Positions 1 through 64,000 of a DNA stretch of 64,000 nt are shown piece by piece. Under the pieces are notes generated by a model that saw only the letters and a program-made list of their open reading frames with translations, did no database searches and was not told where the DNA came from. Each line of letters opens with the position of its first letter. Within the stretch, counting starts at the first letter, position 1. Source of the DNA: an uncultured Bacteroidales bacterium (GTDB taxonomy: Bacteria; Bacteroidota; Bacteroidia; Bacteroidales; UBA932); the NCBI GenBank assembly GCA_900318015.1, contig ONJB01000012.1, positions 36,943-100,942 on the forward strand. Direction: 5' to 3'. The position numbers and the translations under genes are program-made.

Positions 1-1
1 G

Positions 2-2851
2 ACGGAAACCATCCACATCAAGATGCTTACCGACACCCAGATGATCGAAGAGACCGTCGTCGTGGGTTACGGCGTGCAGAAGAAATCCGACGTCACGGGC
101 GCCATCTCGCAGGTGAAGTCCGAGGACATCCAGAACCGTACCATCACCTCGCCGGAACAGGCCCTCGGCGGCAAGACCGCCGGTGTGCAGACCTTCGCAT
201 CTTCGGCCCGTCCGGGCGCGACCCCGGCCATCCGTGTGCGTGGTATCTCCTCCAACAATGACGCCAACCCGCTGTATGTGGTGGACGGCCGTATCACCAA
301 CTCCATCGCCGGCATCGACCCCAACGATATCGAATCCATGGAAGTGCTGAAGGACGGTGCCTCCGCCGCCATCTACGGCGCCGAGGCCGGTAACGGCGTG
401 GTCATGATCACCACCCGCAAGGGCAGGGGCGACGGCAAGATCAGCTACAGCTACCAGCTCTCTTCCCAGAGCCTGGGCAAGACCCCTCAGGTGATGAACT
501 CCGAGGAATTCATCCAGTTCTACATGGAGAAGGGCAACGTCTCCCTGAAGGACGTCTACTCCAAGTGGGACCAGAAGACCAACACCAACTGGCTCAAGGA
601 ATCCTATGAGAATTCCCTGATGCACCACCACAACCTCACCTTCAGCGCCGGCAACGACCGCGGAAACCTCTACATCTCCGGTTCCTACCTGTCCAACGAC
701 GGTATGTTCAAGGGCAAGGCCGACGTGTACGACCGTATCACCGGCATGGTGAACGGCTCGTGGAAATTCAAGCCCTGGCTGGAAGTGACCACCAACAACC
801 AGGTGGAATACTACAAGGCCCGAAGCGTTTCCGAAGGTTCCGACTACGGCTCCGCCGTACTCGCAGCCCTGCAGCTGGACCCGATGACTCCCGCCTACTA
901 CACCCCGGACAACCTGCCTGTGTTCATGCAGGACTATCTGGCCGACGGCAAGGTACTCCTCCGGGACGAGAACGGCAACTACTACGGCATCTCCCAGTTC
1001 AACGTCTCCGAGAACGTGCATCCGCTGGTGCAGCGCGACCGTTCCTACTCCATCTCTAAGGGCTTCAACATCAACGGCGCCACCGCCATCAACTTCAAGC
1101 CCTTCCGGGATATCACCCTGACTTCCCGTCTGGGTTACCGCCTGAGCGCCGGCGACAGCTACGGCTACAGCCATGACTATTATTACAACGAGGGCTACGC
1201 TAAGCAGTATTACATGTCCGTGAGCGCCAGCGCCAACAACTCCATCTACTACCAGTGGGAGAACTTCGCCAACTGGATGCACCAGTTCGGTAAGCACAAC
1301 CTGAGCGCCATGGCTGGTGTCTCCTTCTCGCAGAGCCGCAGTTACAGCGCTTCCTCCGGTGTCAGCGGTTCCGACGCCAACGGTGTCGTCGACTTCGGCC
1401 TCAAGCGGGACGACCCGCTGTTCTACTACATCAGCCAGGCTACTCCGACCGCTACCAAGAGTGTGGGCGGCGGCGTGGAGAACTACAGCTACAAGTATTC
1501 CTATTTCGGCCGTCTCGGCTGGAGCTACCTGAACAAGTACAACGTGCAGGTCACCCTCCGTGCCGACGCTGCCGACCTCTCCGTTCTTCCCAAGCCCATG
1601 CGCTGGGGCTTCTTCCCGTCCGTTTCCGCCGGTTGGACCTTCTCCGAAGAGCCCTTCTTCATGGGTCTCCGTCAGGTGGTCCCCTTCGCCAAGCTCCGTC
1701 TGAGCTGGGGCCAGAACGGTTCCATCGCCGGTCTGGGCGGCTACTCCTACGCCAACGACATCGCCAGCACGGGCCAGTACCCGACCGGCATGCAGAATGC
1801 CGACGGCTCCTGGCAGTACATCATCGGCTACGCTCCCACCATGGCCGGCAACCAGGAACTGAAGTGGGAGACCTCCGAGCAGTTCAACGTGGGTCTGGAC
1901 TTGCGCTTCCTGCGCGACCGCCTTTCCGTGAACCTGGACTGGTTCGACAAGCGGACCAAGGACCTCATCGTGACCGGCATCACCACCTCCACGATCGTGG
2001 GCGTGGGCGCCTCCCCGATGAACGCGGGTAACGTGGACAACAAGGGTGTCGAGGTGGAAGTCCGCTGGAAGGATCAGATCGGCGACTTCTTCTACAGCGT
2101 CGCCGGCAACTTCTCCACCCTGAAGAACAGGGTGACCTACCTGCACCCCACTCTGAAGGACGGTCTGTCAGGTGTCGGTGTGCGTAACTACGGTACCGTA
2201 ACCCGTTTCGAGAAGGGCTATCCCGCCTGGCACCTGTACGGCTATGAATTCGCCGGCATCGAAAGCACCACCGGCGAGGCCCTCTTCAACCACTACGACG
2301 AGGACGGCAACCTGGCCGGTACCACCACCGCTCCCGCCGACTCCGACAAGCGTCACCTGGGTTCCGGTATCCCCACCTACAACTACGGTCTCACCCTGAA
2401 CGCCGGTTGGAAGGGCATTGACTTCACCCTCTTCCTCACCGGTGCCGGCGGCAACCAGATCCTCAATGCCCTCAACAACATTGACTACACCTCCAACCGC
2501 CTTACCTACCTGACCGCCGATCGTTGGACGCCGACCCACACCAACGGTACCATGCCGGCTGCCAACGCCTCCAACTACGCTCTGTTCCTCACCTCCAGTG
2601 GTGTGGTGATGGATGCCAGCTACATGAAGATCAAGCAGATCCAGCTGGGTTACAACTTCCCGCAGCAGCTTCTGAAGAAGATCTTCATCGACCAGTTCCG
2701 CATCTATGCCTCCATGGACGACTGGTTCACCTTCACCAAGTACCCGGGCTTCGATCCCGAAATCATCGGACAAGGCGCCTCGATGGGTGTGGACAAGGGT
2801 AACTATCCCACCTCCAAGAAGGTTGTCTTCGGTGTCAACATCACATTCTAA
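2..2851 (+). CDS. SusC/RagA-type TonB-dependent outer-membrane transporter, 5' end outside window
   Basis: Outer-membrane importer of oligosaccharides, energised by TonB and working with the SusD lipoprotein encoded 12 bases downstream. The frame is open to the window edge, so the signal peptide and the carboxypeptidase-like N-terminal domain are missing. The first methionines are internal. The visible part starts just before the SusC hallmark VVVGYG. It continues with the plug motifs IRVRG, PLYVVDGR and VLKDGASAAIYG, then a long beta-barrel that ends in an aromatic residue (NITF), as outer-membrane barrels do. About 950 residues are present of the usual 1,000 or more. Ligand specificity cannot be read from the sequence; the GH3 and CE1 neighbours suggest an esterified beta-glycan. 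The family call is very secure. Confidence 0.97.
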   Translation, partial: TETIHIKMLTDTQMIEETVVVGYGVQKKSDVTGAISQVKSEDIQNRTITSPEQALGGKTAGVQTFASSARPGATPAIRVRGISSNNDANPLYVVDGRITNSIAGIDPNDIESMEVLKDGASAAIYGAEAGNGVVMITTRKGRGDGKISYSYQLSSQSLGKTPQVMNSEEFIQFYMEKGNVSLKDVYSKWDQKTNTNWLKESYENSLMHHHNLTFSAGNDRGNLYISGSYLSNDGMFKGKADVYDRITGMVNGSWKFKPWLEVTTNNQVEYYKARSVSEGSDYGSAVLAALQLDPMTPAYYTPDNLPVFMQDYLADGKVLLRDENGNYYGISQFNVSENVHPLVQRDRSYSISKGFNINGATAINFKPFRDITLTSRLGYRLSAGDSYGYSHDYYYNEGYAKQYYMSVSASANNSIYYQWENFANWMHQFGKHNLSAMAGVSFSQSRSYSASSGVSGSDANGVVDFGLKRDDPLFYYISQATPTATKSVGGGVENYSYKYSYFGRLGWSYLNKYNVQVTLRADAADLSVLPKPMRWGFFPSVSAGWTFSEEPFFMGLRQVVPFAKLRLSWGQNGSIAGLGGYSYANDIASTGQYPTGMQNADGSWQYIIGYAPTMAGNQELKWETSEQFNVGLDLRFLRDRLSVNLDWFDKRTKDLIVTGITTSTIVGVGASPMNAGNVDNKGVEVEVRWKDQIGDFFYSVAGNFSTLKNRVTYLHPTLKDGLSGVGVRNYGTVTRFEKGYPAWHLYGYEFAGIESTTGEALFNHYDEDGNLAGTTTAPADSDKRHLGSGIPTYNYGLTLNAGWKGIDFTLFLTGAGGNQILNALNNIDYTSNRLTYLTADRWTPTHTNGTMPAANASNYALFLTSSGVVMDASYMKIKQIQLGYNFPQQLLKKIFIDQFRIYASMDDWFTFTKYPGFDPEIIGQGASMGVDKGNYPTSKKVVFGVNITF

Positions 2852-2863
2852 TCGGATTGCCCC

Positions 2864-4429
2864 ATGAAAACAAGATATTTCATCCTGACCGTCCTCGCCG
2901 CCCTGGCTCTTTCTTCCTGCGACAAATTGCTGGATGTGCCTCGTAAGGGCGTCATCGACTACGATACCTACTACAAGACCGACGACGAGATTGAATCGGC
3001 CGGCATCACCATGTACAGCGACGTCCGTGGCTGGTACTACAATGTGATGCTGGTGAAGAACATCATCTCCGACGACTACTTCGCCGGCGGCGCCGCCCAC
3101 GGCGACAACGTGGACATGGACGCCCTGGGCGAATTCGGCTTCAACTCCGAAACCGGCCAGATCGAAGGCTCCTTCACCGGTTACTACGGCCTGATCTACC
3201 ACGCCAACGTGATTATCGGCCACATCGATCCCGCCCAGAGCAAGGCGGCCGCCCAGGCGGTGGCCGAGGCGCATCTGTTCCGCGCCTGGGCCTACTTCGA
3301 GCTCACCACCCTGTGGGGCAACCCGCCGATCGTGGACCACGAACTGGTCCCGTCCGAGTACAAGCAGCCCAACGGTTCCACCGAGGATCTGTGGAAGCTC
3401 ATCGAGGACGACCTCACCTATGCCGTCAATTCCGGCGCCCTGGCCCGGAAGACTTCCCTGAACGACGCCACCACCTGGCGCGTGACCAAGGAATTCGGCC
3501 AGGCCCTCCTGGGCAAGGCCTATCTGTGGATGGCTTGGGAACTGAACGACAAGTCCTACTATAGGAAGTCTGCCGACATGCTGGCCAATGTCATCAACTC
3601 GGGCCTGTACGACCTTTGGACCGCCGGCCCTTACGGTGACATGCGCCACGCCGCCTACAAGATGAACTGCGAAGACCTGTTCGAGAGCATCCGCGTGAAC
3701 GACCTGGACAACCAGTTCGACAACTTCGACTTCTACGGTGCCATGGTGAGCTGGCGCAGCTCCGGTTCCGAGATGACCATCCCGGCCGATGTGTGCTGCA
3801 CCGGCGGCTGGGGCTTCATGGTCCCGACCGAGGATCTGCTGGCCACGTTCGAGCGCTACGAGGGCAAGGACAGCTACCGTCGTACCCAGACCCTGAAGAC
3901 TTATGACGAGCTCAAGGCCATGGGTGTGGTCTGGAACATGCCTACCCTCTCCACCGGCATCTTCAACTGGAAGGGCCGCTTCATGGCCGACGAAATCGCC
4001 TACTACGCCATGGTGAACACCAAGAACCCGCTGTGGATGCGTTTCGCCGAGGTGCTCCTGCTGGGTGCCGAAGCCAGCTTCCAGGCCGGTGATTCCGCCA
4101 CCGCCCTGCAGTATGTGAATCGCGTGCGCACCCGCGCCCAGCTCGCTCCGCTCGCTTCCGTCGACCTGGAGACCATCAAGACCGAAAAGCGTCTGGAACT
4201 CTGCGGCGAAGGCCAGCGTTTCCAGGACCTCCTCCGCTGGGGTGATGCCGAAGCCCGTCTGAAGGACATGGGCAACACCTATCCCAAGATGGATCCCAAC
4301 GGCGCTGTGACTTACGTCCCCACCGGCCGTAGCGTCTATGGCTTCAAGAAGGGTAAGCACGAGCATCTCCCTTATCCTTTCACGGAGACCATGCTGAATG
4401 AAAACGTCATTCAGAATCCCGGTTATTGA
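2864..4429 (+). CDS. SusD/RagB-family glycan-binding lipoprotein
   Basis: Surface lipoprotein that caps the SusC transporter and presents oligosaccharides to it. The N-terminus MKTRYFILTVLAALALSSC is a lipoprotein signal with the lipidated cysteine at residue 19. The 521-residue length, the TPR-like helical N-terminal half (LFRAWAYFELTTLWG) and the C-terminal EKRLELCGEGQRFQDLLRW stretch are standard for RagB/SusD. It starts 12 bases after the SusC stop, so both are on one transcript. Nothing is odd about the gene. Substrate is unknown. Confidence 0.96.
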   Translation: MKTRYFILTVLAALALSSCDKLLDVPRKGVIDYDTYYKTDDEIESAGITMYSDVRGWYYNVMLVKNIISDDYFAGGAAHGDNVDMDALGEFGFNSETGQIEGSFTGYYGLIYHANVIIGHIDPAQSKAAAQAVAEAHLFRAWAYFELTTLWGNPPIVDHELVPSEYKQPNGSTEDLWKLIEDDLTYAVNSGALARKTSLNDATTWRVTKEFGQALLGKAYLWMAWELNDKSYYRKSADMLANVINSGLYDLWTAGPYGDMRHAAYKMNCEDLFESIRVNDLDNQFDNFDFYGAMVSWRSSGSEMTIPADVCCTGGWGFMVPTEDLLATFERYEGKDSYRRTQTLKTYDELKAMGVVWNMPTLSTGIFNWKGRFMADEIAYYAMVNTKNPLWMRFAEVLLLGAEASFQAGDSATALQYVNRVRTRAQLAPLASVDLETIKTEKRLELCGEGQRFQDLLRWGDAEARLKDMGNTYPKMDPNGAVTYVPTGRSVYGFKKGKHEHLPYPFTETMLNENVIQNPGY

Positions 4430-4449
4430 TTCTAAAAAGGAATTGAGCC

Positions 4450-6117
4450 ATGAAAAGAACAATCATATTTGCCATGATGACGGCCGCCCTGGCCCTCGTC
4501 TCCTGCACCAAAACCGAGCTTGCTCCGCTGAAGGGAACCTTCCCGCCGGCGACCGAGCCCGTGCTCACCACGCTCGCGTCTTCCACTTTCGAGAAGACGG
4601 ACGCCAACCGTCTGTTCACGGTCTCCTTCTCGGGTGAAGGCGGTGCCGCCGTCAAGACCACCCTGGTGGGTGCCCGCAACCAGTACTACCTGGAGCCTGG
4701 CGTCTATGGCCCGGGCGAGAAGAACCTCTGCTTCCTGGTAAACGGTGCCACCACCGTAAACGGCCAGGCTATCGTGGACGGCCAGATCTCCGTCAAGAAG
4801 GACGGTGACACCTACCGTTTCATCTTCGTCCTCTTCGACGGCTCCGGCAACGCCTACCGCGCCCAGTGGCAGGGCGAACTGGTCTACGAACCCGATCCGG
4901 AACCGGTGAAGCTCACCGAGCTGCTGATCGCCCAGGCGAATTCCAACGGCACGGTCACCGTGAAGCTGGGCTCCGCGGGGATGGGCATCGACATGATGGG
5001 TACGCCTACGGGCGACGGTTGCGCCCTGACGGCCGACCTGTACAGTGCGGACGGTTACCTCCACGAAGGCGTCTACACCGCCGCCACCGGTGACACCGTC
5101 GGCGAGTGGCAGTACTCTCCCGGCTACGAATACGACCTGAGCGAATGGGGCATGGGCATCATGCACTGGGGTACCTGCTGGTGGAACAACGGCGTGGCCA
5201 CCCACATCACTTCCGGTGATATCACCGTCGAAAAGAAGGGCGCCAAGTGGGTCATCACCTGGGGCAGCGAAGCCACCTATCCCAACTGGGCCGTGTTCGA
5301 GGGCGCCATCGAGGCCCTGACCCCGTCCGCCGCTCCTGCTGCGGACTATACCTATGCCGATACGCCCGCTCCCGGCGCCATGGATTCTTCCTGGCAGACC
5401 CATGATGACGTCACTACTCACTACGTGACGGTCTTCAACAAAGCGGGAGAGGAAGTTGCCTATTTCCAGCTTGTCCTGGCAAACGGTACCACGAACCTGT
5501 CCGGTGAATATCCCGTTATGGAGTATGCCCACGAAGATCACACCGCCGGTAACGGCTACGATGCCGGCGAATGGGGACAGGGTGGCTGCCGTTACTACAA
5601 GGATGGCACGCTGGTAATGATCAACCCCGGCGAGAAAGTCACTGTTGCTGATCTTGGCAACGGCATCTATGAATTCTCCGGTGAAGGCTTTGACTTTGTC
5701 GCGGGTGAACCTGGCGGCCAGGGCGGTGATGCGACGGCCGATTATGTCATCGCGGACACTGCCACTCCCGGTGCCATGGATTCTTCCTGGCAGACGCATG
5801 ACGATGTGACCACGCACAATCTGACCCTTACCAATGGTGCAGGTGAAGCCGTGGCCTACTTCCAGCTTGTCCTGGCCAACGGTACTACCGATTTGTCTGG
5901 TGAATATCCCGTTGTGGAATATGCCCACGAGGATCATACGGCCGGCAACGGTTACGATGCCGGTGAGTGGGGGCAGGGTGGCTGCCGTTACTACAAGGAT
6001 GGTTCCCTGGTGATGATCAACCCCGGCGAGAAAGTCACCATTACGGCGCTGGCCGACGGTGTCTATAAGATTACCGGTGAAGGTTTTGAATTTGTAGGCC
6101 AGGTGTCTGCCGAGTAA
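4450..6117 (+). CDS. surface lipoprotein with duplicated C-terminal domain, candidate glycan-binding protein
   Basis: A 555-residue lipoprotein (lipobox ALVSC) placed directly after susD, the position where SusE/SusF-type surface glycan-binding proteins sit. I do not recognise a named family. After a roughly 150-residue N-terminal part comes a Trp-rich segment (residues about 150-295). Two nearly identical domains of about 130 residues follow (about 297-428 and 429-555), each with a Trp in DSSWQTHDD and the stretch YHEDHTAGN-like/GYDAGEWGQGG. Exposed aromatics in repeated beta-rich modules fit carbohydrate binding, but that is inference from context. Its TAA stop shares one base with the ATG of the next gene, so the two are probably translationally coupled. 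Confidence 0.75.
   Translation: MKRTIIFAMMTAALALVSCTKTELAPLKGTFPPATEPVLTTLASSTFEKTDANRLFTVSFSGEGGAAVKTTLVGARNQYYLEPGVYGPGEKNLCFLVNGATTVNGQAIVDGQISVKKDGDTYRFIFVLFDGSGNAYRAQWQGELVYEPDPEPVKLTELLIAQANSNGTVTVKLGSAGMGIDMMGTPTGDGCALTADLYSADGYLHEGVYTAATGDTVGEWQYSPGYEYDLSEWGMGIMHWGTCWWNNGVATHITSGDITVEKKGAKWVITWGSEATYPNWAVFEGAIEALTPSAAPAADYTYADTPAPGAMDSSWQTHDDVTTHYVTVFNKAGEEVAYFQLVLANGTTNLSGEYPVMEYAHEDHTAGNGYDAGEWGQGGCRYYKDGTLVMINPGEKVTVADLGNGIYEFSGEGFDFVAGEPGGQGGDATADYVIADTATPGAMDSSWQTHDDVTTHNLTLTNGAGEAVAYFQLVLANGTTDLSGEYPVVEYAHEDHTAGNGYDAGEWGQGGCRYYKDGSLVMINPGEKVTITALADGVYKITGEGFEFVGQVSAE
5338..6114 (+). repeat. in-gene tandem duplication, 396-bp unit
   Basis: Two consecutive 132-codon units at about 5338-5733 and 5734-6114 within the susE/F-position lipoprotein. 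Matching landmarks (for example GCCATGGATTCTTCCTGG at 5377 and 5773) lie exactly 396 bases apart, and long stretches are identical at the DNA level. This points to a recent duplication rather than ancient domain repetition. Confidence 0.9.
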
Positions 6118-6950
6118 TGAAACGCTATTTATTCATTATTGCCGCGGCACTGGGGGCTCTGACCCTCGGTGCCTGCGGCGAAAAAGAAACCCCGGAGGAG
6201 CAGGAACCGCAGAATCTGTTGGACCTGCTCTATCCCAACGGTCAGGAAAAGAAGGATTTCGAGATTCAGAGCAAGGCTATGAAGCAGACCATGAAGTACA
6301 GTGTCTGGCTTCCGCCCAAGTTCGACGCCAACAAGGAATATCCCTTCCTTTACCTGCTGCACGGGGCGGGGGACGACAACAATTCCTGGTTGTCCAACAC
6401 GACGCAGTACGGCATGACGCACGGGGGCAATGCCGCGGAAATCGCCGCCAAATATGTGAAGACCGGCGGTACGCCCATGATCATCGTGATGCCGGACGCC
6501 CAGATGACCTTCTACATGGGGGACTACGAGACCTACATGTACGAGGAGTTGATGCCCAAGGTGGAGTCCGACTACAAGTTCAGCGGCAAGCGGGCCGTGG
6601 CCGGCCTTTCCATGGGCGGATTCGGCACGCTCTACCACGCGCTGAAGTATCCCACGAAATATACCTATGCCTACTCCATGAGCCCGGCTTCCTCCTACGA
6701 CCTGTTCGCTTGGCTGGTGGACAGCCAGTCTTCCAAGTCCGTGTTCCCTTCTTTCACGATCGAAGTGGGGAATCAGGACACGACCGTGGGAACCGATAAG
6801 GAGGACAACGAGGCCAAGCGCAGCGCCGACTACATGACCTCCCAGGGTCTCGAGGTGGAATACGTCGCCCGTGATGGCGGACATACCTGGGATTTCTGGC
6901 GCGCATGCCTTCCCAAGGCGCTCAAGAAGGCTGGGGAATCTTTCCAGTAA
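6117..6950 (+). CDS. CE1-type esterase lipoprotein
   Basis: Alpha/beta-hydrolase of the putative esterase (PF00756, CAZy CE1-like) family, predicted to remove acyl groups such as acetyl or feruloyl from polysaccharide side chains at the cell surface or in the periplasm. The signal ends in the lipobox LGAC. Visible features are the oxyanion-region LLHGAGDD, the nucleophile elbow GLSMGG (Ser165) and the C-terminal GGHTWDFW with the likely catalytic His256. It lacks the N-terminal Ig/CBM48-like domain carried by the three longer homologues nearby. Start overlaps the preceding stop by one base. Exact substrate is not determined. Confidence 0.9.
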   Translation: MKRYLFIIAAALGALTLGACGEKETPEEQEPQNLLDLLYPNGQEKKDFEIQSKAMKQTMKYSVWLPPKFDANKEYPFLYLLHGAGDDNNSWLSNTTQYGMTHGGNAAEIAAKYVKTGGTPMIIVMPDAQMTFYMGDYETYMYEELMPKVESDYKFSGKRAVAGLSMGGFGTLYHALKYPTKYTYAYSMSPASSYDLFAWLVDSQSSKSVFPSFTIEVGNQDTTVGTDKEDNEAKRSADYMTSQGLEVEYVARDGGHTWDFWRACLPKALKKAGESFQ

Positions 6951-6954
6951 CTTT

Positions 6955-6986
6955 TCAAGACACAAACGAATCAAGACACGAACAAA
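6955..6986 (+). repeat. 16-bp tandem direct repeat in the leader between two esterase genes
   Basis: TCAAGACACAAACGAA (6955-6970) is followed directly by TCAAGACACGAACAAA (6971-6986), 14 of 16 bases identical. It lies in the gap before the next esterase start at 6992. It could be a regulator site or a simple duplication. Confidence 0.6.
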
Positions 6987-6991
6987 CCGAT

Positions 6992-8029
6992 ATGAAACGA
7001 ATCCTTTCCATCCTTGCCCTTTCCCTGGCCATGACTTCCCTGCATGCCCAGGAGTTGGCGAACTTCAACTTCGGAGGCCGCCAGCGTCCCGTGATTTCCC
7101 CGGAAATCCAGAAAGACAGCGTCACCTTCCGCTTGAAGGCCGACTATGCCACCATCGTCAAGCTCAGCGGTTCCTGGATGCCCAACCCCTATGGCGGCAC
7201 CATCGACATGCAGCGTGGCGAAAACAACGTGTGGGAAGTGAAGATTCCGCTCCCGGAGCCGGAAATCTACACCTACAACTTTGTCGTGGACGGCGTGGCG
7301 GTGAACGACCCGCAGAACGTGTACGTCCAGCGTGACGGCACCCGCTTCCTCCCGATGCTCATCGTCCCTGGCGAGCGTACCGAGAACTACAACGAGGCTA
7401 CCCAGCACGGCACCGTGAGCCATCCCTGGTATCACAGCAACGTCCTCGGCATGGACCGCCGTCTGACGGTGTACACCCCGTACGGCTACGAGAACAACCC
7501 TAAAAAGAAGTATCCGGTCCTCTACCTCCTGCACGGTGCCGGTGGTGACGAGGAAGCCTGGATCTCCATGGGCCGTACAGCCCAGATCCTGGACAACCTC
7601 ATCGAGAAGGGCCTGGCCGAGCCGATGATCGTCGTCATGCCGAACGGCAACGCCAACCAGGCGGCCGCCCGCACCCTCGGCATCCCCGAGAAGCAGATGC
7701 AGATGCGCTGGGACCGCGAGGCCCTCGCCCAGATGCCCGAGGCCGAGCGCAACAAGCTCATGAACGGTTATGTGATCAGCCTCTGCGAGGAGATCGTCCC
7801 GTTCATCGAGAAGAACTTCCGCGCCATTGCGAAGCCGGCTTCCCGCGCGATTGCCGGTCTGTCCATGGGCGGCGGCCACACCATCACCGCCTCCAACATG
7901 TATCCGGAGATGTTCGACTACATCTGCCCCCTGTCCGCCGCCGGTTCCGCCACGCCTGAGCAGGTCGCTACCCTCAAGAAGGCCGGCGTGAAGCTCTACA
8001 CGTCTGGGCCAACTGGCGCCTGTACCTGA
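6992..8029 (+). CDS. CE1 esterase with N-terminal Ig/CBM48-like domain, 3' frameshift
   Basis: Exported esterase. Signal peptide MKRILSILALSLAMTSLHAQ, an N-terminal Ig-like (E-set/CBM48) domain over about residues 30-125, then the PF00756 hydrolase with LLHGAGGDEEAW and nucleophile elbow GLSMGGG. The start at 6992 was chosen because the signal peptide begins there. The C-terminus is damaged. After AGVKLY (7985-7999) the frame runs into TSGPTGACT and stops. The expected ending HVWANWRLYLN...FK is present in another frame from 7999 to a TAG at 8056-8058. Compared with the homologue at 20200-21351, about 37 codons plus one base are missing, including the segment between the hydrolase core and the catalytic His. 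It is either a decaying gene or an assembly artefact. Confidence 0.85.
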   Translation: MKRILSILALSLAMTSLHAQELANFNFGGRQRPVISPEIQKDSVTFRLKADYATIVKLSGSWMPNPYGGTIDMQRGENNVWEVKIPLPEPEIYTYNFVVDGVAVNDPQNVYVQRDGTRFLPMLIVPGERTENYNEATQHGTVSHPWYHSNVLGMDRRLTVYTPYGYENNPKKKYPVLYLLHGAGGDEEAWISMGRTAQILDNLIEKGLAEPMIVVMPNGNANQAAARTLGIPEKQMQMRWDREALAQMPEAERNKLMNGYVISLCEEIVPFIEKNFRAIAKPASRAIAGLSMGGGHTITASNMYPEMFDYICPLSAAGSATPEQVATLKKAGVKLYTSGPTGACT

Positions 8030-8087
8030 ACACCTTCGTCCAGAAGCTGTTCAAGTAGTCCGGCTTCAGAACGGTGCTCATTTCATC

Positions 8088-8115
8088 GAGGCCGACCGCG
8101 CGGGTGGCCGGCCTC
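8088..8115 (+). terminator. hairpin terminator after the esterase gene
   Basis: GAGGCCG (8088-8094) pairs with CGGCCTC (8109-8115), followed by the T-rich run TTTCCTTTTCC. It lies 30 bases after the original esterase stop and just upstream of a new promoter, so the following GH3 is probably transcribed separately. Confidence 0.6.
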
Positions 8116-8137
8116 TTTCCTTTTCCGGGAATGTTTG

Positions 8138-8145
8138 TATCTTTG
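8138..8145 (+). promoter_or_regulatory. Bacteroidota -7 promoter box for the GH3 gene
   Basis: TATCTTTG matches the Bacteroidota -7 consensus TAnnTTTG. Transcription would begin near 8152, which argues that translation starts at the second methionine (8170) and not at 8155. Confidence 0.6.
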
Positions 8146-8169
8146 TAACGGACCATGGATCATTTCTTT

Positions 8170-11594
<3,425 letters not shown>

Positions 11595-11616
11595 CTGACT
11601 GATTGAACGTTAAATG

Positions 11617-11648
11617 CAGAGAGGTGCACCGCGCGGTGCACCTCTCTG
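11617..11648. terminator. bidirectional terminator, perfect 32-nt palindrome
   Basis: CAGAGAGGTGCACCGC followed directly by its exact reverse complement, with T-rich sequence on the plus side (TGTTTAATTGTTT). It lies between two convergent transcription units ending at 11594 (plus) and 11675 (minus) and can serve both. Confidence 0.85.
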
Positions 11649-11674
11649 TGTTTAATTGTTTGGCTGTCAGCTTT

Positions 11675-12949
11675 TTACATCTGCTTCACCAGCCAGTCCA
11701 TCGGACTGCCTTCTGAGTAGTCATCCAGGAGGGGGACCCAGGAGAAGTGGGCCATCATCGGGGAGACGCCCCAGCGGACGAGGTCTTCGTCGCTGTAGAT
11801 GAGCATCTGGTCATCCTGAGCGCCCAGGCGCTTGCGGGCCTCGGTGTAGGCGTAGGTGCTCGCCACCTTGCAGGTGCGGTCGGTCTCGGCGTGGACGAAG
11901 AACATAGGGAGCTTCACAAAGGCGTCGATGTCCATCGGAGCGAGCGCCATGTCGGTGCCGTTCCACTTGTAGACGCATTCGCCGCGCCAGACTTTCTCCA
12001 CGTCGTCGGCATACTGGCCGGGATACTTCTCCTCGACCTGGTGGATCGGGACGATCGGGTCCATGGCGCAGCAGGGGATGGCCGCCTTGAAGCGGTCCGC
12101 GAACTGCATCATGAAGCGCATCGTGCAGCCGCCGCCGCTGGAGGCGCCGGCGCAGAAGAGCTTGCTGCCGTCCACCTTCCCCTCGGCGATCAACTGGTCG
12201 ATGAAGGCCATCTGGAGGGCGTTGTTGCGGTCGATGAGCTCGATCTTTTCAGGGAACAGCGAGGCGCTGTAGGAATAGTTCGGATTCGCGAGGGCGAACA
12301 CGAGCGTGGCGCAGGGAACGCCTTCCGTAGGCAGGGAAACGAGGCAGCGGTTGGCCGTCGCCACCGTCATCAGGTCCTTGTCATACTCGCCGCCGCCGAT
12401 CTGCCAGACGAGCAGGGGAGCGTTCGGAATGACTTTTCCGTTGGCGTCCTTCGGCAGGTGCAGCATGTACTCGCGAGTCAGACCGCCGAAGGTGAAGGTA
12501 CCGGTCTCGCAGTCGTCCAGGACGGCGATGTGCTCGCCTGTGACCTGGGCGGCGGTGACATTAAGGGCGGAGTCCACGGCGCAGTGCAGCTCCCACGGAA
12601 TGCGCTTGAACCAACCTTCCGATTTGCCGGCCTTGTTGAAGGGCTTGGCCTCGATGCGGAGGACGTTCTTATTGACAGTAAGGACGATGCCGTCGTCTTC
12701 GTATTCGGTCGGCGCCTGGCCGGTAGCCGCGTCGATGAAAGCGGCCGGAACATTGTTCACGAGGTCGAAATCCTCCGCCTTCAATCCCTTCAGGGAACGG
12801 GGATTGGAAACGGTAATCTCGATGGCGTCCGCCTCCAGGCCGTAGTCGCCCACGACGGAGCACAGTTCGACCTTCTCCACCTGGGCAGAAGGCCTGGGGC
12901 CGCACGCTGCGGCGAGCAGGGCGGCCCCAAGGATCATAGTTCTGCGCAT
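11675..12949 (-). CDS. lipoprotein alpha/beta-hydrolase, esterase-like
   Basis: A 424-residue lipoprotein (lipobox LAAAC) with an N-terminal beta-rich region and a C-terminal alpha/beta-hydrolase of the feruloyl-esterase / PHB-depolymerase-like type. The nucleophile elbow is GASSGG (Ser270), a Cys-containing cap follows, and a His lies near the C-terminus in MMAHFSW. It is the last gene of the minus-strand locus and starts five bases after the GH3 stop. Likely an accessory esterase acting on the same glycan as its neighbours. The precise subfamily is uncertain. Confidence 0.75.
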   Translation of the reverse strand: MRRTMILGAALLAAACGPRPSAQVEKVELCSVVGDYGLEADAIEITVSNPRSLKGLKAEDFDLVNNVPAAFIDAATGQAPTEYEDDGIVLTVNKNVLRIEAKPFNKAGKSEGWFKRIPWELHCAVDSALNVTAAQVTGEHIAVLDDCETGTFTFGGLTREYMLHLPKDANGKVIPNAPLLVWQIGGGEYDKDLMTVATANRCLVSLPTEGVPCATLVFALANPNYSYSASLFPEKIELIDRNNALQMAFIDQLIAEGKVDGSKLFCAGASSGGGCTMRFMMQFADRFKAAIPCCAMDPIVPIHQVEEKYPGQYADDVEKVWRGECVYKWNGTDMALAPMDIDAFVKLPMFFVHAETDRTCKVASTYAYTEARKRLGAQDDQMLIYSDEDLVRWGVSPMMAHFSWVPLLDDYSEGSPMDWLVKQM

Positions 12950-12954
12950 GACGC

Positions 12955-15210
12955 TTAGATGGTAACTTCAGCCTGCTGGCGGATGTCGTCGGAAGCGGCG
13001 CCGAGCAGGAGGACGAGCTTGCCGTGCTCCAGGTCCCAGGCGTTCTTGTCGACGTTCCAGTAGCGGAGGTCCTTCACGGGAATCTCGAGGGTGACGGTCT
13101 TGGTCTCACCGGCGGCGAGGGTCACACGGTCGAAGGCCTTGAGTTCCTTCACCGGCCACTCGACCGTGGCTTCCGGACGGGCGACGTACAGCTGGACAAC
13201 CTCGTCGGCGGTCATGCCGCCCTTGTTGGTGAGGTTGAAGGTCACCTTCACGACGTCCTTCTTGGCGGAAGCCTTGACGGAGCCGTACTCGAAGTCAACA
13301 TAGGAGAGGCCGTGGCCGAAGGCGTACATCGGCTTCACGTTCTTGGTGTCGAACCAGCGGTAGCCCACGAGGGAGCCTTCCGTGTACTTGGACACGGGCT
13401 TCGGCATCTTGGCCATCATTTCCTGGATTTCCTCCCGGGACATCCGGGTGCGGTCCTGGCGGTACATGAGGGTGAAGAGGTCACCGCCCTGGGTCTTGTC
13501 GGGGAAGTTGCCCAGCGCATAGGCCGGGGAATCCTCGAGCTTGGCCGGGAAGGTGAAAGGAAGCTTGCCGGACGGGGCGATGTCGCCGAAGAGGACCTCG
13601 GCGAGGGCGGTGCCGCCTTCGGTTCCGTTCCACCAGCCCTGGACGATGGCCGGGGAGACGGGCTCGAGCTGACGGAGGTCGGTGGGACCACCGGAGATAA
13701 GGACGGTCACGAGATTCGGGTTGGCCTCATAGAGGGCGGCGACGACCTCGTTCTGGCCGACGGGCAGGTCGATGTTCTGACGGTCGGAGCCTTCGGTTTC
13801 GATGCTCTTGTTGGTGCCGCCGAAGAAGATCACCAGGTCGGCGTCCTTGGCGAGGGCGACAGCCTCCGCGCAGAGCTCGGGATCGGCAGCCTCGTCGATG
13901 GCAGCGGCCTCCAGCGGGTTCGGCGTAGCCGGGGCCGGTCCCCAGCGGCGGCCCGGGAAGTTCTTGTAACCAGGGGCGTAGGTCACCTGGACATCGGCAC
14001 CGGCACGCTTGCAGATGCCTTCGAGCGGGGTGACTTCATAGAGGGCTTTGACACCGGCGCCCATACCGCCGCTCTGGGTCTTCAGGACAGCGTTCTGGCC
14101 GATGACAGCAATCTTCTTCACGCTCTTCGCAATCGGGAGCACACCACCCTGGTTCTTGAGGAGGACGATGGATTTCTCGGCGACCTGCTTGGCGATCTGC
14201 TGGCACTCCGGCTGGGAGGTCATCTTGGTGTTGGCGACGTCGTCCGGGATGGCCTCGACGGCGTAGCGGACACGGAGGATCTGCTTGACCTTCTCATTGA
14301 CCATCTCCTCGGTGAGCTTGCCCACCTTGATGGAGTCGATGACCGGCTGGCCCAGGTAGTTGGAGCCCGTCATCTGGACGTTCAGGCCGTGGAGCATGGC
14401 GCCCATGGTGCTGTGCGTGCCGCCCCAGTCGGAGACGGTGAAGCCCTTGAATCCCCACTCGCCGCGGAGGATTTCGTTCAGCAGGTGCTCGTTCTCGGAG
14501 CAGTAGTCGCCGTTCACCTTGTTGTAGGCCGGCATCACGCTCATGGCGCCGCCTTCGACGACCGCGCTCTCGAACGGCTTGAGGTAGATCTCGCGGAGGG
14601 TGCGCTCATCGATCTGGGCGTCCACGCTGCCGCGGTTGGTCTCCTGGTTGTTCACGGCGAAGTGCTTGATGCACACCGCGGTGCCCTTGTCCTGCACACC
14701 GAGGGTGTACTGCAGGGAGAGGGCAGCGGAGAGGATCGGATCCTCGGACAGGTACTCATAGGTACGGCCGCCCACAGGCAGGCGCTGGATGTTCACGGCC
14801 GGGCCGAGGATCACGTCCTTGCCGCGGAGACGGGCTTCCGTGCCCATGCCGGTGCCGTACAGGTAGGCCATTTCCTTGGACCAGGTGGCCGCGAGGGCGG
14901 ATCCGGTCGGGAAATAGGTGGCGGAGTCGAGGGTCCAGCCAGCGGACTGGAAGCCGTTCGGGACGCCTTCCTCGCGGATGCCGAAGGGACCGTCGGCATA
15001 GTGCATGTCGGCGATGCCGAGGCGCTCCACACCGGCCGAAGACATGTTGGTCTTCGAGTGCAGCATGTTCACCTTCTCTTCCAGGGTCATCTGAGCGATG
15101 ATCTTGTCGATTTCCTTGTCATGGGCGGTAAGCTTGTCCTGCGGGTTGCGGCTTGTGGAGCACGAGACCGCCAGGAGTGCCGGGACAAGAAAAAGCAATA
15201 CTTTTCTCAT
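12955..15210 (-). CDS. GH3 family beta-glucosidase lipoprotein
   Basis: Exo-beta-glycosidase anchored by lipidation (signal MRKVLLFLVPALLAVSC). Family features: KHFAVNNQETNR, the nucleophile Asp261 in FTVSDWGG, the alpha/beta sandwich with GQNAVLKTQSGGMGAG, a PA14-free middle region, and a C-terminal fibronectin-III-like domain after YAFGHGLSY. Length (751) is normal. It sits between SusD and the esterase in a minus-strand operon with short gaps. Probably a beta-glucosidase trimming imported or surface oligosaccharides. Confidence 0.94.
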   Translation of the reverse strand: MRKVLLFLVPALLAVSCSTSRNPQDKLTAHDKEIDKIIAQMTLEEKVNMLHSKTNMSSAGVERLGIADMHYADGPFGIREEGVPNGFQSAGWTLDSATYFPTGSALAATWSKEMAYLYGTGMGTEARLRGKDVILGPAVNIQRLPVGGRTYEYLSEDPILSAALSLQYTLGVQDKGTAVCIKHFAVNNQETNRGSVDAQIDERTLREIYLKPFESAVVEGGAMSVMPAYNKVNGDYCSENEHLLNEILRGEWGFKGFTVSDWGGTHSTMGAMLHGLNVQMTGSNYLGQPVIDSIKVGKLTEEMVNEKVKQILRVRYAVEAIPDDVANTKMTSQPECQQIAKQVAEKSIVLLKNQGGVLPIAKSVKKIAVIGQNAVLKTQSGGMGAGVKALYEVTPLEGICKRAGADVQVTYAPGYKNFPGRRWGPAPATPNPLEAAAIDEAADPELCAEAVALAKDADLVIFFGGTNKSIETEGSDRQNIDLPVGQNEVVAALYEANPNLVTVLISGGPTDLRQLEPVSPAIVQGWWNGTEGGTALAEVLFGDIAPSGKLPFTFPAKLEDSPAYALGNFPDKTQGGDLFTLMYRQDRTRMSREEIQEMMAKMPKPVSKYTEGSLVGYRWFDTKNVKPMYAFGHGLSYVDFEYGSVKASAKKDVVKVTFNLTNKGGMTADEVVQLYVARPEATVEWPVKELKAFDRVTLAAGETKTVTLEIPVKDLRYWNVDKNAWDLEHGKLVLLLGAASDDIRQQAEVTI

Positions 15211-15238
15211 ATGAAAAACGGCTAATGGGTTTTCAGGA

Positions 15239-17110
15239 TTACTTCCAGCCTTCGTTCTGGTACAGGCCGTCGGAACCGGTGTTCAGGTCGATGTAGGTCT
15301 GCGGGATGGGCCACAGGTTGAACTTGATCTCACCGGTGTCCTCCGCCCAGCGGCGGGTGTTGGGATAGAGCTCGGAAGCGGGGGCGCTGGTACGGGCGGA
15401 ATACATGCCGTGGTCGTAGATGCGCTTCTTCCACTCGGCGGGCTTCATCCGCAGGAAGGTCGCCCAACGGAACTCCTCGTACAGAAGCTCGCGGCCGCGT
15501 TCGTCCAGGATGGTGTCGATGTCCACCGTGGAGAACGGGTTGGCCTCGGCGCGGGCACGGACCGCGTTGACGGCTGCGGTCGCACCGGCGACGTCACCGC
15601 CGCGAAGCTTGGCCTCGGCCAGGAGGAAATAGACCTCCGCGGTACGGGCGGCGTACTTGGAACGGTAGAAGTTGATGAACTTGCCGAACCAGGAGAAGCC
15701 AGGATCGTTGGGATCGTAATCCCAGGTGTCGAAAGGAGTCTCCTTGTACCAGATCGGGAAAAAGATACCGGAGAGTTCCGGCGTGTCGCGCTTGATGTGG
15801 TTCCATCCGACCTTCTGCTCGTACAGGGGGTGCTTGTCGTCGCAGCACATGAACTCGGTGATCACGGAAACGTCCTCGAGGTAACGGAGGTCCTTGCCCA
15901 GGGAGTTGTTGTTGTGCGCATTGTCCCACTGGGTGTAGGAGGCGTACCAGGTAGGAGTGACCTGGGCCCAGCCGGTACCACCGTGGCTGGCGGGGCTCAT
16001 CGCACCGCCGTACTTGGCGGAGAAGGCCTTCCAGGGACCGTCGGCAGCGCCTGCAGCCTTGTATTCGGTCGCCCACTCGTAGTCCTGCAGGGCAGGGGTC
16101 AGGCCGAGGGTGTTGCAGCGACGGCCGCCGGGAGTCGGGTTGAAGAAGTCACCGCCGTTCGCGGCGAAAGTCGCATAGTCGGGAGCGGAAACCATGATCC
16201 AGATCGCCTCGGTATTCTGGGCGCTGACGATGTTCTGGGCCACGAAGAGGTCGGTGATGACGTTACCCTTGGCGTTCTCGTTGGGAATGCCGTAGTGGGA
16301 ACCGGTCGCGCCGATGTTGCGGACGCCGAAGCGCTTGGTCATCATTGGATGGTGGTCGATCACTTCCTGGGCGTACTTGGCGGCGTTGGTATAGTCGGCC
16401 TTGTCGTCGTTGTTCTCCACGCCACGGGCGATGAGGGCCTCGGCGAGGTACATGCCGGCGGCACCCTTTCCGGCGCGGCCGTATTCAGCGGAGATATTCC
16501 AGGGCAGGGCGGCATAGGCGGCCGTGAGGTCTTCGATGGCCACATTGTAGGTTTCCAGGCGGGAAGCGCGGTCGTAGGCGTAGTTCGGGGTCTCGCCATA
16601 CTCCAGCACGAGCGGAACGCCGCCGAAGAGTTCGGCCAGACGCAGGTAGGACAGGCCGCGCAGGAACTTGGCCTCACCCGTCACGCGGGCCTTGGCATCG
16701 TCGCTGGGCCAGTCGACCTCGTCCATCTTGAGGAGGGCAAGGTTCGCGTAGGAGACCACCTTGTAGAACTTGTCCCAAAGGCTCTTGGGAAGGGAGGAGG
16801 TGGCGGACCAGGCGGCGGTGAAGTTGCTCATGTGCTGGTTGGCGCCGAGCTGGTACTTGTTGTCCACCATGTCCGTACCGGTGAAGGTGTTGTAGCAGAG
16901 GCCCTGGCCCATGGAGCCCGGGAAGTAGAGTTCCTCGAACTCGAAGTAGCCGGTCAGGAGCGTATTGACCACCTGGTCGGAGGTGTTGTAGGCGTTGGCG
17001 ATGGTGAGCTGGGCCTTCGGCTTCTCTTCGAGGAAGGCATTGTCAGGTTCGCAGGAAACAGCGGCCATGCAGCCCAGAACGGCACCGATGATATATTTGT
17101 ATGCTTTCAT
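15239..17110 (-). CDS. SusD/RagB-family glycan-binding lipoprotein
   Basis: Lipoprotein of 623 residues (lipobox MAAVSC), larger than average for SusD. Family features are the N-terminal TPR-like helices (FLRGLSYLRLAELFGG) and the C-terminal DERGRELLYEEFRW and SuSD-type tail ending NEGWK. It follows the SusC gene by 30 bases. Partner of the transporter at 17141-20149 in glycan capture at the outer membrane. Confidence 0.95.
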   Translation of the reverse strand: MKAYKYIIGAVLGCMAAVSCEPDNAFLEEKPKAQLTIANAYNTSDQVVNTLLTGYFEFEELYFPGSMGQGLCYNTFTGTDMVDNKYQLGANQHMSNFTAAWSATSSLPKSLWDKFYKVVSYANLALLKMDEVDWPSDDAKARVTGEAKFLRGLSYLRLAELFGGVPLVLEYGETPNYAYDRASRLETYNVAIEDLTAAYAALPWNISAEYGRAGKGAAGMYLAEALIARGVENNDDKADYTNAAKYAQEVIDHHPMMTKRFGVRNIGATGSHYGIPNENAKGNVITDLFVAQNIVSAQNTEAIWIMVSAPDYATFAANGGDFFNPTPGGRRCNTLGLTPALQDYEWATEYKAAGAADGPWKAFSAKYGGAMSPASHGGTGWAQVTPTWYASYTQWDNAHNNNSLGKDLRYLEDVSVITEFMCCDDKHPLYEQKVGWNHIKRDTPELSGIFFPIWYKETPFDTWDYDPNDPGFSWFGKFINFYRSKYAARTAEVYFLLAEAKLRGGDVAGATAAVNAVRARAEANPFSTVDIDTILDERGRELLYEEFRWATFLRMKPAEWKKRIYDHGMYSARTSAPASELYPNTRRWAEDTGEIKFNLWPIPQTYIDLNTGSDGLYQNEGWK

Positions 17111-17140
17111 GATATCTTGTGCGATTGATCGTTGATGGGA

Positions 17141-20100
17141 CTAAAGGGTAACGTTGACACCCAGGGTGACGGCACGCGGGATACCGATTCCGTAACCGCT
17201 GCGGTTTTCAGGGTCACTCATCTTCCAGAAAGGAGCGAAGTAGAAGAGGTTACGGCCGCTCAGGGTGACGCGGGCGTTCTTCAGGCCGATCTTCTGCGCG
17301 ATCTTGCCCATGTTGTAGGACAGGGAGAGGTCCTGCAGGCGGACGTGGCCGAAGGAGTTGTACACCTGGTACTTGGAGTCGCTGTAGTTCGGCTTCGGAT
17401 AGGTGTTGTTGGGCTCCTGCTTGGTCCAGAACGGGATGTCGAAGGCGGAGCAGGCCGCCGTGGTGTCGTAGGTGCTGTAGGCGAAGGTGTTGTTCGCGAG
17501 GCCGAATCCGCCGCCGCCGAAGATGCCCTGGACGAGCATGTAGAACTGCCAGTTGCCGTAGCGGAGGGTGTTGGACCAGGACAGGCGGAAGTTCTCGTCG
17601 CCATAGCCCAGGATCTGCCGGTCGTCCGGGGACGGGTTGTTGGTCTGCTGGCCGTCGAGGGTGAAGAAGATCGGCTGGCCGGCATAGTCGCCGTCCTGGA
17701 AGATGCCTTCCGTCTTGTAGCCGAAGATGGTGTTGATCGGCTTGCCGATGAACAGGCTGCTGGTGATATCGTCCTGACCGTCACCGTAGAGTTCGACGAT
17801 CTTGTTGCGGTTCAGGGTGAACACGAAGTCGGAGTTCCAGGTCAGGCTCTTGGTCTTGACGGGGACGGTGTTGAAGTTGATTTCGACACCCTTGTTGTCC
17901 ACGCGGCCCATGGTGGCCTTCTGGGAGGTGATACCGGCCGTCATCACGGGGATGTTGCGCTCGAAGATCTGGTCGGTGGTCTTGGAGGCGTAGGCGTTGA
18001 CGTCCACATGGAGACGACCCTTCACGAAGTCGGCCTCGAAGCCGCCGTTCCAGGAAGTGGTGGTCTGCCAGGCCAGGGTCGGGTTGCCCAGGGTGGCGAG
18101 CTTCTGACCCCAGTGGGTGGTACCGCCATAGTAGTTCGGAATCTGGCCGCCCTTCGCCACGGCGATGGTGGACAGGGTACCGTACGGAGACAGGGTCTGG
18201 GCACCGTTCTTACCCCAGGAGAGCTTGAGCTTGAGGAAGTCCAGCCACTTGATGCCCTTCATGAATTCCTCGTTGGTCGCCGTCCAGGCGACACCGAAGG
18301 CCGGGAAGTTACCCCACTTGTGCTCGGCGCCGAACACGGAGGAACCGTCGCGGCGGAGGGAGGCGTTGAAATGATAGGTATCCCGGAAGGAGTAGATGAT
18401 ACGTCCCAGGTAACCCACGTCCGTGTGGAGGACATAGGACGGGTTGTTCACCACCTTGGTATCCGCGTTGCCCAGGCCGTACCAGCCGGTGAGCGTGTTG
18501 CCGGCTTCCGTGAAGCCCTGGCCGGAGATGCTCTCGCCGGTGGATTCCGCGCTGTCGCGGGTGTATACCAGGGAGGCGTTCAGGTAATGCTCGCCGAAGG
18601 AACGGGTGTAGGAGAGGATGGCGTCCATCACCCAGTTCTCGCTCAGGGAATTGCTGATGGAACCGCTGGCGGTCGCGAGGTTGTAGTACTCCGCGGTCTG
18701 GCCCTTGCCTTCCAGGTCATTGGAGAGGAGGGCGACGGTGTTGTTCTCGTGCGTGAAGCTGTAGTTCTTGGACTGCACCTTGGTGTAGGAGGCGTTCATC
18801 TTGAAGTTGAGGCCCTGCACCCAGGGGATGTTGATGCTCACGTAACCGCCGAGGTTCAAGTTGAAGCGGCGGTTGTCCTTTTCGCGGCCGACGGTCCACA
18901 GCGGGTTCACGGAGGAGGCGTTCACGCCTTCCACATAGTAACGGAGGGTCTTCCCGTCCGGGAGATAGGGCTCCATGTACGGGGAGTTCTTGTAGGAGAG
19001 GGAGGCAGCGACGGAATCATCGAAGGAGTTCGTATAGGCCATGTTGGTACCGACTTCGATGTTCTTGGTGACCTTGGAGGTGAGGTTCATGGACACGTTG
19101 TTGCGCGTGAACTCGTTGCCGACGGTCATACCCTTCTGCTGGGAACGGCCGAGAGCGACATAGTAGTTGGAGTTCTGCGTACGGCCGCTGAAGTTCAGGT
19201 TGTAGTTCTGGGTGTAACCGACGCGGGTGGCCAGGTCGTACCAGTCCGTGGTCTTGCCGGCCTCGTAGTTGGCCTTCTCGAGGAAGGACATCCAGGAGGT
19301 GTTGGTCAGGTCGTCCGAACCCTTGCGGGCGTTGGAGAACTTGATGTAGTTCTCCGGAGAGAGGAATTTCTGCCGGTAGGAACGGGTGGAGAACTGCTGG
19401 GAAGTGCTGAAGTTGATAACCGGCTTTCCTTCCTGGCCCTTCTTGAGGGTGATCATGATCACGCCGTTGGCGGCCTTGGAACCGTAGGCGGCGAGGGAGG
19501 TGGCATCCTTCAGGACGCTGATGGATTCGATGGAGTTTTGGTCGATGTCTTCCAGGTTGCCGGTGAAGATGACGCCGTTCACGACCAGCAGCGGAGAGGA
19601 GCTGGTGGAATTGATGGAACGACGGCCGCGCACGCGGATGCTGGCGTTGCCGCCGACATTGGCGGACTCGGCGCCCATCACGACACCGGAGAGACGGCCG
19701 CGCATCATGTCGGCCACGTTGCTGAGGCCCAGGTTGGCAACCGGAGCGTCTCCGTCGGTCTTCATGACGTCCACGGAGCCGGTGAAGTTCTTCGCACGGG
19801 TGGTACCGTAACCGATGACCACGACGTCATCCAGGATCTGGGTATCCAGTTCCATCTTGACGGTGATGTTGGTCCTGTCACCGACGGTGACTTCCACATC
19901 CTTGTAGCCGATGCTGGTGACGACCAGCACGTCGCTGGGGGCGCAGTTGATTTCGAAGGCACCATCGATGTCGGTGGCGACACCCGTGGTAGTGCCCTTG
20001 ATCATGACGGCGGCGCCGATGACGCCTTGGTCAGTCTCGTCGAGGACGACGCCCTTGACGGTCTTGTTCTGGGCGGACAGCAGGGACGCGCCGAGGATGA

Positions 20101-20149
20101 CTCCCCAGAGCGTCAGCAGCAACCGCTTAGGCAAGTTGTTGATTCTCAT
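17141..20149 (-). CDS. SusC/RagA-type TonB-dependent outer-membrane transporter
   Basis: Complete SusC, about 1,002 residues from the start at 20149. Signal peptide MRINNLPKRLLLTLWG...LSAQ. A carboxypeptidase-like regulatory domain (KTVKGVVLDE...ATDIDGAFEI) precedes DDVVVIGYG and the plug (IRVRGRRSIN, VLKDATSLAAYG). The beta-barrel ends in NVTL. The frame extends further upstream to 20254, but 20149 begins a proper signal peptide, and the upstream part would overlap the esterase gene. Imports oligosaccharides released by the surrounding GH9/GH3/CE1 enzymes. Confidence 0.96.
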   Translation of the reverse strand: MRINNLPKRLLLTLWGVILGASLLSAQNKTVKGVVLDETDQGVIGAAVMIKGTTTGVATDIDGAFEINCAPSDVLVVTSIGYKDVEVTVGDRTNITVKMELDTQILDDVVVIGYGTTRAKNFTGSVDVMKTDGDAPVANLGLSNVADMMRGRLSGVVMGAESANVGGNASIRVRGRRSINSTSSSPLLVVNGVIFTGNLEDIDQNSIESISVLKDATSLAAYGSKAANGVIMITLKKGQEGKPVINFSTSQQFSTRSYRQKFLSPENYIKFSNARKGSDDLTNTSWMSFLEKANYEAGKTTDWYDLATRVGYTQNYNLNFSGRTQNSNYYVALGRSQQKGMTVGNEFTRNNVSMNLTSKVTKNIEVGTNMAYTNSFDDSVAASLSYKNSPYMEPYLPDGKTLRYYVEGVNASSVNPLWTVGREKDNRRFNLNLGGYVSINIPWVQGLNFKMNASYTKVQSKNYSFTHENNTVALLSNDLEGKGQTAEYYNLATASGSISNSLSENWVMDAILSYTRSFGEHYLNASLVYTRDSAESTGESISGQGFTEAGNTLTGWYGLGNADTKVVNNPSYVLHTDVGYLGRIIYSFRDTYHFNASLRRDGSSVFGAEHKWGNFPAFGVAWTATNEEFMKGIKWLDFLKLKLSWGKNGAQTLSPYGTLSTIAVAKGGQIPNYYGGTTHWGQKLATLGNPTLAWQTTTSWNGGFEADFVKGRLHVDVNAYASKTTDQIFERNIPVMTAGITSQKATMGRVDNKGVEINFNTVPVKTKSLTWNSDFVFTLNRNKIVELYGDGQDDITSSLFIGKPINTIFGYKTEGIFQDGDYAGQPIFFTLDGQQTNNPSPDDRQILGYGDENFRLSWSNTLRYGNWQFYMLVQGIFGGGGFGLANNTFAYSTYDTTAACSAFDIPFWTKQEPNNTYPKPNYSDSKYQVYNSFGHVRLQDLSLSYNMGKIAQKIGLKNARVTLSGRNLFYFAPFWKMSDPENRSGYGIGIPRAVTLGVNVTL

Positions 20150-20199
20150 TTCGTTGTTGGTTAGTAAGGTTAATAAGGTATAGTTGGATTCAGTTTCGG

Positions 20200-21363
<1,164 letters not shown>

Positions 21364-21377
21364 TTATTAGTCCGCGA

Positions 21378-21385
21378 CAAAGGTA
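21378..21385 (-). promoter_or_regulatory. -7 promoter box for the esterase-susCD operon
   Basis: Reads TACCTTTG on the minus strand, matching TAnnTTTG. The predicted leader to the start at 21351 is about 20 bases. Confidence 0.6.
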
Positions 21386-21422
21386 CGGATTCACTTCCAC
21401 TGGCTTTGCTTCCTATGTTTAA

Positions 21423-21442
21423 ATTGTTGTACGATTGTTCAA
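21423..21442 (-). promoter_or_regulatory. operator-like direct repeat ATTGTT-N5-ATTGTTCAA
   Basis: Two ATTGTT hexamers (21423 and 21434 on the plus strand) lie 37 bases upstream of the esterase -7 box. A near-copy sits at the same distance upstream of the operon promoter at 33587. The position suits an activator site. The regulator is not in the window. Confidence 0.45.
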
Positions 21443-21468
21443 ACCTGCCTGAACAGGTGTTAAAAGCG

Positions 21469-23766
21469 CTACCGAATGCCGTACAGATAGCCCAGGAGGG
21501 CCATCTTGCCCCGCATGGTCTCGCGTGGGGTGAACTCGCCGTTCACCCAGAAGTAGCGCTGGTTGAAGAAGGATTCCTGGCGGGGCCAGCCGCCGGTGTT
21601 CCAATCGGGATAGCACAGTTTCAGGATGATCTGGGCGTCGCCGCCGTTGCCGGGCGACCAGGTCTCCGTGCCGTTGAACGGCGTCTGACCGGGGTGGGTG
21701 CCAGGCTCGCCGTCATTTCGGCCGGTGGTATAGCAGTCGGTGATGTGGCGCGCGCCGAGGCCGGTCATTTCCACGATGTTCGCCGGATTGCGGCCGAGGC
21801 CCCAGCCGGCTTCGTCGTACATCGCCTGCTCCAGTTCTTTCTTCTGTGCGGGATCCTGCGTGATGGCGTGGGCCAGCATCACCAGCTGCAGGTTCTCGGA
21901 CACCTGCCAGCGGGGATCGTCGGCGCTGCGGCGGGAAGGACGGATGAGCCGGGGCTCCATATTCTTCTTATAGGCCTGGGCGATGACGCTCTGGGCCATG
22001 TTCTCACAGAGCTCCGGATAGTGCCTTTCGTGCGGGCACGTCAGGTAGGCGGCCGTTCCCCAGACCTGCCACCAGGCGCTCCGGCCGGTGCCGATGACGG
22101 GGGAGTCCGGTCCCTTCACGGTGCTTTCTTCCGCCAGGATGTCCTCCCATTCCCGCTCGCCGGTGAGATTGTACAGGTATGCGGCGGCCAGTTGCTTGAA
22201 GTCGCGGCCGCGCATGGACCCGTCCCCGATGCCCTGGACGTCGTCCAACTGGAGATTCTCCTGCTTGGAGGCGAAGCGGAAGGCCTTGATCGCCTCGTCC
22301 GTGTAATACTTCTGCAGCTGCATGTTCCCGCCGATGCGGAAGGCTTCGCCGAGCATCGCGCAGTTCGCGGCATTGGCCCAGGCGGCCATTGTCGTGCAGC
22401 CGGCCTGGAACATGACCGTCCAGTCCTTGTCGGGGTTCGTGACGCCTTGCGAATAGGCCTCGCCGTCCCGGATGGACAGGAAGAAGTCCACTTCGTTCCG
22501 GGCCTCGTCCACGATGTCGGGGATCCCGTTGCCGCTTTCCCGGATGCCCAGGTCATCCTCCGAGAGGCGTCCGCCGGTGAGGATGTAGGGGAGGAGCAGG
22601 TCATAGATGTTGCTCACGTGCGCCAGGTGGCGGTCCCAGTCGAAGGCGTCGGAATGGCCGCCGACGACATTCATGTTGACCGGATTTCCAGGGAGCCGGT
22701 GCGCCCAGAAGGAGGATTCTTCCCGGGCCTTGAAATGCGGCTCGTCCCAGACGTCGCCGCGGTTTTTCCGCCAGTCGGGATGCCAGGGATGGAGGTCCGT
22801 CTTGTAGACCACGAACCCTTCCGGGTCCACCCCGGGCGTGAACTGCGGCTGGCGGGGGACCGGCCAGACATGGGCCGGATCGGCGGGTTCCTGCAGACGC
22901 ATGTAATAGTAGCCGCGGACGGAGTAGCGGTAAGGCTGGAAGTAGATGTCGTCCCGGATCTGGAACTCCATGCTGCGGCCGACGTCTTCCACGACCAGGC
23001 AGTAGCGGCCGGGTTCGGAGCCGGTGAAGTCGATGTTCCAGACGTCGGAGCCGGTCAGGTTCTTCCGTCCGGCTTCGTTCACGCTGTCGGAAGCCGGTTT
23101 CCAGAACGTGACCTTGCCGGCTTTCACGGCATGCCAGGTGTCCAGGTTGAGCAGCCACACGGCCTTGCCTTCATAGGCGCTGTAATCCCGTGCACCGCCG
23201 TCGCCGAGCCACATGTACAGGTCGGCCGCCATGCGCTCTTCCCGGGTGGAATAACCGAGGATGTTCACATGCACGGCTTCGGACTGACGGGTCCAGTAAT
23301 AGTATTGGATCTTGGCGGAGGTGATGTCGGAGCCGCTCGCGGCCGGGATGTGGACCGTGTAGATGCATCCTTCCTTCATCGGCTTGGGAAGACGGAGGTA
23401 CAGCCAGTGGTCGAGTTCGGCCGTGAGGGTGTGGTCCCAGTGCATGGGCTTGGACTTGCGGCAGGGTGTGACTGCGACCGTCCCGAAGTCGGGATCGTCC
23501 TCCGAGGTGACGGTCCAGCCGGTCGCGGACGGGTCCAGCCGCGGGTGGAACACCACGAGGGTGTCGTCCCCGTCGACGAACGTGTGCCCGAGGAAGGCGC
23601 TGGGGCCGGTTCCGTTGTCCCGATATCGGACGTCGCCGTCCTGGAACTGGACGACGAGGGTTTCCTTGTCGATGGCCTGGAGGCCTTTGAACCGGGTGGC
23701 ATGCGCCTTTCCACCAGAAAGGAGGGCCGCCGCAAGGACGGCGCAGAACAGGGTGATTCGTTTCAT
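21469..23766 (-). CDS. GH9 family endoglucanase-like enzyme, exported
   Basis: Inverting glycoside hydrolase of family 9 acting on beta-1,4-glucan-type backbones. Signal MKRITLFCAVLAAALLSGGKAHA. A long N-terminal beta-sandwich, including a CelD-type Ig-like domain (about 160-275), precedes the (alpha/alpha)6 catalytic domain. The catalytic Asp pair is recognisable in GGHSDAFDWDRH (369-380). ESGNGIPDIVDEARNEVD and the C-terminal NPANIVEMTG...PFNGTETWSPG region are also typical. The start at 23766 begins the signal peptide; an in-frame ATG at 23850 has no such sequence after it. It suggests the locus targets cellulose-like, mixed-linkage or xyloglucan chains; which of these is not resolvable. 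Confidence 0.88.
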   Translation of the reverse strand: MKRITLFCAVLAAALLSGGKAHATRFKGLQAIDKETLVVQFQDGDVRYRDNGTGPSAFLGHTFVDGDDTLVVFHPRLDPSATGWTVTSEDDPDFGTVAVTPCRKSKPMHWDHTLTAELDHWLYLRLPKPMKEGCIYTVHIPAASGSDITSAKIQYYYWTRQSEAVHVNILGYSTREERMAADLYMWLGDGGARDYSAYEGKAVWLLNLDTWHAVKAGKVTFWKPASDSVNEAGRKNLTGSDVWNIDFTGSEPGRYCLVVEDVGRSMEFQIRDDIYFQPYRYSVRGYYYMRLQEPADPAHVWPVPRQPQFTPGVDPEGFVVYKTDLHPWHPDWRKNRGDVWDEPHFKAREESSFWAHRLPGNPVNMNVVGGHSDAFDWDRHLAHVSNIYDLLLPYILTGGRLSEDDLGIRESGNGIPDIVDEARNEVDFFLSIRDGEAYSQGVTNPDKDWTVMFQAGCTTMAAWANAANCAMLGEAFRIGGNMQLQKYYTDEAIKAFRFASKQENLQLDDVQGIGDGSMRGRDFKQLAAAYLYNLTGEREWEDILAEESTVKGPDSPVIGTGRSAWWQVWGTAAYLTCPHERHYPELCENMAQSVIAQAYKKNMEPRLIRPSRRSADDPRWQVSENLQLVMLAHAITQDPAQKKELEQAMYDEAGWGLGRNPANIVEMTGLGARHITDCYTTGRNDGEPGTHPGQTPFNGTETWSPGNGGDAQIILKLCYPDWNTGGWPRQESFFNQRYFWVNGEFTPRETMRGKMALLGYLYGIR

Positions 23767-23866
23767 ATCCTGAACAATTGAGGATGTTAAGATAGTCTTT
23801 TTCAATAGGATATGCAAGGGTGGCAGGGATTTTTGAATAAAAGCGGCCAATCCCGCGTTTTTTTAT

Positions 23867-23874
23867 TATATTTG
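23867..23874 (+). promoter_or_regulatory. -7 promoter box for the oxidoreductase-DUF1080 operon
   Basis: TATATTTG, a TAnnTTTG match, inside an AT-rich stretch that stands out from its GC-rich surroundings. The leader to the start at 23932 would be about 50 bases. Confidence 0.6.
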
Positions 23875-23931
23875 TACAATTAACCACTCGTTCGTGAAAA
23901 AACGACACAATCACTAATAGCTAACCCAATT

Positions 23932-25404
23932 ATGGCAGACATTTCAAGAAGATCTTTCCTGAAGACAGGAACGGCGGCGGCCCTCGGGCTTTCCATGATT
24001 CCCGGCAAAGTTTTCGCCGACAGTGAAAAACGGGCTCCGGCCCCGCTGAACCGCAAACTCAAGATCCTCGGCGTCGGTATCGGCGGCCGTGGCGCCAGCG
24101 TCCTCCGCGGCCTGGAGACCGAAGAAATCATCGGCCTCTGCGACGTGGACTGGAAGTATGCCGCGCACATCTTCGAGCGCTATCCGAACGCCAAGCGCTA
24201 CAAGGACTGGCGCGTGATGTTCGACGAGATGCTCGATGAGGCCGATGCCGTGATGGTCGCCACCGCGGACCACACGCACGCCATCATCGCCGCGAACGCG
24301 ATCATGGCCGGCAAGCACGTCTACTGCGAGAAGCCGCTTACCCGTACCGTGTATGAGTCCCGTCTCCTCACCAAGCTGGCCGCGAAGTACCGCGTGGCTA
24401 CCCAGATGGGTAACCAGGGCGCTTCCGGCGAAGGCGTCCGCAAGATCTGCGACTGGATCTGGAACGGCGAGATCGGCGAGGTCACCCGCGTCGAGGCCTT
24501 CACGGACCGTCCCATCTGGCCCCAGGGCCTGGAGCGTCCCGCCAAGGCGGAGAAGGTCCCCAAGACCCTCGACTGGGATCTCTTCCTGGGACCGGCCCCG
24601 TATCGTCCGTACCATTCCATCTATACTCCGTGGAATTTCCGCGGCTGGTGGGACTTCGGCACCGGCGCCCTCGGCGACATGGCCTGCCACATCCTCCATC
24701 CCGTGTTCAAGGCCCTGAAGCTCGGCTATCCGACCAAGGTGCAGGGCAGTTCCACCGCCCTCCTCACCGAGTCCTGCCCGCAGGCCGAGAAGGTCCGTTT
24801 CGTGTTCCCCGCCCGTGACAACATGCCCAAGGTGGCGATGCCCGAGGTGGTCGTGACCTGGACCGACGGCGGCATTCTGCCGGACCGTCCGGAAGGCCTG
24901 CCCGCCGGCAAGAACCTGAACGATTCCGGCGGCGCCGTCATCTTCTACGGCACGAAGGACACCCTGATCTGCGGCTGCTACGGCGTGAATCCCTATCTGC
25001 TCTCCGGCCGCAATCCCGAGGTCCCGAAGATCCACCGCGAGATCAAGCTCGACCACCAGCAGGACTGGGTCCGCGCCTGCAAGGAAGATCCGGATTACCG
25101 CACCCCGAGCGCGTCCGACTTCGCCGAGGCCGGCCCGTTCAACGAGATGGTGGCGATGGGTGTCGTCGCCGTTCGCCTGCAGGGCCTGAACCAGGAACTG
25201 GAGTGGGACGGCGAGAACATGCGCTTCACCAACATCCCGGCCGGCGCGACCATCAAGACGATGATCCACGACGGCTTCTCCATCACGGACGGCCATCCTA
25301 CGTTCGAGAACGTGTATACCGATCCGGTGGATGCGAACCAGTTCGCCCGCGAGCTCATCAAGCCCGTCTTCCGCGAGGGCTGGAAGCTCCCTGAAATGCC
25401 TTAA
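23932..25404 (+). CDS. Tat-exported Gfo/Idh/MocA-family sugar oxidoreductase
   Basis: NAD(P)-dependent sugar oxidoreductase (490 residues) with a twin-arginine signal SRRSFLKTGTAAALG, so it is exported folded, presumably with its cofactor bound. The Rossmann domain shows ILGVGIGGRGA, the substrate-side EKPLTRTVYES contains the family EKP motif, and a C-terminal alpha/beta domain follows. First gene of an operon with a DUF1080 protein and a TIM-barrel isomerase. This combination is associated with oxidation of sugars at C3 and cleavage of 3-keto-glycosides. The reaction here is inferred from family and context. Confidence 0.9.
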   Translation: MADISRRSFLKTGTAAALGLSMIPGKVFADSEKRAPAPLNRKLKILGVGIGGRGASVLRGLETEEIIGLCDVDWKYAAHIFERYPNAKRYKDWRVMFDEMLDEADAVMVATADHTHAIIAANAIMAGKHVYCEKPLTRTVYESRLLTKLAAKYRVATQMGNQGASGEGVRKICDWIWNGEIGEVTRVEAFTDRPIWPQGLERPAKAEKVPKTLDWDLFLGPAPYRPYHSIYTPWNFRGWWDFGTGALGDMACHILHPVFKALKLGYPTKVQGSSTALLTESCPQAEKVRFVFPARDNMPKVAMPEVVVTWTDGGILPDRPEGLPAGKNLNDSGGAVIFYGTKDTLICGCYGVNPYLLSGRNPEVPKIHREIKLDHQQDWVRACKEDPDYRTPSASDFAEAGPFNEMVAMGVVAVRLQGLNQELEWDGENMRFTNIPAGATIKTMIHDGFSITDGHPTFENVYTDPVDANQFARELIKPVFREGWKLPEMP

Positions 25405-25426
25405 AACCTTAAAAACCCATAACCCC

Positions 25427-26278
25427 ATGAAAAAGATTCTTATGCTTGCAGCAGCTGCTGCGCTGATGGTCACCGCCGTTTCCTGCGGCAACCAGGGAAA
25501 GAAGAAGGCGGCTGAGCCCACCGTTCCCGAATACACGGTCGTCGACGCCCCCGAGGTGGACCTGGACGATTTCAAGGTCGATGACGAAGGTTATATCGTC
25601 CTGTTCGACGGCACCTCCACGAAGGGATGGCGCGGTTACGGCAAGAAGGAACTTCCGGCCCGCTGGACCATCGACGACGGCTGCCTGAAGTTCTCCGGCA
25701 CCGGTTCCGGCGAAGGCCAGACCGGCGAGGGCGGCGACATCATCTTCGCCCACGAGTTCAAGAATTTCACCCTCGAGCTCGAATGGAAGGTCTCCAAGGG
25801 TGGAAACTCCGGTATCTTCTACCTCGCGAAGGAAGTCACCACCAAGGATGAGAACGGCAACGAGCGCTACGAACCCATCTACATCTCCGCTCCGGAGTAC
25901 CAGGTGCTGGACAACGCGAACCATCCGGACGCCCTCCTCGGCGTGGACGGCAACCGCCAGTCCGCCTCCCTGTATGACATGATCCCGGCCGTTCCGCAGA
26001 ACCAGAACCCTTACGGCGAGTGGAACAAGACCAAGATCCTCGTGTACAAGGGCACCGTCGTGCACTTCCAGAATGACGTGAAGGTCCTCGAATACCACCT
26101 GTGGACCCAGCAGTGGACCGACATGCTGCAGGCCTCCAAGTTCAGCGAGAAGGACTGGCCCCTGGCCTTCGAGCTCCTGAACAACTGCGGCGGCGACGAC
26201 CACGAGGGTTACATCGGCATGCAGGACCACGGTGACGACGTCTGGTACCGCAACATCCGCATCAAGGAGATGGACTAG
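25427..26278 (+). CDS. DUF1080 (3-keto-disaccharide hydrolase family) lipoprotein
   Basis: Lipoprotein (lipobox VTAVSC) with one DUF1080 / PF06439 concanavalin-like domain: GYIVLFDGTSTKGWRGYG, FTLELEWKVSKGGNSGIF, APEYQVLDN and the closing VWYRNIRIKEMD are diagnostic. Family members cleave 3-keto-glycosides made by Gfo/Idh/MocA-type dehydrogenases. The start at 25427 begins the lipoprotein signal and lies 22 bases after the oxidoreductase stop. Predicted role: breaking the glycosidic bond of the oxidised sugar at the membrane surface. Confidence 0.9.
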   Translation: MKKILMLAAAAALMVTAVSCGNQGKKKAAEPTVPEYTVVDAPEVDLDDFKVDDEGYIVLFDGTSTKGWRGYGKKELPARWTIDDGCLKFSGTGSGEGQTGEGGDIIFAHEFKNFTLELEWKVSKGGNSGIFYLAKEVTTKDENGNERYEPIYISAPEYQVLDNANHPDALLGVDGNRQSASLYDMIPAVPQNQNPYGEWNKTKILVYKGTVVHFQNDVKVLEYHLWTQQWTDMLQASKFSEKDWPLAFELLNNCGGDDHEGYIGMQDHGDDVWYRNIRIKEMD

Positions 26279-26282
26279 CCCT

Positions 26283-27170
26283 ATGAAGGTAAGTTTCATC
26301 CTCCTGTCTCTTCTCGCCGTGGCTGGCGTGACCGCCTGCGGACCTAAGGAGCAGGCTCCCGTGAAGAAGGATATGTGCATCCAGATGTATTCTGCGCGCA
26401 GCCTCATCACGCCGGAGAACTATCCCGACATCCTGAAGGAAATGGCCGCCATGGGCTACACGGCCGTGGAAGCCGCCAATTACAACGGCAACGAAGGCCT
26501 CCTCTACGGCGACGCCCCTGAAACCTTCAAGGAGAAGGTGGAGGGTGCCGGCATGAAGGTCCTCTCCTCCCATGTTTCCCGCGGCCTTTCCCGCGAGGAA
26601 CTGGACAACCACGACCTCACTGCCGCCCTCGCCTGGTGGGACAAGTGCATCGACGTGCACAAGCGCGCCGGCATGAAGTACATCGTTACGCCCGCCATCG
26701 GCGGCCAGCGCGATCTCAAGGACCTGCAGGTCTACTGCGACTACCTGAACGAGGTGGGCCGCCGCTGCCAGGCCGCCGGCATCCAGTACGGCTACCACAA
26801 CCACGCCTACGAGTTCGAGAAGGTCGAAGGCGAGGTCATGTACGACTACATGCTCCAGCACACGGATCCTGCCCTGGTGTTCTTCCAGATGGACGTGTAC
26901 TGGGCGATCATCGGCAAGGCCTCCCCGGTGGACTACTTCAAGCGCTATCCCGGCCGCTTCACCATGCTCCACATCAAGGACGAGTGGGAAGTGGGCCAGA
27001 GCGGCATGGTCGGTTTCGACGCCATCTTCAAGAACGCGGAACTCGCGGGCCTGAAGGACTTCGTCGTGGAGATCGAGCGCTACAGCTACGAAGACATCCG
27101 CAAGAGCTTCCAGGAAAGCGCCGACTACCTCCTGAACGCCCCCTTCGTGAAGGCGACCTACGCGGAGTAG
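26283..27170 (+). CDS. TIM-barrel sugar isomerase/epimerase-like lipoprotein
   Basis: Xylose-isomerase-like (AP endonuclease family 2) TIM barrel of about 296 residues, exported as a lipoprotein (lipobox GVTAC). Metal-ligand regions are seen in GYHNHAYEFEK, QMDVYWAIIG, MLHIKDEW and DFVVEIERY. It starts four bases after the DUF1080 stop. In such clusters the protein probably handles 3-keto-sugars or hydrates the enol product. The start at 26283 was chosen for the signal peptide. Confidence 0.88.
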   Translation: MKVSFILLSLLAVAGVTACGPKEQAPVKKDMCIQMYSARSLITPENYPDILKEMAAMGYTAVEAANYNGNEGLLYGDAPETFKEKVEGAGMKVLSSHVSRGLSREELDNHDLTAALAWWDKCIDVHKRAGMKYIVTPAIGGQRDLKDLQVYCDYLNEVGRRCQAAGIQYGYHNHAYEFEKVEGEVMYDYMLQHTDPALVFFQMDVYWAIIGKASPVDYFKRYPGRFTMLHIKDEWEVGQSGMVGFDAIFKNAELAGLKDFVVEIERYSYEDIRKSFQESADYLLNAPFVKATYAE

Positions 27171-27189
27171 CACGCTGTGTATCAAAAGA

Positions 27190-27221
27190 AAAGGAGCCGA
27201 CTCGTCTGAGCCGGCTCCTTT
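27190..27221. terminator. bidirectional terminator between convergent operons
   Basis: AAAGGAGCCG (27190-27199) pairs with CGGCTCCTTT (27212-27221). It lies between the isomerase genes ending at 27170 (plus) and 27237 (minus), and A/T runs lie on both sides. Confidence 0.8.
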
Positions 27222-27236
27222 CGTGTTAGCATCTCC

Positions 27237-28139
27237 TTACGCTTCGTCCCACTGGCGGCGGAGCAGATCCACTGCGGCGGTCAGGGTAGCGGCGCGGTCG
27301 TCGGAGCGGCAGCCGCATTCGAAGCTGACGTAGTTCGGGTAGGCGAGTTCCTTGAGGGCGCGGAAGCCGTCGGTGTAGCAGTCCTTGTCCCCGTCTTCGC
27401 CGGGCATGACCCGGTTTCCGCGGCTGGCGATGTGGACATGCTGGAGGTACGGCCCGGCCGCCATGAAGGCGGCGTAGTCGGAGGTCTCTTCCTGCATGTG
27501 CCAGAAGTCGCCCATGCACTTGACACCCGCGCTGTCGGCATCCCGGCAGATGGCGGCGGCGTCGCTCACCAGGCGCAGGTAGAAGGCTTCCTTACGGTTG
27601 AGGGGTTCCAGGATCACGGTGGTGCCGCAACTCAGGGCGAATTCCCCCAGGTCGTGCATCTGCTGGCAGAGGTAGTCGCGCGTCTCCAGCGTATGGGGAA
27701 GGGCGGGATTCTGCCAGTTGAACACCGGCACCATGATGACACCGGTGGAGCCGAGTTCGCCCGCGGCGCGGACGATTTCCCGCATCGTGGTGTCGAACTG
27801 TGCTTTCACGGCCGGGTCTTCGGCCAGGATGAAGCCGTCGAAGCCGGCGCAGATGGCCGAGACTTTGATGTCGCGGCCCTGCAGGGCTTCGCGGATTTCT
27901 TGGACGCGTCCGGCGAGTCCGTTACCTCCCGGTTCGAAGCCAGTGATGCCGAGGCTTTCCATGAAATCGAACTTCTCCGCGAGGCTTTCACCCGGGGTGA
28001 GACCCTCCTGGAAGGAGAGGTGGAGGGGCGTGGAAGACTTCTTTTCCTTGGGGGAGGCGCAGGAGACCAGGGCGCCGGGGGCGGCCACGAGGGCGGCCGC
28101 ACCGGCGAGAGAGGTTCTCAGGAATGTTTTTCGATCCAT
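27237..28139 (-). CDS. exported TIM-barrel sugar isomerase/epimerase-like protein
   Basis: Second xylose-isomerase-like TIM barrel of the region (300 residues). The N-terminus RKTFLRTSLAGAAALVAAPG...LVSC combines a Tat-like motif with a lipobox. Putative metal ligands lie in VILEPLNRKEAF, CMGDFWHMQEE, HVHIASRGN and the C-terminal VSFECGC. Last gene of the five-gene minus operon, nine bases after the oxidoreductase. Presumed to work on the product of its neighbour; its exact reaction is unknown. Confidence 0.87.
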   Translation of the reverse strand: MDRKTFLRTSLAGAAALVAAPGALVSCASPKEKKSSTPLHLSFQEGLTPGESLAEKFDFMESLGITGFEPGGNGLAGRVQEIREALQGRDIKVSAICAGFDGFILAEDPAVKAQFDTTMREIVRAAGELGSTGVIMVPVFNWQNPALPHTLETRDYLCQQMHDLGEFALSCGTTVILEPLNRKEAFYLRLVSDAAAICRDADSAGVKCMGDFWHMQEETSDYAAFMAAGPYLQHVHIASRGNRVMPGEDGDKDCYTDGFRALKELAYPNYVSFECGCRSDDRAATLTAAVDLLRRQWDEA

Positions 28140-28148
28140 CTGTCAGGC

Positions 28149-29507
28149 TTATTTGCCCGTGCCGGGGACCGGGACGGTGTATTGTTTCATGTCCATCTTG
28201 CCCAGTTCGAGCTTCTCCGGAAGGAGATCCAAACCGGCGGCGCTGATGGCATCCCACTCGACCGTCTCGCCGGTGTAGGCGGCGACACGGCCCATGACTC
28301 CGCACAGGGAAGAGAGGCCGCATTCGGTGGCTTCGTTGTGCATTTCGCCCTTCCGGATGTGGTTTACCCAGTCTACGTGCTCGAGGACATAGGCGTTCTC
28401 CTGCTGGTAGGTCGCGCGCATGGCATCGTAGTCGAATTCCCAGATCTTGTTTCCGGCGAGGTCGAAGATGGCGTCGTCGGCCGATCTCCAATAGCCCTTC
28501 GTTCCCCGGACCTCCTCGCTGACATTGTTGGAGCAGCCGTCGATCTGGCGGCACATGCTGTGGAGATGGACGCCGTTCTCATACTCGAAATCGACGCTGA
28601 AATTGTCGTACTGGTCTCCGGTGACGCGGCGCTGGCGGCTGCCGAAAGCCGTCGCGCGGACCGGCCGCTTGTACCCGTTCATCCAGTTGAAGACGTCGAT
28701 GTTGTGGACATGCTGCTCGACGATATGGTCGCCGGAGAGCCAGGTCCAGTTCACCCAGTCGCGGATCATCCATTCCATGTCGCTCCAGCCTTTCTGGCGC
28801 TCCCGGTACCAGAGCATGCCCTGGTTCCAGTAAACGTTGCCGCCGGTAATCTCGCCGATCAGCCCTTCTTGGATTCTCCTGAACGCTTCCACATAGGGAC
28901 GCTGGTGATGGCGCTGCGTGCCGCAGACTACGCTCAGGCCCTTGGCTTCGGCCTGCTTGGCGGTGGCCATGATGGTCCGGTAGCCCTTGGCGTCCACGCA
29001 GATGGGTTTCTCCAGGAAGGAGTGGACCCCCTTGGAGGTCGCATACTGGAAATGGATGGGGCGGAACACCGGCGGAGTAGCCACGATGACCATGTCCACG
29101 CCGGAGTCGATGACCTTCTGGTAGGCGTCGAAGCCCGTGAAGCAGTTCTCTTCGGGAACTTCCTGTCCATGATCCTTGGCAATGGCTTCCCGGGTGGCCT
29201 TGACCCGGTCGGGGAACACGTCGCCGAGGGCGGTGATGGTGATGCCGTTCGCGGCGTTGAGGAGGTCGCCCACGGCGCCGTTGCCACGGCCGCCGCAACC
29301 GATGAGGCCAGCCTTGAGAGGACGGCCGTCGATGGCTTTGTCCGGCAGTTCAGGAACGTAGTAGGAACCGGGTTCGCGGAGCGGGGTGAGTTTGGGGCCT
29401 TTTTCCTTGCCGGAACAGGCAGTGAGAAGTTGTCCGCCCACCAGGCCGGCCGCGCCGACGGCGGCGGTGGTCGCGAGGAAGGACCTTCTGTTCATTTTCG
29501 AGCTCAT
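28149..29507 (-). CDS. Tat-exported Gfo/Idh/MocA-family oxidoreductase lipoprotein
   Basis: Sugar oxidoreductase of 452 residues. The signal MNRRSFLATTAAVGAAG carries a twin-arginine motif and ends in the lipobox LLTAC. The NAD-binding loop GLIGCGGRGNG and the EKPICVDAKGY segment identify the family. It resembles the secreted glycosidase/oxidoreductase branch of Gfo/Idh/MocA, in which the cofactor may be tightly bound, so hydrolysis by a redox mechanism is an alternative to net oxidation. Lies 28 bases after the cytochrome-SUMF1 gene. A second start at 29495 would skip only MSSK. Confidence 0.9.
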   Translation of the reverse strand: MSSKMNRRSFLATTAAVGAAGLVGGQLLTACSGKEKGPKLTPLREPGSYYVPELPDKAIDGRPLKAGLIGCGGRGNGAVGDLLNAANGITITALGDVFPDRVKATREAIAKDHGQEVPEENCFTGFDAYQKVIDSGVDMVIVATPPVFRPIHFQYATSKGVHSFLEKPICVDAKGYRTIMATAKQAEAKGLSVVCGTQRHHQRPYVEAFRRIQEGLIGEITGGNVYWNQGMLWYRERQKGWSDMEWMIRDWVNWTWLSGDHIVEQHVHNIDVFNWMNGYKRPVRATAFGSRQRRVTGDQYDNFSVDFEYENGVHLHSMCRQIDGCSNNVSEEVRGTKGYWRSADDAIFDLAGNKIWEFDYDAMRATYQQENAYVLEHVDWVNHIRKGEMHNEATECGLSSLCGVMGRVAAYTGETVEWDAISAAGLDLLPEKLELGKMDMKQYTVPVPGTGK

Positions 29508-29535
29508 AGGGAATCAGTTTATGTGTTATTGACAA

Positions 29536-31056
29536 TCATTCCAGGTTTTCCGGCACTTCGCACACGATGCGGAAGCCGATGGCCTTGACATCGGAATACC
29601 ACCAGATGCTCTTGGGATTCTGGGGGTCCGTGCGCAGCCAGTCATCATGCCGGGTATGGCTTCGCGCGGCGCAGCGGACGGCGCCGGCATCATCGGCATA
29701 GGATCCGCCGCGGACGACGAATTCATCTCCTTCGGCCGGGCCCTTCGGGTCCAGGGCGCCGTCGGAAATCCGGGTGTAGGCATCCTCCGCATAGCGGTCG
29801 GCGCAATACTCCATCACGTTGCCGAGCATATTCTTGAGACCGAAGGGATTGGCCTTGACCTCCTTGGGCTCCTGCGTCCGGGACGGGGAGTTGCCGCTGT
29901 AGACCACGTAGCGGGCGATCATCGTCGTATCCGCCCCAAAGAGGCCGCGGAGGCCCTTGGGATCGAACTTCCTGGGATCGCCTTCGAAGAAATACGGCGT
30001 ATCCGTGCCGCCGCGGGCCGCATATTCCCATTCCGCCTCGGTGGGGAGCCGGTAGGTCTTGCCGGTCTTGAGCGAGAGCCACAGGCAGAAGGTTTCCGCG
30101 GCATAATGGGTCATCGTGATGGCGGGCCTGTCGCCCATGCCCCAGCCCTGGTCGGGGAATCCGAAAGGAGGAGTGGGGCCGCTGATGGCATCCAGTCCGG
30201 GCCGGCTGTTCGCCTCGTAGATGACGGAAGGCGGCGTACGGCCCTCGGACATGGTCTCGTTGTAGAAACTCCAGAACTGCCGCCAGGTGATTTCGGTCTC
30301 CGCCATGAAGAAGCGGGAAATGCGGACCCGCTTCTGCGGGCCTTCGTCTGCGCCGCGCCGCGGCTCGTCCGCGGGGCTGCCGAGCAGGAACTCGCCGCCC
30401 GGGATGGCGACCATCCGGATGGCGGCGTTCGTGCCGGGAACGGTCTCGGTGAAGGACTCGAACCGTTCGGGGGCGGCCGGCGCCTCATAAATCTCGCCGG
30501 GACCGGTGTCCACGGTGCCCTGGAGCTTCTGATGCGTGTAGCCTTCGATGTAGTGGCCGGCGTTGAGGTGGCAGCTCACGCAGTTGAGCTTGAGTTTCTC
30601 GTGGTTTTCGTCGTAGTAGAGGTGGGCGGCGATGCCGTCGTCGCTGATGCCTTCCGGATACAGGTTCTCGTGGCATTTCACGCAGGAAGCGTTGTAGACG
30701 ATGCGCGGGGCATAGTCCACCTGGCGCTTGGCAGCCCAGTCGATGTCCTCCTTGTCATTCCCCAGTTTCGACCACATGTCCTTGGCTCCCATCCGGAGCT
30801 TGACCATGTAGTAACGGGCGACCCCGTCCTCCTTCGGCGGCAAATGGCAGGCAGCGCAGTCGGTGACCACGCCGCTTTCGCTCAAGTAATGGGGGGATTG
30901 TTTCCAGAGGCGGTCGGCCTCTTCGTGGTAGTGGCAGCGCATGCAGGAGTCATTTGTGGACGAATAGGTGTCCACGGAAACGAGAACCAGCATCAGTACG
31001 ACGCCCAATGCCAGACCGCCCAGGATGGCTCCCCAGATGATGTGCTTTTTCTTCAT
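29536..31056 (-). CDS. NapC/NrfH-like tetraheme cytochrome c fused to a SUMF1 (FGE-sulfatase) domain
   Basis: A 506-residue membrane-anchored fusion. An uncleaved N-terminal helix (about residues 6-28) is followed by four CxxCH haem sites at 38-42, 67-71, 125-129 and 159-163, the layout of NapC/NrfH quinol dehydrogenases. From about residue 210 to the end is a SUMF1/formylglycine-generating-enzyme fold: MVAIPGGEFLLGS, YRLPTEAEWEYAARGG, NMLGNVMEYCADRY, VVRGGSY and the GFRIV end. Only one of the two active-site cysteines of true FGE is visible (RCAARS; the partner position is Ala), so sulfatase maturation is unlikely. No nitrite reductase is next to it. In this operon it may shuttle electrons between quinone and exported sugar oxidoreductases. 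Confidence 0.88.
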   Translation of the reverse strand: MKKKHIIWGAILGGLALGVVLMLVLVSVDTYSSTNDSCMRCHYHEEADRLWKQSPHYLSESGVVTDCAACHLPPKEDGVARYYMVKLRMGAKDMWSKLGNDKEDIDWAAKRQVDYAPRIVYNASCVKCHENLYPEGISDDGIAAHLYYDENHEKLKLNCVSCHLNAGHYIEGYTHQKLQGTVDTGPGEIYEAPAAPERFESFTETVPGTNAAIRMVAIPGGEFLLGSPADEPRRGADEGPQKRVRISRFFMAETEITWRQFWSFYNETMSEGRTPPSVIYEANSRPGLDAISGPTPPFGFPDQGWGMGDRPAITMTHYAAETFCLWLSLKTGKTYRLPTEAEWEYAARGGTDTPYFFEGDPRKFDPKGLRGLFGADTTMIARYVVYSGNSPSRTQEPKEVKANPFGLKNMLGNVMEYCADRYAEDAYTRISDGALDPKGPAEGDEFVVRGGSYADDAGAVRCAARSHTRHDDWLRTDPQNPKSIWWYSDVKAIGFRIVCEVPENLE

Positions 31057-31077
31057 GTGGTCGGTAGACCTTTCACG

Positions 31078-31114
31078 AGTTTGGGAGACCTTTCAACGAA
31101 AAGTCTCCCAAACT
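31078..31114. promoter_or_regulatory. inverted repeat in the gap upstream of the cytochrome gene
   Basis: AGTTTGGGAGAC (31078-31089) and GTCTCCCAAACT (31103-31114) form a perfect 12-bp stem with a 13-base loop. On the coding (minus) strand the T-run precedes the stem, so it is not a classic terminator for the upstream esterase. GAAAGGTCT-like direct repeats flank it. It could be an operator, an attenuator or an mRNA-processing hairpin. Confidence 0.6.
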
Positions 31115-31141
31115 TACGAAAAAAAAGCCGGAATGTCAAGT

Positions 31142-32227
31142 CTATTTGAACAGGGTGGGGGCGAGCGTCTGCAGGTCGGCGCGCCAGGTGGCCCAGGAGT
31201 GGCCGGCCTGGGCATTCTCCATGTATTCGTACCGGAGACCGTCCTTGTCGAGCTGCGCGCGGGTGTTCTTGCAGTTCTGGTAGGCGATGTCGGTGGGACC
31301 GCCCTGGGTGAAGACCATGCGCTTGAACTGCCGGTTCATCTTCGCGACGTTCTCCTTGACCTTGAGGCGGGCGGATTCCGCGGCGGGATCCTGGCCGGGG
31401 GCGAAGGAGGCGCTGAGCACCCACACATAGCGGAACAGCTCGGGATGGTTGAAGGCGGTTTCGATCGTCTCCATGCCGCCCATGGACAGGCCCGCCATCG
31501 CGCGGTTGTCCGCGTCCGTCTTCACGTTGTAGTTGGCCTCGATGAACGGGATGATGGAGGTGACCATGTCCTCGGCGAACGGGGGAACCTCGTTGGGCAC
31601 GTTGTTGATGGTGCCGTTGGGCATCACGACGACCATCGGGACGATCTTGCCCTCGGCAAGGAGGTTGTCCAGGATCCAGCCCGCGGCGCCCACGCCGGGC
31701 CAGGAGGCGTCATTGTCGCCGCCGCCATGGATGAGATACAGCACAGGCAGTTTCGCGTTGGATTTCTCATAGCCGGCGGGAGTCCAGACATGCATCCGGC
31801 GCATTTCTCCCAGCGGCTTGGAGAAGTAGAACCGCTGCGCGACCGCACCGTGCGGGACATCCTTGATGTAACCCTTACCCACGGTCAGGAGGGAAGACTG
31901 CTCGGCAGAGAGAGGAGCCTTCGGGTCCTGCACCCGAACGCCGTCCACCGAGAAGTTATAGCGGAAAACTCCGTCGCCCAGGCCTTCGCAGATTCCCTTC
32001 CAGACGCCGTTCTCGGCCTTGAGGAAGTGGATGGGCTTGTCCCAGGGCAGGTCGCCGGAGACGGACACCGTCTTGGCTTCCGGGGCATAGATCTGGAAGA
32101 GCACCTTCCCGTCCGGGAGGACGCGGGTGGACTGGAGCGTGTCGTTGGGAGTGGGACGGCGTCCCCACTGGGCGGCCATCGGCAGGGTGCAGCAAAGGGC
32201 TGCGAGAAGGATCAGGAAGCGTTTCAT
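31142..32227 (-). CDS. CE1 esterase with N-terminal Ig/CBM48-like domain
   Basis: Exported esterase of 361 residues (signal MKRFLILLAALCCTLPMAAQ). E-set domain about 30-115 with FRYNFSVDGVRV; hydrolase with LIHGGGDNDASW, nucleophile Ser248 in GLSMGG and the C-terminal AGHSWATW with the likely catalytic His. It begins two bases after the carboxylesterase stop, so the two are co-transcribed. It is the fourth member of this architecture in 25 kb. Confidence 0.92.
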   Translation of the reverse strand: MKRFLILLAALCCTLPMAAQWGRRPTPNDTLQSTRVLPDGKVLFQIYAPEAKTVSVSGDLPWDKPIHFLKAENGVWKGICEGLGDGVFRYNFSVDGVRVQDPKAPLSAEQSSLLTVGKGYIKDVPHGAVAQRFYFSKPLGEMRRMHVWTPAGYEKSNAKLPVLYLIHGGGDNDASWPGVGAAGWILDNLLAEGKIVPMVVVMPNGTINNVPNEVPPFAEDMVTSIIPFIEANYNVKTDADNRAMAGLSMGGMETIETAFNHPELFRYVWVLSASFAPGQDPAAESARLKVKENVAKMNRQFKRMVFTQGGPTDIAYQNCKNTRAQLDKDGLRYEYMENAQAGHSWATWRADLQTLAPTLFK

Positions 32228-32229
32228 GG

Positions 32230-33567
32230 TTATTGGATATCAAACAGTTTCTTGTAAGGCTTGTCGTGCTTGTAGGCGTCCCAGCCGGGGTTTCCGGTGC
32301 GGCAAAAAGCGGTCCAGGCGTCCACCATCTCCTCGGACAGCTGGTAATCGGCCGCGGTGAAAGGCCGCCAGCTGTTCTTCAGGGTGCCGAACATGTACCA
32401 GAGTTCGGCGGAATGGAAGGCTCCGGATGCAGAAGCAGGATGGGCTTCGTCGGTAGGCAGCTCGCGGAGGAATTCGTATTCGTACACCGGGCAGCCGAGG
32501 GAGTCGCGGACGGCGCAGAAACGGTCCACGGAAGTGCCGGCAAGGATGCCCATGTCATCCTTGTTATACCCGATCATCACCGGCACCTGGGCGATCGAAC
32601 CATCGTACAGGGCGTGGTCGAAATCTTCGACGAGCACCTTTCCGTCGTTGTGCGGGGAAAGCATGACGAACTGCTTCTGGGAAAGGTCGAAGATGGTCTG
32701 GGCCGATGCCGCGCGCATCGCTTCCAGGGAGGTGAGCCCGCCGGCGTCCGTCAGCGCCTTGCCCTGTTCGTCATAGAAAGCTTGCGGGACATCGTTGGCG
32801 GGGGATAGCCCGCGGAGGCCGATGCCGCCGCCGCTCTGGATGATGGCCTTCGCCATGAGGTCCTTGGCCATCGGCGAAATGAGGAGCGTCTTCACGCTCA
32901 TCGCACCGGCGCTCTGGCCGAAGATGGTGATGTTCGCCGGATCGCCACCGAACTGGGTGATGTTGTCATGGACCCACTGCAAGGCCGCGACCTGGTCCAT
33001 GGTGCCGTAGTTGCCGGACTGGCCCTGTTCGGCCGTGAGGTCCGGATGGGACAGGAATCCGAAGGTTCCGAGCCGGTAGTTGATGGTCACGAGGATGACG
33101 CCGCGCCGGGCCCAGGCATCCCCGTCCATCGTCACTTCATAGCCGTATCCGTTCATGTAGGCGCCGCCGTGGATCCACATCGCCACGGGGAGTTTCGCAT
33201 CGGTCTTGCCCACGGTGCCGGCCGGGGCCCAGACGTTCAGGTACAGGCAGTCTTCGCTCTGCTCGGGCGTACCTGCCCAGTAGAACTCGTCCCCATAGAA
33301 AGTGCCAGGGGCATTGCCCGGCTGCCAGGCGATGGGGCCGAAGGTATCGCACACCTTCACACCGTCCCAGGCAGGAACGGGCTGCGGCGCCTGCCAACGC
33401 AGGTCGCCCACAGGCGGCGCAGCATAGGGAATACCCTTATAGACAAGAACTTGGGATGAATCGGTAAGGACACCCTGGACTTTTCCGCCAGAAACGGTCA
33501 GGACCGGATTCGGCGTGCTGCAGGCAAAAAGGGCAGCGAGGGAAACGAAAACAAGAAGTCTTTTCAT
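32230..33567 (-). CDS. type-B carboxylesterase, lipoprotein
   Basis: Alpha/beta-hydrolase of the carboxylesterase type B / cholinesterase family, 445 residues, lipobox FAC at residue 16. It shows the family signature EDCLYLNV (105-112), the oxyanion-hole WIHGGAY and the nucleophile Ser219 in FGQSAGA. First gene of the five-gene minus operon with promoter at 33587. Probably removes aryl or alkyl esters from glycosides or plant phenolic conjugates before oxidoreductase action; this is inferred from operon context. Confidence 0.92.
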   Translation of the reverse strand: MKRLLVFVSLAALFACSTPNPVLTVSGGKVQGVLTDSSQVLVYKGIPYAAPPVGDLRWQAPQPVPAWDGVKVCDTFGPIAWQPGNAPGTFYGDEFYWAGTPEQSEDCLYLNVWAPAGTVGKTDAKLPVAMWIHGGAYMNGYGYEVTMDGDAWARRGVILVTINYRLGTFGFLSHPDLTAEQGQSGNYGTMDQVAALQWVHDNITQFGGDPANITIFGQSAGAMSVKTLLISPMAKDLMAKAIIQSGGGIGLRGLSPANDVPQAFYDEQGKALTDAGGLTSLEAMRAASAQTIFDLSQKQFVMLSPHNDGKVLVEDFDHALYDGSIAQVPVMIGYNKDDMGILAGTSVDRFCAVRDSLGCPVYEYEFLRELPTDEAHPASASGAFHSAELWYMFGTLKNSWRPFTAADYQLSEEMVDAWTAFCRTGNPGWDAYKHDKPYKKLFDIQ

Positions 33568-33586
33568 GATCAGATTGTTGGACAGG

Positions 33587-33594
33587 CAAAGATA
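33587..33594 (-). promoter_or_regulatory. -7 promoter box of the carboxylesterase-cytochrome-oxidoreductase operon
   Basis: Reads TATCTTTG on the minus strand, 20 bases before the carboxylesterase start codon at 33567. Confidence 0.65.
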
Positions 33595-33630
33595 CGGCTT
33601 TCGGCCGGCAAACCTTATCCCGTCCGTTCA

Positions 33631-33651
33631 ATTGTTTCCCCGATTGTTCAA
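33631..33651 (-). promoter_or_regulatory. operator-like direct repeat ATTGTT-N6-ATTGTTCAA
   Basis: ATTGTT at 33631 and ATTGTTCAA at 33643 (plus-strand reading), 36 bases upstream of the -7 box. Nearly identical in sequence and position to the motif at 21423-21442. It also overlaps the region just before the stop of the next gene. Confidence 0.45.
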
Positions 33652-33657
33652 TGTAGA

Positions 33658-34731
33658 TTACGCCTCTTCCAGGAGCCGGGCGCCGGCCTGCTCGCCGATG
33701 GCCTGCGTCTTGTTCATCACGGTGGTGAGCATGAGCATGTTGGCGGCGATTTCCTGTACGGTGGCGTCCTCGCTGGCCTTGAGGGAGTACCAGTTCTTGT
33801 CGCGGTAGTCCTCGATGGAATCGACAAAGCCCACGCGGTCGCCGAAGCGGCCCTTGATGCTGTCGTGGAGGGCGCCTGTGTACTGGTTGCACAGGGCGGT
33901 GACCTCCTCTTCCATCCCGACCTTCACTTCCTGCGCGCGCACGTTTCGATACTGCTCCTTCAGGGGTTCGTATTCCTTGTCCTGCCGGATTTCAGTCTTG
34001 TCGCCGGCTATTTTCAGGATCTCCACCCGGTCGATGTCGCCGTGCTCGGGCTCCATTTCGCTGGTGATGTCGTGCAGTTTCTGGAACCGGACGCCGTAGA
34101 AGAGGACCTTCCCGTCCTCCAGGGCGTACATGATCTTGCTGAAATCGATTCCGAGGGATACCTTGTAGTAGAACTTGTGGATGTACAGGATCTTGCGGAT
34201 GGAGGCCTCCTTTAGGAGGGAGTCCTCGAGGATGGTCTCGAAGAATTTCCGGTCGGGGATGTTGAATTGCTCGCGGTCCAGGGCATCCACTTCCTCCTCC
34301 TTCACGACGTATCCCTGCTTTGCGTATTCCATCTGCTCCACCTTGAAGGTGTAGTCCAGCCGGACGGGGAGGGCGCCCGTCTGCACGCGGGTGTCCAGCT
34401 TGTCGGCCAGAGTGCGGTTCTCCAGTTCCAGGACCTCCACTTTCCGCTCCAGTTCCCGGTCCTTCTCCATCTTCTCGATGAGAGCCTGCTGGCGCTCCAT
34501 CAGGCTGTCCTGCAGCCAGCTGTTCAGCGGCTTGAATGCGAGGAAGGTGAGAATGAGGGTGATGGCGTTCGAAAGGACGATCGCGAGGCCCGAGACGATC
34601 CTCGGAAAGAGCAGGAAGAAGGCGATATTGGCCGCCACAAGCAGGAAGCAGCCCGCGATCCAGAGGGTGTTCTTGACGCTGCGGCCCTTGTCCAGGGCAT
34701 ATTTGAAAATCTTATCTCCGGTCTTGCTCAT
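33658..34731 (-). CDS. membrane protein with two helices and a coiled coil, unknown function
   Basis: Not recognised. About 357 residues from the start at 34731. Two adjacent hydrophobic helices near the N-terminus (residues about 23-62) are followed by a charged coiled coil (MERQQALIEKMEKDRELERKVEVLELENRT). A larger soluble domain then contains regions such as FFETILEDSLLKEASIRKIL and GIDFSKIMYALEDGKVLFYGV. The DUF4230-like look is only superficial. Starts at 34746 and 34782 are possible, but the promoter box at 34759-34766 makes 34731 the best-fitting one. Divergent from the LolA-like gene. Confidence 0.7.
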   Translation of the reverse strand: MSKTGDKIFKYALDKGRSVKNTLWIAGCFLLVAANIAFFLLFPRIVSGLAIVLSNAITLILTFLAFKPLNSWLQDSLMERQQALIEKMEKDRELERKVEVLELENRTLADKLDTRVQTGALPVRLDYTFKVEQMEYAKQGYVVKEEEVDALDREQFNIPDRKFFETILEDSLLKEASIRKILYIHKFYYKVSLGIDFSKIMYALEDGKVLFYGVRFQKLHDITSEMEPEHGDIDRVEILKIAGDKTEIRQDKEYEPLKEQYRNVRAQEVKVGMEEEVTALCNQYTGALHDSIKGRFGDRVGFVDSIEDYRDKNWYSLKASEDATVQEIAANMLMLTTVMNKTQAIGEQAGARLLEEA

Positions 34732-34758
34732 AGAGGTGGAAAACATTACCTTTCCCTG

Positions 34759-34766
34759 CAAAGATA
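34759..34766 (-). promoter_or_regulatory. -7 box of the leftward divergent promoter
   Basis: TATCTTTG on the minus strand, 28 bases upstream of the start at 34731. Confidence 0.55.
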
Positions 34767-34788
34767 TACATTTTCGGAACAATCTTTG

Positions 34789-34796
34789 TAACTTTG
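34789..34796 (+). promoter_or_regulatory. -7 box of the rightward divergent promoter
   Basis: TAACTTTG, 22 bases upstream of the start at 34818. The two promoter boxes lie only 22 bases apart, so their upstream elements overlap. Confidence 0.55.
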
Positions 34797-34817
34797 CGGG
34801 CGATTGATTGAAACGAA

Positions 34818-35336
34818 ATGAAAAAACTCCTGATCCTTTTAGCGCTCCTCTCGTGCGGCCTGACAGCCTCCGCGCAGGAATTGAGCGCCACCTTCGTCCA
34901 GAAAAAGACCCTCAAGGCCGTGAACAAGGTCATCCCCGGTGAGGGAAAAGTCACGTTCAAGGCTCCCGACTATCTCAACATGACCTACGATGTCCCGGAA
35001 GGGGAATACCTCATCATCGAGGGAATGCAGCTGAAAAACTGCGTGAAGGGGAAGGTCATCAACATCGACACCTCCAAGAACCCGCGGATGCGCAAGATGC
35101 GCGACACCCTGCTGGACTGCATCATGGGCAACTACGAGAAGGCTGCGCAGGATAACGACGCGACCCTCATCGTCGAGCAGAAGGGCGACATCAAGACGGT
35201 GTCGATGATGGCCCGCAAGCAGCTGCCCACCGGCTACGCCCGCATCATCCTCGATTACAACAAGAAAGGCCTGCCCGTCCGGATGGTGCTGGACGAGTTC
35301 ACCGGCATCGAGACCGAATACACCTTCAAATACTAG
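34818..35336 (+). CDS. LolA-like periplasmic lipoprotein-carrier-family protein
   Basis: Exported 172-residue protein (signal MKKLLILLALLSCGLTASAQ) with the LolA/LolB half-barrel pattern: LSATFVQKKTLKAV, GKVTFKAPDYLNMTYDVPEGEYLIIEG and the late MVLDEFTGIETEYTFKY. LolA-like proteins carry lipoproteins or other lipids across the periplasm, and variants are encoded beside lipid-export gene sets. Here it converges on the ACP-PlsX-FakA-MMPL operon. Its TAG stop and the ACP gene's stop share the four bases CTAG (35333-35336). Function in lipid transfer for that operon is inferred. Confidence 0.8.
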   Translation: MKKLLILLALLSCGLTASAQELSATFVQKKTLKAVNKVIPGEGKVTFKAPDYLNMTYDVPEGEYLIIEGMQLKNCVKGKVINIDTSKNPRMRKMRDTLLDCIMGNYEKAAQDNDATLIVEQKGDIKTVSMMARKQLPTGYARIILDYNKKGLPVRMVLDEFTGIETEYTFKY

Positions 35337-35575
35337 ATCTGCGTCCCTTCCTGCTCGAGGTAGGCGACGATGTCACCTACAGTCTTGAACGTCGCCAGCG
35401 CCTTGTCGGGGATGGTGATTCCATACTGGTCCTCGATGCGCATGAGGAGCTGGAGGATGTCCAGCGAATCGGCGCCGAGGTCCTTTTTTATCTGTGCTTC
35501 CGGCGTGACGATCGCCGGATCCACACGCAGTTGCCGGGCCAGGATGGCCTGGACTTTCTCATACATCGTTTCCAT
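35333..35575 (-). CDS. acyl carrier protein
   Basis: An 80-residue acyl carrier protein carrying acyl chains on phosphopantetheine. The attachment site is the Ser in GADSLDIL, and the four-helix pattern (VQAILARQLRVDPAIV, LLMRIEDQYGITIPD) is canonical. The METMYEK start at 35575 overlaps the PlsX stop by one base (TGATG), so it is coupled to plsX. It is probably a dedicated carrier for this operon, because no fatty-acid synthase genes are adjacent. Confidence 0.93.
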   Translation of the reverse strand: METMYEKVQAILARQLRVDPAIVTPEAQIKKDLGADSLDILQLLMRIEDQYGITIPDKALATFKTVGDIVAYLEQEGTQI

Positions 35576-36594
35576 CAGTCTTCGTAATGTTCGTAGCGGG
35601 CGACGGCCTCTTCGATCTTGCCGGAGAGGTGGCTCACCTCCATCCGGTAGGCCTGCTCGATGCATTTCTCCACGGCCACGGCCTTGCTGCTGCCGTGTCC
35701 CTTGACCACCACCTTGGAGGTCCCGAGAAGCACGCTCCCGCCATAGTTCTGGTAATTCATGAATTCCTTCTCCTCCTGGAACATCCGTTTCATCAGGAGG
35801 GCGCCCAGCTTGTACAGGGTGCGGGAATAGATATCTTTCTTGAGTTTCTTGAGGAGCTCCAGGGCCGTCCCTTCCGTCGTCTTGACCAGGACGTTCCCGG
35901 AGAAACCGTCAGCCACGACCACGTCGTAGGAACCCGACAGCAGGTCGCGGCTTTCCATGTTGCCCACGAAGTTCACACAGTCGGTATCCTGGAGGAGCGC
36001 ATAGGTTTCCTTCCGGATGTCATCGCCTTTCTCGGCTTCCTTGCCCACGTTCAGGAGCGCCGTGCGGGGATTCTTGACCCCGTAGACCTCCTGCATGTAC
36101 AGGCTCGCCATGATGGCGAACTGGCGCAGGTGGGCCGGCGTCACCTCCACGTTGGCTCCGCTGTCACAGATGCCGACGATGCCGCCGTCCATGGTCGGGA
36201 GGATGGGGCAGAATGCCGGCCGGATGATGCCTCTGATGCGGCCCAGACGCACCAGGGCGCCGGTGACCAGGGCACCCGTGGAGCCGGTGGACACCATCCC
36301 GGCGATGTCGTCCTCGTCCCGGAGCAGGATGATGGCCTTCATCATGGAACTGTTCCGCTTGAGGCGCACCACGTCGGTAGGCTTTTCGTCGCAGCCGATG
36401 ACTTCGGGAGCATGGACGATTTCCAGGCGGGCGGCGTCGTAAGCCTTCCCCTCCAGCTCTTTCCGGAGGATGGCCTCATCACCGGTGAGGAGGAGGTACA
36501 GGTCCGGATTCTTTGCGAGGGCGGCGAGGGCGCCTGCGACAGGCGCCTGGGGCGAATGGTCGCCGCCGAAACAATCGACAAGCAGCTTGATCAT
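35575..36594 (-). CDS. plsX: phosphate acyltransferase PlsX
   Basis: Reversibly converts acyl-ACP and phosphate to acyl-phosphate (soluble enzyme of phospholipid synthesis). About 340 residues. It opens with IKLLVDCFGGDHSPQAPVAGA, shortened here to its key LVDCFGGDH motif, and shows STGALVTGALVRLGRI, GICDSGANVEV, LLNVGKEAEKG and DVVVADGFSGNVLVKTTEG, all PlsX hallmarks. The start at 36594 overlaps the stop of the preceding GNAT gene by four bases (ATGA). With the fatty-acid kinase pair upstream, it could turn acyl-phosphate into acyl-ACP. Confidence 0.95.
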   Translation of the reverse strand: MIKLLVDCFGGDHSPQAPVAGALAALAKNPDLYLLLTGDEAILRKELEGKAYDAARLEIVHAPEVIGCDEKPTDVVRLKRNSSMMKAIILLRDEDDIAGMVSTGSTGALVTGALVRLGRIRGIIRPAFCPILPTMDGGIVGICDSGANVEVTPAHLRQFAIMASLYMQEVYGVKNPRTALLNVGKEAEKGDDIRKETYALLQDTDCVNFVGNMESRDLLSGSYDVVVADGFSGNVLVKTTEGTALELLKKLKKDIYSRTLYKLGALLMKRMFQEEKEFMNYQNYGGSVLLGTSKVVVKGHGSSKAVAVEKCIEQAYRMEVSHLSGKIEEAVARYEHYED

Positions 36595-37721
36595 ACGAGT
36601 TTCTTCACATAGGAGCGGTAGCGCTTGACCTGTTCCTTGCGGAAGCGCTTCCATTGGTTCAGGATGGCGTAGTTGTCCTCCAGGTTGAGGTTCGTGTCCG
36701 CGAAGCGGAGGTTCGGGTTGTCCTGGAGCATCTTCATGATGGCGACGGAGAAGACCGAGGAAACGCCCCGGTTCAAGTATTCGGGGTCCACGCCTACGAG
36801 GCAGAGGTCGATGGCGTTAGGCCTCTTCAGGGCTTTTAGGAGACGGAGGGCGGTGCGGGGCGTCAGTTTGCCGCGGCCTCCGGCCAGGGCGCCGGCCAGC
36901 GCAGGGAAGGTGATGCCGAAGCACACCATCTTCTCGTTCTCATCCAGGACGACGGCCACATACTTGGGATCGACGACAAGCTTGAAATTCTCCAGCATCA
37001 GCTTCCGCATCCCATCGGTGAAGGGTACGGTCCCATATAGGCCCTCGTAGGACTTGTCGATGAGCTCGAAGATCCCGTCGGCATAGCGCTTCAGGAAATC
37101 GGAACCGCTCGTGGAAGGGCCCAGATGCAGCTTGTAGCGGCGGAAGATGAAGTCGGAAAGCTGCTCCAGCTCCTCCATCGCCTCCGGGCTTTCGGCCCCG
37201 TAGAGCCGGAATCCGACCCAGTCCACTTCCTTCTTATATCCCAGGCGTTCGATGTGTTCGCCATAGTAGGGGGCGTTGTAGTTCTCCTCGAACGTGGCCT
37301 GCTGGTCGAAGCCTTCTACGAGGAGGCCCTCCCGCTCCAGGTCGGAGAAGCTCAGCGGGCCGCACACGGTGTCCATGCCCTTTTCCAGCGCCCATTTCTC
37401 GGCCGCTTCGAACAGGGCTCTGGACACCTCGAAGTCGTCGATGGCATCGAACCGGCAGAAGCGGGCACGCTTCTCCCCGTTCTTCTCGTTCGCGGCCTTC
37501 TGGACGATGGCCATGATGCGCCCTGCGACGACCCCGTCTTTCCAAGCAAGGAAGCAGACGAAATCGCAGCAGTCGCTGTACACGTAGTCCGGACGGAAAA
37601 TCTTCTTTTCGTCCATGTACAGCGGCGGGACGAAGCAGGGGTTCCCCGCGTACAGGTCCAGCGGGAAATCCAGGAACGCTTTCTGTTCCTTCCGGGTGGT
37701 TACTTGCTTGACGGTGATCAT
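36591..37721 (-). CDS. GNAT-fold acyltransferase-like protein
   Basis: A 376-residue protein with a GNAT-type N-terminal fold: FVPPLYMDEKKIF, VVAGRIMAIVQKAAN and VCGPLSFSDLEREGLLVEGFD match a widespread uncharacterised bacterial family. A second GNAT-like half follows, with DLCLVGVDPEYLNRGVSSVF near the C-terminus. Acceptor and donor are unknown. Position between FakB and PlsX-ACP suggests an acyl-ACP- or acyl-CoA-using transferase, possibly N-acylating an amine. The start at 37721 is two bases after the DegV stop. Confidence 0.75.
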   Translation of the reverse strand: MITVKQVTTRKEQKAFLDFPLDLYAGNPCFVPPLYMDEKKIFRPDYVYSDCCDFVCFLAWKDGVVAGRIMAIVQKAANEKNGEKRARFCRFDAIDDFEVSRALFEAAEKWALEKGMDTVCGPLSFSDLEREGLLVEGFDQQATFEENYNAPYYGEHIERLGYKKEVDWVGFRLYGAESPEAMEELEQLSDFIFRRYKLHLGPSTSGSDFLKRYADGIFELIDKSYEGLYGTVPFTDGMRKLMLENFKLVVDPKYVAVVLDENEKMVCFGITFPALAGALAGGRGKLTPRTALRLLKALKRPNAIDLCLVGVDPEYLNRGVSSVFSVAIMKMLQDNPNLRFADTNLNLEDNYAILNQWKRFRKEQVKRYRSYVKKLV

Positions 37722-37723
37722 TT

Positions 37724-38593
37724 TCAGCGGTGTTTTGCGTGGAAGCAGACGCCCACCCCGTTCGGCCCGGCGTGGCTGCCGGCCGTCGGATTGCAGACGA
37801 CATAGTCGATCGGGAAGTCGTCCCCGAACCGCTCCCGGATCATCTTGCCGACCTCTTGCGCCAGTTCCGGCGCGTCGGTGTGGCCGATGACGAAGCGGTG
37901 GGACTTGAAGTCCTCGCCCAGGTCCGCAACCTGCTGCACGAGGTGCTCCATGGCCTTGAGACGGCCTTTCTCCTTGCCGCAGGAGACCATCTTGCCTTCT
38001 TGGCTCATGTAGATGATCGGGCGGATGCCGATGAGCGTGCCCATCGTCGCGGCGAGCCCGCTGACGCGGCCGCTGCGGCGGAAGAACTTGAGGTCGTCGG
38101 CGAAGAAGTACATGGCGAACTTGTCTACCTCGGTCCCGGCCCATTCCAGCACTTCCTCCAGGGTCTTGCCGGCCTTGAAGAGGTCGCCGATTTCGCGGAC
38201 GATGGTGTAGCTGATGGTGGTAATGCCCTTGGTGTCGATTTCATGGAAGCTGCGCTCAGGATACTTGGCCTTGAGTTCGGCCACGGCTTCGTCCATCGCG
38301 TTGAAAGTGACGGTCATCGCGCGGGAGAAATGGACATACAGGATGTCGTTCCCGGCGGCGAACTCCGGCTCGAAATACTCGATATAGCGTTCCTTGGAGA
38401 TGGCGCTGGTGGTGGGCAGCACGCCGCTGCGGAGCATGTCGTAGAAGGGACGGGGTTCGAACTCGTCGAAGTCCACGTACGGATAGACGGTCTTGGCGTC
38501 CACGCTGTACGGCATACTGATGAGCCGGTAGCCATATTCCGCCGCGACGGCGGGGGTGATGTCGGTGTCGGTGTCAGTGAAGAGTCTAAGCAT
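37724..38593 (-). CDS. DegV-family fatty-acid-binding protein (FakB-like)
   Basis: Binds one fatty acid and presents it to the FakA kinase for phosphorylation. DegV features in order: an N-terminal Asp-rich strand DTDTDITP, the LPTTSAIS loop, IDTKGITTISYTIV at the fatty-acid carboxylate pocket, FRRSGRVSGLAATMGTLIGIRPII, and a C-terminal FVIGHTDAPELA. Length 289 is typical. It is encoded 12 bases downstream of the fakA-like gene. Chain-length preference cannot be told. Confidence 0.9.
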   Translation of the reverse strand: MLRLFTDTDTDITPAVAAEYGYRLISMPYSVDAKTVYPYVDFDEFEPRPFYDMLRSGVLPTTSAISKERYIEYFEPEFAAGNDILYVHFSRAMTVTFNAMDEAVAELKAKYPERSFHEIDTKGITTISYTIVREIGDLFKAGKTLEEVLEWAGTEVDKFAMYFFADDLKFFRRSGRVSGLAATMGTLIGIRPIIYMSQEGKMVSCGKEKGRLKAMEHLVQQVADLGEDFKSHRFVIGHTDAPELAQEVGKMIRERFGDDFPIDYVVCNPTAGSHAGPNGVGVCFHAKHR

Positions 38594-38605
38594 GGTTAAG
38601 TAGCG

Positions 38606-40198
38606 TTAAAACAGGACAAGGATATATTCGTAGACCGGCTGGCCGCCGGTTTGGAGGATCACTTCGGCGCGGGGATACCGCTTCTCCAGTGCTTCCCGGA
38701 CCTTTTCCGACCGGGTGCCGCCTTCGCCGGCGAAGACGAGGATGACGTCGCGGGAGCCGGCGTCCATGGCATCGGCGAGGGCGAGGAGGGCTTCCTCAGG
38801 CGCCGGGCCCGCGGCGAGGATTTCCTTGCCGGCGATGCCCACGTATTCGCCCTCGCGGACGTTTCCGCTGTCGCGGATGGCGCGGGAAACCAGGCCTGTC
38901 GCCACCTCGCCGGCAGCTTCGGCGAGCGCGGCCTCGATGGCGTCGGCATCGCCCGCTTCCGTGTCCAGGTTCGCGAGGGCGTAGTAGCCTTCGCCCAACG
39001 TCTTGGCGGGGATGACCCGGATATCGGCCTTGTCATAGATGTCCGCGGCCTGGCGGGCAGTCAGGAGGATGTTTCCGTTGTTGGGGAAGACGAAGACGGT
39101 CTCGGCGTCCACGGCGTCGAAGGCGTCGATGAACCGCTTGACCGGGGGATTCATCGTCTGGCCGCCCTCGATCACTTCGTCGGCCCCGAGTTCCTTGAAC
39201 GTGTCCACGAGCCCGGCGCCGGAGGCCACGGCCACGACGCCGAAGGCCTTGCGGCCCTTCTTGAACCGTTCGTCCATGTGGTTCTCGTGGTGCTGGAGGG
39301 TCATGTTCTCCACCTTGATGGTGAGGAACTCGCCGTATTGCTGGCAATGGTTCAAGATCTCGCCCGGGGTATGGGTATGGACATGGACTTTGATGATGGA
39401 GCCGTCGCGGAAGAATACCAGGGATTCGCCGTGGGCGGCGAGCCAGTCGGCGATGACGGTCTCGTCGAAGGTGTCCAGGTCCACCTTGCTCCGCTGGAGC
39501 CGCAGGAGGAACTCCGTGCAGTAGCCGAACTCCAGGACACTGTCCTCCGTAAAGGCGTCCAGGTCCACGTGCTGGGCGGCGGGAGCGGCCTCTTCCAGGA
39601 CTTCGGCGGCCTCCCCGTGCAGGGCGGCGCGCATGCCCTCGGCAATGTACAGCAGGCCTGCGCCCCCGCTGTCCACGACGCCCGCTTTCTTCAGGACGTC
39701 CAGCAGTTCAGGCGTATGCTGCAGGGAAAGGTCCATCGCAGAGATCAGGAGGTCGAAGTACTCGTCCAGGTCCTTGCTCCCCGCCGCAGCGGCCACTCCC
39801 TCCCGGAATACGGTCAGGATGGTGCCTTCCACCGGCTCGGAGACGGCGTGATAGGACTCCTCGACCCCGGCCTGCATGGCACGGGAGAAGGCTTTCACAT
39901 CGGCTTCCCGGACATCGGCAAGGCCCTTGGCGAGGCCCGCGAACATGCGGGAGAGGATGACGCCGGAGTTGCCCCGGGCGCCCATCAGCATCCCGGCGGA
40001 GACGGCTTTCGCCACCTCGGGCAGCGTGCTCCCGGCAGCGGTGCAGCCGGCCTGGATGGTCATGTACATGTTGTCGCCCGTGTCCCCGTCGGGGATGGGG
40101 AAGACGTTGAGGTCGTTGATTTCCTGGCGGTGGAGGCCCAGCCGTGCGGCGCCGCCGCGGACGAGGTTCAGGTATAGATTCGCGTCGATGCGGTCCAT
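38606..40198 (-). CDS. fatty-acid kinase FakA-like (DhaL/DAK domain) protein
   Basis: ATP-dependent kinase that phosphorylates a FakB-bound fatty acid to acyl-phosphate. The N-terminal DhaL domain has the metal/nucleotide motif NVFPIPDGDTGDNMYMT and the GARGNSGVILS glycine loop. The middle domain has HVHTHTPGEI, and the C-terminal DegV-like domain reads GQTMNPPVKRFIDA and PNNGNILLTARQAA. 530 residues, full length. The ATG at 40198 follows the MMPL stop without a gap. The FakA/FakB system is best known from Gram-positive bacteria; its use here is inferred from both partners being adjacent. Confidence 0.9.
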   Translation of the reverse strand: MDRIDANLYLNLVRGGAARLGLHRQEINDLNVFPIPDGDTGDNMYMTIQAGCTAAGSTLPEVAKAVSAGMLMGARGNSGVILSRMFAGLAKGLADVREADVKAFSRAMQAGVEESYHAVSEPVEGTILTVFREGVAAAAGSKDLDEYFDLLISAMDLSLQHTPELLDVLKKAGVVDSGGAGLLYIAEGMRAALHGEAAEVLEEAAPAAQHVDLDAFTEDSVLEFGYCTEFLLRLQRSKVDLDTFDETVIADWLAAHGESLVFFRDGSIIKVHVHTHTPGEILNHCQQYGEFLTIKVENMTLQHHENHMDERFKKGRKAFGVVAVASGAGLVDTFKELGADEVIEGGQTMNPPVKRFIDAFDAVDAETVFVFPNNGNILLTARQAADIYDKADIRVIPAKTLGEGYYALANLDTEAGDADAIEAALAEAAGEVATGLVSRAIRDSGNVREGEYVGIAGKEILAAGPAPEEALLALADAMDAGSRDVILVFAGEGGTRSEKVREALEKRYPRAEVILQTGGQPVYEYILVLF

Positions 40199-42685
40199 TT
40201 AAGGTTCCAGTGCTTTGATGCTCTTGCGGTACCAGCCCCATTTGAGGCACTGCCGGAAGAGGAACGGTTCCAGGGAATAGGTGAGGAGGATCGTGGTGGC
40301 CATGCCGATCAGGGTGATGATCCCGATGGACCGGATGGACGGATGCCGCGCGAAGATGAGCGACAGCACCACGATGGCGAGCACGAGGGCGGAGAAGACG
40401 ATCGCCACCTTGTGGAATTCGAGCATTTCCCGCTGCCCGGTGCGCGCCTCCTTCAGGAGGCCCTCCATCACGAATATGCTGTAATCCACCCCGATTCCGA
40501 AGATGAAGGTGGAGATGACGATGTTGATCAGGTTGAACTCCAGGCCCAGGAGGGCCATCAGGCCCTGCAGGACATACCAGCTCAGGAACATGGGCAGGAA
40601 GGCCAGGAAGGCGGTAATCGGGTTCCGGAAAGCGATGAGGAGCACCAGGAGCACCAGCAGGGAAGAGATCCACTGGGTGGTATTGAAGTCGTCATGGACG
40701 ATTTCGACCATGTCGCGGCAATAGTAGAACGGCTCCAGGACCAGGGTGCTGGGTCCGGCCACCAGGGCGGCGGTAACGGTGTCGGCATCCTCCGGACGGA
40801 AGCCCACGGAAGTGAACACCATGTACCGGCCGCTGGCCTGCCGCTCGAGGTAATTGGACACCAATTCCGGCGGGAATACCTCCGCCTCGAACAGGTTTCC
40901 GGGTTCGTAATCGGCATCGACCAGGGCCTCGAAGGGATTGAACAGGGAGGCTTCCAGTCCGCAGTGACGGGCCGACGCGGCAATCTCGCGCCAAGCCTGC
41001 GTTTTCCGTTCCGGCGTCCAGAATGCCTTCCACGCGTCAATCCGCACCTGCTGGTCCCGTTCGGACCGGAACAGGAGGAAAGAAAGCGGGGAATAGCCCT
41101 TCACCAGGCCGAGCGCCGAGAGAGAATCCAGCCGCTGCTGCAGGAGGGAGTTGTATTCCAGGGCCTGGTCCAGGTCGTCGTCGGAGGCGGCGAAGTACAG
41201 GTCCATGTGCCCGCTGGCGTTTTTCTGGCTGTAGAGTTCCTGGCTCGCGGTCAGGAGGGGATTGTCATAGTCCAGGTTCCGGAGGTCGCTGTCGAACTTG
41301 ACCCGGTGGCTCAGCGCTACGCCCGCGACGATGACGACGCCGAGACCGGCGAGGATCCACTTGTTCCGGTCCCAGGGGATGTCGTTGATCTTGTCGATGG
41401 CATGGAACCCCTTGTACCGCTTGAACTTGACCTGCTCCGGCTTCATGAAGTGGGGCAGGAAGAACAGCGCGAAGAAGGTGTTGCCGATGAGGGCGAAGGT
41501 CGCGAACAGGCCGAAGTCCCGCAGCAGGTCGCTTTCCGTGAACAGCAGGCCCAGGAAGGCGCCCACCGTGGTGATGCAGCCCAGGGTGACGGGCGTGGAT
41601 TCCTCCCGCAGCATCTGCTCCACGTCCCCCACGTAGTAATGGTGGATCAGCACGTGCAGGCAGTAGCTGATGGCGACGCCCAGCACGATCGCGCCGAGGC
41701 CCAGGGCCATCAGGGACATGAATCCCTTGATCCAGTACATGCAGGCGAGGGCGAAGACCGACCCGTACAGGATCGGGACGACCTGCTGCCAGATGAAGGT
41801 CCAGCTGTGGAAACTCAGGAGCAGGATGACGAGGATGACGAGGAGGGACACGCCCACCGTCATCAGCAGGTCACCCTTGATGGTGCTGGCATTGGATACG
41901 CTGCCCAGCGGGGTGCCGTGCGCCAGGACGCGGGCCTCCGGATGGGCGGCCTCGAAGTCCTTGCGGGTCCGGTTCATGAGGCGGTAGAACTTCGTGCCGG
42001 CTCCCGAATCCATTGAATTGAATCCCGGCGACAGGAAGGCCAGGGCCACCGTCTTGTCAGGGCAGAAGAAGTGTCCTTCCTCGATGGTGTATCCGCCCAC
42101 GGAGCCGCCGTCGGAAGGCATGATTACCTCCAGGAGGATGTTCCGCAGTCCCAGCGGGTCCATGGTGACGAACTGGGTGGTTTCGCCGGTCTCGTCGGCC
42201 TCCAGCAGGGCTAGGTTCTCCTGCATGGCCGCTTCCACGGCGGCCGGCTCGAGCGCCGCCTCGAACGCGGCGTACAGGGAGGTGTCGATGAAGCAGGGCA
42301 GATGCTCGAAGGCGTAATCCACGGCTCCCAGCATGGTTCCCATGTCCAGCTGGTACAGGATGCCGGAGATATGATGCGAGGCGGAATCCCGCTGCAGCAG
42401 GGATTCGCAGTATTCGTCCATGTAGGCGGCCAGGGTGGCGGGATCTAACGGGCGGGCCGGATCGGCGGCGGTGACCTGGATGAACACCTTGTCCTTCAGG
42501 CCGATGTCGCTGAACGCCAGTTCGCTGTCCGTGCTGGAGCGGGGGAGGAGCTTGACGATGTCCTCCTCGTACCGCAGCCGGATGCCGAATGCCAGGAACA
42601 GCAGGAAACTGCCTGCCAGCAGCAGATACAAGGCGGTCTTGTGCCGCTGGAAAAAGCGATAAAGCGGTAGGAAAATCCGATGCAT
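40199..42685 (-). CDS. MMPL/RND-superfamily lipid exporter
   Basis: Inner-membrane proton-driven exporter of 828 residues with the duplicated MMPL layout: a first helix (about 18-36), a large periplasmic loop, five helices (about 275-425), a helix near 452, a second loop, and a final five-helix block containing GVDYSIFVMEGLL. The subfamily is typical of clusters that export aryl-polyene, hopanoid or other lipids. First gene of the operon; promoter at 42712. Likely exports the acylated product made by the downstream genes. Confidence 0.9.
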   Translation of the reverse strand: MHRIFLPLYRFFQRHKTALYLLLAGSFLLFLAFGIRLRYEEDIVKLLPRSSTDSELAFSDIGLKDKVFIQVTAADPARPLDPATLAAYMDEYCESLLQRDSASHHISGILYQLDMGTMLGAVDYAFEHLPCFIDTSLYAAFEAALEPAAVEAAMQENLALLEADETGETTQFVTMDPLGLRNILLEVIMPSDGGSVGGYTIEEGHFFCPDKTVALAFLSPGFNSMDSGAGTKFYRLMNRTRKDFEAAHPEARVLAHGTPLGSVSNASTIKGDLLMTVGVSLLVILVILLLSFHSWTFIWQQVVPILYGSVFALACMYWIKGFMSLMALGLGAIVLGVAISYCLHVLIHHYYVGDVEQMLREESTPVTLGCITTVGAFLGLLFTESDLLRDFGLFATFALIGNTFFALFFLPHFMKPEQVKFKRYKGFHAIDKINDIPWDRNKWILAGLGVVIVAGVALSHRVKFDSDLRNLDYDNPLLTASQELYSQKNASGHMDLYFAASDDDLDQALEYNSLLQQRLDSLSALGLVKGYSPLSFLLFRSERDQQVRIDAWKAFWTPERKTQAWREIAASARHCGLEASLFNPFEALVDADYEPGNLFEAEVFPPELVSNYLERQASGRYMVFTSVGFRPEDADTVTAALVAGPSTLVLEPFYYCRDMVEIVHDDFNTTQWISSLLVLLVLLIAFRNPITAFLAFLPMFLSWYVLQGLMALLGLEFNLINIVISTFIFGIGVDYSIFVMEGLLKEARTGQREMLEFHKVAIVFSALVLAIVVLSLIFARHPSIRSIGIITLIGMATTILLTYSLEPFLFRQCLKWGWYRKSIKALEP

Positions 42686-42711
42686 GCCCGTTGTTTAATC
42701 CTTAAATCTTC

Positions 42712-42719
42712 CAAAGATA
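42712..42719 (-). promoter_or_regulatory. -7 promoter box of the MMPL-FakA-FakB-GNAT-PlsX-ACP operon
   Basis: TATCTTTG on the minus strand, with a weak -33-like TTTC 19 bases further upstream. The leader to the start at 42685 is about 20 bases. Confidence 0.6.
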
Positions 42720-42763
42720 AGGTTAAATAACGAGAAAAGAAAATTTGCGTGCGTGCGTACGCG

Positions 42764-43677
42764 TTAGAAGCAGCTCCGCAGGACCTCGACCACGTTCGAC
42801 GACTTGCCCATCGTGTAGAAATGGACGGCGGGGACCCCGTGGGCGAGGAGGTCACGGCACTGGGCCGTGCACCATTCGACGCCCAGGCGGCGGACGGCTT
42901 CCTTGTCGTCACCCGCATCCTTGACCGCATCGGTCAGTTCGACGGGAATGTCGATGGAGAAAGACTCCGGCAGGAGATTCACCTGCCTGGCCGTGGTGAG
43001 GGGCTTGAGGCCCGGGATGATGGGCACGGTGATCCCGGCGGCGCGGCAATGGTCCACGAAGCGGTAGAAGACCGCATTGTCGAAGAACATCTGGGTGATG
43101 ATGCAGTCCGCCCCCGCATCGACCTTGCCTTTCAGGTGGAGGATGTCGGTTTCGGGGTTCGCGGCCTCGAAATGCTTCTCGGGATAGCCGCCGACGCCGA
43201 TGCAGAGGCCGGCGCCGCCGTCCATCCGGCGGATGGCGCGCACGAGTTCGTCGGCATGGGCATACCCGCCGGGAACGGGGTTGAAGCGCTTTTCACCGGC
43301 GAGGGAATCGCCCCGGAGGGCCATCACGTTGTCGATACCCAGGAAGTGGAAGTCCTGCACCAGCCATTCGATCTCCGCGGCGGTGTTCCCGGCGCAGATG
43401 ATGTGCGGGACCACTTCCACGTCATATCGGCCCTGGATGCTGCCGCATACGGCGACGGGGGATACCCGGCTGCGGACGACCTCGCGGAGGAAGGCGCCGT
43501 CGCCTTTCGGGGTGAACCGGACCTCGTCGCGATGGGTCGTGACATTGATATAGCGGGGCTTGAACTCCATCAGGGGGGCGATGCTCTCCAGGAGTTCGTC
43601 CTTGACGATGCCGCTCTGGGGCGGGATGATTTCCAGGGAGGGGAAAGGATGGCGGGCATCCAGGAAATCGGTGATTC

Positions 43678-43681
<4 letters not shown>
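42764..43681 (-). CDS. metF: 5,10-methylenetetrahydrofolate reductase
   Basis: FAD-dependent reduction of methylene-THF to methyl-THF, the methyl donor for MetH. About 305 residues with the TIM-barrel signatures LEIIPPQ (catalytic Glu region), INVTTHRDE, NVMALRGDSL, GVGGYPEKH, DCIITQMFFDN and VPIIPGLKPL. The start at 43681 overlaps the metH stop by four bases (ATGA), so the two enzymes are translationally coupled. Confidence 0.96.
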
Positions 43682-47160
<3,479 letters not shown>

Positions 47161-47169
47161 CCGTCCGGA

Positions 47170-47655
47170 CTAGTTGTTCTGCTGTTCCTGCTGGAACATC
47201 TTCCGGAAGGTGTAGGTCGTGATGGAGCTGCCGACCTCCTTGGTAATCACCAGTTTGTCCTTGGAAAGTTCCTGGACGTCATACGTACCGTAGACGTTCA
47301 TCACTTCCTTAAGCCCCTGCCGCAGGATGATGGGATCGTCGAAGGAAATCTGATGCTTCGTTTCATTGTAGGCATACCAGGAGAAGTCGACGTCGACATG
47401 GTCCAGGTCGAATCCGGTGAGCGCTCCCGTCTTGCCGAAGGCCATCCGGAGCTGGTTGAGGCACAGGTAGAAATGCTCGCTGGTGAAGTCGGTTACCCTT
47501 TCCGTCTGGCGGTTGACCGTTTTCGATTCGAGCTGCCAGATTCCATAGATGTTTCCGGACAGGTCGCCGGTGTTGGTGACTCCCTTGTCGCAGGAAGTGA
47601 AAACGAGGGCGGCGCAGGCCAGGAGGGAGGCCGCAAATGCTTTCATGGTTCTCAT
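47170..47655 (-). CDS. small lipoprotein, lipocalin-like, unknown function
   Basis: A 161-residue lipoprotein with lipobox VFTSC and a Gly-Ile-Trp-Gln start of the mature domain (YGIWQLESKTVN) resembling lipocalin-like Bacteroidota proteins. The rest alternates beta-strand-like segments (FYLCLNQLRMAFG, KLVITKEVGSSITTYTF). It is transcribed ahead of metH with a nine-base gap and shares its promoter. No link to methionine metabolism can be seen. A start at 47646 is equally possible. Confidence 0.75.
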   Translation of the reverse strand: MRTMKAFAASLLACAALVFTSCDKGVTNTGDLSGNIYGIWQLESKTVNRQTERVTDFTSEHFYLCLNQLRMAFGKTGALTGFDLDHVDVDFSWYAYNETKHQISFDDPIILRQGLKEVMNVYGTYDVQELSKDKLVITKEVGSSITTYTFRKMFQQEQQNN

Positions 47656-47676
47656 AACTAATACAGTTAACCGTTA

Positions 47677-47684
47677 CAAAGGTA
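47677..47684 (-). promoter_or_regulatory. -7 promoter box of the lipoprotein-metH-metF operon
   Basis: TACCTTTG on the minus strand, 21 bases before the start at 47655. The leader is too short for a riboswitch. Confidence 0.6.
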
Positions 47685-47883
47685 ACAATATTTCTGCATA
47701 AACCTTGCCACCCTGTCTTTTTTCGTGCGGAAGCCGGCACGCACCTTGCCCCGATGCCATCCCGAATGCCCTGTGACAATGGATTGCGCCAGCCGTCCTC
47801 CTGCCTCCCTTCCCCGCAACCCGCTTATCACCCTTCCCCGCTGCCATTCGCTACCCTTCCCCGCTGCCCACCCCCGCCACACA

Positions 47884-48041
47884 CCCAACCCGAAATTCGC
47901 AGAGCATGTCAATGTGCCCCTGGGGACGTTGGAATGCCTATTTCGATGCTCTGCCAGCCCAAATCGCCGGGCGGAGCATTGCGATGTGCCATTGATGGCC
48001 ACGCAAAGGTTTTTGCGATGCTCCGCGAATTTCGGGTTGGG
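47884..48041. repeat. double-hairpin repeat element, copy A (3' of the Y1 transposase)
   Basis: A 158-bp element bounded by a perfect 17-bp inverted repeat (CCCAACCCGAAATTCGC / its complement). Inside are two perfect 9-bp stems: GCAGAGCAT (47899) with ATGCTCTGC (47946), and GCGGAGCAT (47971) with ATGCTCCGC (48018). The whole can fold as an outer stem with two arms. It starts about 200 bases after the lipoprotein promoter; 47687-47883 holds nothing else I can identify. Confidence 0.9.
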
Positions 48042-48127
48042 CCCATGGAGGGCAGAAAACTACGAGTTGGGCCCATGGAAAGGTAGACAGGCTCGGGTTG
48101 GGTCTATGGGACAGGCTCGAGCTGGAC
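48036..48127 (+). repeat. degenerate 30-31-bp tandem repeat, about three units
   Basis: GTTGGG(C/T)C(C/T)ATGG recurs at 48036, 48066 and 48097, with shared ACAGGCTCG tails in the last two units. It runs from the end of repeat copy A to the stop codon of the transposase gene. Confidence 0.7.
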
Positions 48128-49093
48128 CTAGATCAGGTCTTTGACTTCATCATACACCAGGCCGCACAGGCGGACGATCTGTTTGATGGAACTATTGTAG
48201 CGGCCGCGAAGCGTGCGGGCCAGCCGAAACCGCTGGGCCGTATTGAGCCCTTTGACACTTTTGGCTCCGAACAGCTCCAGGCAGACTTCGTTTTTGTGCT
48301 GGCGCATTTCCTGCATGGGAATGGACAACAAGGAAATCGAACCGCCGCGGGAGTCCACGTCCTCCTCCCGGGTAATGGACAGAAAGTAATTGAAACCCTT
48401 GCAGGTCTTGAAGATTCGCTCCACGATTTCGTAAGCCACATACTCGCCGGGAAAGACGAGTGCCCCGACCATTCGGGGGCCATGGGAGGCCATCGCATCC
48501 TTCCGGGTGCGCAGGGCTTGCCGGTGCTGGACGATGCCCATCGGGCCTGCTGCTACCATAGTGTCCATCCATCGCGGCGAGCTCCAGTGACCGGGCCTCT
48601 TGAAATAGAGCGGACCGCTGGACCAGGGATAGTCGAGCGCGTTGAACATGATGCCGCCCACTGGAGCGTTCTTCACGGTGTAGCAAATGACGGTCTTCAG
48701 GTAAAAGTCGTCTTCCACCGGCTGGTGCCGGATGGGGACCCCGTCCAGCTTGTTGCTCTCGTGATGCGTGATGGAAATATACCACGAGGTCTGGCGGACA
48801 TATTCGTGCATGAACCGGTTGCACTCCTCGAAGGTCCCATACAGAATGAAGTGCAAATGCGTGTCCATCAAGGAGAAAGCCAGGATGACCACGTTGTGGC
48901 CTTGCACGACGACGAAGACACGGTTCATCCCCGCGATGAAGTCCTCGTCGTTTTCGAACATGGCATCGACAGCATTCCCGTCCGTGGAGAAATGCCAGCA
49001 GTTCTTGATTCTGATTTTCTGTCCCTTGACGAACGGGACGTTGAGCCCGAGATCGGCTTCGATCTGCGCGAGCAGTTTTTGGTCCAACTTCAT
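48128..49093 (-). CDS. REP-associated tyrosine (Y1/IS200-like) transposase
   Basis: Single-strand DNA transposase-like protein of 321 residues. The HUH metal motif is HLH at residues 79-81 in MDTHLHFILYG. A catalytic Tyr is expected in DDFYLKTVICYTVKNAP (Tyr131 or Tyr138). Such proteins mobilise or maintain short palindromic repeats and lack insertion-sequence ends of their own. It is about twice the length of enterobacterial RAYTs, with an extra C-terminal basic region (AQRFRLARTLRGRYNSSIKQIV). It lies exactly between repeat copies A (86 bases away) and B (118 bases away), its likely substrates. Confidence 0.85.
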   Translation of the reverse strand: MKLDQKLLAQIEADLGLNVPFVKGQKIRIKNCWHFSTDGNAVDAMFENDEDFIAGMNRVFVVVQGHNVVILAFSLMDTHLHFILYGTFEECNRFMHEYVRQTSWYISITHHESNKLDGVPIRHQPVEDDFYLKTVICYTVKNAPVGGIMFNALDYPWSSGPLYFKRPGHWSSPRWMDTMVAAGPMGIVQHRQALRTRKDAMASHGPRMVGALVFPGEYVAYEIVERIFKTCKGFNYFLSITREEDVDSRGGSISLLSIPMQEMRQHKNEVCLELFGAKSVKGLNTAQRFRLARTLRGRYNSSIKQIVRLCGLVYDEVKDLI

Positions 49094-49211
49094 CTTCGTA
49101 TCCGGCGCCGCTGATGGCTGCTCTTCCGCAAAGATAGGTCAAACCCTGTTCTTTTGCAACCTATCCGGGTCGAACCTTGTCACGTTCTGGCTTTTTTCGG
49201 TAAAGGACCCT

Positions 49212-49365
49212 CAACCCGAAATTCGCAGAGCATATCAATGATCCCCTGAAGCCCCTGTACGACCAATTCCGATGCTCTGCCAGCCCAAATTGTCGGGCGG
49301 AGCATCGCGATGTGCCATAGGAGCATGTGGGAAGGGTGCAGCGATGCTCCGCGAATTTCGGGATG
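49212..49365. repeat. double-hairpin repeat element, copy B (5' of the Y1 transposase)
   Basis: Same architecture as copy A. The outer inverted repeat CAACCCGAAATTCGC pairs with GCGAATTTCGGGATG (one mismatch). Inner stems are GCAGAGCAT (49225)/ATGCTCTGC (49272) and GCGGAGCAT (49297)/ATGCTCCGC (49344). Stems are conserved while loops differ from copy A. The rest of the 49094-49522 gap is the ior promoter region and otherwise empty. Confidence 0.9.
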
Positions 49366-49459
49366 GGCGAGGGACGTGATTGCCGGGCGGTGGGGTATGC
49401 GGCTACTGGTGGCGGGGGAGCGTGACGGCGGGCAGGTGGGCGGGTTTGTCGCTCGGAGT

Positions 49460-49491
49460 TTTGCAGATAAAAGGGGAATTCGTTATATTTG
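49460..49491 (+). promoter_or_regulatory. promoter of the ior operon, TTTG-N20-TATATTTG
   Basis: TTTG at 49460-49463 and TATATTTG at 49484-49491 with 20-base spacing, a full match to the Bacteroidota promoter. It fixes the iorA start at 49523; in-frame codons upstream of the promoter cannot be used. Confidence 0.75.
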
Positions 49492-49522
49492 CACTGGTTA
49501 TAGTTTAGATTGTATTCGAAGA

Positions 49523-51068
49523 ATGAAAGGTAAACGATTGCTGCTCGGTGACGAGGCGATTGCCTTGGGCGCCCTGCATGCCGGCCTCTCCGGCGTGTAC
49601 GCCTATCCCGGAACGCCCAGTACCGAAATCACGGAATTCATTCAGGGAGACGCCCTTGCGCGGGAGCGTGGGGTGCGGAGCCGTTGGTGCACGAATGAGA
49701 AAACGGCCATGGAGGCGGCCCTGGGCATGTCCTATGCCGGAAAGCGCGCCCTCGTGTGCATGAAACATGTGGGCATGAACGTCTGTGCCGATGCCTTCGT
49801 GAACGCCGGCATTACCGGCGTGAAAGGCGGCCTCGTGGTGGTCGCGGCGGACGATCCGTCCATGCATTCCTCCCAGAACGAACAGGACTCCCGCTTTTAC
49901 GGGAAGTTCGCCCTCATCCCGATTCTGGAACCTTCTGACCAACAGGAATGCTACGACCTGATGGCCGATGCCTTCCGCCTGTCGGAGGAAGTCCGGCTTC
50001 CGGTGCTCGTGCGGATGGTCACGCGGCTGGCCCATTCCCGGGCGGCCGTGGCGGTCGGGGAGCCCGGCCCGCAGAACGGCCTCGCCCCGGATTCCGAAAG
50101 GGGCCGCTGGGTCCTCCTGCCCGGCAACGCCAAGCGGCAGTATGCCGCCCTCGTGGCGAAGCAGGCGGAACTGCAGCAGCGCGCCCAGGATTCCGCGCAC
50201 AATGTGCTGGAAGAGAGAGGCTCGTCCCTCGGTGTCATCGCCTGCGGCATTGCCTATAACTATGTGCGGGAAGCCCTTCCGAAGGAAGTTTCCGTCCTGA
50301 AGGTTTCCCAATACCCGCTTCCGGAAAGCCTGGTCCGTGACCTGGCCGCCGCTTCCGAGGAGATCCTCGTCGTGGAGGACGGTCAGCCCTTCGTGGAGGA
50401 ACAGGTCCGCGGCCTGCTGGGACCGGAATATCCGGTCTCCGGCCGCCTGAACGGTCGCCTGCCCCGCACGGGCGAGCTCACTCCGGACAACGTCGCGGTT
50501 GCCCTCGGCGCGCCTGCCGGCGCCGTCCACGCTCCCGCCCACAGCCTCGCCCCGCGTCCCCCGCAGCTGTGCCAGGGATGCGGCCATCGCGATGTCTATA
50601 CCGCACTGAACCAGGTGCTGGCGGACTATCCCACGGCCCGCGTGTTCGGCGACATCGGCTGCTACACGCTGGGTGCCCTGCCGCCGTTCCGCGCCATCGA
50701 CTCCTGCGTGGACATGGGCGCTTCCATCACGATGGCGAAAGGCGCCGCGGACGCGGGCGTCCATCCCGCCGTCGCGGTGATCGGCGACTCCACCTTCACG
50801 CATTCCGGCATGACCAGCCTCCTGGATGCCGTCAATGACAATGCGGCCATCACCGTCATCCTGTCGGACAACCTCACTACGGCGATGACCGGCGGGCAGG
50901 ACTCCGCGGGCACGCACAAGTTCGAGGCCATCTGCCTCGCCCTGGGCGTGGAGCGCGAGCACCTGCACGTGGTCGTCCCGATACCAGGGCGTTTCCGTCA
51001 TCATCCCGCAGCGCGAGTGCATGCAGACGCTCGCCCGCAAGAACCGTCAAAAGAAAGCTGCGCAATGA
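49523..51068 (+). CDS. iorA: indolepyruvate ferredoxin oxidoreductase alpha subunit, frameshifted near its 3' end
   Basis: Alpha subunit of the TPP-dependent enzyme that oxidises arylpyruvates to aryl-acyl-CoA. The pyrimidine-binding domain opens with LLLGDEAIALGALHAGLSG, and the TPP-binding domain shows LCQGCGHRDVYTAL, GDIGCYTLGALPPF and GDSTFTHSGM. Around 50980-50990 the frame shifts. The expected end (QGVSVIIPQRECMQTL...KKAAQ) is encoded in another frame, with its TGA at 51066-51068. The in-frame reading runs on into iorB, so the sequence as given encodes one fused polypeptide (49523-51637). A deletion of some tens of bases is likely. No C-terminal ferredoxin domain is present. Confidence 0.9.
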
Positions 51069-51637
51069 AAACCGATATCAAATTAGCCGGCGTGGGCGGA
51101 CAGGGGATCCTGTCCATCGCCACGGTCATCGGCGAGGCCGCCACGAACGCCGGCCTGTACCTCAAGCAGGCGGAAGTCCATGGGATGAGCCAGCGGGGCG
51201 GGGACGTGCAGAGCGACCTCCGCCTGTCCACGGACCCCATCCACAGTGACCTGATTCCCCAGGGCGGCGCCGACCTGATCCTCTCGATGGAGCCCATGGA
51301 AGCGCTCCGCTATCTGCCGTATCTGGCACCGGAAGGGACGGTCGTAACCTCCTCCCGGCCTTTCGTGAACATTCCGGACTATCCCAGTGAAATCGCCCTG
51401 CAGGAAGAGCTGGACGCCCTTCCGCGGATGACCAAGATGGACATCGACGCGGTCGCGAAGGAGCTCATGGCCCCCCGGAGCGCGAACATGGTGCTCCTCG
51501 GGATGGCCGCCCGCCATCTCGCCATCCTCTCGCCGGACGACCTCCGGACGGCCATCCGCACGGTATTCGGCCGCAAGGGAGAGAAAGTCGTGGAAGACAA
51601 CCTGAAAGCATTTGACGCCGGTTATGAAGGTCTTTAG
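51065..51637 (+). CDS. iorB: indolepyruvate ferredoxin oxidoreductase beta subunit
   Basis: Gamma-type subunit of 2-oxoacid:ferredoxin oxidoreductases, 190 residues: IKLAGVGGQGILSIATVIGEAA, KQAEVHGMSQRGGDVQSDLR and an NMVLLGMAARH stretch. The ATG at 51065 overlaps the original iorA stop (ATGA), the usual coupling of this pair. Because of the upstream frameshift it is also in frame with the iorA start. With IorA it would convert indole-, phenyl- or hydroxyphenylpyruvate to the aryl-acetyl-CoA, reducing ferredoxin. Confidence 0.93.
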   Translation: MKTDIKLAGVGGQGILSIATVIGEAATNAGLYLKQAEVHGMSQRGGDVQSDLRLSTDPIHSDLIPQGGADLILSMEPMEALRYLPYLAPEGTVVTSSRPFVNIPDYPSEIALQEELDALPRMTKMDIDAVAKELMAPRSANMVLLGMAARHLAILSPDDLRTAIRTVFGRKGEKVVEDNLKAFDAGYEGL

Positions 51638-52928
51638 TGAAGAACTGGTCGAAGAGGCGCGGGTAGCTTCCCGCGTCGCTGACCTCTCGCAGGCCACCAT
51701 CGGTGAAGTCCTGCTCGTGGCCCAGTATCTGGAGCGGAAGACAGGCATCCCCTTCATCCGCATGGACCAGGGATCCCCGGGCCTGCCGGCCAACCGCTAT
51801 GGCGTGGAGGCCGAGAAAGAGGCCCTGGAGCGGGGCGTAGGCTCCCAGTATCCGCCGGCGGACGGCGTGCCGGAATTGAAGAAGGCGGCATCCCGCTTCA
51901 TCAAGGCGTTCATCGACATCGACATCAACCCGCTCGGCTGCATCCCTACGACGGGATCCGTGGCCGGCTCCTTCGGCGCGTTCATCGCCTGCACCCAGCG
52001 CATCCCGGGGAAGGACAAGGTCCTGTTCATCGACCCGGGCTTCCCGATCCAGAAATCCCAGCTCCGGGTGCTCGGCATCGGCTGGCGCGAATTCGACATC
52101 TATCCCTACCGCGGGGAAGGGCTCCGGGCGAAACTGGAGGAAGAGCTCGCGGCCGGCGACATCGCCGCCATCGTCTATTCCAACCCCAACAACCCGGCCT
52201 GGATCTGCCTGGAGGAGAGCGAATTGCAAGTGATCGGCGAACTGGCGACGAAGTACGACGCCATCGTCATGGAGGACCTGGCCTACTTCTGCATGGACTA
52301 TCGTCGGGAACTGGGGAAACCCTTCGTGCCGCCCTTCGTCCCGTCGGTCGCCCGCTATACGGACAATTATATCCTGATGCTGTCCTCGTCCAAGATCTTC
52401 AGCTATGCGGGACAGCGGATGGCGCTCATCGGCATCGGCGACAATCTGTTCACGCGGCATTATCCCGCCCTGGCGGAGCGTTATCATGACGCCGGCATCT
52501 TCGGCCAGACGCTCACGGCCTCCATCCTCTATATGATTACCAGCGGCTGCACCGCTTCCACGCAGTACGCCTATGCGCGCATGCTGGAGCTTTCCTGCGA
52601 CGGCGTGATCGATTTCGTGGAGGATACGCGGGAATATGAGCGCCGCGCGGCCAGGATGAAGGACATCTTCTGCCGGAACGGCTTCCACGTGGTCTATGAC
52701 CGCGATGTGACGCGGCCGGTGGGGGACGGTTTCTTCTTCACCCTCGGCTACGAGGGATTGACGGGCGGGGAACTGCTCCGCGAGCTCCTTTATTACGGCG
52801 TGAGCTGCATCTCCCTGTCCACGACCGGAAGCCTGCAGAACGGTGTCCGGGGCTGCACGAGCCGCATGCGCGACGAATTATACCCCGTCCTGGAAGAACG
52901 CATGAAGGCGTTCCATGAGGACCATTGA
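51624..52928 (+). CDS. PLP-dependent class I/II aminotransferase
   Basis: Fold-type I aminotransferase of 434 residues. The PLP lysine is in LMLSSSKIFSYAGQRM, the cofactor-binding Asp/Tyr in VMEDLAYF, and the NPNNPAW loop is present. It probably interconverts aromatic amino acids with the 2-oxoacids used by IorAB. The start at 51624 overlaps the iorB stop by 14 bases; an ATG at 51612 in the same frame is less likely. Part of the ior-paaK operon. Confidence 0.9.
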   Translation: MKVFSEELVEEARVASRVADLSQATIGEVLLVAQYLERKTGIPFIRMDQGSPGLPANRYGVEAEKEALERGVGSQYPPADGVPELKKAASRFIKAFIDIDINPLGCIPTTGSVAGSFGAFIACTQRIPGKDKVLFIDPGFPIQKSQLRVLGIGWREFDIYPYRGEGLRAKLEEELAAGDIAAIVYSNPNNPAWICLEESELQVIGELATKYDAIVMEDLAYFCMDYRRELGKPFVPPFVPSVARYTDNYILMLSSSKIFSYAGQRMALIGIGDNLFTRHYPALAERYHDAGIFGQTLTASILYMITSGCTASTQYAYARMLELSCDGVIDFVEDTREYERRAARMKDIFCRNGFHVVYDRDVTRPVGDGFFFTLGYEGLTGGELLRELLYYGVSCISLSTTGSLQNGVRGCTSRMRDELYPVLEERMKAFHEDH

Positions 52929-52951
52929 CGGAATAAACGAACGTAACAAAT

Positions 52952-54262
52952 ATGATCTGGAATCCCAATAAAGAATGCATGAGCCGCGACGAGATGTCCG
53001 CGCTCCAGGGAAAACGTCTCCACAAGATCGTGGAGTACGTGTACCACAACGTCCCCTTCTACCGCCACAAGCTCCAGGAACGGGACCTGACCCCGGATGA
53101 CATCCGCACCATCGAGGACATCGTGAAACTCCCCTACACGACCAAGAAGGACCTGCGGGACAACTATCCTTTCGGCCTGCAGGCTGCTCCCCAGAGCGAA
53201 ATCATCCGCATCCACGCCTCCTCCGGCACGACGGGCAACCCCACCATCGTGGGATACACCCGCAAGGACATCGGCGTGTGGAGCGAGTGCATGGCCCGCT
53301 GCCTGACCGCCTTCGGGGTCGGCCGCGACGACATTTTCTCCGTCGCCTACGGCTACGGCCTGTTCACCGGCGGCCTGGGCGCGCATAACGGCGTGGAGAT
53401 GGTCGGCGCTTCCGTGGTCCCGGCTTCCACCGGCAATACGGAGAAGCACGCGAGGCTGATCCGCGACCTGGGCATCACCGGCATCGCCTGCACTCCGTCC
53501 TATGCCCTTTACCTGGCGGAGACGATGGAACAGATGGGCATTACCAAGGACCAGATCAAACTCCGGGTGGGCGCTTTCGGCGCCGAGCCCTGGACGGAGA
53601 AAATGCGCGAGGAGATCGAGGAGCGCCTGGGCCTGAAGGGCTTCAATATCTACGGCCTCAGCGAGGTGATGGGCCCGAGCGTCAGCTATGAATGCCCGGC
53701 GCAGCACGGTTCCCACATCAACGAGGACCACTTCTATCCCGAAATCATCAATCCGGTCACCCTGGAGCCGCTGCCGAAGGGCCAGTCCGGCGAACTGGTA
53801 TTCACGACCCTTACCAAGGAGGGCATGCCGGTCATCCGTTACCGGACGCGCGACCTGTGCTCCCTGATGCCGGGAGAGTGCGAATGCGGCCGCACCAGCG
53901 TGCGGATGACCCCGATCACCGGCCGTTCCGACGACATGCTCATCATCCGTGGTATCAACGTGTTCCCGTCTCAGGTGGAGAGCGTCGTCCTGAGCATGAA
54001 GGAGTTCGCCCCGCGCTACCTCCTCGTCGTGGACCGCATCAACAATCTGGATACCCTGGAGGTGCAGGTCGAGCTCCGGCAGGAGTACTTCACCGCCACC
54101 TTCGACACCCCGGCCGCCATCGACGAGCTCAAGAAGAAGCTCCGCGACAAGCTCCGCAGCGTGCTCTCCATCAACGCCCAGGTCCAGCTCAAGGCCCCGA
54201 ACGCCATCGAGCGCAGCCAGGGCAAGAGCATCCGCGTCATCGACAACCGCAAATTGAAATAA
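52952..54262 (+). CDS. paaK: phenylacetate-CoA ligase
   Basis: Adenylate-forming ligase that activates aryl-acetates to CoA thioesters. 436 residues with IRIHASSGTTGNPTIVGYT (phosphate-binding loop), FNIYGLSEVMGPSVSYEC, the RYRTRD motif and the C-terminal GRSDDMLIIRGINVFPSQVE hinge. It lies in an operon with iorAB. In gut bacteria this pairing runs arylacetyl-CoA formation or its reverse, making ATP from aromatic amino acids, or assimilates arylacetates reductively. Confidence 0.95.
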   Translation: MIWNPNKECMSRDEMSALQGKRLHKIVEYVYHNVPFYRHKLQERDLTPDDIRTIEDIVKLPYTTKKDLRDNYPFGLQAAPQSEIIRIHASSGTTGNPTIVGYTRKDIGVWSECMARCLTAFGVGRDDIFSVAYGYGLFTGGLGAHNGVEMVGASVVPASTGNTEKHARLIRDLGITGIACTPSYALYLAETMEQMGITKDQIKLRVGAFGAEPWTEKMREEIEERLGLKGFNIYGLSEVMGPSVSYECPAQHGSHINEDHFYPEIINPVTLEPLPKGQSGELVFTTLTKEGMPVIRYRTRDLCSLMPGECECGRTSVRMTPITGRSDDMLIIRGINVFPSQVESVVLSMKEFAPRYLLVVDRINNLDTLEVQVELRQEYFTATFDTPAAIDELKKKLRDKLRSVLSINAQVQLKAPNAIERSQGKSIRVIDNRKLK

Positions 54263-54273
54263 TACACTGAACC

Positions 54274-54708
54274 ATGACCCTCAATCAGCTTTCCATTTTC
54301 CTCGAGAACCGCGCCGGAACCCTGACGAAGGTTCTTGACATCTTCAAGGAGGCCGGTCTCCACATCATCGCCTCCTCCATCGCCGACACGGCCCAGTACG
54401 GCCTGGTCCGGATCATCTGCTCGGAGCCGCAGCGCGCCTATCTCGAACTTGAGCGCAACGGGGTGGCGGTGGCCATGTCCGACGTGTTCGCCATCGAACT
54501 GGACGAGCGTCCCGGCCAGATTGCGGAAATCGTCCGCGGCCTGAGCGAGGCTGAGATCGGCATCGTGTACATGTATTCCTTCTTCATCCACGGGAAGGGG
54601 CTCCTCTTCATCCGGACCGACAAGACGGAAGAAGCGCGGGAAGTGATCCAGCGCTCCTCCTTGCGTTGCGTCCCGGAAAAGGAACTTCCCGAGTGGGTGG
54701 TGAAGTAA
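54274..54708 (+). CDS. tandem ACT-domain protein
   Basis: 144 residues made of two ACT domains (LNQLSIFLENRAGTLTKVLD and VFAIELDERPGQIAEIVRGL), which bind amino acids. Commonly encoded next to paaK and presumed to sense aromatic amino acids or regulate the pathway; the ligand is unknown. It ends three bases before the convergent GH3 gene, with no terminator visible between them. Confidence 0.9.
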   Translation: MTLNQLSIFLENRAGTLTKVLDIFKEAGLHIIASSIADTAQYGLVRIICSEPQRAYLELERNGVAVAMSDVFAIELDERPGQIAEIVRGLSEAEIGIVYMYSFFIHGKGLLFIRTDKTEEAREVIQRSSLRCVPEKELPEWVVK

Positions 54709-54711
54709 ACC

Positions 54712-56964
54712 CTATTTCCGGTATTTTGCGGTCCGGGCGTCATCGATGACCCCGGACCAGTTAAGTCCGTAGGCAAAGTCCCAGGCATTCCCGTCGGCGT
54801 CCACAAGGGTACGCATGTCGTGCGGGACGTCCTCCTTTTGCTCTTCCACCGCGCGCATGTCGGCCGGGAACTGCATGGGCAGGAGGCCGGAGGGCTCGGC
54901 GGCGCCGGACACGAGGTCCAGCACGGCCTGGTTCTGCACGCCGAAGGCGATGAGGACGGCGTCGGCATAGGGCTCGAGCTCGGAAAGGACCACCGGGCGG
55001 GTGGCGCGCACGACGACGACGACAGGCTTGTCGCCCATCTGCTTCTTCGTCAGCATCACCAGATCCAGGTCCTTCTCGTTATAGGTCGTAACGGTCTTGC
55101 CCTTGTAGGAACGGTTCGTGAAATCCTCCTTCGGGTCGCCGCCGGCGATGGATTCCTTCCGGGCATATTCCGCCTTGTAGGGCCGATACTGGAGGCTGAT
55201 GGGCACGTAGCCGTTGCCGCCCTTCTTGCGGTCGTTCACGTCATAGCCGCTGCCCGCCTTCGGCTCCTCGATGACCACGAGAGCGAAATCGGCCTCCTCG
55301 GGCTCCACGGCCCAGTCGAAGTATTTCTCCACGAGCGCCTTGTCGACGGGATAGTCCCAGTGTCCGGGCGCGCCCATCGACAGTCCGAACATCCCGGGCA
55401 TCTGCGGGAAGTAGCGCTCCGGGACGAAGACCTTCTTTTTCCCGTCATTCCCGGCTTGACCGGGAATCTCGGGCAGGGCCTTCCCGTGGTTCTTCACCAT
55501 CACCACCGACTTCAGCTGCGCCTCGTAACCGGCCTGCATGAACTCGGGGTTGCCGACGATCTCCGCGGAGGCGGCGGGCTCCACGTACGGGTTCTCGAAG
55601 AGGCCCGTGCGGAAGGAGTTCAGCAGCAGGCGCACGGCCGAGGCCTCGAAGCGGGCGCGGGCCGATTCCTCGCCGAACTGCTTGACCCACATCTGGTAGG
55701 CCTTCAGGACGGGACCCTTGTCGTTGTTGCCGCCGAACTGGTCCACGCCGGCCTTGATGACCTCGAAGTGGCGCTCCGCCACGGAGAGGCCCTCGACGCC
55801 CCAGCACTTGCCGTCGAAGGATTCGATGGCGCGGTTGTCGTTCGTCACGCCCCAGTCGGTGCATACGACGCCGTCATAGCCGTATTTCTCGCGGAGCAGG
55901 TCCGTGATGATGTACTTGCTGAAGTTGTTGCCCACGTTGTCTCCAGACGGGTCGATGCCGTAGGAGATGGTGTAATAGGGCATCACGGCGGTGGCTTTGC
56001 CCGTGCCGCCGTCCAGTTTGAACGCGCCCTCGGTAAAGGCTTTCAGATGCGTTTCGAAGGCGCCGCCGGGGTACACGGCGAACTTGCCGTAGTTGAAGTG
56101 CGCGTCGCGGCCGGCTTCCTCCGGACCGCCGGAGGGCCAGTGCTTGACCATCGCGTTGACGCTCTTCAGGCCCCAGCCGTCCTTCGCGCCCGGGGTGGTC
56201 TGGAATCCGTCCACATAGGCGCGGGCCATGTCGGTATCCAGGTCCGGATCCTCGCCGAACGTGCCGTTGAAGCGGCTCCAGCGGGGTTCGGTGGCGAGGT
56301 CGATCTGCGGGCTCAGCGCCGTGGCGATGCCCAGCGCGCGGTATTCCTCGGAAGCGATCTGGCCGAACTTTCCGACGAGGGCGGGGTCGAAGGTGGCGGC
56401 GAGTCCCAGGGGCGTGGGCCAGAGGGAAATCTTGCCGCCGGAGCCCAGGTTGAACTCGGCCGTCGCCGCGGTCTCGTTGCGCGGGTCGGAGGAGTTGTTG
56501 GCCGGGATGCCGTGGCCGAGCGCCTCCACGAAGGCCTGCACGTTGTTGTTCCAGCGGGCCGCCGTTTCGGGACTCTCCACGGTGGTCACGAGGACCGCCC
56601 GCAGGTTGTCTTCCTCCAGGAACTTCTTCTGCGGGTCGGTGATTTCGGGCCCGCGGACGGCCTGATGGCCGCTGTACAGCATCAAACCGGCGATTTCCTC
56701 GATGGAAAGCTGCGCGGCGAGGTCCTTGGCGCGGGCCTCGGCCGGAAGCCGCCAGTCCTCATACGGGTCCAGGACGCCGTTGCGGTTCAGGTCCTTGAAG
56801 GCAAAGCGGTCCACGGTGAGGAGGGGAGCGCTGGTATAGCCCAGCGTGGCGCCCCCCTTCTGGGTGACGCGCTGGAAACCGTCGGCGGGGGCCTCCTTCC
56901 ACTTGGGGCCGCAGGCCGCGAGCAGCAAGGCGCAGGCGGCCGTCAGGGCAATTCGGATTCTCAT
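54712..56964 (-). CDS. GH3 family beta-glycosidase lipoprotein
   Basis: GH3 enzyme of 750 residues, lipobox LLAAC. It differs from the other two by a Ca-binding-like insertion near the N-terminus (KDLNRNGVLDPYEDW) and a KHW motif in VKHWPSGG. The catalytic Asp370 lies in VVCTDWGV. The C-terminal half is the alpha/beta sandwich; the fibronectin-III domain is short. A small dispersed repeat is inserted in frame (EIPGQAGNDG) at 55443-55469. It is followed directly by an amidotransferase-like gene upstream on the same strand, with a two-base gap. Confidence 0.92.
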   Translation of the reverse strand: MRIRIALTAACALLLAACGPKWKEAPADGFQRVTQKGGATLGYTSAPLLTVDRFAFKDLNRNGVLDPYEDWRLPAEARAKDLAAQLSIEEIAGLMLYSGHQAVRGPEITDPQKKFLEEDNLRAVLVTTVESPETAARWNNNVQAFVEALGHGIPANNSSDPRNETAATAEFNLGSGGKISLWPTPLGLAATFDPALVGKFGQIASEEYRALGIATALSPQIDLATEPRWSRFNGTFGEDPDLDTDMARAYVDGFQTTPGAKDGWGLKSVNAMVKHWPSGGPEEAGRDAHFNYGKFAVYPGGAFETHLKAFTEGAFKLDGGTGKATAVMPYYTISYGIDPSGDNVGNNFSKYIITDLLREKYGYDGVVCTDWGVTNDNRAIESFDGKCWGVEGLSVAERHFEVIKAGVDQFGGNNDKGPVLKAYQMWVKQFGEESARARFEASAVRLLLNSFRTGLFENPYVEPAASAEIVGNPEFMQAGYEAQLKSVVMVKNHGKALPEIPGQAGNDGKKKVFVPERYFPQMPGMFGLSMGAPGHWDYPVDKALVEKYFDWAVEPEEADFALVVIEEPKAGSGYDVNDRKKGGNGYVPISLQYRPYKAEYARKESIAGGDPKEDFTNRSYKGKTVTTYNEKDLDLVMLTKKQMGDKPVVVVVRATRPVVLSELEPYADAVLIAFGVQNQAVLDLVSGAAEPSGLLPMQFPADMRAVEEQKEDVPHDMRTLVDADGNAWDFAYGLNWSGVIDDARTAKYRK
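55443..55469. repeat. third type of small dispersed palindromic repeat, inside the GH3 gene
   Basis: CATTCCCGGCTTGACCGGGAAT is an imperfect palindrome known as a dispersed repeat in many genomes; here its core is ATTCCCGGCTTGACCGGGAAT. It is translated as PGQAGND between two domains of the hydrolase, apparently without breaking the frame. Confidence 0.8.
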
Positions 56965-56966
56965 CG

Positions 56967-58256
56967 TTATTCGAAGTTAACTTGGATCGTGTAGGGAACG
57001 CCGTTCAGGACGTCCGTGCGGCCGGAATACTCCACGCCGTACTTGCCCATGGTGGAAGTGACCGTGGTGGCGCAGAAGACCGAGATGAAGTACTTGCCGG
57101 GCTTCGGGTCCTTGATTTCCAGGGACTTGTCCACGTTCGCCCCCACAAAGCCCCAGGTGGCATCCTCGCGGTAGGCGAAGCCGTTCCGGGATGCGAAGAG
57201 GTGGAGGTCGAAATCGTCCTTGTTCACGAAACCTTTCAGGCTGATGGTCATCGTCTTGACGCCTTTGGGCACGTCGATGGCGAAGTGATGGTACTGGCGG
57301 TCGCCGACGGGGGCGAACTCGGGTTTGGTGCGGTCATCCATCGAGCGGGGCTCGCCGGGCTGGAGGACGGCCTTCAGGGCCGGCTCTCCGTTGCCGGCGA
57401 GGGCGTAGCGCACCATCGAGGCCATGAGCGCGAGGTTCTCCGCGTCATAGGCCCCTTCCGGGTGCGAGCCGCACAGGAGGACGCGGCCCATGGCGGGCGA
57501 TCCCTTCCAGGCCCAGATGACCGGGAGGCCGTCGATGTCCCGCTCCAGCTGGCGGCCCTTCGTGCTGAAGGTCGCGAGGATTTCCGTCCCGGCCGGGGCC
57601 GTTTCCATGTAGGCGAAACAGCCGCCGTTGTGGCGGACGCTGTCGATATGCATCCGGTTGTCGAAGTCGAAATACTCGGTCAGCGGACCGTTCGGGACGA
57701 TGTCCACGGCCGTGTAGGATTTCTCCAGCTTGGTGCCCGTCACGTTGCCGGGCCACAGGCCCATATAGATGTCAGTATAACTGAATTTTCCGTCCGGGGC
57801 GCGGGAGCCTTTGCTGGCGATGAAGGCGCCGGCGCAGGAACCGACATAGCTGCCGCCGGCGGCGACGAAGTCACGCATGTGCTGCCGGCCCTCTTCGCCC
57901 AGCGTGCGGGCGTGGTTGGCGGCCTTGCCGCCGTTCATGTATATCATCCGGAAGCGCGGCGCTCCATCGGGGTAGAGGAGGATGCCGTTTTCGTCCATCG
58001 GCGAGCCCACGATCAGTTCCCGTTGCCGCAGGGTGTCCGTCCGGGTGAAGTGCTGGGGCGGGGAGGACGCGTGCTTGGTGGAGACGAAGGCTTCCATGGT
58101 CAGTCCCAGCAGGTCGGTCACGGGGAGGTCCGTCCGGGAGTTGAGCATGATGCCGCTGTCCATGAAGATGTCCTTGTAGTAGCCTCGGGTGTTGTCCTGG
58201 GCGCTTGCAGCAAGGCAAAGTGTCGTTGCGAAAGCGATGAAGAGAAGCTTTTTCAT
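56967..58256 (-). CDS. exported class-I glutamine-amidotransferase-like protein with C-terminal PPC-like domain
   Basis: Signal MKKLLFIAFATTLCLAASAQ. The first ~290 residues resemble the BPL_N/ThuA-type amidotransferase fold: RFRMIYMNGGKAANH, and the nucleophile Cys in YVGSCAGAFIAS. The last ~110 residues form a jelly-roll like pre-peptidase C-terminal domains (HHFAIDVPKGVKTMTISLKG). Function is unknown; related proteins bind or modify sugars at the cell surface. Upstream promoter TATATTTG at 58281. Co-transcribed with the GH3. Confidence 0.75.
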   Translation of the reverse strand: MKKLLFIAFATTLCLAASAQDNTRGYYKDIFMDSGIMLNSRTDLPVTDLLGLTMEAFVSTKHASSPPQHFTRTDTLRQRELIVGSPMDENGILLYPDGAPRFRMIYMNGGKAANHARTLGEEGRQHMRDFVAAGGSYVGSCAGAFIASKGSRAPDGKFSYTDIYMGLWPGNVTGTKLEKSYTAVDIVPNGPLTEYFDFDNRMHIDSVRHNGGCFAYMETAPAGTEILATFSTKGRQLERDIDGLPVIWAWKGSPAMGRVLLCGSHPEGAYDAENLALMASMVRYALAGNGEPALKAVLQPGEPRSMDDRTKPEFAPVGDRQYHHFAIDVPKGVKTMTISLKGFVNKDDFDLHLFASRNGFAYREDATWGFVGANVDKSLEIKDPKPGKYFISVFCATTVTSTMGKYGVEYSGRTDVLNGVPYTIQVNFE

Positions 58257-58280
58257 GTGGTTGTGGCTTGGTCTTTCCTA

Positions 58281-58288
58281 CAAATATA
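58281..58288 (-). promoter_or_regulatory. -7 promoter box of the amidotransferase-GH3 operon
   Basis: TATATTTG on the minus strand, 25 bases before the start at 58256. Confidence 0.6.
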
Positions 58289-58341
58289 CGATTTTCGGGC
58301 TTTTTTTCGACGGATTCTTTCCCGCTTCGGGCAAAAATCCG

Positions 58342-58349
58342 TATATTCG
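58342..58349 (+). promoter_or_regulatory. -7-like box for gltS
   Basis: TATATTCG (one mismatch to TAnnTTTG) only six bases before the gltS ATG, which would make a nearly leaderless transcript. Confidence 0.4.
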
Positions 58350-58355
58350 TGAGGT

Positions 58356-59579
58356 ATGGCACTGCAATTGGACCTGTTTCAAAGCGCGGGCGTGGGCGTG
58401 GGCGCCCTGCTCCTGGGGATGCTGTTCACGCGGCATATCCCTTTCCTGAAGCGGTTCTGCATCCCTGCGCCGGTCTCCGGCGGTCTTCTCGTCTCCCTTC
58501 TGATGCTCCTCCTGTACGCCCTGGGCGTGGAATGCACGTTTGACGGTTCCGTCAAGGACCTGTGCATGATGCTGTTCTTCACGTCCGTAGGCTTCCAGTC
58601 GGATATGAAAGCGCTCAAGCAGGGCGGGAAGCCGCTGCTCGTGATGATCGGCCTCGTGGCCGTGCTCATCGCGGCGCAGAACCTGATCTCCGTGGGCATC
58701 GCCCGCGGGTTGGGGCTGTCGCCGCTGTTCGGCATGGCCGCCGGGTCCATCCCGATGAGCGGCGGCCACGGCACCTCCGGCGGCTTCTCGCCGCTCCTGG
58801 AGGAGCTGGGCCTCACCGGCGCGTCCTCCATCACGATGGCGGCCGCAACCTTCGGCCTGGTGGCCGGCTCGCTGCTGGGCGGCCCGCTGGGCGAATCGCT
58901 CATCCGCCGGCACCACCTCGCGGAGCCGTCGGGCCAGACCAGCGTGATGACGGGCATCGAGGCCACGGAAGCCGCCCCCGCAGCGCGGGAAAAGGGCTCC
59001 CTTTCCGAGGAGTCCGCCTTCCGCGAAATGCTGATCGCGGCCTGCGAACTCTTCATCGCAATGGCCCTGGGAACGGGGGTCAGCAAGCTGTTGGCATCGA
59101 CCGGAATCACGTTCCCGACCTATTTCGGATCCCTCATCGCCGCCTGCCTGATGCGGAATCTGCTGGGCCTGTCACCGCGGATCGCGTCGCGCATGTGCCT
59201 CGGGCGCATCGTTTCCATCGGCGATATCTGCCTGCAGCTGTTCCTGGGTATGGCCATGGCCAGCCTGCGGCTGTGGGAACTGGCCTCCCTGGCCCTACCG
59301 CTATGCCTCATCCTGGTGGCGCAGGTGACCTTCATGGCCCTGTACGGCGCCTTCGTCGCCTTCCCGCTGCTGGGTAAGAGCTACGACGGCGCGGTCCTCG
59401 TGAGTGGCCTCTGCGGCTTCGGCCTTGGCGCCACGCCCAACGCCATGGCGAACATGTCCGCCGTCTGCTACAAGTACCGCTATACGGTGAATCCCTTCAT
59501 CATCGTCCCCATCATCGGCGCCATGTTCGTGGACCTCATCAACACGGGCATCATCACCCTGTTCCTGAATCTGATCTAG
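58356..59579 (+). CDS. gltS: sodium/glutamate symporter
   Basis: Inner-membrane Na+-coupled glutamate transporter with about ten helices in two inverted halves. Hallmarks: FFTSVGFQSDMKAL, GMAAGSIPMSGGHGTSGGFS (substrate/sodium loop), and the second-half pair LCGFGLGATPNAMANMSAV. 407 residues, complete. Stands alone on the plus strand between divergent and convergent neighbours. Confidence 0.95.
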   Translation: MALQLDLFQSAGVGVGALLLGMLFTRHIPFLKRFCIPAPVSGGLLVSLLMLLLYALGVECTFDGSVKDLCMMLFFTSVGFQSDMKALKQGGKPLLVMIGLVAVLIAAQNLISVGIARGLGLSPLFGMAAGSIPMSGGHGTSGGFSPLLEELGLTGASSITMAAATFGLVAGSLLGGPLGESLIRRHHLAEPSGQTSVMTGIEATEAAPAAREKGSLSEESAFREMLIAACELFIAMALGTGVSKLLASTGITFPTYFGSLIAACLMRNLLGLSPRIASRMCLGRIVSIGDICLQLFLGMAMASLRLWELASLALPLCLILVAQVTFMALYGAFVAFPLLGKSYDGAVLVSGLCGFGLGATPNAMANMSAVCYKYRYTVNPFIIVPIIGAMFVDLINTGIITLFLNLI

Positions 59580-59620
59580 CTTCCCGGAGGTGCACCTCAG
59601 TGAAGCTTGACGATTGTCTG

Positions 59621-59821
59621 TCAGTCGTTCTCGTCCAGCTGGAAGATGCTGTCGACGGGCTTCTGGAAGTGGCGGGCGATCTTGAGGGCGAGGACGGTGG
59701 AGGGAACGTATTTGCCCGATTCGATGGAGTTGATGGTGTTGCGGCTGACGCCGATGGCATCGGCCAGCTGCTGCTGGGTGATGTCGACGATCGCCCTTTC
59801 TACGCGCACGGAATTCTTCAT
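59621..59821 (-). CDS. XRE-family HTH regulator
   Basis: 66-residue DNA-binding protein with a classic helix-turn-helix (TQQQLADAIGVSRNTINSIE). Its start overlaps the stop of the membrane-protein gene by four bases (ATGA). This two-gene arrangement, a small membrane protein plus Cro/CI-type regulator, is common. The regulator probably controls its own operon. Confidence 0.9.
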   Translation of the reverse strand: MKNSVRVERAIVDITQQQLADAIGVSRNTINSIESGKYVPSTVLALKIARHFQKPVDSIFQLDEND

Positions 59822-60300
59822 AGGGCCTCCTCCTTCCTGGAGCGCCAGAGCATCCATTTGAAAACGAGGTAGTACAGTCCGGCCGTCGTGAAGGGGATCA
59901 GGTCGAAGAACATCTGCATCGTCCTGTAAACGATTCCCCACCACGATTCCCCGTGGCCGAAGCGGAATCCATGGTCCAGCGCGCCGAAAAGCCAGAATCC
60001 CAGGAAGAGGAGGAAATTGACATAGGCCGATATGCCGATGGCCCTAAGGCGATACTGCGAAACCATCTCGTCCTCGACCTTCTCCTTGGACAGGCAGATC
60101 AGGAAGGCCGATGCAATGATCACGAGATAGCAGACCATGGTGATAAACCGGCTGTTTCCATTGACCGCCGCGAACACCGGCGTCTCGCGGAAAAAGTAGT
60201 AGAGAATCTCGTAGAACCCCACCACCAGGGGAATCAGAAGCAGGAGCCACCAGCCAACCCTGTGGCAGGCATGCGGCATCAGGATACTTTTCTTTTGCAT
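59818..60300 (-). CDS. small membrane protein paired with the XRE regulator, DUF2975/DUF2178-like
   Basis: 160 residues with four hydrophobic helices (WWLLLLIPLVVGFYEILYYF, FITMVCYLVIIASAFLICL, FLLFLGFWLFGAL, LIPFTTAGLYYLVFKW). Function unknown. Start at 60300 fits the promoter TTTG-N19-TACCTTTG at 60326-60356. Confidence 0.75.
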   Translation of the reverse strand: MQKKSILMPHACHRVGWWLLLLIPLVVGFYEILYYFFRETPVFAAVNGNSRFITMVCYLVIIASAFLICLSKEKVEDEMVSQYRLRAIGISAYVNFLLFLGFWLFGALDHGFRFGHGESWWGIVYRTMQMFFDLIPFTTAGLYYLVFKWMLWRSRKEEAL

Positions 60301-60325
60301 GACGTTCGTTTCAATGTTTCTGCCA

Positions 60326-60356
60326 CAAAGGTAAGTAAATTTTTCAAAATGCCAAA
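60326..60356 (-). promoter_or_regulatory. full Bacteroidota promoter for the membrane-protein/XRE operon
   Basis: On the minus strand TTTG (60356-60353), 19 bases, then TACCTTTG (60333-60326). Confidence 0.7.
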
Positions 60357-60446
60357 TAAACTTGGCAAAAAGAATGGTCAATTTGGCGAATTGTTGCCTT
60401 CTGCTCTTGCCGTGCCGAATAACCAGATTGCGCAGAGCAACTTATA

Positions 60447-60602
60447 TCAACCCGAAATTCGCAGAGCATCCGCATGCGCCCCTGACGCCTCTGGGAGGTA
60501 CATCCCGATGCTTTGCCCGCCAAAATTGTCGCGCGGAGCATCTCAATGTGCCACCTAGGCCCCTGCAACGGGGGTGGCGATGCTTCGCGATTTTCGGGTT
60601 GA
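60447..60602. repeat. double-hairpin repeat element, solo copy C
   Basis: Third copy of the element that flanks the Y1 transposase. Outer repeat TCAACCCGAAATTCGC pairs with GCGATTTTCGGGTTGA; inner arms GCAGAGCAT...ATGCTTTGC and GCGGAGCAT...ATGCTTCGC are retained with changes. No transposase nearby. It occupies most of the 60301-60866 gap. Confidence 0.85.
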
Positions 60603-60680
60603 GGATAGGGGTGGTTTCTAGTGGGGGTCCATGTGCGGCTGTTTGGCGGAATGGCGCTGAGGGGGGACGGTCGCAAAACA

Positions 60681-60718
60681 AGAAACGGAGTCTAGCCAAA
60701 TGGCTAAACTCCGTTTCT
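60681..60718. terminator. 38-nt hairpin, possible tRNA terminator
   Basis: AGAAACGGAGT pairs with ACTCCGTTTCT and TAGCCA with TGGCTA, with one mismatch. On the minus strand it is followed by TTGTTTTG, so it looks like the terminator of a leftward gene whose 3' end would lie at 60721. Confidence 0.65.
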
Positions 60719-60720
60719 GC

Positions 60721-60739
60721 GGTGCGGACGAGGCTCGAA
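60721..60739 (-). other. tRNA 3'-tail-like attachment site (attL candidate)
   Basis: On the minus strand the sequence reads TTCGAGCCTCGTCCGCACC: a T-loop TTCGAGC, T-stem 3' strand and an acceptor 3' strand. No matching 5' tRNA half lies to the right; the pairing stops at the T-loop. This is what an integrase leaves when it inserts into a tRNA gene. No complete tRNA is claimed. Confidence 0.4.
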
Positions 60740-60790
60740 AATCAACTAGAACACCCTTTGCAAACCCTTGCAGGAATGCTTTCGATTGCG

Positions 60791-60798
60791 TATCTTTG
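60791..60798 (+). promoter_or_regulatory. -7 promoter box for the integrase gene
   Basis: TATCTTTG, 69 bases upstream of the integrase start. The AAGGAGA before the ATG is one of the few Shine-Dalgarno-like sites in the window. Confidence 0.6.
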
Positions 60799-60866
60799 CG
60801 GGTGAGGTTACTCAATATTGTACAAAATTGGGGCATTATTGGGGCACGATTTAACAAGGAGACGCT

Positions 60867-62231
60867 ATGAAGATCAAGAGAAATGTCGCTTTCAAACTGC
60901 GGGCTTATGGGAAGGACAAGAGTCTTTTCCAAATCCGACTCCGCGCTACATTCAACGGGCAGAGGATCGATTTCAAGACTGGTTGTCAGCTCAATGACAA
61001 GTCTGCTTGGGATGAAGGCAACCAACTGGTAAAAGATGGTTATAAGGGGCCAAAGGGCGAGACAGCCCTTTCCATCAATACGGAGCTTCGCAATATCAAG
61101 GACCAGATGGAGTCTTCTTTCCTGTTTTATGAGGCGACGGATAAGATTCCGTCGGTCAGTGAACTGCAAAAAACCTACGAAGACCGTTTGCAGGGAACGA
61201 TTCCGAAGCGTCCTGATCCCGAGCCAAAGAAGGAACGTAAACCCAGTAATCCTGACTTCTTTGCGACCTTTGAAAAGTTCGTGAAGGAGGGTGGTGAGAA
61301 AAACGCATGGACGGAAGGCACATTTGAAAAGTGGGCTTCATTGAAACGTGACTTGCAGGCGTTCAAAAGCAATATCAAATTCTCTGATCTGACAGAACCG
61401 ACGTTAACAGAATTCGTTGCTTATTTGCGAGACAACAAAACCCTCCGGACACCCCGAAAGAAGAAAGGCGATAGGGAAAAGTATGACCACGATGACATCA
61501 CCGGCTTGAAGAATGCCACCATCGAGAAAAAACTTAGATACCTTCGCTGGTATTTGAACTGGGCGACCGAACGGGGGTACAATACCAACCTTACATATAA
61601 GACCTTCAAACCGACCTTGAAGATGACTCAAAAGAAGGTCATCTACCTTACCAAGGAGGAAATGACACGTATCCGTAAACTGGAGTTGCCCGGAGATTTG
61701 GCGTATCTGGACCCTATTCGGGACATCTTTCTCTTTTGCTGCTTCTCTGGTCTCAGGCACTCTGATGTCAACAACCTTCGTCGGAGTGATGTCAAAGGAG
61801 ACCATATTGAGATTACTACCGTCAAAACGGCGGATAGTATCTCCATTGAGTTGAACGATATTACTAAGGCCATCCTCGATAAGTACAAAGATATCCCTTT
61901 CAAGGACAACAAGGCCTTACCCAACTACACCAATCAGGCGATGAATCGGGACCTCAAGGAACTGTGCAAATTGGCCGAAATCAATGATCCGATTCGCATC
62001 ACATCCTACAAAGGCAATGTCCGTATTGACGAGATCCACCCCAAATGGGAACTGGTGGGAACCCATACCGGCCGACGCTCCTTCGTTGTCAATGCCCTAT
62101 CGCTCGGTATCCCGCCCAATGTAGTAATGAAATGGACCGGCCACTCTGATTATAAGGCTATGAAACCTTACATCGACATCGTGGACTCCATCAAGGCCAG
62201 CTCGATGACTAAGTTCAACGGGTTAATCTAA
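60867..62231 (+). CDS. tyrosine-type site-specific recombinase (integrase)
   Basis: 454-residue phage-type integrase of the Bacteroidota mobile-element kind. An N-terminal Arm/SAM-like region and a core-binding domain precede the catalytic domain, with Arg in CCFSGLRHSDV, the HxxR box in THTGRRSF, a His in WTGHSDY and the nucleophile Tyr in MKPYIDIV. It lies about 130 bases inside the predicted attachment site and reads into the element. Base composition is clearly lower in GC than the genes to the left. Confidence 0.95.
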   Translation: MKIKRNVAFKLRAYGKDKSLFQIRLRATFNGQRIDFKTGCQLNDKSAWDEGNQLVKDGYKGPKGETALSINTELRNIKDQMESSFLFYEATDKIPSVSELQKTYEDRLQGTIPKRPDPEPKKERKPSNPDFFATFEKFVKEGGEKNAWTEGTFEKWASLKRDLQAFKSNIKFSDLTEPTLTEFVAYLRDNKTLRTPRKKKGDREKYDHDDITGLKNATIEKKLRYLRWYLNWATERGYNTNLTYKTFKPTLKMTQKKVIYLTKEEMTRIRKLELPGDLAYLDPIRDIFLFCCFSGLRHSDVNNLRRSDVKGDHIEITTVKTADSISIELNDITKAILDKYKDIPFKDNKALPNYTNQAMNRDLKELCKLAEINDPIRITSYKGNVRIDEIHPKWELVGTHTGRRSFVVNALSLGIPPNVVMKWTGHSDYKAMKPYIDIVDSIKASSMTKFNGLI

Positions 62232-62285
62232 TCGTTTTCGTAATAACTAAGAAATAGTTGTAAATTTGGTTGAAAAACAGAGCCC

Positions 62286-63332
62286 ATGAGCCAGACAGAC
62301 ATAAGCATCAGTTTCCCTTCCGGATTGTTTAATGACATCTGCCAGATAATCGAAGAGGCGCGGCAGCGGGTTGCCATCAGCGTGAACAGTGAACTCACTC
62401 TGATGTACTGGCATATCGGCGAACGCGTCAATCGCGATATCCTTCATGATAAGAGGGCCGAGTACGGCAAAGCAATAGTGTCAACGCTGTCCGCACAATT
62501 GATGGATCTTTACGGCAAGGACTTCAATACCCGCAATCTCCGTCGCATGATGCAGTTCGCCCGGGAATTTGCCGATCTCCAGATTGTGTCAACACTGTCG
62601 ACACAATTGCCGTGGTCAGCATTCTTAGAGGTCCTGCCGTTGGAAGATGCCCTGGCCCGCGAGTTTTATGTGACAATGGCAGCCAATGAACGATGGAGCG
62701 TCCGCACGTTGCGGGACCAGATGGACGGAATGCTTTATGAGCGTACCCTTATCAGTCGGAAACCAGAGGAAGCCATACGCTCAGAACTGTCTACCGTCAG
62801 ACAAGGCGGCTCTATTTCTCCGGAATTGGTATTCAAGAGTCCCTACTTCCTGGATTTCACCGGCCTCAAGGGGTATTACAGTGAAAAAGACTTAGAGGAT
62901 ATGATTATCAGCGGCATGCAGCAGTTTCTAATGGAATTGGGCAGCGGTTTTTCTTTCGTGGACAGGCAAAAGCGCATGATTATCGACGGTGAAGATTTCT
63001 ACTTGGATTTGCTCTTCTACCATCGGAAATTGCATCGGCTCGTAGCCATAGATCTAAAGAAAACGAAATTCAAAGCTGCCTATAAAGGCCAGATGGAACT
63101 CTATCTCCGCTGGTTGGATAAATACGAACGCCAACCAGGAGAAGAAAGTCCCCTCGGTCTCCTCCTCTGCGCTGCAGGAAACGACGAGCAGATCCAGCTC
63201 CTCCAACTAGGTGACGCAGGTATCCAAGTCTCCCAGTACTACACTGAGTTGCCTGACAAAGGCCTTCTGAAGGCCCAACTCCAGAAGCAAATTGCACAGG
63301 CGAAGCTCCGCTTGGAGAATAAGAAAGAATAA
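62286..63332 (+). CDS. YhcG/DUF1016-family PD-(D/E)XK nuclease-like protein
   Basis: 348 residues: an N-terminal DUF1016 helical domain (YWHIGERVNRDIL, FNTRNLRRMMQFAREFADL) and a C-terminal restriction-endonuclease-like fold with FYLDLLFYHRKLHRLVAIDLKK (the D...DLK catalytic pattern; shown in part here as FYLDLLFYH and AIDLKK). Family members occur in mobile elements and some protect against phage or plasmids; function here is unproven. It is the first cargo gene after the integrase and ends before a terminator at 63361. Confidence 0.9.
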   Translation: MSQTDISISFPSGLFNDICQIIEEARQRVAISVNSELTLMYWHIGERVNRDILHDKRAEYGKAIVSTLSAQLMDLYGKDFNTRNLRRMMQFAREFADLQIVSTLSTQLPWSAFLEVLPLEDALAREFYVTMAANERWSVRTLRDQMDGMLYERTLISRKPEEAIRSELSTVRQGGSISPELVFKSPYFLDFTGLKGYYSEKDLEDMIISGMQQFLMELGSGFSFVDRQKRMIIDGEDFYLDLLFYHRKLHRLVAIDLKKTKFKAAYKGQMELYLRWLDKYERQPGEESPLGLLLCAAGNDEQIQLLQLGDAGIQVSQYYTELPDKGLLKAQLQKQIAQAKLRLENKKE

Positions 63333-63360
63333 TGTCAGATTTCTGGCAGATTTACTGAGA

Positions 63361-63392
63361 ATCTCTTCCGCTTCCGGAAGGGATTTTTGTTT
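63361..63392 (+). terminator. rho-independent terminator after the nuclease gene
   Basis: ATCTCTTCC pairs with GGAAGGGAT around the loop GCTTCC, followed by TTTTTGTTT. The rest of the 63333-63665 gap shows nothing recognisable. Confidence 0.75.
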
Positions 63393-63665
63393 AACTGCAT
63401 CTGCTCTTTTTGGATGCCCTTCAGATTCTGAGTACCATTTTTTGAGCAAAAGTATACTCGAAACCTCTTTTTTTGAGGAAAAATCGCAAAAGGGCGCTTG
63501 GAGAAGCCTAGAAGATAGACCTAATCCATAACTTGAGCCTGGGAAGTGACCCATAATTCCCAGGTTTTCGGTCGATTTTTCTTCCGAGGTTGGCAGAATC
63601 ACACAAAAACATGCCGGTCAGAAAGAGAATGAAACCAAAGTTGATTAACACAAAACTTCAAGTAT

Positions 63666-64000
63666 ATGGAAACAAAAAACAAGATTGAAGGACTCCTTGA
63701 AAAGCCCCTTTGGCAGATGACCGGAGAGGAATACTGCCAGCTCACTCATTACGCCCTCTCCCTTACCCCGAACGCTGGATCTTCCCAGGCTCCAATCGGG
63801 CAGAAAGCATTAGGAATTCATGCCTTGGCCGTTGAACTCGGCTGTTCTGATTCCACGGTTTATGGGCTCATGCGCACACCACGTGAGGAGGATGGATCCT
63901 TCGAAGGTGGTGGAGTCCTCAAGGATGCGATAGTTTCCCGTATCGGGCGACGGATCGTATTCGATGTCGACAAGGCGCGTGAACTTGCCAAGCGAAGCCA
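63666..64000 (+). CDS. DUF3853-like DNA-binding protein, 3' end outside window
   Basis: ATG at 63666 with at least 111 open codons to the window edge. The N-terminus IEGLLEKPLWQMTGEEYCQL and a helix-turn-helix-like LAVELGCSDSTVYGLMRTP match DUF3853-type proteins of Bacteroidota mobile elements, often located after the integrase with an excisionase-like role. The ending GRRIVFDVDKARELAKRS is the usual C-terminal part, so only a few residues should be missing. Confidence 0.7.
   Translation, partial: METKNKIEGLLEKPLWQMTGEEYCQLTHYALSLTPNAGSSQAPIGQKALGIHALAVELGCSDSTVYGLMRTPREEDGSFEGGGVLKDAIVSRIGRRIVFDVDKARELAKRS

Follow-up and report, generated by a model that had tools for sequence, protein, structure and literature searches.

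The window, i.e., the whole stretch of 64,000 nucleotides analysed here, corresponds to C21:36943-100942 of genome G000, a 3.2-Mb assembly in 106 contigs that is 92.5% complete. It contains a gene for a RAYT-like transposase which, as the first-pass annotation had claimed, lies between two repeated elements of about 155 bp; both measure 154 bp and they flank positions 48128-49093. The neighbouring open reading frames are two that we take to be metH and iorA and one of 161 aa. A third copy of the element is found on its own between an ORF of 187 aa and one of 454 aa, the latter presumably a tyrosine recombinase. The features are:

47713..49450, no strand assigned: segment absent from the sister species G195, which has 34 nt instead (boundaries approximate)
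47886..48039, plus strand: four-arm element copy a, 154 bp, downstream of the gene
48128..49093, minus strand: RAYT-like HUH/Y1 transposase gene, 321 aa, recognised from the ORF, its invariant residues and AlphaFold2/Foldseek
49212..49365, plus strand: four-arm element copy b, 154 bp, upstream of the gene and in the same orientation as copy a
60448..60601, plus strand: four-arm element copy c, solo and intergenic, with an ortholog in the sister species G195

The interval from copy a to the gene end (48028-48130) holds three to four degenerating copies of CGGGTTGGGCCCATGG, about 24–31 bp apart, which repeat the 3' end of the element together with its right flank. A stretch of 28–31 bp inside the metH-like ORF (window positions 46563-46593) recurs with 96–97% identity at six other places in G195 and is another short dispersed repeat.

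The element is built according to the plan outer arm, 9-mer, 38 nt, 9-mer', middle palindrome, 9-mer, 38 nt, 9-mer', outer arm'. Aligned over 157 nt, copies a and b have an identity of 79.6%. Copy a has CAACCCGAAATTCGC / GCGAATTTCGGGTTG as its outer inverted repeat, which in copy b carries one mismatch at the right end; the inner 9-mers pair in the manner originally proposed, as GCAGAGCAT/ATGCTCTGC and GCGGAGCAT/ATGCTCCGC. When up to three mismatches are allowed, the 19-mer CCCGAAATTCGCAGAGCAT is matched six times in the window, compared to 0.02 matches expected. Folding the copies as DNA, a check that the first-pass annotation had put forward, gives z-scores of -7.0 for copy a, -3.1 for copy b and -6.3 for the other strand of copy a.

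The element reads as two tandem stem-loop modules with a period of 72 nt, each consisting of a 9-bp stem and a 38-nt loop, which are closed by an outer inverted repeat of 13–15 bp and joined by the short middle palindrome. Alternatively, the four arms can pair to give a long outer stem and an inner hairpin. Arm positions that split two against two favour nested pairing (1-4, 2-3) at 12 loci, side-by-side pairing (1-2, 3-4) at 5 and neither at 6; away from the arm edges the figures are 8, 5 and 5, respectively. The two loops of an element are alike in direct orientation (46 of 49 elements above the null) and, to a lesser degree, as reverse complements (41 of 49), and this resemblance is a further reason to read the element as a tandem of two modules. 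A half-size version of 82 nt, with a single module and matching outer arms, occurs at locus L064 (G063:C2, 1501-1582). No tandem array is present in the region, and no Rfam family matched at its gathering score; MIR1512 (27.6 vs 79 bits) and L19_leader (19.4 vs 36 bits) came up below threshold and are taken as chance.

The HLH motif that had led to the assignment as a REP-associated-type transposase occupies residues 79-81 of the 321-aa protein. With limits read by us, the HUH core (H79, H81, Y138) extends over about residues 30-165 and a C-terminal extension over about residues 205-321. The columns invariant over 53 aligned sequences are D51, H79, H81, Y138, Y155, W157 and Q305, which fits a predicted HUH pair and one catalytic tyrosine. 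Two tyrosines, 131 and 138, had been proposed: Y138 is invariant throughout (7/7 family members of G000, 12/12 sequences of the ortholog alignment and 53/53 of the wider set), whereas Y131 is so solely in the ortholog alignment of 12 sequences.

Pfam gave no match for the window protein, and the NCBIfam model REP_Tyr_transpos (NF047646) stayed below threshold, with 13.4 bits against a cut-off of 80 (E 0.053); the Pfam family Y1_Tnp matches two of the seven G000 family members, at best with 4.2e-5. In a search of the PDB, a profile of the seven members placed 4er8 (TnpA_REP), the structure of a RAYT bound to a REP hairpin, first (E 0.017), and the ortholog profile found no match. The AlphaFold2 model computed from the 53-sequence alignment (pLDDT 89, pTM 0.76) replaced an earlier, weak one from 12 sequences (pLDDT 67). 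Foldseek again ranks 4er8 highest for it (E 2.8e-4, TM by target 0.62), with no other match at E<=0.001, in agreement with the REP-associated type; the weak model had the same top match (E 4.6e-3). The ISDra2 and IS608 transposases come lower in the list, below some unrelated proteins such as Thg1. About 115 C-terminal residues extend past the core and are mostly helical in the AlphaFold2 model; no helix-turn-helix (HTH) match to this extension was found in Pfam.

Six other loci of G000 encode relatives of the protein with 24–31% identity, and since the best of them is only 31% identical, the window gene is not a multicopy insertion sequence. A profile search of G000 yields eight matches. The family match at G000:C86:41334-42272 reads through a TGA stop codon; it is possibly a decaying copy, or a match running past the ORF. 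At E<=1e-5, the seven-row profile finds matches in 63 of the 73 genomes examined from the genus to which the window belongs, its own included, and weak ones in 7 of 47 genomes of other genera; they reach 17 in one genome, fragments possibly counted in. Close orthologs (E<=1e-40) are present in 33 of 200 genus genomes, with one to three matches each. The relatives of the window protein (best 80 of 102 used) are 49–82% identical to it. Those with names come from Bacteroidales/Bacteroidia MAGs, many of them from rumen and other animal gut samples, and include Candidatus Cryptobacteroides onthequi and Candidatus Cacconaster scatequi; the genus of the window is probably Cryptobacteroides-like. The gene adjoins iorA also at L084, L139 and L140, and in G001 a RAYT relative lies about 1.75 kb from iorA. 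Among 61 genomes searched, own included, 21 others of the genus have iorA, and none of these shows a match to the window RAYT in the iorA flanks covered, of up to 1.5 kb; the position of the gene is thus not fixed over the genus.

The association between repeats and family genes recurs in other genomes. For 77 of 80 orthologs both flanks were in the data, and 65 of these have a four-arm motif within 450 bp at threshold 10, leaving 12 without it in the 450-nt flanks. Counted by flank, the motif is present in 93 of 154; the corresponding figures are 3 of 140 for stretches lying 1 kb more distant and 0 of 154 for shuffles. Threshold 6 leaves 44 of 154 flanks (33 of 77 loci) and 2 of the 140 distal stretches, and again no shuffle (0 of 154). 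A repeat pair shared between the two flanks (>=40 bits) accompanies 44 of the 77 orthologs, compared to 3 of 300 controls, with no pair at 40 bits in the other 33. Related repeats in other genomes, on which the first-pass annotation had made its reading depend, thus exist, paired at 44 of 77 orthologs and with at least one element at 65. Among the 44 pairs, 26 are at least 130 nt long and 9 shorter than 50 nt; the two copies have direct orientation in 36 pairs and inverted orientation in 8.

In a set of 36 family loci (7 from G000 and 29 from other genomes), which has some genes in common with the ortholog set, flank-shared repeats of at least 40 bits were found at 19, as against 4 of 200 mismatched-flank controls; four of the seven G000 genes have such a pair. 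The repeat pairs at further family members of these genomes are often of another kind, e.g., two 98-nt double short-loop hairpins at L027 and an inverted pair of 116–138 nt at L028. The L028 pair (G000:C36), at about 1096-1297 and 2430-2575, flanks a family transposase and contains matches at 1104 and 2521 to GGGG[AT][CG]A[CG], which the accessible text of PMC6006769 gives as the TIRYT consensus. The family transposases at L042 and L053 have on either side arrays in which hairpin units (ACATGTGG...CCACATGT or the like) are repeated many times.

Near orthologs, the long paired repeats mostly follow the plan of the window element, with loops of about 38 nt and a middle of about 16 nt. The 9-mer, GCAGAGCAT in the window, is elsewhere for example CCTGCCCG, CCTTCCCA, GGAGTCCAA or ACGGATTT, and GTTGAGCAC, ACCTGCACC and ATTGTCCA are found at further orthologs; altogether, 21 loci have 19 distinct consensus stems. 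Between species the 9-mer changes in all four arms together, with the spacing kept. A strict four-arm definition holds for 26 of 48 elements and for 0 of 960 shuffles, and a graded score for 49 of 58 elements and 0 of 580 shuffles; the 58 consist of 48 from 24 loci and 10 from G000, G195, G199 and G134 and are not independent, several sharing a stem or a genome. The distances from arm 1 to arm 3 and from arm 2 to arm 4 are 71–73 nt in the 49 elements (72 nt in 32 and 31 of them, respectively).

Covariation of the arms was examined, as had been suggested, in an ungapped alignment of 17 rows and 160 columns, drawn from the 30 equal-spacing elements scoring <=15, one per locus; the rows w_b, w_c and G195b were dropped and two L119 copies cut at the edge were left out. 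The window-type family supplies five of the 17 rows, and another stem is common to four more (L134, L136, L139, L140). When the 12,246 column pairs are ranked by Watson-Crick covariation, the first 19 are all arm-arm or middle-middle pairs. Pairing cells amount to 82–84% in the arms (43–45% shuffled), 60% in the middle (46% shuffled) and 71% in the outer arms (64% shuffled), and loop pairs are at the null (38–41%). Pairing of the arms arises partly by construction, since complementarity served to locate them and only elements of equal spacing were taken; the middle and the outer arms were not used in the selection, and the shuffles were searched in the same way as the real elements. A Mantel test of stem against transposase distance gave r 0.06, which 1442 of 5000 permutations reach, and graded co-evolution of stem and protein is therefore not shown. 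Near-equal stems occur only in the six closest protein pairs (<20% difference).

With the 162 nt around copy a as DNA query, six full copies of the element are found in G000, three on C21 and one each on C51, C67 and C92. The repeats thus recur beyond the three copies of the window, to which the first-pass annotation had considered that they might be confined. The six are 68–100% identical to the query (68–80% for those other than a), and four of them are solo, away from the gene. The families of other orthologs occupy at least 5 (L159), 3 (L109), 3 (L096), 9 (L163), 2 (L123), 6 (L134), 2 (L143) and 3 (L140) places in their own genomes, counts that were read by hand from the best 13–30 candidates per genome and include partial copies. 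Some flanking pairs are fresh: the two copies are 100% identical at L109 (156 nt) and L159 (145 nt) and 97% at L096 and L163.

Over nine families that have solo copies, 7 of 32 such copies are within 12 kb of the gene or flanking pair, compared to about 0.3 expected with uniform placing, which suggests local spread. This hand tally covers the window and L027 families of G000, L109, L096 in G249 and in G254 (measured there from the flanking pair), L159, L163, L134 and L140; not counted are the families of L026, L028 and L030 and, in G249, copies of the L134/L140 type. The L027 family has 10 copies in G000, five of which cluster within 8 kb around their gene (G000:C92:229118-236878), an arrangement that also suggests local spread.

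By DNA similarity, the window element is present in 5 of 200 genus genomes (at most four candidates per genome scored). This count looked like a refutation at first; elements of the same plan, with different stems, were then recognised in the flanks of the orthologs. The four genomes other than G000 that have the window-type element contain no ortholog at E<=1e-40 (best 130 bits), and genomes with an ortholog carry elements of other stem letters. The expectation that copies of the repeat would track the transposase was thus not borne out.

The sister species G195, whose genome is 98% complete, is 88–90% identical to G000 over about 19 kb. The alignment breaks off at about 47712 and picks up again at about 49451, with 34 nt in G195 replacing about 1.74 kb. 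Since the best RAYT relatives in G195 reach at most 130 bits with the ortholog profile, a close ortholog is missing there. Three full copies of the element are found in G195, orthologous to the C51 and C92 copies and to copy c of G000; these solo copies are therefore old and predate the split of the two species. Without the gene unit G195 keeps solo copies, so the presence of the element does not track that of the gene. The C67 copy of G000 has no counterpart among the three full copies of G195, and, this site aside, no new insertion of the window element is seen in the comparison of the two genomes. In the 34-nt scar there is a 10-nt run that also occurs in the 3' ends of the element; in a post hoc count, this was reached by 36 of 5000 shuffled scars and by 2 of 573 region tiles, these two possibly including the scar and copy c. 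At the more distant L084 the gene stands beside iorA in the same divergent arrangement, and on these few genomes a loss in G195 is therefore simpler than a gain in G000. At L286 (G195:C15:4000-12000), two copies of another double hairpin (CCGTAGGTCC...GGACCTACGGGC; 3170-3249 and 3912-3992) adjoin the shared C51-type four-arm element. They are not at the orthologous place in G000, and other repeats of such kind therefore differ between the two genomes.

The closest known relatives are the RAYT/TnpA_REP proteins with their REPINs in E. coli, Pseudomonas and Stenotrophomonas. The window system has in common with them the HUH/Y1 fold (4er8 being the best structural match), single genes that do not copy themselves and have each their own repeat family, and flanking palindromic repeats of that family with more copies in the genome. 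Genomes with repeats and without the gene also occur in E. coli, according to the accessible text of PMC8049555. There are also differences. A GT[AG]G guide at the foot of arm 1 is found in 0 of 49 elements of the window-type plan, the unit has 154 nt with 38-nt loops instead of the 20–40 bp of REPs, and the 2–10 copies compare with 69–235 REPINs per E. coli genome (PMC8049555, same part). The window protein in addition has its long C-terminal extension, and family matches number up to 17 per genome, fragments possibly included. Lacking the guide, low in copy number and below the thresholds of the curated models, the system falls outside classical TnpA_REP. We infer that it works like a RAYT-REPIN pair, with mobilisation of the repeat.

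In the text available of Quentin et al. 2018 (PMC6006769), the Bacteroidetes TnpA_REP subclass 2.6, equated there with Bertels group 5, is described as flanked by atypical structures with copies elsewhere. The window system shares its occurrence in Bacteroidetes, the atypical flanking structures without GT[AG]G and the copies elsewhere, but differs in protein length (321 aa compared to a median of 179 aa) and, judged by eye, in its motifs, with DTHLH, no W at the expected place and YTVKNAP in place of NH[LIV]H, WQ and YIH[QN]NP. Subclass 2.6 is the nearest published Bacteroidetes group found. De Nocera et al. 2013 (PMC3733652) report, in the part accessible, RAYT-like genes flanked by long repeats and called TIRtrons, and the same part of PMC6006769 equates TIRYT/TIRtron mostly with subclass 2.1. 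Here, the similarities are longer RAYT-like proteins with a C-terminal extension, long flanking repeats unrelated to REPs, and several systems per genome with different repeats. The TIRYT extension is described in the accessible literature as a helix-turn-helix of the DnaA_C, HTH_23 or HTH_28 type. The window pair is direct, whereas a TIRtron gene stands between long terminal inverted repeats, and a four-arm internal structure is absent from the TIRtron description in that part of PMC3733652.

In the RAYT, REPIN and Bacteroidetes TnpA_REP literature, no description of the four-arm element was found among the matches listed, judged by title or the opening of the abstract and with few subscription papers covered. 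The suggestion that the system is undescribed may accordingly stand for the element but not for its kind, which the atypical Bacteroidetes TnpA_REP structures and the TIRtrons precede in the available texts of PMC6006769 and PMC3733652. The system is thus not wholly new, since atypical structures were noted in 2018; the low-copy four-arm pairing is built differently from known ones.

What does the pairing of gene and element represent? Probably, the protein is a RAYT/TnpA_REP-like HUH single-strand nuclease and the element its cognate, non-autonomous and REPIN-like partner. The element would fold in single-stranded DNA, such as that of the lagging strand; the transposase would read the fold together with the lineage-specific stem and cut close to the foot, which is conserved (in the window family as CAACCCGAAAWTC). 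Only rarely would the element be copied or moved, and the gene would keep its position, as PMC8049555 states for REPINs. Because the stem letters turn over fast, each lineage would end with its own stem address. The REPIN-like system of the first-pass annotation is partly supported: the transposase is tied to structured repeats, which recur in the genome and, altered, beside orthologs in other species, but their presence does not track the gene.

Very unlikely, in our view, is an insertion sequence of the IS200/IS605 type, in which the 154-bp elements are the ends, the unit moves as a whole and the solo copies are remnants of ends. Such elements have the same HUH/Y1 fold class, with the IS608 and ISDra2 transposases among the Foldseek matches, and structured ends; tnpB stands beside tnpA in only some of their members, and among the ORFs next to the window gene none was noticed that looks like tnpB. 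The presence of the unit in G000 and its absence from G195 would also suit an insertion sequence. G000, however, contains no multicopy, near-identical units, its best second match to the gene being the one at 31%, and the 33 of 200 genomes with matches at E<=1e-40 have one to three each. The gene beside iorA at L084, L139 and L140 points to long residence. Moreover, the segment absent from G195 reaches about 170 and 85 nt past the elements, so that its ends are not theirs, and the 10-nt run common to scar and element ends would suit a deletion. Least credible of the explanations considered is that the elements are cis-acting host structures (a terminator, attenuator or cruciform regulator) whose nearness to the gene reflects regulation and not mobility. 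It would account for elements that usually lie within about 400 bp of the gene and for the three solo copies at orthologous sites in the sister species, and covarying stems would suit RNA as well; yet four of the six G000 copies are away from the gene, elements stand on both sides of it and Rfam is silent at the gathering score, and fast turnover of stems within a fixed geometry would better suit a protein-DNA recognition pair.

Somewhat easier to entertain, and still rather unlikely, is a decayed system, with the transposase domesticated for another task on single-stranded DNA and the repeats left as fossils. The divergence of the other G000 copies from copy a (68–80% identity), the age of the three solos relative to the sister split and the low copy number are what such decay would leave behind. 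Against it stand the fresh pairs elsewhere (100% at L109 and L159, 97% at L096 and L163), catalytic residues kept in 53 of 53 sequences and four arms that are kept matching.

What is known about how RAYTs select their repeats, and about the joint change of the two, comes largely from the REPs of proteobacteria, which have GT[AG]G guides (PMC8266576). The ortholog series described here keeps the fold and spacing of the repeat and replaces its stem, which makes reading of the fold and reading of the sequence separable by experiment. The genus is rich in family members (up to 17 matches in a genome), often with different repeats, and the pair of sister species offers a natural case in which the gene is absent and repeats are kept. 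As a tentative extension, more speculative than the reading itself and rather less likely than not, these proteins may form a RAYT clade in which DNA is recognised by its geometry together with an exchangeable stem: the 72-nt four-arm scaffold would be kept, the stems reset per lineage in all four arms, and each transposase would have its own address. If this were true, and with many divergent family members per genome, a single genus would contain a very large set of naturally occurring HUH enzymes that read hairpins, each separate from the others.
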